Below are positions 1 to 34,443 of a DNA stretch of 34,443 bases, in pieces (the stretch's first letter is position 1; every line of letters begins with the position of its first letter). The position numbers and the translations under genes were made by a program. The stretch is from Bacteroidales bacterium (GTDB lineage Bacteria; Bacteroidota; Bacteroidia; Bacteroidales; VadinHA17): contig PLML01000236.1 of NCBI GenBank assembly GCA_003141525.1, positions 1 to 34,443 on the forward strand, read 5' to 3'. The notes beneath the pieces are model-generated. The model had not been told where the DNA came from, did no database searches, and saw nothing but the letters and a program-made list of their open reading frames with translations.

Positions 1-591
1 TGCTGACAGACTTTGCCAGGTATTTTCTTTGCCATCTTCATTAAATAAATAGTACTTACCATTTCGTAAGTTAATTACCCTGCGGTTAACCTTTTCAAAT
101 TTTTCATTTTCGGGCAACATGTCGGAAAGCGATAAACCAAGCCAAATCTTTCCACTTCGGGTCAGTTCTAACGTCACAATTTGTTGAACAAAATGGAAAT
201 ATTTTCCCTGGTATCCCAATCGGAAATTAAAAATTGTTTTATAATCTTTCTTTTCTTCCACCGGTAAATTAAAGCTGAATTCGAAGACTTTCTTATAGGT
301 ATCAAGCACAATAGGTCCATCATCAGGATGCATTATGGAAATATAATATGCCGGTCCGTATTTTTGAGCTTCCACCAGATCAGCATTTACATATTCCCCG
401 TATTTAGATCTGATAGTAACAAATTCTTTTTTATACAAATCAAAAACGGCTATTGAACTGTTTTCAACTTCAGCCATTCTTTCCAGTAGTACTATACTAT
501 TTTCAACTGTCTTGTAATCCGGAATTTCATTACCGAAGTCTTGTTGAGATAAGACACTGTCGATAGAGTCTTTTATGAATTCGGGTTTCAT
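1..591 (-). CDS. PAS/LuxR-type transcriptional regulator, N-terminal part (3' end outside window)
   Basis: The frame is open on the minus strand from an ATG at 591 to the window edge, 197 codons without a stop. The protein begins MKPEFIKDSIDSVLSQQ and carries an MHPDD sequence near residue 85, then alternating strands like a PAS fold. This matches the sensor half of Bacteroidota regulators that end in a LuxR-type helix-turn-helix. The DNA-binding half would lie left of position 1 and cannot be seen, so the family call is an inference from the N-terminal half alone. The gene is divergent from the membrane-protein pair at 715-2000, and the 123-bp gap between them holds a candidate promoter for that pair. 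The frame and start are well supported; the function is moderate. Confidence 0.55.
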   Translation of the reverse strand, partial: MKPEFIKDSIDSVLSQQDFGNEIPDYKTVENSIVLLERMAEVENSSIAVFDLYKKEFVTIRSKYGEYVNADLVEAQKYGPAYYISIMHPDDGPIVLDTYKKVFEFSFNLPVEEKKDYKTIFNFRLGYQGKYFHFVQQIVTLELTRSGKIWLGLSLSDMLPENEKFEKVNRRVINLRNGKYYLFNEDGKENTWQSLSA

Positions 592-612
592 AGAAATAAT
601 GATAATTCACTA

Positions 613-643
613 TTGTGGGTTACATCTCACCAAATTATTTTTG
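613..643 (+). promoter_or_regulatory. Candidate Bacteroidota-type promoter for the 715 gene
   Basis: TATTTTTG at 636-643 fits the -7 consensus TAnnTTTG. A TTG at 613-615 lies 20 bp upstream, where the -33 element is expected. The site is 71 bp before the ATG at 715 and between divergent genes. It is a pattern match only, with no expression evidence. Confidence 0.35.
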
Positions 644-714
644 TCCTTAATGAACAATGTAATTAGTTCACAATTACAAAATTAAAAATAATTGTTAAAA
701 AGGGGGAAAATAAA

Positions 715-1485
715 ATGAATCAAACGCTTGACGAGTTTTTCCATATCAAAAACTCAGAAAAACAATGGAAGAACATTTACACTTTGGGGGGTATCGCTAC
801 CATTCTTGCATTAACAGGAATATCGCTTGATGTTGTTATCGGCAATATCAATGGTGGAAACTTATCAGCTCTGCCACAAACGGCAATTGCCAGGTTTGCT
901 CAGTTTCATGATAATAAATTTCAAGGCTTATATTATCTTGATTTGCTGAATATAATAGTTCAGATGATATTAATTCCTGCCTATTTTGCACTTTATGCAG
1001 TCCATCGCAATGTTAACAAAGCTTATGGTCTATTAGCATTAATAGTATTTCTTTTCGGATCTGTAATTATGGTTGCAAACAATACTGCCTTACCTATGCT
1101 TGAATTAAGCAAAAAATTTTATTCAACAACAATTGAGTCGCAAAAAGTTTTATATGCTGCAGCTGGAGAATCAATGCTTGCCCAAGGCGCTCATGGTAGC
1201 GCAGGAATATTTCTCGGTTTTTTCATTCCTAACATAGCAAATCTGATAATGTCAATCGTAATGTTAAAAGGTAAAGCATTCAGCAAAATAAATTCATGGA
1301 TTGGAATTATTGGCAGTATATTAATGTTGATTTATGTAATATTGGTCAACTTTGGTACAGGAGTAGAAAACATGGCAACTGCTTTTGCCATGCCCGGTGG
1401 GCTTTTACTAATAGCTTGGATGATCATATTTACGATAAGGTTATTCAAACTCGGTCATGTTAATTTAAAAGAAGTAAGCTTATAA
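715..1485 (+). CDS. DUF4386-like multi-pass membrane protein
   Basis: This 256-aa protein is almost entirely hydrophobic, with about six to seven predicted membrane segments (for example around residues 25-43, 75-95, 103-121, 160-182, 192-213 and 222-243). The arrangement resembles the DUF4386 family, small integral membrane proteins of unknown function. A purine-rich AAGGGGG sequence ends about 10 bases before the ATG and supports this start. The next gene begins 17 bp after the stop with its own GGAGGG, so the two are probably cotranscribed. No catalytic motif is visible and no substrate can be suggested. The DUF4386 assignment is recalled, not searched. Confidence 0.7.
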   Translation: MNQTLDEFFHIKNSEKQWKNIYTLGGIATILALTGISLDVVIGNINGGNLSALPQTAIARFAQFHDNKFQGLYYLDLLNIIVQMILIPAYFALYAVHRNVNKAYGLLALIVFLFGSVIMVANNTALPMLELSKKFYSTTIESQKVLYAAAGESMLAQGAHGSAGIFLGFFIPNIANLIMSIVMLKGKAFSKINSWIGIIGSILMLIYVILVNFGTGVENMATAFAMPGGLLLIAWMIIFTIRLFKLGHVNLKEVSL

Positions 1486-1502
1486 ATAAGGAGGGAAATT
1501 AT

Positions 1503-2000
1503 ATGGCAGGTTTAGGACATATTGGATTCGGTTTTGCTGCAAAACCGATTGCTCCCAAAGTACATCTTTTAGTTTTATTGATTGCTACAGAACTTATTGA
1601 TATACTGTGGGGCTTTTTTTATTTTACAGGCATAGACCGTAACAGAGTTGGTATAGATTCATCCCCCTGGTCGCACAGTCTCTTCATGTCAGTGATCTGG
1701 TCTATACTGGCAGCGCTTATAGCTGCCCGCATTTATCATGACCACCGCTCAGGAATAATTATAGGACTTCTTGTGTTCAGTCACTGGGTGATAGACTTCA
1801 TCACACATCCAATGGGTGCAATATTTGGCGGTATATCCTTACCACCCGATCTACCTCTTTTCTTCAATGGTTCATCCAAAGTAGGGCTTGGTTTATATAA
1901 TCACTCTTTCACTATCGCTATAGTAACTGATCTTGGAATGCTCATTATCGGGATTGTCATTTATGTCTTCTATAGAATTAAACTTGAAAAACAGAAATAA
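1503..2000 (+). CDS. Small membrane protein resembling YdjM/DUF457 putative metal-dependent hydrolases
   Basis: This 165-aa protein has about four hydrophobic helices. Polar residues are set in membrane-edge motifs: H6 near the N-terminus, D33, WSHS at 56-59, and HWVIDFITH at about 94-102. Buried His and Asp residues of this kind are typical of the YdjM/DUF457 family, annotated as membrane-bound putative metal-dependent hydrolases. The start is fixed by AAGGAGGG shortly before the ATG, and the gene follows the DUF4386-like gene by 17 bp as the second member of a two-gene operon. The biochemical role of the family is not established. The assignment rests on motif placement and is moderate. Confidence 0.55.
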   Translation: MAGLGHIGFGFAAKPIAPKVHLLVLLIATELIDILWGFFYFTGIDRNRVGIDSSPWSHSLFMSVIWSILAALIAARIYHDHRSGIIIGLLVFSHWVIDFITHPMGAIFGGISLPPDLPLFFNGSSKVGLGLYNHSFTIAIVTDLGMLIIGIVIYVFYRIKLEKQK

Positions 2001-2443
2001 GCAGAGATACCGAGAACAAAATTACTAAGCAAAGAAAAGAACTAACCATAACACGAACAATGCTATGAAAAGCACTGTCCCGGATTAATTCAGATTTTAA
2101 TAAAAAATCTTTTATAAACTTTCTTAAAAAATCCTATAAAATCAACCCGCTATATATGGTCAGTATTATTAATCTATCGTAGTTACTTATCATTCTTATG
2201 TACATCCCATCCCAGATTTTTCCGATAAAGCTGGGATGGGATAATTTTAAAAGTCTCAAAAACATTGATTTTAACATCAAATTCGTCAACAACTTTAAAA
2301 CTTTGTTCTCTGAAAGGTTGATTATTAATGGTTTCCAATTAGAGGTTCAGCTGCTATAGGCACCAGAATACCAAAATATTTCCTGTTTATGATCCTGTTC
2401 TCAGATTTTAGTAATAAATTGTATTAAACTAAAATTGCACTTC
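2001..2443. other. Intergenic region with interspersed repeat copy 1
   Basis: No convincing ORF is present. The left part is plain AT-rich sequence. From about 2204 to 2358 it holds a hairpin plus conserved tail that recurs elsewhere in the window and is listed separately. Any promoter for the gene at 2444 would lie downstream of that repeat, but I see no clear consensus. Confidence 0.5.
2204..2358 (+). repeat. Interspersed hairpin-plus-tail repeat, copy 1 (most complete)
   Basis: A perfect 12-bp stem (ATCCCATCCCAG at 2204-2215, CTGGGATGGGAT at 2231-2242) is followed by about 110 bp ending in AATTAGAGGTTCAGCTGCTAT. The tail contains CATTGATTTTAACATCAAAT and TTCGTCAACAACTTTAAA. The same order of motifs, diverged, is found near 16998-17152. 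The tail alone is found at 18582-18680 and the hairpin alone at 14519-14551. The element has no ORF. It could be a non-autonomous mobile sequence or a structured RNA element. Confidence 0.65.
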
Positions 2444-3199
2444 ATGAAATTCAAGAAGCAAAGTATTAAGGAACTTTCAGATAATAAATCAAATTTTAAG
2501 GTAGTACTTTTAATTTCCCTATTTGTTTCCCAGTCGGTTATCTTTTTTGCCCAGGATGAGATTCCGGATTCTTTGATCAATGAGCGTATTAAATATATTC
2601 AGAATATATTGGATCAGGGTAAACCAAATGCTAACCGCTGGTGGTACGGTTGGCTGGCCGGATACAGTGCAGCAACAATCGGACAGGGTGCCATCTGTTT
2701 ATCGAGCAATGATAAGGGAACAAGGCAGGATATGGCCCTTGGGGCGGCAACTACTTTGCTGGGAGCTGCCGGACAGTTACTCAGTCCTATGGTACCAGGT
2801 TACGCACCTGATCAGCTCAGGCAAATTCCTGAAGATACACATGAGGCACGCTTACAAAAACTCAACAATGCTGAAGAATTGTTGAAGGAAAGTGCTCTCA
2901 GGGAAAAATCCGGAAGATCATGGCAGGTTCATGCAATTTCCAGTGCTGTAAATTTGACCAGCGGGCTTATCACCTGGCTTGGATTCAGACGAAATGTATG
3001 GGCAGGAGTGGGAAATTTTGCTCTTAATAGTGTTATAACCGAGGCCCAAATCTGGACTCAGCCGACAAGGGCCATAAAGGATTATCAGAATTATTGCCAA
3101 AGATTTAAATCGGGAGATAATCCGATTTCACTGAAATCCGGTTTAAGCTGGTTTGTAGGTGTTGCTCCGGGAGGTATTGAGGTAAAAATAATCTTTTGA
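2444..3199 (+). CDS. Secreted or envelope protein of unknown function
   Basis: The ATG at 2444 is preferred over an in-frame TTG three codons earlier, giving 251 aa. A basic N-terminus is followed by a hydrophobic stretch, FKVVLLISLFVSQSVIFFAQ, which looks like a cleavable signal peptide ending near AQD. The mature part has glycine- and alanine-rich hydrophobic segments (around WLAGYSAATIGQGAICL and AAGQLLSPM) separated by polar helices, and no cysteine cluster or catalytic motif that I recognise. It ends in GVAPGGIEVKIIF, reminiscent of the C-terminal strand of an outer-membrane protein. The gene stands alone, between a repeat copy and a terminator-like hairpin. No function is proposed. Confidence 0.6.
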   Translation: MKFKKQSIKELSDNKSNFKVVLLISLFVSQSVIFFAQDEIPDSLINERIKYIQNILDQGKPNANRWWYGWLAGYSAATIGQGAICLSSNDKGTRQDMALGAATTLLGAAGQLLSPMVPGYAPDQLRQIPEDTHEARLQKLNNAEELLKESALREKSGRSWQVHAISSAVNLTSGLITWLGFRRNVWAGVGNFALNSVITEAQIWTQPTRAIKDYQNYCQRFKSGDNPISLKSGLSWFVGVAPGGIEVKIIF

Positions 3200-3755
3200 T
3201 CAGGCTGGTGATAATAAAATTATCCACAAATTCGTCACCATTCTTCTTAGGTCACTCCCTAGAATATTAAAAACTAACATCTTAGTAAAAGAAGCTCGGG
3301 TGCTATTTGGGATAACTAACGAGATAAGAGGTCATTTTCGACCTCTTTCTTGTTCTTGGAACTTCCCAAAATTTCGTTGGCATTCAGGATGACTTATACC
3401 AGTAAAGCGAATAGCGTGTTTGCAACTTTTCCTTTCTATATTTCTCTCAATCTGGCTTAAAATATTCTATTGAAAAACTGATTTTTAAACATAAGTCAAT
3501 AATTATTGTTTTGATAATAAATAATCTTAACTGTATTAAAGATTAAATAAAAGAGATCTCAGCAGAAGAGTAAATGATGTTACTGGTTTAAGTGTCTGTC
3601 AGATTTTACCTTTTATAAGAGTTATGATCCATGCCTAAGAGAATCAGAGGATTAAACCGGGTTGAATCGTGACTAAGAAACGGATGCTCAAATAAAGACA
3701 TTTTACAGCATCTTGACAGAGATAAACTAATTGTCTGACTTTAAATAATGAAGAA
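3200..3755. other. Intergenic region without a recognised gene
   Basis: About 550 bp separate the unknown secreted protein from msrA. The only structure seen is the terminator-like hairpin at 3326-3347. The rest has stops in all frames over short distances and no recognisable repeat. Confidence 0.5.
3326..3347 (+). terminator. Terminator-like hairpin
   Basis: Perfect 8-bp stem AAGAGGTC/GACCTCTT with a six-base loop, followed by a T-rich stretch. It lies about 125 bp after the stop at 3199. Confidence 0.5.
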
Positions 3756-4466
3756 ATGAAAGTTGTAAAAACATATAAAACAACTGCCCTTTTAATATTA
3801 CTTCAGCTAATTACAGTTTTCGCATTTTTATTGAGTGCATGTGGTGAAACGACTATTAAAAAAAAGCAGATGGAAAATAAAAATAAATTGAGTACTATAG
3901 ATTCCGGATCAAATCAGATTACTAATTCATTATCAATTGATACTATTACTTTAGGAGGTGGATGTTTTTGGTGTGTGGAAGCAGTTTATGAAATGCTGGA
4001 CGGAGTAATAAAGGTTGAGTCTGGATATTCAGGAGGCACAGTTAAAAATCCTTCATACAGGGAGGTATGCACTGGTACAACAGGACATGCAGAGGTTGTA
4101 CAAATTTCATTTGACAGTTCAAAGACTTCTATCGATGAAATTCTGAAAGTCTTTTTTACGGTTCACGACCCGACATCCTTAAATAAACAAAACGCTGATG
4201 TCGGACCTCAATACCGGTCAGTGATTTTTTACAGAAATGATCATCAGCAAAAAATTGCCAAAGATATTATTGATGACTTAAATAATGATCATGTTTATGC
4301 AAGACCAATTGTTACTCAATTGGATCCATTCACTAATTTTTATAAAGCGGAAGATTATCATCAGGATTATTATAATCAGAACAAAGAGGCGCCTTATTGC
4401 AGAATGGTTATACAACCTAAAATAGAAAAATTTGAAAAACTATTTAAAGACAGGTTGAAAAAGTAA
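3756..4466 (+). CDS. msrA: Peptide-methionine (S)-S-oxide reductase MsrA, lipoprotein form
   Basis: MsrA reduces the S-epimer of methionine sulfoxide in proteins and free methionine. The catalytic signature GGGCFWCVEAVYEML is present with nucleophilic Cys70, followed by GYSGG at 90-94 and TGHAEVVQ at 109-116, and late in the protein YHQDYY; the length beyond residue 60 fits the family. The N-terminus is unusual for a cytosolic MsrA: a hydrophobic segment ends in LLSAC with Cys29 as the likely lipidated residue, followed by a polar linker. The enzyme is therefore probably anchored in the envelope. msrB follows after 103 bp and is also a predicted lipoprotein, so the pair should repair both sulfoxide epimers outside the cytoplasm. 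The enzyme call is very secure; lipidation is inferred from the lipobox. Confidence 0.93.
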   Translation: MKVVKTYKTTALLILLQLITVFAFLLSACGETTIKKKQMENKNKLSTIDSGSNQITNSLSIDTITLGGGCFWCVEAVYEMLDGVIKVESGYSGGTVKNPSYREVCTGTTGHAEVVQISFDSSKTSIDEILKVFFTVHDPTSLNKQNADVGPQYRSVIFYRNDHQQKIAKDIIDDLNNDHVYARPIVTQLDPFTNFYKAEDYHQDYYNQNKEAPYCRMVIQPKIEKFEKLFKDRLKK

Positions 4467-4569
4467 TGTGGACATACTGTAAAATAGATAATCAGATTAT
4501 TTCTTTCATTGATATGGCAAAAAGAATTTATATAGGATAAAAATTTAAATTAAAGCAGGAGAAATTCTT

Positions 4570-5130
4570 ATGAAAACTCTTGAATCAGTTTCCTTAAAAA
4601 TCATAGTAATATTATCCCTGATCATAGTACTTACTTTAAGTACGTGCGGACAAAGTAGAAACGTTAATCAATCGGCTTTAAACATGAATAATATTAGCAA
4701 ACCGGAAAATCCTTACTATTCTCATACCGATACGACCAAATTGAATCTTACTGATGCTGAGTGGAAAAGGATATTGCCTGAAGAGCTTTATGAAGTATCC
4801 AGACATGCAGCAACAGAAAGGCCTTTTACCGGTAAATATTGGAATGCAGATATAAAAGGTACTTATTACTGTGCAGCTTGTGGCAGAAGACTATTTCGCT
4901 CAGAAGCCAAATTTGCAAGCACATGTGGCTGGCCAAGCTTTTTTGAGCAGGAAGATAAGAAAAGTACTATACTCAGACCAGATTCATCATTGGGAATGGA
5001 AAGGACGGAAGTACTTTGCGGTAGATGTGGAGGACATTTAGGTCATATATTTGATGATGGCCCTCCACCGACAGGAAAGAGATATTGTATGAATTCAATT
5101 GCCCTGGATTTTATTCCGGATAATGAATAG
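4570..5130 (+). CDS. msrB: Peptide-methionine (R)-S-oxide reductase MsrB, lipoprotein form
   Basis: MsrB reduces the R-epimer of methionine sulfoxide. The zinc-binding pairs are Cys101/Cys104 (YCAACG) and Cys150/Cys153 (CGRCGGHLGH). The catalytic Cys173 lies in RYCMNS, and Cys119 in STCGWPSF is in the position of the recycling cysteine. All the elements of an active MsrB are present. As in the preceding msrA, an N-terminal hydrophobic helix ends in a lipobox (LSTC, Cys26), which predicts export and lipid anchoring. A GCAGGAG sequence lies nine bases before the ATG. The two genes are in the same direction and probably cotranscribed. Their electron donor in the envelope is not encoded next to them. 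Confidence 0.94.
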   Translation: MKTLESVSLKIIVILSLIIVLTLSTCGQSRNVNQSALNMNNISKPENPYYSHTDTTKLNLTDAEWKRILPEELYEVSRHAATERPFTGKYWNADIKGTYYCAACGRRLFRSEAKFASTCGWPSFFEQEDKKSTILRPDSSLGMERTEVLCGRCGGHLGHIFDDGPPPTGKRYCMNSIALDFIPDNE

Positions 5131-5247
5131 GAATATTTCAGCAATTTATAATCTTTAACACTTGCTTTGCATTTAAACTATTGATCCTTAAAATACTTCC
5201 GGACTTTCAAAATATCATCCCATACCAATTTTATTAAGCACCCCAAA

Positions 5248-5282
5248 GAGGATCACAGTGAGCGGAGCGAACTGTAATCCTC
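5248..5282 (-). repeat. Palindrome with the conserved loop TTCG(A/G)CT(C/T)CGCTCA, isolated copy
   Basis: GAGGATCACAG and CTGTAATCCTC form a stem with one mismatch around TGAGCGGAGCGAA. Read on the minus strand, the loop is TTCGCTCCGCTCA, one base shorter than the core seen four times around the GIY-YIG gene at 21.6-22.1 kb. The stem sequence differs between copies while the loop is kept. Confidence 0.65.
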
Positions 5283-5380
5283 AATCTATTTTATCCCCAA
5301 ACCCAAGGGGGGCTTGATTACATTATTGTTAGGATCACGCCCTGGCGCAACCCTGCTTTTAACATACAATAATAATGTAG

Positions 5381-5400
5381 AGACATGTCATAGCATGTCT
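5381..5400. repeat. Short hairpin AGACATG/CATGTCT
   Basis: Perfect 7-bp stem with loop TCATAG, preceded by AATGTAG and followed by CATC. It resembles small intergenic palindromes of the type GTAGAGACATG...CATGTCTC seen in many bacterial genomes, from memory. No second copy was seen in this window. Confidence 0.45.
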
Positions 5401-5482
5401 CATCTTACGCCAGCAGATGGCAGGTCTTTTTCGTTAATTAGAGAGTAGTCCATGTCTGTTGCATTGAACAACGCTACCTGTA

Positions 5483-6964
5483 TCAGTGCCGGTAATACCT
5501 ATCATGTATCCTTCCTATTCTATCCACGAATTCTTTTGAGAGCCCGTGACCCGGATTCTTTAACCCTATGACTTTGTTATTTACACCAAGATCGGTAACT
5601 GTGACATTGCTGATATCCCCCACGATCAGATTATTTTGTGTATCCCAATCCAAAAAAACATTGAAATTCTTCTGTTGGAAATTATTATTCACAAATTTGC
5701 AATTTTCATTTATGGACAATAAATAATTGGGGTCATCGGCAGTAACATACCATTCATCACCTCCAATATACCAATAGCAATCAGGTGATGCAGCATCTCC
5801 GGTAATTGTGTTATTGGTGAATACTCCATTCTTCATTGCATAAGTCTCTACAGGCCAGGCCCCATCCTCCATATCATTAAATGTATTATGATCACAAAGC
5901 ATATGAATCCAGACAGGATTATCAGGATGTGCATACCTCCAGCCGTCCCACATGCCAATACCGGCATTTGCATAATGAATATTGAAGACATTATAATTTA
6001 TTTCATAATTTCCTGCTTCTTCCCTGACATATTCAAAACCACTATGTTCTTCAGAGCAATTTATATCTATTCCATCATAATTATAAGCAGTGACATTAAA
6101 TACATTATGCATCATTTTGACCTGTACACCTATGTTCTGATTCACTAAAAGCCCCTGATAATTTCCGGAAAAAACATTACTCCCTTCCATACCAAAACTG
6201 AGATTACCACTTTTACAGCCAAAGACATATAAGCCCCTCCAGAAATTGTTAAACCGGCTGTTTGAAACATTTGCATCAATATTTCCCCTCGTAATGAGCT
6301 TGTTTCCAACTGGTTCAGATACGTCCGGAGCCATCTTGACACCGTTATAGTTGTAATATGGATAATAATCTACCACAGTTCCGTCCCACATTGTAACATC
6401 CTTCTCCAGTAATCCTGTCACTTCAATATTATTGAGACTAACAACGATGTGTTGCCTGTCTGGTACGTAATCTGCAGAATAATCGGAGAAAAGCAATAAA
6501 TTCATTTCCACATTTCCAAGCAAAGACAATGTCTCTGTCTGGGTGACCGACAGGTCGCTCACTGTAACGTTGCCTCCAATAAAAGTAATTAAGGCAGGCA
6601 ATTTGTTCTGCAAGGTATTTGATTCAGGAGTGAGTCCCGGGAGATTGGTTATGATGGTTTTTCCCATCCCTGAGCCGCAAATAGTCCCGTTAAACTCCCT
6701 GACTTCAATCATGCCGATTGAGAATGTACCCGGCATAAGTTTCACGACAGCATTTTTACCACAAGCCTGGGCCTGGGCAAAAGCATCCGTGAGAGCCTTG
6801 GTGTCATTCGACCCCGGATAAACCTTAACGACATTGCCGCACTTCAGAAGAGCTGTATTGCCAGTAAACTGATCAGCAAGCGGATCTGTGTTCAACATGC
6901 CGTCCTTGGAGCAGGAAAAGGCCAGGACAGCAAGAAAAATTAAAATAAAATTAAGTTTTTTCAT
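5483..6964 (-). CDS. Right-handed beta-helix (pectate-lyase-like) lipoprotein
   Basis: With the start at 6964 the protein has 493 aa; an in-frame ATG at 6988 would add eight residues before the signal. The sequence MKKLNFILIFLAVLAFSCSK is a lipoprotein signal with Cys18 as the lipidated residue. The mature protein begins with NVVKVYPGSNDTKALTDAFAQA, as in pectate-lyase-type beta-helix proteins. It continues as repeating short strands rich in Asn, Val and Ile (for example ISNVTVTDLGVNNKVIG), the pattern of a parallel beta-helix. Such folds occur in polysaccharide lyases, hydrolases and adhesins; no catalytic residues could be assigned. The AraC-type regulator gene lies 273-298 bp upstream on the same strand, with three tandem repeats between, suggesting local control. 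An envelope location is likely. Confidence 0.7.
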   Translation of the reverse strand: MKKLNFILIFLAVLAFSCSKDGMLNTDPLADQFTGNTALLKCGNVVKVYPGSNDTKALTDAFAQAQACGKNAVVKLMPGTFSIGMIEVREFNGTICGSGMGKTIITNLPGLTPESNTLQNKLPALITFIGGNVTVSDLSVTQTETLSLLGNVEMNLLLFSDYSADYVPDRQHIVVSLNNIEVTGLLEKDVTMWDGTVVDYYPYYNYNGVKMAPDVSEPVGNKLITRGNIDANVSNSRFNNFWRGLYVFGCKSGNLSFGMEGSNVFSGNYQGLLVNQNIGVQVKMMHNVFNVTAYNYDGIDINCSEEHSGFEYVREEAGNYEINYNVFNIHYANAGIGMWDGWRYAHPDNPVWIHMLCDHNTFNDMEDGAWPVETYAMKNGVFTNNTITGDAASPDCYWYIGGDEWYVTADDPNYLLSINENCKFVNNNFQQKNFNVFLDWDTQNNLIVGDISNVTVTDLGVNNKVIGLKNPGHGLSKEFVDRIGRIHDRYYRH

Positions 6965-7060
6965 AGCCGAAATATTTAAGTTAAACATAAACCTTAAAAG
7001 GGTTAATATTTTAATTTAAGTTCGGCTAAAAACTTTCTGAGGCACTAAATTATTTTTACA

Positions 7061-7120
7061 AAAACTTTAAACTTTTTGCCAAAACTTTAAATTTTTTGTC
7101 AAAACCTTAAATTTTTTACG
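7061..7120 (-). promoter_or_regulatory. Three tandem 20-bp repeats upstream of the beta-helix gene
   Basis: Units at 7061-7080, 7081-7100 and 7101-7120 repeat with exact 20-bp spacing. They read AAAACTTTAAACTTTTTGCC, AAAACTTTAAATTTTTTGTC and AAAACCTTAAATTTTTTACG. They lie about 100-155 bp before the beta-helix start and directly after the AraC-type regulator gene. Near two helical turns per unit, with phased A- and T-runs, they could form a curved operator bound by several regulator molecules. The repeat is seen; the role is inferred. Confidence 0.55.
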
Positions 7121-7261
7121 AATAATCACAGTTTTGCGCTGATGCTTCAACAGATTGATACAATTACTGACAGCACGAAGGGTTAGAATTAACAGAGAAC
7201 CCCATGCGAAGATTTCCGAGGGTTAGTAATAAGTTACTTTTATCAATGGCTATAGTCTTTG

Positions 7262-9409
7262 CTACAGCATCCCCTGCTCCTCAAGCCATTTTCTTACTCT
7301 TTCATGCTCTGCCTGATATTTTGCTGCAATATCCCTGGCAATCTGCTGAAACTCTGGTTCATTCTTAATGCTGTCGAATAGTGGATCATGTTCGAAAAAG
7401 GTGACTAACCACAATGGTGCAACTCTAAGTTGATTTAAATTTCTTAAATTCTCATATGCTTTCTCTTTCTCACCTCTGAACGCATATACACATGCAAGAT
7501 CATAATAAGAAAACAATTGATTTCTGTTTTTACGACCTAATTTGATCGCGTTATTGCAATACTCGATTTGTTTATCAAAATAATATTCAGCTTCTTTCTT
7601 GTATCCATTTTTCCAATAAGCATATCCAATCCGATTCATATAAGCAATAGACAATACACCTTGAGCTTTTGATTTTTCAAAATACTTTTTATAATATTTT
7701 AACGATTCATCATATTTACCAAGCAACATGTAGTTAAATGCTATATTTTCGCACAAGTTATGTAAATTGTCTGGATTTAATTCATTGGCTTTCAGTGCTA
7801 TTCCAAGAGATTTTTCGAAATTGCCCCAACACAACTCGTGATTAGCAAGAATATGATAATATTGTGATGAATCGCCATCCAGCATTAAAGCTTCATTTGC
7901 GTAATATTCACATTGATCTTTGAAACCAGCACGTTGAAACGCAGTACTGATATTAGTTAAAATAGATGGTAGTTCAGATCCTCGATTAAGAGATGCAGCC
8001 TTTTGAAAATTAAAAATTTCCTTTACAAAGTCATTATAACCATACAATTCTCCTTTTTTATAATAAGCCTCCCATGAATTAGGATTGATGTTTAATGCTT
8101 TGTCATACTCTTCATTTGCCTGTTCAGCCAAGCCTTTTTCGTCATAATACCTTCCTCTTGTTGTATATGCCTCTGCTAATTTATCATCAATTGAAAGTGC
8201 AATTTTTGTAAGAATCAGAACAGAATCCATGAAATTTTTTGATAAATATTCCTTCCAAAAGTTTTTGTCCCAATATACCATAGCCAAACCTGAATAAGCC
8301 CGGGCAAACGAAGAATCGTAATCCAATGCTTTTTTAAATAATTCATTAGCCCGATCAAGTGATCTTCTGGTAGAAGGAATACTTTGCTTATATTTATTTT
8401 GTTCCTCTTTCCCTCTCAGGTAGAAATCATATGCTGTGAGACTTGTAGTTGCGGATTTCTCAATAAGCTGTTTCTCTTCAGGTGCAATTATTGCTTTTAA
8501 CTCTGACGCAATTGCTTGCGCTATACGGCTTTGTATATTAAAAATATCTTTAGATTCCTTTATTTCCTGTTCATAAGATTCTGCCCATAAATGTTTTTCG
8601 TTGTTTCCAGCAATTAGTTGCACCCTGAGACGAAATGTGTTGCCATATTTTTGTCCCCCACCTTCAACTACATAATTTACCCCCAGCTTTTTTGCGATTT
8701 CAGGCGTAGTTTTGGTAGTGTTATTTCTGAATTGTTCAACTGAATTGCGGGAAAGAACCCTGAAATCTTTTATTTTTTGCAGATTATTAAGTATCTCTTC
8801 CATGACACCATCCATGAAGTAAGTGGTTGAATCATTAGGGCTGTCATTTTTAAAAGGTAATATTGCGATAGATTTTTCAAGTTTTGCAATGGCTTTAGAC
8901 TGTCTCCTGCCTTGAATGTAAAATATGAAGAGAACGGTTATTACTATAAAAGTGCTTATTAACAAGATCCAGGGGAAGAGAAAAACAATAGCTTGCCTTA
9001 TGGGTTTCTTTTGTTGCCGTTTTGCAGTGTTTTGAGTGAGAATGTTTTCTTCATGACCCGGATCGCTAATTTCTCTTTTTTTAACTTCACCCGGTGGAAA
9101 GCCATAATAATCATGAAAACACTTATTAAAGTAGGTTGAACTACCAAACCCGACCCGAAAAGCGATTTCGGAAACTGTCGCTTCACCCCTTTGAAGCATT
9201 TCCATAGCCCTTTTCAATCGTATTTCACGGATAAACTGGCTTAACGACTGATTATTTATGGACTTGATTTTCCGGTTTATTTTAGAATAGCTAATACCCA
9301 TTTGCCGGGACACCTCATCAACTCCGAACTGTTCATTCTCCAGGTTAGCCAGAACAATAGCTGTCAGCTTACTGATGAATATCTGATCCTTGGTCGGAGA
9401 CTCGGTCAT
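7262..9409 (-). CDS. Transmembrane one-component regulator: AraC HTH, TolB-like domain, TPR repeats
   Basis: The 715-aa protein has four parts. Residues 12-112 are an AraC-type double helix-turn-helix (VDEVSRQMGISYSKINRKI, then VSEIAFRVGFGSSTYFNKCF). Residues 140-164 form one membrane helix. Residues 175-320 resemble the TolB/FlgO-like region found in adenylate-cyclase and ToxR-like proteins (SIAILPFKNDSP, YFMDGVMEEILNNL, VNYVVEGG). From about 330 to the end are TPR helices. DNA-binding would be cytoplasmic and the TolB/TPR part outside, so an envelope signal could be passed directly to DNA. The beta-helix gene downstream is the obvious candidate target. The domains are clear; the ligand is unknown. 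The start is the only good ATG before the HTH. Confidence 0.82.
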   Translation of the reverse strand: MTESPTKDQIFISKLTAIVLANLENEQFGVDEVSRQMGISYSKINRKIKSINNQSLSQFIREIRLKRAMEMLQRGEATVSEIAFRVGFGSSTYFNKCFHDYYGFPPGEVKKREISDPGHEENILTQNTAKRQQKKPIRQAIVFLFPWILLISTFIVITVLFIFYIQGRRQSKAIAKLEKSIAILPFKNDSPNDSTTYFMDGVMEEILNNLQKIKDFRVLSRNSVEQFRNNTTKTTPEIAKKLGVNYVVEGGGQKYGNTFRLRVQLIAGNNEKHLWAESYEQEIKESKDIFNIQSRIAQAIASELKAIIAPEEKQLIEKSATTSLTAYDFYLRGKEEQNKYKQSIPSTRRSLDRANELFKKALDYDSSFARAYSGLAMVYWDKNFWKEYLSKNFMDSVLILTKIALSIDDKLAEAYTTRGRYYDEKGLAEQANEEYDKALNINPNSWEAYYKKGELYGYNDFVKEIFNFQKAASLNRGSELPSILTNISTAFQRAGFKDQCEYYANEALMLDGDSSQYYHILANHELCWGNFEKSLGIALKANELNPDNLHNLCENIAFNYMLLGKYDESLKYYKKYFEKSKAQGVLSIAYMNRIGYAYWKNGYKKEAEYYFDKQIEYCNNAIKLGRKNRNQLFSYYDLACVYAFRGEKEKAYENLRNLNQLRVAPLWLVTFFEHDPLFDSIKNEPEFQQIARDIAAKYQAEHERVRKWLEEQGML

Positions 9410-9657
9410 TGAAGATGCTAAAAGTTAATAAATCAAATCAAACCAGAGTTTCTATTATCAAAGTTCTGAAACTATCGTCATTCCTGCAAATTAATTTGAT
9501 AGCTATACTTTGGGAAATGATGAATTTTGAATCTTTTTCCTGAAACCTTTCACGCATCTTGGACTCAACTTTCTTTGAACAAATATTATTCCCATTACAA
9601 TTATCGGGTCGCTGGTTCGATCCTAGGTCAGGCTGGGGTTGCTGTTACAGAACACTT

Positions 9658-10716
9658 TTATGGATTAGAATGTTTAGTCGGCCTTCCCTTACTATGGCAG
9701 TCTGTGCATGCAACAAAATGAATGTTATTTTGGCTTGATTGGTCTCTGTAGGTGGTATTCATCTTCTCCGCATCCAGCTTGCAGTTGGAAATAGCAGGGT
9801 GGCAATTTTTACAAGAAGCTATTGCTGAGTTGGAATGTGAATCATGACATGCCAGGCAGCTTATCCCTTCATGAACTCCCCTGGGAGTGCGATCGTCAGA
9901 GGTCCCTGCCATATTGAATGCATTGGATGAATGGCACTGAATGCACAGGCTTTGATTAGGATCCTGTGAAATTTTAACCGGCACTGATCGGTAAGTTATC
10001 TCCGGATAAGTAAGCGATAAAACAGGAAAATACATGTTATCGCGCCTGTAATAGAATGAGGTAAGTGTTTTCTTCACCCTTGAATAATGCAGGGAAGCAG
10101 GTGTTTCGAGATTCTGTCTTTTCCCGGGATTCCCTGACTGATGAACCTGGTGGCAGGCAAAACAAGGAATTGAAGGACGATCGGCGAGGTTTGCATCTTT
10201 CAATTTCCAGGGGCCGATAGAATCAAGAGGTTCGACAATATCAACAACGGTACCCTTGTCATAAAACATACCATGGCAACGGAGGCAATCATCATAAATG
10301 GTTTCGGCTTTGTTATGAACAGAATTCAGAAAAACCTCGGAGTAGTTCATCGCGTGGCCCCCTGAATTCCATTTAGCAAACTCTGTCTGATGGCAACCTA
10401 TGCACCTTTGCAACACCCTCAGACGCTGAGCTTCGGAAATTCTTACATCTTCGGGTTTTGTTTTACTGTTATGATGAAAAACCATGCTTCCCTTTTCTTT
10501 CAGACTATGTATACCTTCACTCAGGGCTGTACCATGGCATTCCTTACAGGCAATGTTCCTGTGTGTCGACTCTCCCCAAATGTCCACTATATTCGAAATT
10601 TCATGACAGCTTGCACAGGTTCTTGTCGGCGAAGCTGCATTCCAACGGGAGTAAAAAACAAGAAATGCCACACCTGACAAGAGGAGACTTGAACTAATAA
10701 TTAATATCTTTTTCAT
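9658..10716 (-). CDS. Membrane-anchored nine-heme cytochrome c
   Basis: Nine CXXCH heme-binding motifs are present in 352 aa: Cys34, 57, 105, 144, 185, 258, 287, 302 and 337 as the first cysteine of each. An N-terminal hydrophobic segment (about residues 3-21) followed by a short polar stretch directs export and probably keeps the protein anchored, as in the NapC/NrfH type. The first heme pair (TCASCH, ACKECH) recalls that family, but the overall arrangement is that of a longer periplasmic electron carrier. The gene begins 52 bp after the GMC oxidoreductase stop and is the last of the three-gene redox operon. It most likely accepts electrons from that dehydrogenase. The number of motifs is certain; the partner is inferred. 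Confidence 0.9.
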   Translation of the reverse strand: MKKILIISSSLLLSGVAFLVFYSRWNAASPTRTCASCHEISNIVDIWGESTHRNIACKECHGTALSEGIHSLKEKGSMVFHHNSKTKPEDVRISEAQRLRVLQRCIGCHQTEFAKWNSGGHAMNYSEVFLNSVHNKAETIYDDCLRCHGMFYDKGTVVDIVEPLDSIGPWKLKDANLADRPSIPCFACHQVHQSGNPGKRQNLETPASLHYSRVKKTLTSFYYRRDNMYFPVLSLTYPEITYRSVPVKISQDPNQSLCIQCHSSNAFNMAGTSDDRTPRGVHEGISCLACHDSHSNSAIASCKNCHPAISNCKLDAEKMNTTYRDQSSQNNIHFVACTDCHSKGRPTKHSNP

Positions 10717-10768
10717 AAGGACGGGTATTCTTTAAAATTCAAAATTGAGGGGTCAGTAATTAGTTGGG

Positions 10769-12421
10769 CTACTTCATCTTTGTCCCCCTCCAATTCTCTG
10801 TAATATGGCCTCCAACCCAATAACCCAGAGCAAGTATGGTAAGTGCCGGGTTATAACCGCCATTGTTCACATGAAGACTACCATCGGCAATGAAGATATT
10901 ATCAATCTCATGCAACTGGCCATATTTATTGGTTACGGAGGTTTTGGGGTCATTACCCATTCGACAAGTCCCGCTTTGATGCTGGCTGGGTGTACTCTCC
11001 TTACCGGGAACAGCCTGCCATATATAAATGGCCCCTGCTTCCTTTAGCCATACTTCTGCTTTATCAGCAAGAAAATGTCCTACTTTAATATCATTATCGT
11101 GCCTGAAACCACTGATCCGGGCAACAGGTATCCCCCAGAAATCCCTGACTACAGGATCTACTTCAACCATTTTGTCAAATACCGGCATTTCCTGTACAGG
11201 TCCATGTATGGCGATATGTCTTTTAAAATTATGCTTCTGAAAATCTTTATGATCCTTTCCCCACATCCTGCTACCTGACGGGCGTATAGAGGTAAACTGA
11301 AAGGGCATTCGAATAAATTCGTTACATAATACTCCGCCTCCAATAATATCAGGGAAGCGATGATTGAAATCATTTATTGCAATACAGGCACCCGGGCCAA
11401 CATCATCATAAACTTCATCCTCAAAAAGGCCATAAGCTCCCGTATATGCATGATCCTGGATATTCTTACCTACCCAGCCATTATTATTTCCTGCACCATT
11501 GGGAAATAACTTTGATTTGGAATTTAAAAGAAGTCTTGCAGTTTCGCTGGCTGAAGCTGACACAACAACCAGGTCTGAAGTTTGTTCCTGCAGCTTGTTA
11601 TCTGCATCAAAATATTTGATTCCTTTAGCTTTACCCCTGTCATCGACTATTATTTCACTGACCATGCAGTTAATCCGAAGTTCACAATTTCCTGTTTTTA
11701 ATGCGACTGGAATTACAGTATTCTGTGTACCGGCCTTGGCGCCTACCGGACAGGCAAAACCTACGCATGTTCGCATGTGAATACAGGCAGCACGACCGTT
11801 ATAACGCACTGAATTTCGCAGCATAGGTATTGGAAAAGGATGTAAACCCAGTCTTTTTGCAGCCTTTTCCAGAATGATTCCTTCCCTGTTATATGAAAAG
11901 GCAGGCATAGGATAAGGTTTTTTTCTGGGCGGCACGTAAGGATCGTTTGTCGGATCGCCTGCTACGCCTATCTCATATTCAGCCTTCTCATAATAGGATT
12001 CCAGTTCATCATAGCTCAAGGGCCAGTCATCAAGGCTGCTGCCCTGTACTGCACCATATTTGGTTTTAAGATGAAAGTCTACAGGCTGATATCTCCAGGC
12101 CATGGCTCCATAACTAACTGTTCCGCTGCCAACACAGGCCGCATTATTCCCATAGCTCCACTGGTTCGGGAAAACCTTTATCCATCCATTTTTTCCATCA
12201 GGAGCCATTCTCCAGTTGCGCTCATTATCCGGACCATAGCCGCATTTGAGAGGGAAAGTCCGTTGAGAGGTAAGTTCATCATCCCCATGTTCGTCAAAGG
12301 TATGCCATCGTCCGCGTTCAATGAGCACCACCGTGAGACCTCCGGTAGCGAGTTCCTTTGCTACTACCCCGCCACCCGCTCCGGCACCGATCACAACCGC
12401 ATTTACATGTTTATTTGCCAT
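10769..12421 (-). CDS. GMC-family FAD oxidoreductase (gluconate/sugar dehydrogenase large-subunit type)
   Basis: The start at 12421 gives 550 aa beginning MANKHVNAVVIGAGAGGG, the FAD-binding Rossmann motif. A longer frame exists but its extension lies inside the upstream gene. Family features follow: FAD contact AACVGSGTVSYG, and at the C-terminus HQSGTCRMG and NNGGYNPALTILALGYW, with the catalytic His and Asn regions. Cysteines 213, 219 and 224 (ACIHMRTCVGFACPVG) form a cluster like the iron-sulfur-type segment of membrane dehydrogenases. No signal peptide is present; in this family export is carried by the Tat signal of the small subunit, encoded immediately upstream with an 11-bp overlap. 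The substrate is probably a sugar, sugar acid or alcohol. The family call is secure, the substrate unknown. Confidence 0.88.
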   Translation of the reverse strand: MANKHVNAVVIGAGAGGGVVAKELATGGLTVVLIERGRWHTFDEHGDDELTSQRTFPLKCGYGPDNERNWRMAPDGKNGWIKVFPNQWSYGNNAACVGSGTVSYGAMAWRYQPVDFHLKTKYGAVQGSSLDDWPLSYDELESYYEKAEYEIGVAGDPTNDPYVPPRKKPYPMPAFSYNREGIILEKAAKRLGLHPFPIPMLRNSVRYNGRAACIHMRTCVGFACPVGAKAGTQNTVIPVALKTGNCELRINCMVSEIIVDDRGKAKGIKYFDADNKLQEQTSDLVVVSASASETARLLLNSKSKLFPNGAGNNNGWVGKNIQDHAYTGAYGLFEDEVYDDVGPGACIAINDFNHRFPDIIGGGVLCNEFIRMPFQFTSIRPSGSRMWGKDHKDFQKHNFKRHIAIHGPVQEMPVFDKMVEVDPVVRDFWGIPVARISGFRHDNDIKVGHFLADKAEVWLKEAGAIYIWQAVPGKESTPSQHQSGTCRMGNDPKTSVTNKYGQLHEIDNIFIADGSLHVNNGGYNPALTILALGYWVGGHITENWRGTKMK

Positions 12422-13013
12422 TTTCGAGGGATTTAGGATTGTATTTACTCCAGCTTGAATCATTGTACCTGTTCTGTCCGATAACTTTAGGATAATCAAG
12501 TCCGAGCATATGATAGCTGATATAACCGCGGTTTCCTCCGTGAAGAGGACTTCCATAAAAACCCTGCAAAGAATGCTGCCTTATCATGTCAAAGAAATCA
12601 GCCGGAGAGTGGTCGTTCCAATAATCGCCGGAGAATTCTCCCGCCTCCATATTTTCAAGTATTGCCGTCTGTTCATCGAAAGGAAGATCTTCAAACTTTT
12701 TACCCTTCATCAGAATTACGGTTTTATCAAAGGCCGCAAGACCTTCACGATATGCAAGCTGATGTTTCCTGTAATATGTGTCAAGTTGCTTATCGATAAA
12801 ATTTGACACATTGGCCCATTTCCCCCCCGGGAAATCATCCGTTGGAATTATCTGTTCAACAATTGCATCCAGCAGGCCAATTTCTTCTTCATCGAGATAA
12901 CGCCACTGACTGATTTTATTCTTGCAGGCAGTATTAAAGGAGATAAGCACGGCGGCGGTTCCTCCTGTAATAAGCCTTACAAATTCTCTTCGTGAAAAAG
13001 ATTGGTTTATCAT
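12411..13013 (-). CDS. Gluconate 2-dehydrogenase subunit-3-like protein with Tat signal
   Basis: The 200-aa protein starts MINQSFSRREFVRLITGGTA, a twin-arginine signal (SRREFV) followed by a hydrophobic stretch ending at Cys30, so it may be a Tat-exported lipoprotein. The rest resembles the gluconate 2-dehydrogenase subunit 3 family: a helical protein with LDAIVEQIIPTDDFPGG and, near the end, GFYGSPLHGGNRGYISYHMLG. Such subunits accompany GMC flavoproteins and carry them across the membrane folded. The gene is first in the operon and its last codons overlap the GMC start, which indicates coupled translation. Together with the nine-heme cytochrome it forms a complete periplasmic dehydrogenase set. 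Confidence 0.85.
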   Translation of the reverse strand: MINQSFSRREFVRLITGGTAAVLISFNTACKNKISQWRYLDEEEIGLLDAIVEQIIPTDDFPGGKWANVSNFIDKQLDTYYRKHQLAYREGLAAFDKTVILMKGKKFEDLPFDEQTAILENMEAGEFSGDYWNDHSPADFFDMIRQHSLQGFYGSPLHGGNRGYISYHMLGLDYPKVIGQNRYNDSSWSKYNPKSLENGK

Positions 13014-13289
13014 TTAGTCGGATTTTAAACTTATTCTAATTTAGCATAAATAATATAAATATTGTACTCAAATAGACAAATAAATATAATCCGAACCAAC
13101 GTAAAGTATTGATAGGCAGATGAGGTTGTTGGTTGACGATTATTTGATCATTTCAACTGATTTACTCTTCAATTGAACAACACCTTTGATTTTTTAAAAT
13201 TAAATTATCGATATTTGACTGAGGCAATAAGAAGAATAACCATTAACCATTAATCAATGATAACCAACAACAATAAAACCTCAATCTCC

Positions 13290-14189
13290 ATGAAAAACCT
13301 GTTCATTATCATTTTCCTGTGCTTATCTCTCTTGACCCATGCTGTCATCAAAGGAGAGCGGACCCTGACTGATCAGGTTGAAAACAATGACCAGGTTATC
13401 CATATCCAGGAAGTTTACAAAACAGTTGACACATTCAAACTTAAGATTGATATTTTTTATACAAATAAATCGTTTGAAAGAGAGAATAATACAGCTATTG
13501 TTTTCTTTCATGGAGGTGGTTGGGCCTTTGGTACGCCAAGTGAGTTCTTTACAACGTGTGAACGATATGCGAGAATGGGGATTGTGACGTATTCTGTAGA
13601 TTATCGCTTGTCAATTGAAAATGGGGTAACACCACATAAATTGATCAGTCCGATCGAATCTGTAATGGATGCAAAATCGGCCATGAGATGGGTTCGGGAA
13701 AACGCCGGGAAATTCCATATTGGCAGAAATAAAATAGTTGCTGCCGGTCAGTCTGCCGGAGGTCACCTGGCATTATGCACAGCTATGATTGATGATTACA
13801 CTGAAAAATCAGATAACCTCAGCATAAGCTGTCGCCCGGATGCAATTCTGCTGTTTTCAGCATGTGTAAATGCAGTGGAAGGCTGGTGCGACCGGTTGCT
13901 GGCTGACCGCCGGAATAAAATATGGAGTATCTCTCCAGCCCATAATATAAAGAGAGGAATGCCTCCGATGATCGAGTTCCATGGCGAGTATGATGAACAG
14001 GTTCCTGTCTGGACTGTGCAATTCTTTGAATGCGCCATGAATAAGGAAGGTAATTATTTTGAACTGCATACATATGCGGGAATGAGGCACTATCTGGGAG
14101 AGGGAAACCCAAAATATTCACGCTACTTTGGTGATGAAATACTAAAGGTTGCAGATGATTTTCTTCGAAAATATAATCTCCTGGATTAA
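13290..14189 (+). CDS. Secreted alpha/beta hydrolase (esterase/lipase, BD-FAE/HSL-like)
   Basis: The start at 13290 is preferred because MKNLFIIIFLCLSLLTHA is a typical signal peptide; an in-frame ATG at 13257 would add 11 residues. Counted from the longer form, the catalytic features are HGGG at 85-88 (oxyanion hole), GQSAGG with Ser166, Asp246 in GEYDEQVP, and His278 in GMRHYLG. These make up a full triad of the esterase/lipase group that includes arylformamidase-like and hormone-sensitive-lipase-like enzymes. It would act on esters outside the cytoplasm. The gene is divergent from the redox operon with a gap of about 275 bp and has no partner gene, so the substrate remains open. Confidence 0.85.
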   Translation: MKNLFIIIFLCLSLLTHAVIKGERTLTDQVENNDQVIHIQEVYKTVDTFKLKIDIFYTNKSFERENNTAIVFFHGGGWAFGTPSEFFTTCERYARMGIVTYSVDYRLSIENGVTPHKLISPIESVMDAKSAMRWVRENAGKFHIGRNKIVAAGQSAGGHLALCTAMIDDYTEKSDNLSISCRPDAILLFSACVNAVEGWCDRLLADRRNKIWSISPAHNIKRGMPPMIEFHGEYDEQVPVWTVQFFECAMNKEGNYFELHTYAGMRHYLGEGNPKYSRYFGDEILKVADDFLRKYNLLD

Positions 14190-14223
14190 TACTCCTTCAA
14201 CTCTTGGCTGCAACTTTTGTCCG

Positions 14224-14243
14224 CCTGCCTGCCGGCAGGCAGG
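14224..14243. repeat. Perfect 20-bp GC-rich palindrome
   Basis: CCTGCCTGCCGGCAGGCAGG is fully self-complementary and much richer in GC than its surroundings. It lies about 35 bp after the esterase stop. From memory, similar CCTGCC..GGCAGG palindromes recur in Bacteroidota genomes; only one copy was seen here. Confidence 0.7.
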
Positions 14244-14518
14244 TTCGGGGTACCAAAAAAGACAAACATCAAACTGAATTCTAATAAAGTTTTTCATGGA
14301 ATTGTTTGACAGGATCTTCATCAAAAGATATCTTTATATAATATGACTATCGGTAATCATGAATAAAAAATTGCAAAACGCTTGAAAATCAATGGGTTTT
14401 TATGCGTGATTCCTGATACTCATTATTTTTTTTATTACTGTAATATCAAAAGTTTCCTTAACTGACTGCAAAATAGAACGCTTTCTTTTAATAACACCAG
14501 GGTTTCAAAAGTATTATA

Positions 14519-14551
14519 CCATTCCAGATTCCTTCAGTAAATTTGGGATGG
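14519..14551 (+). repeat. Interspersed repeat, copy 4 (hairpin only)
   Basis: CCATTCCAGAT and ATTTGGGATGG pair with two mismatches or G-U pairs and match the hairpin of copy 1 (CATCCCAGATT...GGGATGG). CACAACTCAAAAATCACAAAAACC follows where copy 1 has a similar A-rich CTCAAAAAC stretch. The conserved tail is absent. Confidence 0.4.
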
Positions 14552-14598
14552 CACAACTCAAAAATCACAAAAACCTCCGCCCGTTTCATCAATTCCAA

Positions 14599-14940
14599 TT
14601 AAATTGGCAAGTTTTTTACCTCAAAATAGAGCCTTTTAGTATTTGGCATTGCTTCTATGCATGGACTGCACCAGGTTGCCCAAAAATCAATAAATATAGC
14701 TTTCCCTTTGCATACGCTTTTAATATTATCTAGTAGTTCCTGAGCCTTAATGTAGTTTTTGTAAAGTTTAGCTCCAAAAGGCATTTCCATAATTAATTGG
14801 CCATACTTATTATCGGAGCTAACAGATTTAGAATCACCATAAGTGTAGTCTGAAACTTGAGCAGCCAGAAAGGATGAAGTCAGGAAGTAAATAGTTATAA
14901 GAAATTTCCCTTTTATATTAGTGGATTTTAGTGGTGTCAT
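14599..14940 (-). pseudogene. Truncated TlpA/thioredoxin-like protein
   Basis: The 113-aa frame has a signal peptide (KFLITIYFLTSSFLAAQ) and reaches the thioredoxin-fold motif FIDFWATWCSPCIEAMP with Cys91 and Cys94. It then stops at KNLPI, only 19 residues after the second cysteine. Normal TlpA-like proteins continue for about 80 residues with the remaining strands, helices and the cis-proline. None of the three frames downstream resumes the family sequence, so the 3' part is missing rather than frameshifted. Repeat copy 4 begins about 50 bp beyond the stop, which suggests a rearrangement. A folded active product is unlikely. Confidence 0.7.
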
Positions 14941-15411
14941 TACATTAAGTGTTTGTGATCAAATTCAAATATTAGAGGTTGCTATTCTTTTAATTAGCGA
15001 TTGGCTTTTTTAATCCAGTCAGGATCTTACTGATTGTCAGTGCTGACCGCTAACATGATTAATAAAAGTTATCAAATCCATACCAAAAGGGTGGATAAAA
15101 GTACTTTTGGTTCTATTGATCCCTGACCAAAATTAAACCATATTTCACCTTTAAGCAAAAAGATTTGTTTTTGGCCCCGGAGCTTTCTAAATTTGAATAT
15201 AAGATTAAACGAATGGGATTTTGGCACGCCCCAAACGTAGCAGGACCCAGGTAGAAATATCAGGGGTTTTTAGTTTGGCCGAATGCAAAATGTTTTGTTT
15301 TAAAAATAGGAAGTGCAGGAAAAAACAAATTAATTGCTTATAGAAGATTTAATGTTTAATTTTGATAGTGATGCACTTTAAACAAAAGTTTCACTTTTCT
15401 TTAATTAATAA
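14941..15411. other. Intergenic region, nothing recognised
   Basis: About 470 bp between the TlpA-like remnant (-) and the RDD gene (+). ACCAAAAG (15082-15089) and CTTTTGGT (15104-15111) form an 8-bp stem. No ORF of interest, and no copy of the repeats found elsewhere. Confidence 0.45.
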
Positions 15412-15810
15412 ATGACAAAAAAGAATACTACAATGTTGGTTCGATTTCTTAATTTTCTGATCGATTCAATAGTTTTAATTATTATAGCATTTTTAATTAT
15501 ATCAATTCTAGTAAGATATCATCCTGCTTTTCAGGTTTACAGTACCAAAAACAATAGAATCCTTGCATTTGTGTTGTATTTTTTGTACTATTTTTTGTTT
15601 GAAATCACATTTTCCTCTACTCCAGGGAAACTTATTACAAGAACGAAGGTTGCTGATAATCTATCTCTTAATAGACCATCAATTTTTAAAGTTTTTGTAA
15701 GAACATTATGTAGATTTATTCCCCTTGAAGCATTGACAATTTTTTTCTATGATAATAATCTTACATGGCACGATATTATTTCAAAAACCATAGTAATTAA
15801 AAAAACTTGA
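15412..15810 (+). CDS. RDD family membrane protein
   Basis: The 132-aa protein begins with VRFLNFLIDSIVLIIIAFLI, the RDD pattern in which a charged residue pair (here R..N..D) opens the first helix. A second helix follows (about residues 48-63), and then the conserved TFSSTPGKLITRTKV segment. A third hydrophobic stretch and TWHDIISKTIVI near the C-terminus complete the family. RDD proteins are small inner-membrane proteins; some have been linked to ion transport, but this one cannot be assigned a substrate. The small lipoprotein gene begins 38 bp after the stop on the same strand. Confidence 0.8.
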   Translation: MTKKNTTMLVRFLNFLIDSIVLIIIAFLIISILVRYHPAFQVYSTKNNRILAFVLYFLYYFLFEITFSSTPGKLITRTKVADNLSLNRPSIFKVFVRTLCRFIPLEALTIFFYDNNLTWHDIISKTIVIKKT

Positions 15811-15848
15811 ACATTCTCATTTTATTAACCCATCTAAAAGTTTTTGTT

Positions 15849-16088
15849 ATGAAAAAAATCACATCAACAATTTTGGCAATACTATTATTAGTTATGATAA
15901 TATTGCCTTCATGTGCAACCGTTTTCTGTGGCCCCGTTTCTACGTGCCAAAGAACCAAACCTAAAGCTGGAGAACCACAAAGAGCAGTCAGGGGTGGTGT
16001 ATTAGTACTTGACATTTTACTTTTCTGGCCCGGAGCAATAATTGATTTTGCTACTGGAGCAATCTATAAACCCTGTACAGGTAAATAA
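15849..16088 (+). CDS. Small lipoprotein, possibly YceK/YidQ-like
   Basis: The ATG at 15849 gives 79 aa and a compact signal, MKKITSTILAILLLVMIILP followed by SCATVF; Cys22 would be lipidated. An upstream in-frame start at 15807 would bury this signal, so it is rejected. The mature part contains GEPQRAVRGGVLVLD and ends LFWPGAIIDFATGAIYKPC, hydrophobic with a conserved-looking FWPG. The layout recalls the YceK/YidQ family of short lipoproteins, but the match is from memory and weak. It lies 38 bp after the RDD gene and is followed by two terminators. Confidence 0.65.
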   Translation: MKKITSTILAILLLVMIILPSCATVFCGPVSTCQRTKPKAGEPQRAVRGGVLVLDILLFWPGAIIDFATGAIYKPCTGK

Positions 16089-16184
16089 GATATATTAATT
16101 TTAGAAATCCTTATTTACTATTACCATTCGTATATGTGTAAATTGCTAATAACTATTTATTTCTATTGAGGAAATTAGTAAAAT

Positions 16185-16217
16185 AAAACCCGACTTGTTT
16201 AACAGTCCGGGTTTTTT
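16185..16217 (+). terminator. Rho-independent terminator
   Basis: AAAACCCGACT pairs with AGTCCGGGTTTT (one bulge) and is followed by a run of T. It ends the RDD-lipoprotein transcript about 100 bp after the last stop. Confidence 0.75.
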
Positions 16218-16276
16218 GCTTAAAATAAACCAGTTTCTCAGCCAATCGTGCAATAGTTGACCAGATTCATAAAAAC

Positions 16277-16317
16277 AAAAAGCTGAAAGCAATGATAATT
16301 AACACTTTCAGCTTTTT
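16277..16317. terminator. Terminator hairpin, possibly bidirectional
   Basis: Perfect 13-bp stem AAAAAGCTGAAAG/CTTTCAGCTTTTT with a 15-base loop. The A-run on one side and T-run on the other would allow termination in either direction. Confidence 0.7.
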
Positions 16318-16589
16318 AATTGTTCTTAATTCATGGTGCCACCGGTGCCCAAAGAGTCTTTATGCGGTTTGCTGGATGTCCAATAAAAAGAACGTTTACG
16401 TATTTATTTCTATCCTACCAGAACCCTGGTGTTTGCACATTTTGGAATGGCAGTTGCCATTTTGAGTTTCCTGAAATAAAAGAATTTGACTTTTCTAAAA
16501 AAGCCAGAGACAACCAAGACCTTTTTAATTGAAGCTGCCTCTTCTGAATAGCTCGAAGTTTATTATATTTACGGAAGAAAACTTCTACT

Positions 16590-16904
16590 ATGAAAAAAGT
16601 AATTCTTACTGTCATTATCACTCTGGTTTTAATCTTTGCAGTATTTATCGCATACATTTACTCAGGTGCTTATGATGTTAGCCAGCTGACTACGCATAAT
16701 AAAATTACAAAATGGATGATCAGAACCACCAAGCATCACTCCATCAGCAAAAGATTGAAAGACATAAAGATGACCAGCATGCCTGCATTTGGCCCAACAC
16801 ATACCGATCAGAAGATATGGGCAATCACCGGTTTTCTGTTGAATAAAATGAACAAGATGTCTCCTGAAGAATATCAGGCATGGATAAAAAAGTATTCTGA
16901 ATAG
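16590..16904 (+). CDS. Cytochrome-c-like membrane protein lacking the heme-binding core
   Basis: The 104-aa protein has an N-terminal membrane helix (residues 3-23), then YSGAYDVSQLTTHNKITKWM and TTKHHSISKRLKDI. This is the lead-in of a known group of small membrane-anchored class I cytochromes c. It then passes straight to KMTSMPAFGPTHTDQKIWAI and a last helix with MSPEEYQAW, which is the C-terminal part of the same group and includes the axial Met64. The roughly 60-70 residues between them, which would hold CXXCH and the LNPPPPDL region, are absent without a frame break. The product cannot bind heme c. It may be an internally deleted gene or a repurposed short membrane protein. Confidence 0.7.
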   Translation: MKKVILTVIITLVLIFAVFIAYIYSGAYDVSQLTTHNKITKWMIRTTKHHSISKRLKDIKMTSMPAFGPTHTDQKIWAITGFLLNKMNKMSPEEYQAWIKKYSE

Positions 16905-16997
16905 GATGCTGCCACATGAACAAAAAACACAACAATCTCCATATTTTGGTTTAATAATTTTTGTTTGTTCTAAGCACCAAAGTCGATAATATTTGTC

Positions 16998-17152
16998 ATC
17001 GCATCCCAAATTTATCTGGTTAGTTTTGGGATGAGATAAGTCAAAAAATCTCAAAAGCGTATATTTTCATCATCAAATCCATCGACCTCTTAAATATTGA
17101 TTCATTAGATCATTGATTTTCACTGATTTGCAATTAAAGGTTCAGGTGCTAT
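16998..17152 (+). repeat. Interspersed hairpin-plus-tail repeat, copy 2
   Basis: An imperfect stem of GCATCCCAAA and TTTTGGGATGAG with flanking ATC/GAT is followed by TCTCAAAAGCGTATATTTTC, CATCAAATCCATCGACC and the tail GCAATTAAAGGTTCAGGTGC, in the same order as copy 1. It fills most of the 16905-17211 gap, which contains no gene. Confidence 0.6.
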
Positions 17153-17211
17153 AAAGACTAGTTAGAGGCAACTATTTAACACCGCTTCGAATAAGCATTT
17201 GACAATGATGA

Positions 17212-17565
17212 TTATTTACTATGAATGTGTTTTCTGTGATTACTTCCCCAATTACTCAATGCTTTTATAACATCTCCTAATGATTCAGCATACGGTAATA
17301 AGGAATATTCAATTAAAACAGGGTAATCATCGTAGACAGTTCTCTTTATCAGTTTATTTTCTTCCAAATCTTTTAATTCTTTTGCAAGGACTTTTGAATT
17401 GATTTTCTGGATACTTCTTTCTATTTCCCGAAACCTTTTATTTCCAGCAGATATTGAAATAAGTATCATTAATTTCCATTTGCCACTGATTACATCGAGT
17501 GCATCTCTGACAGGCAGCATCATTGATGAGCACTCTGTATGTCTTTTTCTTATTGACTTTTCCAT
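17212..17565 (-). CDS. HxlR-family transcriptional regulator with a single N-terminal cysteine
   Basis: The 117-aa protein has the HxlR winged helix-turn-helix: PVRDALDVISGKWKLMILI opens the domain, followed by KRFREIERSIQKINSKVLAKELKDLE as the recognition region and TVYDDYPVLIEYSLLPYAESL as wing and dimer contact. Its only cysteine is Cys12, directly before the domain. In the relatives YodB, QorR and HypR a cysteine at this place senses quinones or oxidants. The gene is divergent from a quinone-oxidoreductase-like gene across a 77-bp gap, the usual arrangement for such a sensor and its target. The family call is secure; the redox-sensor role is inferred. Confidence 0.87.
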   Translation of the reverse strand: MEKSIRKRHTECSSMMLPVRDALDVISGKWKLMILISISAGNKRFREIERSIQKINSKVLAKELKDLEENKLIKRTVYDDYPVLIEYSLLPYAESLGDVIKALSNWGSNHRKHIHSK

Positions 17566-17574
17566 AATTATTGC

Positions 17575-17624
17575 TTACTTTTAGGTAACTGCTATCTTTT
17601 GGAAAGCAAAAATAATTATCTTTG
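17575..17624. promoter_or_regulatory. Divergent promoter and candidate HxlR operator
   Basis: TTACTTTTAGGTAA at 17575-17588 is an inverted repeat (TTAC-N6-GTAA). TATCTTTG at 17617-17624 (+) fits TAnnTTTG for the oxidoreductase, and CAAAAATA at 17607-17614, read on the minus strand as TATTTTTG, fits the regulator. The two -7 elements lie back to back, so one bound dimer could control both genes. Confidence 0.5.
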
Positions 17625-17642
17625 CTCAAACAAAAAAATAAT

Positions 17643-18578
17643 ATGAAGGCAATAATAATTAATAATTATGGCGGTACAGAAGTAATAGAAACTTCTAATG
17701 ACAGCCAAAAACCAGCGGTAAAAGCTGGTCAGGTTTTAGTCGAAGTCCACGCTGCAAGCTTGAATCGGATTGATTCAGCAATTCGTGCAGGTTATCTGCA
17801 TCAAATGATGCCATTAAGTTTTCCTTCGGTTTTGGGTGGTGACTTTGCGGGTATTGTAGCTGAAGTTGGAGAAGGTGTTATAAATGTGAAAACTGGCGAT
17901 GAAGTTTATGGTTATGCCGGAGCATTTCTTGGTGGTTCAGGTTCACTCGCAGAATACACTTCTGCATCTGTTGACAAGGTTTCAAAAAAGCCAAGGTCAA
18001 TTGATATGGCTGCTGCGGCTTCTCTGCCTCTTGCAGGAGCAAGCGCAATCCAGGCCATTGAAGAGCATATCAAGCTCCGGAAAGGGCAGAAAATTCTGAT
18101 TCACGGAGGGAGCGGGGGTATAGGCTCTTTGGCTATACAATTAGCGAAATTACACGAAGCTTATGTAGCAGCAAGTGTAAGCACTTCTAATATTAAATTG
18201 GCAAAACAACTAGGTGCTGATGAAGTCATTGATTATAAGACAAATGATTTTACTTCTATTATTAAAGGCTATGATGCTGTTTTGGTCGGTGCAGCAGAAG
18301 AGCTTAATAACTCATATAAGGTGGTGAAAAAAGGAGGTATACTTGTTTCCATGGTAGGAAATGTTGATGAGAACCTGGCGAAAGAATATGGTATAACTGC
18401 TATTACTCAAATGACCCAAACAAGCACTTCGCAACTCAAAAGATTAAGTGAATTAGTAGAAAGCGGAAAGCTTAAACCGCTAATTGATAAAACTTTCACT
18501 CTTAATAATGCAAGGGAAGCATTTGAGTACTTTGAACAAAAGCATCCAAGAGGTAAAGTTGTGATTAAAATCAAGTAG
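17643..18578 (+). CDS. NAD(P)H:quinone oxidoreductase / zinc-free MDR-family dehydrogenase
   Basis: The ATG at 17643 gives 311 aa beginning MKAIIINNYGG, the standard start of the medium-chain dehydrogenase group; the in-frame start at 17622 is rejected. The N-terminal catalytic domain has AASLNRIDSAIRAG and PSVLGGDFAGIVAEVGEGV; the nucleotide-binding motif is ILIHGGSGGIGSLAIQLAK, and ADEVIDY follows. The zinc-binding cysteines and histidines of alcohol dehydrogenases are missing, as in quinone oxidoreductases. The protein probably reduces quinones or reactive enones with NAD(P)H. The adjacent divergent HxlR regulator supports an electrophile-response role. The exact substrate is not visible. 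Confidence 0.85.
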   Translation: MKAIIINNYGGTEVIETSNDSQKPAVKAGQVLVEVHAASLNRIDSAIRAGYLHQMMPLSFPSVLGGDFAGIVAEVGEGVINVKTGDEVYGYAGAFLGGSGSLAEYTSASVDKVSKKPRSIDMAAAASLPLAGASAIQAIEEHIKLRKGQKILIHGGSGGIGSLAIQLAKLHEAYVAASVSTSNIKLAKQLGADEVIDYKTNDFTSIIKGYDAVLVGAAEELNNSYKVVKKGGILVSMVGNVDENLAKEYGITAITQMTQTSTSQLKRLSELVESGKLKPLIDKTFTLNNAREAFEYFEQKHPRGKVVIKIK

Positions 18579-18581
18579 TAA

Positions 18582-18680
18582 AACCATTGATTTTATCATC
18601 ATTTTCGTCAACAACTTTAAATATAAATTTTTTGGTTGATTGATTTATAATGCTCTGCAATTAAAGGTACAGTTGCTAAT
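18582..18680 (+). repeat. Interspersed repeat, copy 3 (tail only)
   Basis: The tail ACCATTGATTTTATCATC, TTCGTCAACAACTTTAAA and GCAATTAAAGGTACAGTTGC aligns with the tail of copy 1 (TTCGTCAACAACTTTAAA is identical). It begins just after the oxidoreductase stop; no hairpin precedes it. It occupies the first half of the gap before hsdR. Confidence 0.65.
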
Positions 18681-18812
18681 TCAACCAAATGATAAGTTTT
18701 TATTCCATTAATCTAAAGTATCTCATTTTCTTAATATCCACTAAATACTTCTCGTTAAAAGTTAACTGGATTTTATATATCTTAACGGGTTATTAAGATT
18801 ACTATAATAATA

Positions 18813-21590
18813 ATGACAAATCAGAATCCCGAACAACTAGCACGCGATAATATTGACAAACAATTAATTGCCTGTGGCTGGCAAATTCAGAATAAGAAAG
18901 AGATCAATTTGAATGCCGGGATAGGTGTGGCAATCAGGGAATATCAAACGGATAGCGGACCTGCTGACTATTTACTTTTCGTCGATAAACAACCTGTAGG
19001 AATAATTGAGGCAAAAAAAGTAGAAGAAGGTTTTCGTCTTACAGATTATGAAGAACAATCCAGAGATTACGCGGAAAGCAAACTCAAATATCTGAATAAT
19101 GATCCTCTACCTTTTGTATATGAAAGTACAGGTGAACTAACTCGTTTTACAGATTACCGAGATCCAAAACCGCGATCGAGACCAACTTTTACTTTCCATA
19201 AACCTGAAACATTCCGTGAATGGCAGAAAAAGGAGAAGACTCTCAGAAAAAGATTATTGGATTTACCTCTATTGGCAACATCTGGATTAAGAGACTGCCA
19301 GATTGTAGCGATCCGGAACCTGGAAAAATCGTTCAAAGAGAACAGACCTCGTGCTCTGATCCAGATGGCTACCGGATCAGGTAAGACATATACTGCTATA
19401 ACCTCAATATACAGACTCCTGAAATTCAGCGGCGCTAAACGGATTCTGTTCCTTGTCGACACACGAAACCTTGGAGAACAGGCAGAACAGGAATTTATGG
19501 CTTATACACCGGTAGACGATAACCGGAAGTTCACGGAACTCTACAATGTGCAAAGACTTAGAAGCAGTTACGTTGCTTCTGACAGCCAGGTTTGTATCAG
19601 TACAATACAGCGATTGTATTCTATATTAAAAGGAGAGGAACTTCCTGAAGAGGCTGAAGAAACAAATCCGGGTGAAATTAACTGGCATAAACGAGAACCG
19701 GTTCCAGTTGTATATAATGCGAAGCTGCCGGTTGAGTTTTTTGATTTTGTGGTTATTGATGAATGCCATCGCAGTATTTACAACTTGTGGAAACAGGTTC
19801 TTGAATATTTCGATACTTTTCAGATCGGACTGACTGCGACACCCGATAACAGGACATTTGGATATTTCAGACAGAATATTGTTAGTGAATACACTCATCA
19901 GCAGGCGGTTGTCGACGGGGTTAATGTCGGATATAATATCTTCCTCATTGAAACCGATATCACAAAGAAGGGTTCAAAGATCTGGAAAGGAGAATTTGTT
20001 GATCACCGAGAAAAACTAACCCGTAAAAAACGCTGGGACCAACTCGATGAGGATCTGGTCTATTCAAACAAGAAACTTGATGATGAGGTTGTTAATCCAA
20101 ATCAGATCAGAACAATAATCAGAAATTTTAAAGACCATCTACCTGATATGTTTCCTGAAAGATTCTCAGAAAATGGTGAATTTGAAGTTCCCAAAACTCT
20201 GATTTTTGCAAAGACAGATTCTCACGCAGATGATATTATTCAAATAGTCCGGGAGGAGTTTGCCGAAGAAAATAAGTTTTGCAAAAAACTGACCTATAAA
20301 TCCGAAGAAGATACTAAATCTGTTCTTGCCCAGTTTCGAAATGCCTATCATCCACGTATAGCAGTTACAGTAGATATGATTGCTACCGGTACCGATGTGA
20401 AACCTCTCGAATGTCTTCTGTTTATGCGCGATGTGAAAAGCCGGAATTATTTTGAACAGATGAAGGGTCGTGGCACACGAACTATCTCACTTGATGATCT
20501 TAGGAAAGTCAGCCCCTCAGCCAGATTTACGAAAGACCATTTTGTAATCGTTGATGCTGTTGGGGTCACCAAAAGCCTTAAGACCGACAGCCGGCCACTT
20601 GAAAAGAAACCAGGAATTCCGCTGAAGGATTTGCTGGGCGCAATTGCAGTGGGGGTACGTGATGATGATCTATTTTCTTCGATTGCCAACAGACTGATCA
20701 GACTTGAGAAGCAGATTACTGAAAAAGAGAAAAATATTTTTTTCGCGAAGGCCAAAGGTAAAACCATAATCCAGGTTGTAAAGGAACTTCTCAATGCTTA
20801 TGATCCTGATATAATTGAAGACATCAGGTTAAAAGTAGAATCGGAATATGCTTCTGCTTCTCCTGCAGATAAAGCGGATGAATTAATCCGCAGACGAACG
20901 GAATTAATTGAAACTGCAGCTTCAACCTTTACCGGGGACCTCAATACGTATATTGAAAATGTCAGGAAAGCGCATGAACAGATAATCGACGACATAAACC
21001 GAGACAAGATCATTTTTGCAGGGTGGGATAGAGACAATAAATCAAATGCTGAAGAACTGGTCGCTGGTTTTAGAAGCTGGGTCGAAACTCACAAGAATGA
21101 AATTGTTGCATTGCAGATATTTTATAACCAGCCGCTCCGAAGACGCGAGATTACTTTTAAAATGATGAAGGAACTTGCAGATCATCTGATTTCAGACAAA
21201 CCTCTCCTGTCGCCCATGCATGTCTGGCAGGCATACAGTCAGCTTGAAAAAGTAACAGGGTCACCAAAAAATGAAATGATCGCTCTTATTTCGCTAATAA
21301 GGAAAATAACATGTATTGACAAGGATCTTACCAGCTATGATAAAACAGTTGATAAAAATTTCCGGGAGTGGGTATTTAAAAAGCAAGCAGGGACTCTTAA
21401 GTTTAATGATAATCAGATGAGCTGGCTTAGAATGATAAAAGATCATATTGCAACAAGCGTTCACCTTGACTATGACGACCTCGGATATACACCTTTCGAT
21501 GCCCTCGGGGGAAAAGGTAAGATGTGGCAGTTGTTTGGAGAAAAGACTGAAGAGATTATCAGTGAGTTGAATGAGGCGCTGGCAGCATAG
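18813..21590 (+). CDS. hsdR: Type I restriction enzyme R subunit (HsdR)
   Basis: HsdR is the translocase and nuclease subunit of type I restriction enzymes, which cut unmodified DNA at a distance from the recognition site. The 925-aa protein opens with the PD-(D/E)XK nuclease: Asp52 in SGPADYLLFV and Glu66-x-Lys68 in GIIEAKKV. The SF2 motor follows: Walker A MATGSGKT at 185-192, DECH at 316-319, TATP at 341-344, and QMKGRGTR near residue 550 as motif VI. The helical C-terminal part resembles the EcoEI-type R subunit. All motifs are intact. hsdS and hsdM lie downstream on the same strand, separated by inserted genes. A hairpin of the conserved-loop family overlaps the stop codon. Confidence 0.95.
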   Translation: MTNQNPEQLARDNIDKQLIACGWQIQNKKEINLNAGIGVAIREYQTDSGPADYLLFVDKQPVGIIEAKKVEEGFRLTDYEEQSRDYAESKLKYLNNDPLPFVYESTGELTRFTDYRDPKPRSRPTFTFHKPETFREWQKKEKTLRKRLLDLPLLATSGLRDCQIVAIRNLEKSFKENRPRALIQMATGSGKTYTAITSIYRLLKFSGAKRILFLVDTRNLGEQAEQEFMAYTPVDDNRKFTELYNVQRLRSSYVASDSQVCISTIQRLYSILKGEELPEEAEETNPGEINWHKREPVPVVYNAKLPVEFFDFVVIDECHRSIYNLWKQVLEYFDTFQIGLTATPDNRTFGYFRQNIVSEYTHQQAVVDGVNVGYNIFLIETDITKKGSKIWKGEFVDHREKLTRKKRWDQLDEDLVYSNKKLDDEVVNPNQIRTIIRNFKDHLPDMFPERFSENGEFEVPKTLIFAKTDSHADDIIQIVREEFAEENKFCKKLTYKSEEDTKSVLAQFRNAYHPRIAVTVDMIATGTDVKPLECLLFMRDVKSRNYFEQMKGRGTRTISLDDLRKVSPSARFTKDHFVIVDAVGVTKSLKTDSRPLEKKPGIPLKDLLGAIAVGVRDDDLFSSIANRLIRLEKQITEKEKNIFFAKAKGKTIIQVVKELLNAYDPDIIEDIRLKVESEYASASPADKADELIRRRTELIETAASTFTGDLNTYIENVRKAHEQIIDDINRDKIIFAGWDRDNKSNAEELVAGFRSWVETHKNEIVALQIFYNQPLRRREITFKMMKELADHLISDKPLLSPMHVWQAYSQLEKVTGSPKNEMIALISLIRKITCIDKDLTSYDKTVDKNFREWVFKKQAGTLKFNDNQMSWLRMIKDHIATSVHLDYDDLGYTPFDALGGKGKMWQLFGEKTEEIISELNEALAA

Positions 21591-21658
21591 CTTCGGCTCC
21601 GCTCAGCTATCAGATTTGGTAGTTAAGCGAATCTGGCACTTCGACTTCGCTCAGTGCC
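21587..21658 (+). repeat. Two hairpins with conserved loop TTCG(A/G)CT(C/T)CGCTCA, upstream of the GIY-YIG gene
   Basis: Hairpin A: ATAGC/GCTAT around TTCGGCTCCGCTCA (21592-21605), overlapping the hsdR stop. Hairpin B: GGCAC/GTGCC around TTCGACTTCGCTCA (21640-21653). Loops agree at 12 of 14 positions while the stems are unrelated. Between them CAGATT and AATCTG can pair as well. Both lie within 125 bp of the GIY-YIG start. Confidence 0.75.
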
Positions 21659-21709
21659 TGGTATGGTGGGTTAACTCAGTCAAAGCCACTAATAAAATTA
21701 AGTAAGAAT

Positions 21710-22015
21710 ATGAAAGGTTACATGTATATATTACTTTGTTCCAATGGTCATTACTACACCGGTAGTACTAACGATTTGGAAAGGAGGCTGATTGAACATC
21801 AAAATGGAGAAGGTGCAAATTTTACAAGAAAGCATTTGCCGGTTGAATTAGTTTATTATGAGGAGTTTGACAGGATTGATGATGCTTTCTACCGTGAAAA
21901 GCAGGTCCAGGGATGGAGCAGAAAGAAAAAGGAGGCCTTGATTAAGGGTGAAACTAATACACTTCATGAGTTGTCGGAATGTAGGAATAAAACGAATTAT
22001 AGAAACGCTCCCTAA
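21710..22015 (+). CDS. GIY-YIG nuclease domain protein (UPF0213/YhbQ-like)
   Basis: The 101-aa protein is a single GIY-YIG domain: YMYILLCSNGHYYTGST carries the GIY and YIG-type strands (here YMY and YTG). Next comes DLERRLIEHQNG with the conserved Arg, and the metal-ligand Glu in FYREKQVQGWSRKKKEALI. Proteins of this size form the UPF0213 group, of unknown cellular role. The gene sits between hsdR and the restriction-specificity part of the operon, flanked on both sides by palindromes with the loop TTCGACTCCGCTCA. Its stop codon is directly followed by the ATG of the next frame. An association between gene and repeats is plausible but unproven. Confidence 0.82.
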   Translation: MKGYMYILLCSNGHYYTGSTNDLERRLIEHQNGEGANFTRKHLPVELVYYEEFDRIDDAFYREKQVQGWSRKKKEALIKGETNTLHELSECRNKTNYRNAP

Positions 22016-22023
22016 ATGTTCCC

Positions 22024-22072
22024 TTCGACTCCGCTCAATCACCCTTTCTGGACGTCGAGCGAAGCCGAGACG
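22024..22072. repeat. Inverted pair of conserved-loop cores downstream of the GIY-YIG gene
   Basis: TTCGACTCCGCTCA at 22024-22037 and CGAGCGAAGCCGAG at 22056-22069 are inverted and can pair at 10 of 12 central positions over an 18-base loop. The second core also forms its own small hairpin with stem CGTC/GACG. The first 20 codons of the downstream open frame are translated from this repeat, so it appears to have landed at or near the deletion end of the TcmP gene. Confidence 0.7.
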
Positions 22073-22075
22073 CGG

Positions 22076-22375
22076 ATGTTAACAAAGAAATTTCAAATTA
22101 AAGAATTGAATAATTACCCTATAATTAAATACTTTTATGAAAAAAAAACATATAATTCACTTTTTGGCGAAACGGAAATTGTCAGGAAAGTTAGCAGTCC
22201 AATTGAGAAGATTGCTGAATTATATGCAATACAATTGAAAACGATTTGGAAGTATGTAACAGAAAAGCCTTTACGGTTGGAAAATTCGAGAGGCGTTCCA
22301 ATTTTTCATTTTATTTTTGCTTCAAATAACAAGTTCGCGACAAAAATCGCCGGACAAATAATAAAATCCCGATAA
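22076..22375 (+). pseudogene. TcmP (three-Cys-motif partner protein), C-terminal remnant
   Basis: From the ATG at 22076 about 99 aa remain. The end matches the C-terminal part of TcmP proteins: IEKIAELYAIQLKTIWKYVT, then RGVPIFHFIFASNNKFATKIAGQ. A complete TcmP has roughly 300 or more residues, so the N-terminal two thirds are missing. The open frame extends upstream to 22016 only through translated palindrome sequence (MFPSTPLNHPF). The stop is one base before the start of the DUF5131/Gp37-like gene, which is the known partner of TcmP, so the original pair order is kept. The function is probably lost; the deletion seems to coincide with the repeat. Confidence 0.7.
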
Positions 22376-22376
22376 T

Positions 22377-22841
22377 ATGGCCCGAACCAAAATAGAATGG
22401 ACCGAATCAACCTGGAATCCGATAACAGGTTGTACAAAGATTTCTGCTGGTTGTAAGAACTATTATGATAAAGAAGGTTATCTTGAATGGACACATAATA
22501 TATGGATGGGAGTTACAGTTGAAGATAATACCGTTACAAAACGCATTGATTTACTGAGACAAACCGGGGCAAAAATCAAATTCCTGAGTTGTGAACCGTT
22601 ACTTACCGAAATCCCCGGAATAAATCTCACAGGTATTGACTGGGTTATTGTCGGAGGCGAAAGTGGAAGAATACCGCGCCCTGTAAAAGAAGAATGGGTT
22701 CTGGATATAAAAGATCAATGCCGGAAAGCAAATGTTGCGTTCTACTTTAAACAATGGGGTGGTACTAATAAAAAGAAAAATGGCAAATCACTCCAGGGGA
22801 AACATTATACAGAAATGCCAGAAATAAACAAGTATGTTTAA
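22377..22841 (+). pseudogene. Three-Cys-motif protein (phage Gp37/Gp68-like, DUF5131) with an internal deletion
   Basis: The 154-aa frame begins like a normal member, MARTKIEWTESTWNPITGCT, and its C-terminal half is also normal: NIWMGVTVEDNTVTKRID, KFLSCEPLL, WVIVGGESG, and FYFKQWGGTNKKK. The family motif C-x6-C-x2-C should have cysteines at 19, 26 and 29; here residue 29 is Tyr (GCKNYYDK). About 80 residues that usually follow (the CYAERMA and NSMSDLF regions) are missing, with the reading frame preserved. Without the third cysteine an iron-sulfur cluster of the radical-SAM type could not form. The gene follows the TcmP remnant by one base, and hsdS starts immediately after its stop. Confidence 0.75.
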
Positions 22842-24095
22842 ATGATTGATAGAAAATCAATACCTGAACATTGGGGAATAGAGAAGTTGCGAGATGTATG
22901 TGATGTGGTTACAGGAACGACACCTCCTACTAAGGAATTAGAAAACTATGGAAATGACATTCCCTTTGTAAAACCGCCACAATTATTGAACAAACCCATA
23001 ATAGATGCCCCAGAAAGACTTTCAACTAAAGGTGCTAAACATGCTAGACTCTTGCCCATTGACTCTGTTTTAGTAACCTGCATTGGGAATTTAGGTAGAA
23101 CTGCAATAAACAAATCTATTGTTGCTTTTAATCAGCAAATTAATGCAATTGTCCCATCGGTTAGGTTAGATGGATTATTTCTCTTCTATCAGGTACAATC
23201 ACATAAATTTATCGACCAGTTAAATAAATTAGTAGCAGCTACAACTGTTCCAATAGTTAACAAGAGCAAGTTTGAATCAATACAGATTGTTATTCCCCCT
23301 CTCTCTGAACAACTCAGAATAGTTTCAAAGATCGAAGAGTTATTCAGCGAGTTGGATAAAGGCAAGCAGCAACTCGAAATGGTAAAGCTACAGTTGAAAA
23401 CTTACCGCCAGGCAGTACTGAAGTGGGCTTTTGAGGGAAAGTTTACAAATAAAGATGTCAAAGATGGTCAATTGCCAGAAGGATGGAAATCTAATACTCT
23501 AAAAGAAATTACATCTGTTCTAGGCGATGGACTACATGGGACACCTAAATATTCTTCTGACGGTGAGTATTATTTTATAAATGGGAACAATTTAAATAAT
23601 GGGAAAATAAAAATAAATAGTGCCACAAAACAAGTTTCATTCAAAGAATTCGAGAAATATAAAAAGCCTTTAAATGATAAAACAATATTAGTTTCAATTA
23701 ATGGTACTATTGGAAACACATCATTTTATAAAGGAGAAAAAGTTATTCTTGGTAAAAGTGCATGTTATTTTAATGTAAATGAAGGTGTTGACAAGAGGTT
23801 GATTAGGCATTTTATTTCTAGTCAACGTTTTATAAAATATGCTAACAATACAGCTACAGGCAGCACTATAAAAAATGTCTCGTTAAAAGCAATGAGAGGC
23901 CTAGTAATTCCAGTTCCATGCACAATCAAAGAACAAGAGATTATAGTTAACGAAATCGAAACCCGTCTTTCAGTCTGCGATAAGATAGAGGAGACCATAA
24001 ACAATTGCCTGCAGCAATCCGAATCGCTTCGGCAATCGGTACTTAAACAGGCGTTTGAAGGAAAACTAGTTAAACCGGATGAGAACTATAATTAG
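22842..24095 (+). CDS. hsdS: Type I restriction enzyme S subunit (HsdS)
   Basis: HsdS selects the DNA sequence recognised by the type I complex. The 417-aa protein has the classical two-part layout. Target-recognition domain 1 starts IPEHWGIEKLRDVCDVVTG and ends in IPPLSEQLRIVSKIEELF plus a coiled spacer. Domain 2 starts LPEGWKSNTLKEITSVLG and ends in IPVPCTIKEQEIIVNEIE plus a second spacer. The spacers finish with the near-identical TYRQAVLKWAFEGKFT and SLRQSVLKQAFEGKLV, an internal repeat that can promote exchange of half-subunits. The ATG follows the stop of the DUF5131-like frame directly, so translation is probably coupled. The first REP palindrome overlaps the hsdS stop codon. Confidence 0.93.
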   Translation: MIDRKSIPEHWGIEKLRDVCDVVTGTTPPTKELENYGNDIPFVKPPQLLNKPIIDAPERLSTKGAKHARLLPIDSVLVTCIGNLGRTAINKSIVAFNQQINAIVPSVRLDGLFLFYQVQSHKFIDQLNKLVAATTVPIVNKSKFESIQIVIPPLSEQLRIVSKIEELFSELDKGKQQLEMVKLQLKTYRQAVLKWAFEGKFTNKDVKDGQLPEGWKSNTLKEITSVLGDGLHGTPKYSSDGEYYFINGNNLNNGKIKINSATKQVSFKEFEKYKKPLNDKTILVSINGTIGNTSFYKGEKVILGKSACYFNVNEGVDKRLIRHFISSQRFIKYANNTATGSTIKNVSLKAMRGLVIPVPCTIKEQEIIVNEIETRLSVCDKIEETINNCLQQSESLRQSVLKQAFEGKLVKPDENYN

Positions 24096-24212
24096 CTCCG
24101 GAGGAGCGAAATATTAATAGAATTATTGATGAATTAAAATTTATTAGCTCCGGAGGAGCAAAATATTAATAGAACTATTGATATATAAAATATTATGAGC
24201 TCCGGAGGAGCG
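24094..24212 (+). repeat. Three direct REP palindromes upstream of RAYT (52-bp period)
   Basis: AGCTCCGGAGGAGC occurs at 24094, 24146 and 24198 with exact 52-bp spacing. Each core can fold as GCTCC-GGA-GGAGC. The spacers share AAATATTAATAGAA(T/C)TATTGAT. The first copy overlaps the hsdS stop; the third places GGAGGAG (24204-24210) nine bases before the RAYT ATG and so serves as its Shine-Dalgarno. Confidence 0.9.
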
Positions 24213-24219
24213 ATACATC

Positions 24220-24678
24220 ATGGCCGATACATATACAAAATTATTCATTCATGCGGTCTTTGCCGTCAAAGGCAGAGAAAATATCATCTCCCTGAGATGG
24301 AAAGATGGTCTGTACAGATATATAACAGGTATCGTTACTAATAATGATCAGAAACTAATGATAATCAATGGCATGCCTGATCATATCCACCTTCTGTTGG
24401 GCATTAAACCCACTATGGCTTTATCTGATCTGATCCGAGATATAAAAGCCAACTCATCCCGTTTTATCAACGAACAGAGATGGGTTCAGGGACGTTTTGA
24501 ATGGCAGCATGGATTCGGAGCCTTCACGTGTAATCCTGCTGAATTGGATACAATAATCAATTATATCAAAAACCAGGAAGAACATCATAAGATGAAGAGT
24601 TTCAAAGAGGAATATGTTAATTTGCTTAATTATAATAATATAGACTATAAAACCGAATATCTGTTTGATGATGTTTAA
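24220..24678 (+). CDS. REP-associated tyrosine transposase (RAYT, IS200/IS605 TnpA-like)
   Basis: The 152-aa protein is a single-domain HUH nuclease of the Y1 transposase superfamily: PDHIHLLLG with the HUH pair His55 and His57, and a candidate catalytic Tyr115 in DTIINYIKNQEEHH. GRFEWQHGFGAFTCNPAELD precedes it, as in Bacteroidota RAYT/TnpA proteins. Proteins of this kind act on single-stranded palindromic ends. Here the gene is framed by three REP palindromes on the left and three inverted ones on the right, which defines a RAYT-REP unit. It is inserted between hsdS and hsdM. The ribosome-binding site is within the third REP, so folding of that REP could lower translation. All key residues are intact. 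Confidence 0.88.
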   Translation: MADTYTKLFIHAVFAVKGRENIISLRWKDGLYRYITGIVTNNDQKLMIINGMPDHIHLLLGIKPTMALSDLIRDIKANSSRFINEQRWVQGRFEWQHGFGAFTCNPAELDTIINYIKNQEEHHKMKSFKEEYVNLLNYNNIDYKTEYLFDDV

Positions 24679-24684
24679 AGATAT

Positions 24685-24799
24685 CGCTCCTCCGGAGCTC
24701 AACATTGCTATGATTAATTCTTCTATTAATTTTCCGCTCCTTCGGAGCTCGGTATTTTTATAACTAAATTTACTATTAATGTACCGCTCCTCCGGAGCT
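24685..24799 (-). repeat. Three inverted REP palindromes downstream of RAYT (50-bp period)
   Basis: CGCTCCTCCGGAGCT occurs at 24685 and 24785 and, with one change (CGCTCCTTCGGAGCT), at 24735. The spacing is exactly 50 bp and the orientation is opposite to the upstream set. The spacers share TTCTATTAAT or TACTATTAAT, the complement of the AATA-rich left spacers. The hsdM start lies 45 bp further on. Confidence 0.9.
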
Positions 24800-24844
24800 G
24801 GAAAAGTTTGAAAAATTCTTCCGAAAGAAAACAAAAATTATAAA

Positions 24845-26332
24845 ATGAATACATCCACAATAATCAGCAAAGTCTGGAATTTTTGCAACACTCTTCGAGA
24901 TGATGGGGTGAGCTATGGTGATTATCTCGAACAACTGACTTATCTGCTGTTCCTTAAGCTTGCTGATGAATTCAGTAAACCCCCGTATAACCGTAAACTA
25001 CTTATTCCTAAAGAATACAACTGGGAAAGTTTGACTTCAAAAACAGGATCTGCGCTTGAGCTTCATTATTCAGTATTGCTGAGGGAATTATCACAGCAAA
25101 AGGGTATTCTGGGTCAGGTTTTCACCAAGAGCCAGAATAAAATCCAGGATCCTGCTAAGCTTTTCAAACTCATTGATCTGATTGACAAAGAGAGGTGGAG
25201 CACAATGGGGACAGATATTAAAGGTCAGATTTATGAGGGGCTTCTTGAGAAGAACGCAGAGGATACTAAAAGCGGGGCCGGGCAATATTTTACTCCGAGA
25301 GCGCTTATAAAAGTGATGGTCGAATGCTTAAATCTTCAGCCTGAAAAAACCATTGCTGATCCTGCATGTGGGACCGGTGGCTTCTTCCTGGCATCATATG
25401 ATAATCTGGTTGCTAATCATTCACTTAACATTGAACAAAAGCACTCCCTTAAATACAAGACCTTCTTTGGTAATGAGATAGTTGCCAACACAAGGCGACT
25501 ATGTCTTATGAACCTTTTTCTTCATAACATAGGAGATATTGAAAGCGAAAATGTCATATCCCCAAACGATTCCCTGGTCGCCGATAATGGAATGAGATTT
25601 GATTATGTCCTTACCAATCCTCCTTTCGGAAAGAAAAGCAGCATGACTTTCACAAATGAGGAGGGGGAACAGGAGAAAGAAGACCTGACATACAATCGTC
25701 AGGATTTCTGGGCAACAACCAGTAATAAACAACTAAACTTTGTACAGCATATACGCACCATGCTGAAAACAACAGGTAAGGCAGCAGTTGTTGTACCAGA
25801 TAATGTTTTGTTTGAGGGAGGCGCCGGAGAAACAGTTAGGAAAAAGATGCTCGAAACTACAGATCTGCATACTATTCTGAGGTTACCAACAGGAATATTT
25901 TATGCTCAGGGAGTGAAAGCAAATGTAATATTTTTTGATGCTAAACCGGCTTCCAAAGAACCATGGACCAGAGAGGTTTGGATTTATGATTACCGGACAA
26001 ATGTACACCATACACTTAAGAAAAATCCTCTTAAGATGGATGACCTTAAAGACTTTATTAAATGTTATAATCCGGTTAACCGGCAACTTCGAAAGGAGAC
26101 ATATAATTCAGAATCCTATCCGGAAGGACAATGGAGAAAATTCACTTACGAAGAAATTATAAGTAGAGACAAAACCAGTCTGGATATTACATGGATCAAA
26201 GACAAATCGCTGGCCGATCTTGATAATCTGCCTGATCCTGATGTTCTGGCTGCAGATATTATTGAGAATCTCGAAACTGGACTCGAAAGTTTTAGAGAAA
26301 TAATGGTGAAACTTAATTCAAAGGATTATTAA
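24845..26332 (+). CDS. hsdM: Type I restriction-modification DNA methyltransferase (HsdM)
   Basis: HsdM methylates adenine in the sequence chosen by HsdS. The 495-aa protein has the N-terminal helical HsdM domain (YGDYLEQLTYLLFLKLADEF at 25-44), then the conserved GQYFTPRALIKVMVE. SAM-binding motif I is DPACGTGGFFLASYD at 172-186 and the catalytic NPPFG is at 258-262. GKAAVVVPDNVLFEGG and LRLPTGIFYAQGVKANVIFF complete the family pattern. The gene is intact and follows the RAYT-REP unit, so transcription from the hsdR promoter would have to pass through six palindromes. A local promoter may exist. The order R-S-M differs from the more common M-S-R order. Confidence 0.95.
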   Translation: MNTSTIISKVWNFCNTLRDDGVSYGDYLEQLTYLLFLKLADEFSKPPYNRKLLIPKEYNWESLTSKTGSALELHYSVLLRELSQQKGILGQVFTKSQNKIQDPAKLFKLIDLIDKERWSTMGTDIKGQIYEGLLEKNAEDTKSGAGQYFTPRALIKVMVECLNLQPEKTIADPACGTGGFFLASYDNLVANHSLNIEQKHSLKYKTFFGNEIVANTRRLCLMNLFLHNIGDIESENVISPNDSLVADNGMRFDYVLTNPPFGKKSSMTFTNEEGEQEKEDLTYNRQDFWATTSNKQLNFVQHIRTMLKTTGKAAVVVPDNVLFEGGAGETVRKKMLETTDLHTILRLPTGIFYAQGVKANVIFFDAKPASKEPWTREVWIYDYRTNVHHTLKKNPLKMDDLKDFIKCYNPVNRQLRKETYNSESYPEGQWRKFTYEEIISRDKTSLDITWIKDKSLADLDNLPDPDVLAADIIENLETGLESFREIMVKLNSKDY

Positions 26333-26635
26333 AGTCAGGAAAAACAAAAATTCTATTGGTTGGGAACTTAAGAAAATAATTGCCTTCAGATAAAATCCAT
26401 TGGCCGGATAAAGAAAGGCTTGAAAGGAGATATCTGGACTTCCTAAAAGCAGGATGAGATTGATATTGTGCATGATACAAAATCCATCACATCTTAAAAT
26501 TCAAAACCCAGCAGATCATTGATCAGGCAATGTTGATAAAGGGATGTGTGAGTGCGAATATGAGAGCGAAAAAAAATATAAGTTAAATTAATATCTTCGG
26601 ATGTCGGAAAACACAAGTCAGAACAAATCTGAAAA
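26333..26635. other. Intergenic region, nothing recognised
   Basis: About 300 bp between hsdM and the next gene. No hairpin, repeat or credible ORF was seen; a short frame entering the next gene out of phase is regarded as chance. Confidence 0.45.
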
Positions 26636-28042
26636 ATGGGAACCATCTTTAAAAATATATTCAGCCTGTTCTTCTTCCTCCAGGCTTTCACGTCTCAATC
26701 ATTCCTGTTCTCGCAGGTATCCGCCAGAGATCAGGTTACTGATACGGTCCAATGCCGTGATGAGATTGGACAGAGCTATGCTCTTTACCGGCCGGCACAA
26801 TATGATAATAAAAAGAGCTGGCCGGTCATCCTTATTTTTGATCCTTCGGCAAGGGGAAGAACAGGCGTTAGTAGTTTCATTGAGGCAGGCAGAAAATATG
26901 GATTCATCCTTGCCTGTTCAAACAATTCACGCAATGGACCGCTGGGAGATAATTTCACTGCCGCTGCTGCAATGCTTCAGGATGTTGAAGAACGATTCGC
27001 TGTAGATCAGAGACGGATCTATGCTGCAGGTTTTTCCGGAGGATCACGTTTTGCAATGGCCTTTGCTGTAAAAGAAAAGAGGATATCCGGTGTTATCGGT
27101 TGCGGGGCAGGCCTGCCTAATGACAGGAATTATCTCCCGTCAGGAAATTCCGACTTCTTATATTACGGCCTGGCCGGCACCCGCGATATGAATTATCTTG
27201 AAATGCACGACCTGCCTGGCTTCTTCAGCAACCAGACCAGGGTGATATCATATCTCAGGACATTCTCCGGGGGTCATCAATGGCCCGGTTCCGATTTGAT
27301 CACTGAAGCTGTGGAATGGTTTGTCCTTCAGACAATGAACAGGAAAATAATATCGGCCGATCAGACATTTCTTTCATATATTGAAAACAAAACACAAAAC
27401 CTGATCAATTCGCAGTTATCCGCCGGAAACCAGTCTGATGCAATGATGTACATGAGGTTTGCCGCAAGAGACTTTCAGGGAACTCCTTTTGCCTCCCGTA
27501 TGACACAGTTGCTGACTGATTCCGAAAAATCGGCTGAATATCATATGGCAACCCGCAAATGGAATAAAATGGCTGCAACTGAACAGGAGAGAAAAGAAAA
27601 ATATCTGAAATACCTGAGTGAGATCGTTAATTCAGGTTCATTACCCGACAGTGCGTCAGCCTGGTGGAAAAATGAGACCAGAGCACTTATAAGGCTTCGT
27701 GATAAAGGCAGTGCTGAAAACAGCCAGATGGCATCAAGAGTCCTGAATTTCATTTCTATCCTCTGCTCTGAGCAGGGGACATCATATTACAGGAACAGGC
27801 TTTATGCACAGGCAGCCTTCCAGTTTGAGATCTGCACATTGTCGGACAGTGAAAACCAGAATAATTATTATAATCTTGCCAGGTCCCTGGCCGGATCAGG
27901 TAAATCAAAGGAGTCGGTTGATGCACTTTCTGCAGCCATGAACCATGGTTTTAATTCACGAAAAACGGTCGAGTCCGATCCTGCCTTCGGGAAGATCAGG
28001 GATGACACCCGGTATAAAGCCCTGATACTTAAAATGAAATAA
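26636..28042 (+). CDS. Secreted alpha/beta hydrolase with C-terminal TPR-like region
   Basis: The 468-aa protein has a signal peptide (about 1-29, IFSLFFFLQAFTSQSFLFSQ). Residues 45-230 are an alpha/beta hydrolase of the PHB-depolymerase/LpqC or dienelactone-hydrolase type: YRPAQYDNKKSWPVILIFDP, nucleophile Ser134 in AAGFSGGSR, probable acid Asp184 in AGTRDMNY, and His214 in FSGGHQWPG. The remaining part is helical and ends in a TPR-like unit (YYNLARSLAGSGKSKESVDAL). The substrate is unknown; an ester of the cell envelope or a plant-type polymer is possible. The gene stands alone, followed by a large hairpin. Its codon use is richer in G and C than the neighbouring restriction genes. Confidence 0.8.
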   Translation: MGTIFKNIFSLFFFLQAFTSQSFLFSQVSARDQVTDTVQCRDEIGQSYALYRPAQYDNKKSWPVILIFDPSARGRTGVSSFIEAGRKYGFILACSNNSRNGPLGDNFTAAAAMLQDVEERFAVDQRRIYAAGFSGGSRFAMAFAVKEKRISGVIGCGAGLPNDRNYLPSGNSDFLYYGLAGTRDMNYLEMHDLPGFFSNQTRVISYLRTFSGGHQWPGSDLITEAVEWFVLQTMNRKIISADQTFLSYIENKTQNLINSQLSAGNQSDAMMYMRFAARDFQGTPFASRMTQLLTDSEKSAEYHMATRKWNKMAATEQERKEKYLKYLSEIVNSGSLPDSASAWWKNETRALIRLRDKGSAENSQMASRVLNFISILCSEQGTSYYRNRLYAQAAFQFEICTLSDSENQNNYYNLARSLAGSGKSKESVDALSAAMNHGFNSRKTVESDPAFGKIRDDTRYKALILKMK

Positions 28043-28445
28043 AGGATATTTATTTTTCATTTCTTTTGCTCCTCCAAAAGAAATGAAACAAAGAAAAAGA
28101 GGCCCGAAATGCCAACTTCAGCCAAAACGGGCGCCCGCTACACAAGCCTTTACGCGCTACCGTTTCGGCTGCAGTTCGCACCATTTCGGGGTTGCCAACG
28201 CGCCTTGAGCTATACAATTTTCACTTTCATTCTGATGGTTTTTGATTAATTTGACTTTTGTCTTTTTCCTTTTCCTGTAATTGAGCTGATTATATGTGTG
28301 GAAAATGATAAATTTGTCTTCATGAGAAGCAGGTTATACAAGATTAATAATCAACACAGAAAATCCTCAGTTTTCCAACCGCTCATTCTTTTTACGATTT
28401 TACATCTTTTAGACGAAACTGAAGTTTTATTATAATATTCTGAAA
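28043..28445. other. Intergenic region with a structured GC-rich element
   Basis: The first 160 bp contain the nested hairpins listed separately. The remaining part (about 28215-28445) is AT-rich, has no ORF, and presumably contains the promoter of the DUF748-like gene. Confidence 0.5.
28055..28190 (+). repeat. Structured element: perfect 14-bp hairpin plus nested stems
   Basis: TTTCATTTCTTTTG (28055-28068) and CAAAAGAAATGAAA (28075-28088) form a perfect stem with loop CTCCTC. Then CCCGAAATG (28103-28111) pairs with CATTTCGGG (28182-28190), enclosing CAGCCAAAACGG (28119-28130) paired with CCGTTTCGGCTG (28160-28171) at 11 of 12 positions. The core is far richer in GC than its surroundings. 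From memory, it resembles interspersed ORF-less elements of Bacteroidota; no second copy was seen here. Confidence 0.65.
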
Positions 28446-30746
28446 ATGAAAATTGTAAACACCAATTATAAAAAGCCAATAATTACCGTAATCAGTTCAA
28501 TCATCGTTATAGTAATAGCTGTTATTTTATTGGCCTCGCCGATCACAAAATATCTGATTGAGAAGAATGACACTAAATACATTGGAAGGGAAATTAAAAT
28601 GGGGCGGGTTTATGTAAATCTATTTACCGGGTATATTCATATCCGCAACCTGAAAATTTATGAATCGAAAAACCAGGCTGACACAGTTGGAATCGACAGC
28701 GTTTTCTTTTCAGCAAAAGGGATTAGTGCAAATTTTGCATTGCTTAAACTATTTTCTAAAACTATAGAAATAAAAGACCTCACATTGGATGATCCAATGG
28801 GAATAATAATTCAAAACAAAAAGAATTTTAATTTCAACGATCTGGTAAAAAAAATCGCTGCTGAAAAGACTGAAGCAACTACATCACCATTTCACTTTAA
28901 TATCCTGAATATAAAAATAAAAAACGGGGAGTTCCATTACCGTGAAAAAGTAATCCCAATAAATTATTTTATTAAAGAAGTTAATATTGAAAGTACTGGT
29001 AAGTATTGGAATGCAGATACAATCAGGGCTAATATTTCTTTCCTGTCAGGAATTGATTCCGGTAGCTTAAGAGGCAGTTTTACTATAAACTTAAAAAATC
29101 TGGATTATCGGCTGGCTGCTGTAATTCATAAGTATGATTTAAATTTTTTAGACCAATACCTCAAAAACTTAGTCAACTATGGCACTTTCAGCGCCAACCT
29201 TGATGCTGATATAAGTGCAACAGGAAATTTTAACGATCAGGAAAATTTAAATGCCAGGGGTTTGCTGGCAATTAATGACTTTCATTTTGGAAAAAACCCG
29301 AAGGATGATTATGCATCCTTCAACAAACTGGTATTAAAAATAGATGAATTAAGCCCCAGTAACCATAAATATCTTTTCGATTCATTATCGCTAAACCATC
29401 CTTTTATCAAATATGAGCTTTATGATTATTTGGATAACGTGCAAAAGATGTTTGGAAAATACGGAGCTAACACTTCTGAAAATAAGACAGAACCCGCACG
29501 GTTTAACCTTATTTTTATAATTGGGAATTACATAAAGGTACTTGCGAAAATTTTTTTTCAGAGCGATTACAAGATTAATAGGCTGGCTATTTACAAAGGA
29601 TGTTTCAGATTCAATGACTATTCTTCCAACGAAAAATTTTCAATTGAAACAAATCCGCTTTATGTCGTTGCTGATTCTGTTAATAAAAACAGCAATTGGG
29701 TTAAAGTATCCTTGAAATCAGGTATTAAGCCTTATGGTAATATCACAGTAGCCCTGAGTATAAGTCCAAAAGATAGCGGAGATTTTGATATGCAATATCA
29801 TCTTCAGAGATTGCCTGTTTCAATTTTTAACCCCTATCTTATTACCTATACTTCTTTCCCGTTAGACAGGGGTACAATAGAAATTACCGGCACCTGGAAA
29901 GTAAGGCACGGAATTATCAAAAGCGATAATCACTTCCTGGTAATTGATCCGCATGTACTCAGACAACAAAGTTACAAAAACACAAAGCTGATTTCTTCAC
30001 CTTTAATAATGTTCTTAACTCGCCAGCACGGAAATGTCATTGATTACCAGATTCCTATAACAGGCAATATGAAGAATCCGACATTTCATCTGCGCCAGGT
30101 TGTTTTTCATATTTTTGGGAAAATATTTGTTAATCCGGCTTTAATTCCTTTCAGATTACTGGAGAAAAAATCGGAAAATAAAATTGATAAATCACTTATA
30201 ATGGAGTGGGAAATACGACAGAATTCACTTCTGCACCGGCAGGAAAAATTTGTAAATAAAATGGTAGACTTTCTGAAAAAGAATCCTGAGGTAACGCTTG
30301 GTGTTTATCCAAATCAGTATGCTGAAAAAGAAAAAGAATATATAGGTTTTTTTGAAGCCAGGAAGAAATATTTTTTGATATCCGGAAAGTTAAATGCTCT
30401 GTTTTTCAGTAAAGAGGATTCTATGAAAGTTGAAAACATGCCTGTAAAAGATTCATTGTTCGTTAAATTTTTGAACAAACAGGTTCACGATAGCATGCTC
30501 TATACCATACAGGAAAAATGCAACAGTTTTGTTGGCTTATCTGTTATCAATTCTAAATTTGAGCAATTAAACAAAAAAAGAGAAGACACGTTTCTATTGC
30601 ATTTTAAGAAAGAAGGTTTGGGAAACCGTGTAAAAATTTATAAAGGTGAAAACGAAATACCTTACAATGGCTTTTCATTCTACAAAATTATTTACAACGG
30701 GGAACTTCCAAAATCCCTGATAAAGGTATATCAGCAAATGAATTAA
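28446..30746 (+). CDS. AsmA/DUF748-like envelope protein
   Basis: The 766-aa protein has one N-terminal membrane helix (about 12-33, ITVISSIIVIVIAVILLASP). The next part is typical of the DUF748/AsmA-like group: YIGREIKMGRVYVNLFTGYI followed by HIRNLKIYE and FALLKLFSKTIEIKDLTLDDP. Long beta-rich stretches follow, and after about residue 570 a predicted helical, charged C-terminal domain. Proteins of this type span the periplasm with an elongated beta structure and are linked to lipid transfer or outer-membrane maintenance. The gene is separate from its neighbours and ends at a bidirectional terminator shared with the GH130 gene. No catalytic residues are expected. Confidence 0.75.
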   Translation: MKIVNTNYKKPIITVISSIIVIVIAVILLASPITKYLIEKNDTKYIGREIKMGRVYVNLFTGYIHIRNLKIYESKNQADTVGIDSVFFSAKGISANFALLKLFSKTIEIKDLTLDDPMGIIIQNKKNFNFNDLVKKIAAEKTEATTSPFHFNILNIKIKNGEFHYREKVIPINYFIKEVNIESTGKYWNADTIRANISFLSGIDSGSLRGSFTINLKNLDYRLAAVIHKYDLNFLDQYLKNLVNYGTFSANLDADISATGNFNDQENLNARGLLAINDFHFGKNPKDDYASFNKLVLKIDELSPSNHKYLFDSLSLNHPFIKYELYDYLDNVQKMFGKYGANTSENKTEPARFNLIFIIGNYIKVLAKIFFQSDYKINRLAIYKGCFRFNDYSSNEKFSIETNPLYVVADSVNKNSNWVKVSLKSGIKPYGNITVALSISPKDSGDFDMQYHLQRLPVSIFNPYLITYTSFPLDRGTIEITGTWKVRHGIIKSDNHFLVIDPHVLRQQSYKNTKLISSPLIMFLTRQHGNVIDYQIPITGNMKNPTFHLRQVVFHIFGKIFVNPALIPFRLLEKKSENKIDKSLIMEWEIRQNSLLHRQEKFVNKMVDFLKKNPEVTLGVYPNQYAEKEKEYIGFFEARKKYFLISGKLNALFFSKEDSMKVENMPVKDSLFVKFLNKQVHDSMLYTIQEKCNSFVGLSVINSKFEQLNKKREDTFLLHFKKEGLGNRVKIYKGENEIPYNGFSFYKIIYNGELPKSLIKVYQQMN

Positions 30747-30766
30747 TTTAGAACCATGTAAAACAT

Positions 30767-30800
30767 AAAGCCCCGCAGATCATTGATCTCGCGGGGTTTA
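30767..30800. terminator. Bidirectional terminator between convergent genes
   Basis: AAAGCCCCGCAGATC and GATCTCGCGGGGTTT pair over 14 of 15 positions with a short loop (ATT). It lies between the DUF748-like gene (+) and the GH130 gene (-). Confidence 0.75.
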
Positions 30801-30855
30801 CGTTTTAAGGAACCAGAGGTTGAAGTTGCAGTAACTACCAATTCTTCTGCTATTT

Positions 30856-32322
30856 TTAGCTCTTAAGTTCATTCAGGAGTTCATTTAAATTAATCGAAGC
30901 GTAAGTAGATGCGTAGTCTGAAATGCCATAAGGAACAATCAGATTACCATTGTGGATAATTGAACCGCAGGAGTAAACAACATTAGGCACATAACCTTCC
31001 CTTTCTTCAGCATTGGGAGACAATAAAGGTGTCTTTAGCCTGCCAATCTCTTTTTCAGGATTATCAAGTTCATATAATGATGCTCCTAATACGTATTCCC
31101 TCATGGGGCCGACTCCGTGTGTAATTACAAGCCAACCGTCTTTCGTCTCGATAGGGGAACCACAATTTCCAACCTGTATAAGTTCCCAGGAAAATTTTGG
31201 TGTCTGAATTAGTTTGGCTTCGCGCCAGATATTTATATTATCAGAATAAGCTATATAATTATTCACTCCATCTATCCTGCACAGCATGGCATATTTACCA
31301 TTGATCATTCTTGGAAACAATGCCATTCCTTTATTCTGTGCCAGTTCGCCATGAATGGGTAAACCTTTGAAATGATAGAAATTTTTGGTTGTAAGTAACT
31401 TTGGTAATATGGATATGCCATCATAAGCAGTATAGGTAGCATAGTAAGTCACTTCACCGTATTCCTCTGTGAATTTAACAAAACGTGCATCTTCAATGCC
31501 ATTTCTTTCGCTTTCAGATATTGGAAAAATAACTCTCTCGGAAATTGCCGAATCAAGTGAAAAGTCAAGTTCGTAGTGAGATTTCGCCAGCCACATCATT
31601 TGATTCACTATTAATTCTTTATTTGTCGTCAGGTGATGTGTTTTTCTTGTTTCTTCCACTGCCGTTTTCAATTCGTCATAAGTAAAACTGTTGGCCAGTT
31701 TTTCCAATACAAAGACTGGGGAAATTTTATTGTCGAAATCACGCATTTCATCCAGTTTTTTAATAAATGATTTTTTATTGTAAATATGCCTTTTGATTCG
31801 CTCTGCTTCTGCCAGCATTTTGCCGACAGGTTCAATAATAAGATTATTGTTCCTGTCAATGATACCTGAACGAAAAACAATGGACGAAATATGCCCTTCG
31901 CCAGTTGCCCTGAAACTTAAAATCACTCTTTTCTCATCCGGTCCTAATTCCGACTGGTCAGGATCTTCAACGATGGATGGATTAAAAAAAGCTGCCGATT
32001 CAATTGAATACTCCAGTGTGAAATATGAACCTATAAGCAGCTTATGAGATTGATTAACATTGCCTGGTTTTATTCCCAACTCATCAAACAAGTTATACAG
32101 TTTATTAAAATGCGTTTCAAATATCATTGAAATATTTCTATGACGTCTGGAATAACCTCTCAACACCTTACTTAATGTTGTATATACCTCGATTTCAGAC
32201 ATAGCCAGCACATTGCTGATAATATACTTACTTTTTTCATTGGAAATATTAAAAAAACGGGCGATTACCCTGCTAGGGTCAGGGAGAAATTTACTATCCT
32301 TTCTGGTCACAGTAACTTTCAT
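30856..32322 (-). CDS. Glycoside hydrolase family 130 enzyme (mannoside phosphorylase/mannosidase type)
   Basis: The 488-aa protein has the five-bladed beta-propeller pattern of GH130. Key parts are NGIEDARFVKF with the probable general acid Asp278, then GMALFPRMINGKYAM, GNCGSPIETKDGWLVITHGV, and GYVPNVVYSCGSI. GH130 enzymes act on beta-mannosides, mostly as phosphorylases; some subfamilies are hydrolases. The Arg in ALFPR fits phosphate-binding members, but I cannot assign the subfamily. About 100 residues precede the propeller, longer than the smallest members. No signal peptide is seen, so it is probably cytoplasmic. There is no transporter or other sugar gene nearby. Confidence 0.87.
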   Translation of the reverse strand: MKVTVTRKDSKFLPDPSRVIARFFNISNEKSKYIISNVLAMSEIEVYTTLSKVLRGYSRRHRNISMIFETHFNKLYNLFDELGIKPGNVNQSHKLLIGSYFTLEYSIESAAFFNPSIVEDPDQSELGPDEKRVILSFRATGEGHISSIVFRSGIIDRNNNLIIEPVGKMLAEAERIKRHIYNKKSFIKKLDEMRDFDNKISPVFVLEKLANSFTYDELKTAVEETRKTHHLTTNKELIVNQMMWLAKSHYELDFSLDSAISERVIFPISESERNGIEDARFVKFTEEYGEVTYYATYTAYDGISILPKLLTTKNFYHFKGLPIHGELAQNKGMALFPRMINGKYAMLCRIDGVNNYIAYSDNINIWREAKLIQTPKFSWELIQVGNCGSPIETKDGWLVITHGVGPMREYVLGASLYELDNPEKEIGRLKTPLLSPNAEEREGYVPNVVYSCGSIIHNGNLIVPYGISDYASTYASINLNELLNELKS

Positions 32323-32670
32323 AGTTCTCTGATTTTATATTAAATTAAAGTTCCTAAATTCAACTAATAATAGCAGCTTTTAACCAAAGAGCAAAGCTAT
32401 ACAATTTCTCAAATGAAAAGTCAAGGATATATGCAACAGCAAAAGGTGTAGTTAGTAGCTATCAGTGCCAGTCAGTAACATGGTTTTTGATCCTGTCCCA
32501 AACGAACCAGGTGAAGGTCAGGAAGCAGGGCATCACAAACCACCTGAAGAACTAAAAAAACGAAAAACATAGTTAATCATTTACGGTTATATAATTAAAT
32601 CATTGCCGGTAATATCGAGATTAAATGCAATGAAATATCCAGAACCAATTTGCCAAAGATGTATCAATGC
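32323..32670. other. Intergenic region with one possible short ORF
   Basis: The upstream region of the GH130 gene. On the plus strand a 30-codon frame at 32480-32572 reads MVFDPVPNEPGEGQEAGHHK and ends KKRKT. It is proline- and charge-rich but has no ribosome-binding site and is not called as a gene. Confidence 0.35.
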
Positions 32671-32871
32671 TTATTGAGATGAGACTACATTAAATGAATA
32701 ACATATTTTTGATTCTTCTTCACCCGCCGGTTCTATCTTTTTACGAAACTGAGAATGATAATCTTCCATTAATTCCTTTGCTACTGATTCAGAGATCGTT
32801 ATCCGTGCTCCTTTAAGAACACCATCCTGAATAGTCAGTCGCTCATCAAGCATTTCTCCGGTTGTTTTCAT
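32671..32871 (-). CDS. Small hypothetical protein, second of a coupled pair
   Basis: From the ATG at 32871 this 66-aa frame reads MKTTGEMLDERLTIQDGVLK and continues with ITISESVAKELMEDYHSQF. It is acidic and probably helical in the second half. The ATG lies one base after the stop of the preceding small frame (TGA-A-ATG), a strong sign of translational coupling and so that both are real. I do not recognise the family. A small accessory or antitoxin-type protein is possible but not supported by a motif. Confidence 0.45.
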   Translation of the reverse strand: MKTTGEMLDERLTIQDGVLKGARITISESVAKELMEDYHSQFRKKIEPAGEEESKICYSFNVVSSQ

Positions 32872-32872
32872 T

Positions 32873-33022
32873 TCAATATTTATTATAGTGTTCAAAAGTT
32901 ATTTCTTCTGTAATAATTAAATCCCATTCTGGAATCCAATAAACTCTTTCTGTAGGTTGAAATATCATTTGTCCTGCAAATTTTTCATCATAATCTACTA
33001 TCCATATAGCTTGTAAATACAC
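32873..33022 (-). CDS. Small hypothetical protein with GTG start
   Basis: A GTG at 33022 is preceded at five bases by AAGGGGAT, a good ribosome-binding site. It gives 49 aa starting MYLQAIWIVDYDEKFAGQMI and ending EHYNKY. A longer frame reaches an ATG at 33109, but its extra residues look like chance hydrophobic sequence without a ribosome-binding site. The pattern of short strands around the tryptophans (VYWIPEWDLIITEE) is compatible with a small beta protein. The next gene begins one base after its stop. The family is not recognised. Confidence 0.45.
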   Translation of the reverse strand: MYLQAIWIVDYDEKFAGQMIFQPTERVYWIPEWDLIITEEITFEHYNKY

Positions 33023-33109
33023 TTCTATCCCCTTAAGTAATATTTTGCAGTTTAAATTACAAGTTAAAAGTAAACGTAAAAAGATTTCTGTCAAGCAGCT
33101 AAAGCCCAA

Positions 33110-33728
33110 TTAGTGGCAAAATTGGAGAGTTCCAGATGCACTTTGTCAATAAAATATACCAGATTATTTACAGTTAAAAACAACTGACAAACAGAAAGGT
33201 GTTATTCGTCAAAAATTGATCAATATTTACCAGAAATCAAGGAAAGATATGAATTTCCAAGTCATGTAATATTCTATATCGCTAATTATCTGAATGATAG
33301 AGAAGCAATATATTTAATATTCAGGAAGTTGTTGTTTTGACAAACAGAAGGTTTAAAAGGATAAGATTTAATCCCAAAGGAATAATTCTGAGCCTTTTAT
33401 CATAGAAAACTTATTATAAAACATCAGAAAAATTCTTTTTTAACCAAAAATTACTGAAAATTATTAGTCCTGTCTTTGATTTTTCAGGAAGCAGGGATTA
33501 TAATTATAAGACAATTCTTGCTTTTAGCAATCGTGGAATTAAATCAAATATTTGTTTTATTTCAAATCTATTATTGTTCCGGTAAAAGCATTTTGGATAT
33601 TCATCTGCTTCTCGTTTTTTTGTACTGTAAATATATGAAAGCTGGGAATAGCAGTTTCATATAATGAAAAAATATCTAACTTCTAATTATCATTTTAAAA
33701 ACAACAAATAATAAAGGAGGAAAAAATC
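33110..33728. other. Intergenic region with a possible toxin relic
   Basis: No intact gene. The stretch 33204-33340 is listed separately as a possible relic; the remainder is AT-rich with short chance frames. Confidence 0.4.
33204..33340 (+). pseudogene. Possible relic of a RelE/ParE-type toxin gene
   Basis: In one frame the sequence reads LPEIKERYEFPSHVIFYIAN followed by YLNDREAIYLIFRK and a stop. This recalls the ParE C-terminal region, in which a short FPVG..HIIFYR strand precedes a strand ending in RILH. No start codon with a ribosome-binding site is seen upstream and the length is about half of a toxin. The similarity is weak and from memory. Confidence 0.25.
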
Positions 33729-33911
33729 ATGAAACAGGAAATTCACAAAAGCGCCCCTGCAGGTGCGGTTTATGGACTTGGCCTTATTGGAGCAGCAATT
33801 TATTTTATTTCACATGCCACCAGCTTTTGGATGGGCGTAATAGGATTCTTAAAAGCAATTGTCTGGCCGGCTTATCTCGTCTATGAGGCTTTAAAACATT
33901 TGGGAATGTAG
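33729..33911 (+). CDS. Small membrane protein (60 aa)
   Basis: AAAGGAGG at 33713-33720 lies eight bases before the ATG, the strongest Shine-Dalgarno of any gene in the window; this makes the short frame credible. The 60-aa product starts MKQEIHKSAPAGAVYGLGLI and has two hydrophobic segments (about 12-28 and 33-51), so it is probably a two-helix membrane peptide. A strong terminator follows 47 bases after the stop. No family was recognised. The strong translation signal and own terminator suggest a highly expressed single-gene unit. Confidence 0.65.
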   Translation: MKQEIHKSAPAGAVYGLGLIGAAIYFISHATSFWMGVIGFLKAIVWPAYLVYEALKHLGM

Positions 33912-33957
33912 AAAAAGAAGAAATATTGTCATTAGATAGCTAAATCTCTTAAAAGAG

Positions 33958-33989
33958 AAAGCCCGCAAGACGTTGATCTTACGGGCTTT
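33958..33989. terminator. Rho-independent terminator after the 60-aa gene
   Basis: AAAGCCCG and CGGGCTTT form the stem base, extended by CAAGA/TCTTA pairing inside, followed by GCATTTTG. It could act in both directions. Confidence 0.8.
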
Positions 33990-34071
33990 GCATTTTGAGG
34001 ATGTGGTGCCATTCACCCCAACCAGGTTTTTCTGATTCCCGGGATCTCTAAAAAAACCATAGCATTTAAAA

Positions 34072-34254
34072 TCAGGCCTTAATTCCATATGCTACGATAA
34101 CATCATCCGTTATAACCCTGATTCCATTTTTATTAAAATATTGTCGGGTTTTCTCATATTCCTGTGATCTCTTAGTTTCAGGAATTTTAGCATACCACCA
34201 GTTTGAAGAGACAGCTGCGAAAAAATCACAGGCTTCGATTGGATTACTGAACAA
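34072..34254 (-). pseudogene. C-terminal fragment of an unknown gene
   Basis: The frame begins only at a TTG (34254) but stays open further upstream to about 34284. It encodes protein-like sequence: NPIEACDFFAAVSSNWWYAK, then EYEKTRQYFNKNGIRVITDD and IVAYGIKA. The composition is that of a folded domain end rather than chance. No ATG or ribosome-binding site is present, so it is probably the 3' remnant of a gene whose start has been lost. The family is not recognised. Confidence 0.4.
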
Positions 34255-34443
34255 ATTTCTCCAGATGAATCTATTTGCTCTAACTAAATCTGGTTAGATT
34301 GCCCAGCTTTTGTAGTTAGTAATTATTATTTTTTGGCTGAAATCAGATTATAAGTCAGCCCAAAATAAAATCCTGATTGAATTTTTTCATATGTTCATAA
34401 TCATTAGTGATGCGATAACTTTATAATATTATTTGTAATTTAC

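Follow-up and report, generated by a model that had tools for sequence, protein, structure and literature searches.

Many bacteria carry REP-like hairpins between their genes. In the RAYT-REP system (REPtron), the enzyme is a Y1 transposase and the repeat carries a GTAG tag. Another described system, which the protein and repeats reported here presumably fit, is the Ssn family of site-specific single-strand nucleases, defined by a gene tied to specific repeats that are also dispersed. A 2025 study in Nature Communications by Chenal, Veyrier and colleagues reportedly tied these small GIY-YIG proteins to a repeated target surrounding genes, and is said to include many homologs with differing targets. 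Slx1 also has the GIY-YIG fold; it works with Slx4 and recognises structure, not sequence class. It is a far relative of our protein, branched-DNA-processing complexes being among the next matches (6seh, Foldseek E 0.05) after the UPF0213 proteins BH0048 (1zg2) and EF2693 (1ywl), which among solved structures come closest to our protein both in sequence (E 2.5e-14 and 2.2e-13, respectively) and in fold. The listings of 1zg2 and 1ywl name no repeat partner. Lastly, the CGTC-tagged REP superfamily comprises short hairpins from five phyla including Bacteroidetes, counts Neisseria dRS3 among its members, and is described with the words "apparently lack a dedicated transposase" (PMC3733652).

The window analysed here is a whole stretch of 34,443 nucleotides from a Bacteroidales bacterium, and judging from sequence comparison it probably encodes a hairpin-specific single-strand GIY-YIG nuclease, near to the Ssn nucleases and accompanied by its own family of repeats. 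The gene (21710-22015, forward strand) encodes 101 amino acids, of which residues 2-74 match PF01541 at 66.1 bits (cut-off 22.6), placing the protein in the GIY-YIG nuclease superfamily. Y6, Y16, R26 and E63 are invariant among 47 aligned homologs, and we take them to be the conserved catalytic Tyr, Arg and Glu of the superfamily. Upstream on the same strand lies hsdR (18813-21590; EcoEI_R_C, ResIII and HSDR_N), at whose stop codon the hairpin unit begins, and downstream the remnant of a tcmP-like gene (22016-22375, forward strand), which has no Pfam match and matches the PADLOC profile PDC-M41A, presumably tcmP, best at only positions 191-278 of 281.

A sequence-only reading of the window had counted four copies of one core around the gene, two on each side. 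Four units of GAGCGNAGYCGA, the complement of that core, are indeed present, all within 21500-22100, and 200 simulated Markov-1 windows held none; the exact TTCGRCTYCGCTCA, however, occurs only three times (21592-21605, 21640-21653 and 22024-22037), and because the fourth copy agrees with the others only in the central 12 bases we use GAGCGNAGYCGA as the shared unit. In 100 shuffled windows, with one mismatch allowed, TTCGRCTYCGCTCA occurred 0.03 times on average and at most once, never reaching three. Hairpin 1 (21587-21610, reverse strand, T-GAGCGGAGCCGA-A) has the stem ATAGC/GCTAT and overlaps the hsdR stop codon, hairpin 2 (21635-21658, reverse strand, T-GAGCGAAGTCGA-A) has the stem GGCAC/GTGCC, and hairpin 4 (22053-22072, forward strand, core GAGCGAAGCCGA) has the stem CGTC/GACG and is closed by C-G, not T-A. 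These three stems had been read correctly, but copy 3 (22024-22037, reverse strand, T-GAGCGGAGTCGA-A), about which nothing had been said, lacks a pairing stem around it. The first codons of the remnant gene run through copies 3 and 4. A supposed fifth copy at 5248-5282 (forward strand) turned out to be a shorter form, GAGCGGAG-CGA, on a long strong stem, one base shorter and without the Y base described below. Since this form is absent within 600 bp of 80 homologous genes (one copy lies further out), we regard it as a related but different repeat, not the gene-flanking type; four copies of it lie near another short GIY-YIG gene, L085. The genome count that had been called for gave four exact TTCGRCTYCGCTCA in 4.82 Mb, three of them at the GIY-YIG gene, and the wider pattern TTCGRCTNCGCTCA also occurs four times, so that the repeat has hardly spread in this genome.

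The repeat had been pictured as a bare conserved loop displayed on any stem. What is conserved is instead a structured tip, on a hairpin strand of the form GAG-[G-Y/C-G/GNA]-CGA, made of a closing pair, a GA/GA step, a G-Y pair, a C-G or G-C pair and a turn of 2-3 nt, and the inside of this tip varies by locus together with the protein tail. Three tip classes can be distinguished, namely A with C(GNA)G, B with C(YT)G and C with G(NN)C, the pair that closes the tip being C-G in classes A and B and G-C in class C; window hairpins 1, which has a GNA tip, and 2 belong to class A. A single universal loop was rejected, because 25/80 homologous loci lack the earlier core within 600 bp, each of which instead has a strict core from a different tip class or one of class A whose edges differ. 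The complement of the supposed loop contains GCGNAGY, a GNA mini-hairpin. The repeat agrees with this structure at its N and R positions, and few small DNA structures are known to be more stable; such stability suggests why a target of this kind would work in single-stranded DNA. GNA and GNNA mini-hairpins resist heat and nucleases (PMC4686876).

Covariation, proposed earlier as a check on the stems, is found at stem pairs 2-6. Among 281 class A copies, taken without requiring a stem, positions 2/3/4 pair at frequencies of 0.90/0.91/0.89 against 0.50/0.32/0.40 after shuffling, and positions 5/6 at 0.74/0.57 against 0.48/0.30, while position 7 shows no excess and there is little or none beyond; the covariation persists with a single copy per locus. 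The Y position of class A is C in 155 copies, T in 124 and A in 2, and the N position is unconstrained. As Y is C or T while N is free, a G-C or G-T pair is kept on the GAG..CGA strand only. Nearest-neighbour DNA folding, in a model that may lack terms for the GNA turn and tandem G.A, did not favour the hairpin strand and gave modest energies. A strand preference by folding energy was dropped since this model shows no consistent difference, and the strand argument therefore comes from the Y position only.

To follow the repeat beyond the window, we used 80 homologous loci chosen by similarity to the window gene (set 1; 81 loci with the window) and 80 further regions taken in E-value order (set 2), from which some second matches were omitted, as were partial matches, most of them with stops. 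Class labels needed no stem in set 1, whereas in set 2 they needed two copies and a stem of 3 bp or more. At 81/81 loci strict class cores are no more than 600 bp away from the gene, which supports the suggested partnership between a repeat and a nuclease of a fold other than RAYT. The excess of cores near the gene, likewise anticipated, amounts to 8.21 per kb at 0-250 bp and 1.64 at 250-500 bp, against 0-0.35 beyond 1 kb, and in the 80 loci the reversed pattern occurs 0 times compared with 296 for the core. Hairpins lie downstream within 600 bp in 75/80 loci and both upstream and downstream in 47/80, frequently as opposed pairs. In nine genomes holding the repeat, none of 12 long GIY-YIG loci had flanking cores, and cores were absent at 6/8 other short GIY-YIG loci. 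Among plasmids, homologs were limited to 2 records at 42-48% identity, and phage records gave none at E 1e-15.

Comparison of proteins and hairpins suggests, from sequence correlation, that the protein tail reads the hairpin tip. In leave-one-out prediction the last ~24 residues gave the right tip class for 144/156 proteins compared with 114/156 for the catalytic domain, and when set 1 was used to predict set 2 the tail was right in 40/48 and the domain in 26/48. The 156 are the 161 proteins of both sets and the window (81 + 80) minus L189, L206 and L223 (single copy), L178 (66 aa) and L167 (first 85 residues identical to L165). A Cys-x-Asn motif is present in the tail at 87/88 class A loci, 0/41 class B/C loci and 3/27 unclassed loci; in set 2, the motif having first been noted on set 1, the counts are 26/27 for class A and 0/21 for class B/C. 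The window protein has this motif in its tail, LHELSECRNKTNYRN, for which the structure prediction is of low confidence. Correction for phylogeny has little power, with 4 independent pairs on well-supported branches (mean 3.6 concordant, 0 discordant, p 0.125), and the class labels are somewhat clustered on the tree (15 changes against a shuffled mean of 18.8).

Genome-wide copies are also enriched by matching tail class (p=1.2e-4 for A, 2.4e-5 for B and 2.9e-6 for C), in a test on 66/70 genomes (four had no fetched tail) where tails were defined by fetched genes only and the class B/C tail patterns were written after both sets had been inspected. Where a genome has a single tail class and three or more copies (40 genomes), the commonest repeat class equals the tail class in 32 and differs in 8. 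The expected enrichment of the core where a homolog is present holds moderately (Spearman 0.31 between copy number and homolog strength, 395 genomes), yet several genomes rich in class A copies have no short homolog by protein, Pfam or profile search: G002 (195 copies), G192 (37), G279 (21), G277 (17) and G316 (11). Many class A copies accompany only another tail in G016 (94), G011 (65), G087 (63), G109 (52), G001 (23) and G051 (17). These genomes, with many copies but without the enzyme or a matching tail, speak against enzyme-repeat exclusivity, and the refuting condition set earlier, a core equally common in relatives that lack the gene, holds only in part. The strongest homologs (E<=1e-30) come from 30 genomes, 14 of which have fewer than three class A copies; some of these 14, for example G308, G312 and G314, have class B or C flanks. 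Five relatives of the same order comprise four without a homolog and with 0 copies, and one with a weak homolog and 3 copies. Presence and absence of gene and repeat are less sharp than the split into tip classes.

As in Ssn, then, repeats are found at the gene and dispersed across relatives, though hardly in the window genome. We do not know of hairpin classes, a tail-tip match, a GNA-type tip or flanking direct repeats from the Ssn work, where some of these may nevertheless be described. In having short hairpins on either side of the enzyme gene, opposed pairs and dispersed copies, the system resembles RAYT-REP (PMC3733652), the partner here having the GIY-YIG fold in contrast to the Y1 (HUH) transposase. 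By eye, no GTAG tag is seen at the hairpin foot in 14 bases on each side of the near copies (404/157/89). Some of the hairpins may belong to the CGTC REPs: dispersed copies in G072 start with CGTC-ATGCT, and gene-flanking class A copies have C in 45% at -8 and G in 70% at -7, not a full CGTC tag. A literature text search for six spellings of the core, with most subscription papers outside it, gave no match, and searches for GIY-YIG paired with REP/RAYT, palindromic, Bacteroidetes, Ssn, CGTC or Neisseria/transformation returned no paper on such a pairing by title or beginning of the abstract, among the matches listed.

That the hairpins belong, as REPs, to a RAYT/IS200-type transposase, with the GIY-YIG gene among them by chance, seems highly improbable: a Y1_Tnp gene is present in the window (24220-24678) and in 6/9 genomes searched, and REP pairs look similar, but at none of 20 Y1_Tnp loci (two being pieces of one gene) does a core of class A, B or C, or a shortened one, occur within 600 bp, the repeat-rich G002, G277 and G192 have no Y1_Tnp match, and the tip follows the GIY-YIG tail. 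The unflanked loci and these genomes also disfavour RAYT as a driver. The predominantly downstream position, and hairpins inside operons such as hsdR-hsdS, could instead mean that they serve a selfish gene by terminating or attenuating transcription, with selection on an RNA hairpin and not on a nuclease target. We consider this improbable given the opposed pairs, the many loci with copies on both sides, the tip identity that tracks the tail, and genomes with hundreds of copies, for example 212 of class B in G371. Recombination hot spots at the borders of restriction-modification modules, kept for gene shuffling with the nuclease as bystander or helper, would account for HsdR/HsdM/HsdS matches within ~5 kb in 18/80 set 1 loci, for nuclease frames that continue into a Methylase_S protein (L037, L051), and for a second hsdR end behind the unit (L006) or behind a Y1_Tnp gene (L142). 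Set 1, however, was picked with a gene from such an operon as the similarity reference, and the counts are raw; the figure is only 5/80 in set 2, where regions are about half the window length, and the link is strongest near the window lineage. In view of this difference we do not claim a general link, and the hot-spot explanation appears quite unlikely.

Somewhat less remote, though still unlikely in our judgement, is a minimal mobile element made of gene and hairpins, with a long target duplication and the nuclease as transposition enzyme. Direct repeats of 25-48 bp surround the whole unit in 6/74 testable loci (7/81 were excluded, having <120 bp beyond the hairpins), with scores of 20.6-36.2, whereas 1480 mismatched pairs reached no more than 16.2. 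In set 2, most of the nine best scores came from unmasked hairpins of other classes and only L156 was counted, with a direct repeat of 89 columns and a score of 60.4 (background maximum 29.6). Two loci, L145 and L147, look like empty sites, where no unit intervenes and the hsdR stop overlaps the start that follows. Against this, the direct repeats are imperfect and vary from 25 to 89 in length, 68/74 loci have none above background, those of L006 and L005 look like what is left of a different allele of the same gene, not like fresh duplications, and that of L036 may be a terminator that is repeated. At 16 loci, some of which overlap, hairpin pairs lacking the gene showed no clear target duplication, the top score being a short tandem motif. 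We also know of no DNA-joining reaction by GIY-YIG enzymes, which counts against a transposition role.

Under the hairpin-specific nuclease reading, the small GIY-YIG endonuclease would recognise and nick one hairpin strand while it is single-stranded, as might occur in a replication gap, a transcription bubble, a cruciform or incoming ssDNA. The hairpin strand would be the substrate and the tail the reading head for the tip, and cutting could lead to recombination or copying, by which hairpins spread and the gene-plus-hairpin unit moves or is exchanged. The gene would travel as a unit with hairpin arrays, which are often arranged as opposed pairs and lie mainly downstream, though many loci have them on either side. 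This offers a candidate enzyme family for REP-like hairpins with a testable pairing rule, in which a ~24-residue tail predicts the tip; if the tail does read the tip, these would be small nucleases with exchangeable DNA-hairpin specificity and an example of a genomic repeat and an enzyme coevolving. A broader reading, which we offer tentatively as slightly short of an even case, is that one GIY-YIG catalytic domain has repeatedly swapped or remodelled its C-terminal tail, that each tail type reads one tip class, that such enzymes are the missing partners of transposase-less hairpin repeats including part of the CGTC REPs, and that gene-plus-hairpin units move between distant phyla. In such a code Cys-x-Asn would read C-GNA-G, LS[KR]N(Y) would read C-YT-G, and LAxAYRD or LS[KR]RK would read G-NN-C. 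KKIWKK perhaps reads a longer GAGTAG...CGTATCGA, which is present in 6/8 loci with that tail.

The GIY-YIG gene of 101 aa (21710-22015) lies on contig C39 of a 4.82-Mb draft genome, presumably of a member of Bacteroidota, as are the closest named relatives. As the sequence-only reading had claimed, it is surrounded by four hairpin cores, which on the complementary strand of that reading's core are written GAGCGNAGYCGA (21593-21604, 21641-21652 and 22025-22036 on the minus strand, 22057-22068 on the plus strand); when the window was simulated 200 times with a Markov model, the sequence never arose. Three of the four copies carry stems of 4-5 bp and the one at 22024-22037 has no stem, while the closing pair is C-G in the fourth copy and T-A in the others. 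The fifth copy proposed at 5248-5282 reads GAGCGGAG-CGA, one base shorter; because this form is absent near the 80 homologous genes described below (best 80 of 460) and occurs once at a distance from them, we treat it as another repeat. Genome-wide, GAGCGNAGYGAA sites number 5 against 2 for the reversed control, and three other short GIY-YIG genes of the genome (L234, L235, L236) have no GAG..CGA hairpin with a 4-bp stem within 1.5 kb.

The homologous loci are the best 80 of 460 relatives from a scan of public genome contigs; by record titles they are mostly Bacteroidota, with Calditrichota, Ignavibacteria, delta-proteobacteria and a Treponema MAG also among them. The core as originally written lies within 600 bp of the gene in 55 of these 80 loci; the remaining 25 carry other palindromes, namely TGAGCYTGYCGAA, TGAGGNNCTCGAA or a core of the first class with other edges. 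Sorted by the hairpin tip on the GAG..CGA strand into class A, C(GNA)G, class B, C(YT)G, and class C, G(NN)C, the strict patterns together place a copy within 600 bp in all 80 loci and in the window. The anticipated excess near the gene is clear, with core density at 8.21 per kb within 250 bp of it but 0-0.35 at distances above 1 kb, and 296 core matches against 0 for the reversed pattern. Hairpins stand on both sides in 47 loci, downstream only in 28 and upstream only in 5, most commonly as opposed -+ pairs.

Pairing was measured on 281 class A copies without requiring a stem. At each of positions 1-6 it was above every one of 200 partner shuffles, and at position 7 there was no excess; an analysis limited to one copy per locus agreed. 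The expected stem covariation is thus present. Five perfect pairs occur in 275 of 412 near copies, with 42 distinct 5-mers, so the stems do vary as proposed; however, the supposed conserved loop itself holds pairs and a GNA turn. The GAG..CGA strand reads GC-GNA-GY, that is, a G-C or G-T pair, a C-G pair and the turn, the base preceding CGA being C or T in 279/281 copies and N being free. According to PMC4686876, GNA and GNNA mini-hairpins that contain G-C pairs resist nucleases and have extraordinary stability; the melting temperature of GCGAAGC is 78 C. Energy calculations did not tell the strands apart, and since the Y and N variation would break the pair on the opposite strand, the GAG..CGA strand is likely the functional one. 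The same position holds C-YT-G in class B and G-NN-C in class C, the tip pair having changed in a compensatory manner, and the outer GA/GA step common to all classes may form sheared G.A pairs.

The class of the hairpin tip correlates closely with the tail of the nuclease (residues 78-101). A second set comprises 80 regions at GIY-YIG hits in 395 genomes of the same phylum, taken approximately in order of E-value. From the first set, the window and the second set together, five proteins were dropped and 156 remained for nearest-neighbour prediction of tip class. Leave-one-out, the tail was correct for 144/156 and the catalytic domain (residues 1-77) for 114/156; with the first set as training data and the second as test data, the figures were 40/48 and 26/48. 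Only identical proteins had been removed, so that the sets may still contain or share close relatives. A Cys-x-Asn tail is found in 87 of 88 class A loci (L224 is the exception), in none of 41 class B or C loci, and in 3 of 27 unclassed loci, all three with GNA-like variants (CGGAGA, CGTGAGT, CGTGAGC). On the poorly resolved domain tree of the first set, tip classes need 15 changes (minimum 2, shuffled labels 18.8), and a strict independent-pairs test gave only 4 pairs, 0 discordant (p 0.125); the correlation is therefore very strong and the number of independent class switches uncertain. Homologs with a KKIWKK tail possibly form a fourth class, as the hairpin beside 6 of 8 is longer, GAGTAG...CGTATCGA, and has an inner stem of its own (L165, L166, L167, L169, L173, L177), L176 having a shorter form and L175 and L181 none seen. 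The nearest solved structures are UPF0213 proteins. In the predicted model confidence is high over residues 1-79 and low over the tail, as might be expected if the tail takes its fold on its target. By eye, the last residues of many homologs in L003-L082 seem to be translated from hairpin sequence (e.g., FDSAQ, LSEVE), so that C-termini would vary with the repeats.

Across the 395 genomes, the core totals 2272 copies against 58 for the reversed control. Genomes in the two strongest homolog bins average 12.1 and 16.7 copies, those in the weaker bins 4.8 and 5.8, and those lacking a homolog 2.5 (Spearman 0.31). In 66 genomes counted class by class, near-gene copies included and tails defined by fetched loci only, the median with a matching tail and elsewhere was 12 and 1 for class A (28 genomes with the tail), 17 and 2 for class B (13) and 22 and 0 for class C (8), and the tail class was the most frequent hairpin class in 32/40 genomes. 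The proposed enrichment in nuclease-bearing genomes holds as a trend; however, protein, Pfam and profile searches found no short homolog in the copy-rich G002 (195 copies), G192 (37), G279 (21), G277 (17) and G316 (11), and class A copies abound despite another tail in G016 (94), G011 (65), G087 (63) and G109 (52). G002, whose class A copies divide 98 and 97 by strand, has neither a Y1_Tnp nor a short GIY-YIG match, and its congener G359 has 0 copies; either the enzyme was lost or another enzyme spread the copies.

Long GIY-YIG and Y1_Tnp genes are no substitute for the nuclease as hairpin neighbours, with cores flanking 0/12 and 0/20 loci, respectively. The window's own IS200-like Y1_Tnp gene (24220-24678, between hsdS and hsdM; L125) has no core within 600 bp. 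Six of eight other short GIY-YIG loci in these repeat-bearing genomes also lack flanking cores; the other two, both in G072, form a second subgroup with an NPxW tail, L085 beside four copies of the shortened form and L093 beside a single copy each of classes A and B. GTCATGC...GCATCTC palindromes adjoin both genes, one of which has an internal stop. In one genome, short GIY-YIG genes form two tandem triplets with spacings of 317 and 323 bp (L083, L091, L097 and G132:C1:1384667-1385513).

A 2025 paper reportedly gives the name Ssn to GIY-YIG nucleases for which repeats, in Neisseria and beyond, are the sites of single-stranded DNA cleavage, and the principle of nuclease-repeat pairing is probably already published for other lineages. 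What is added here, as far as checked, are the hairpin classes, the GNA reading of the tip and the tail rule. CGTC REPs, dRS3 of Neisseria among them, are described in PMC3733652 as apparently having no dedicated enzyme, and the dRS3/Nf1 consensus in PMC3046118 has on its other strand a C-GCA-G step, as in our hairpins.

The window unit, the nuclease gene with its hairpins, is bounded by the stop codon of hsdR, where it starts, and by a tcmP-like remnant that covers profile positions 191-278 of 281. Behind the remnant come a DUF5131 gene with a gap inside it, hsdS, the Y1_Tnp gene and hsdM. Within 22016-22841 the tcmP-like gene retains just the C-terminal third, directly next to hairpin 4 (the fourth copy), and the DUF5131 gene lacks an internal stretch; these losses are either real deletions or assembly faults. 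The related operons L145 and L147 have no unit at this point: hsdR there overlaps the start of an intact tcmP-like gene of 295 aa. At L006 the unit also follows hsdR, and the hsdR end occurs again behind it in diverged form. In L142:2583-3341, from another genome, hsdR is followed by a Y1_Tnp gene instead of a GIY-YIG unit, with a stretch like the last 38 HsdR residues recurring behind that gene; these arrangements make the hsdR end look like a point of insertion or exchange. In 6/74 loci the unit is enclosed by direct repeats of 25-48 bp, which may be duplicated target sequence or what an exchange of alleles left behind. In L037:5001-6713 and L051:5001-6728, the nuclease frame continues without a stop into Methylase_S (HsdS), giving 571 and 576 aa.
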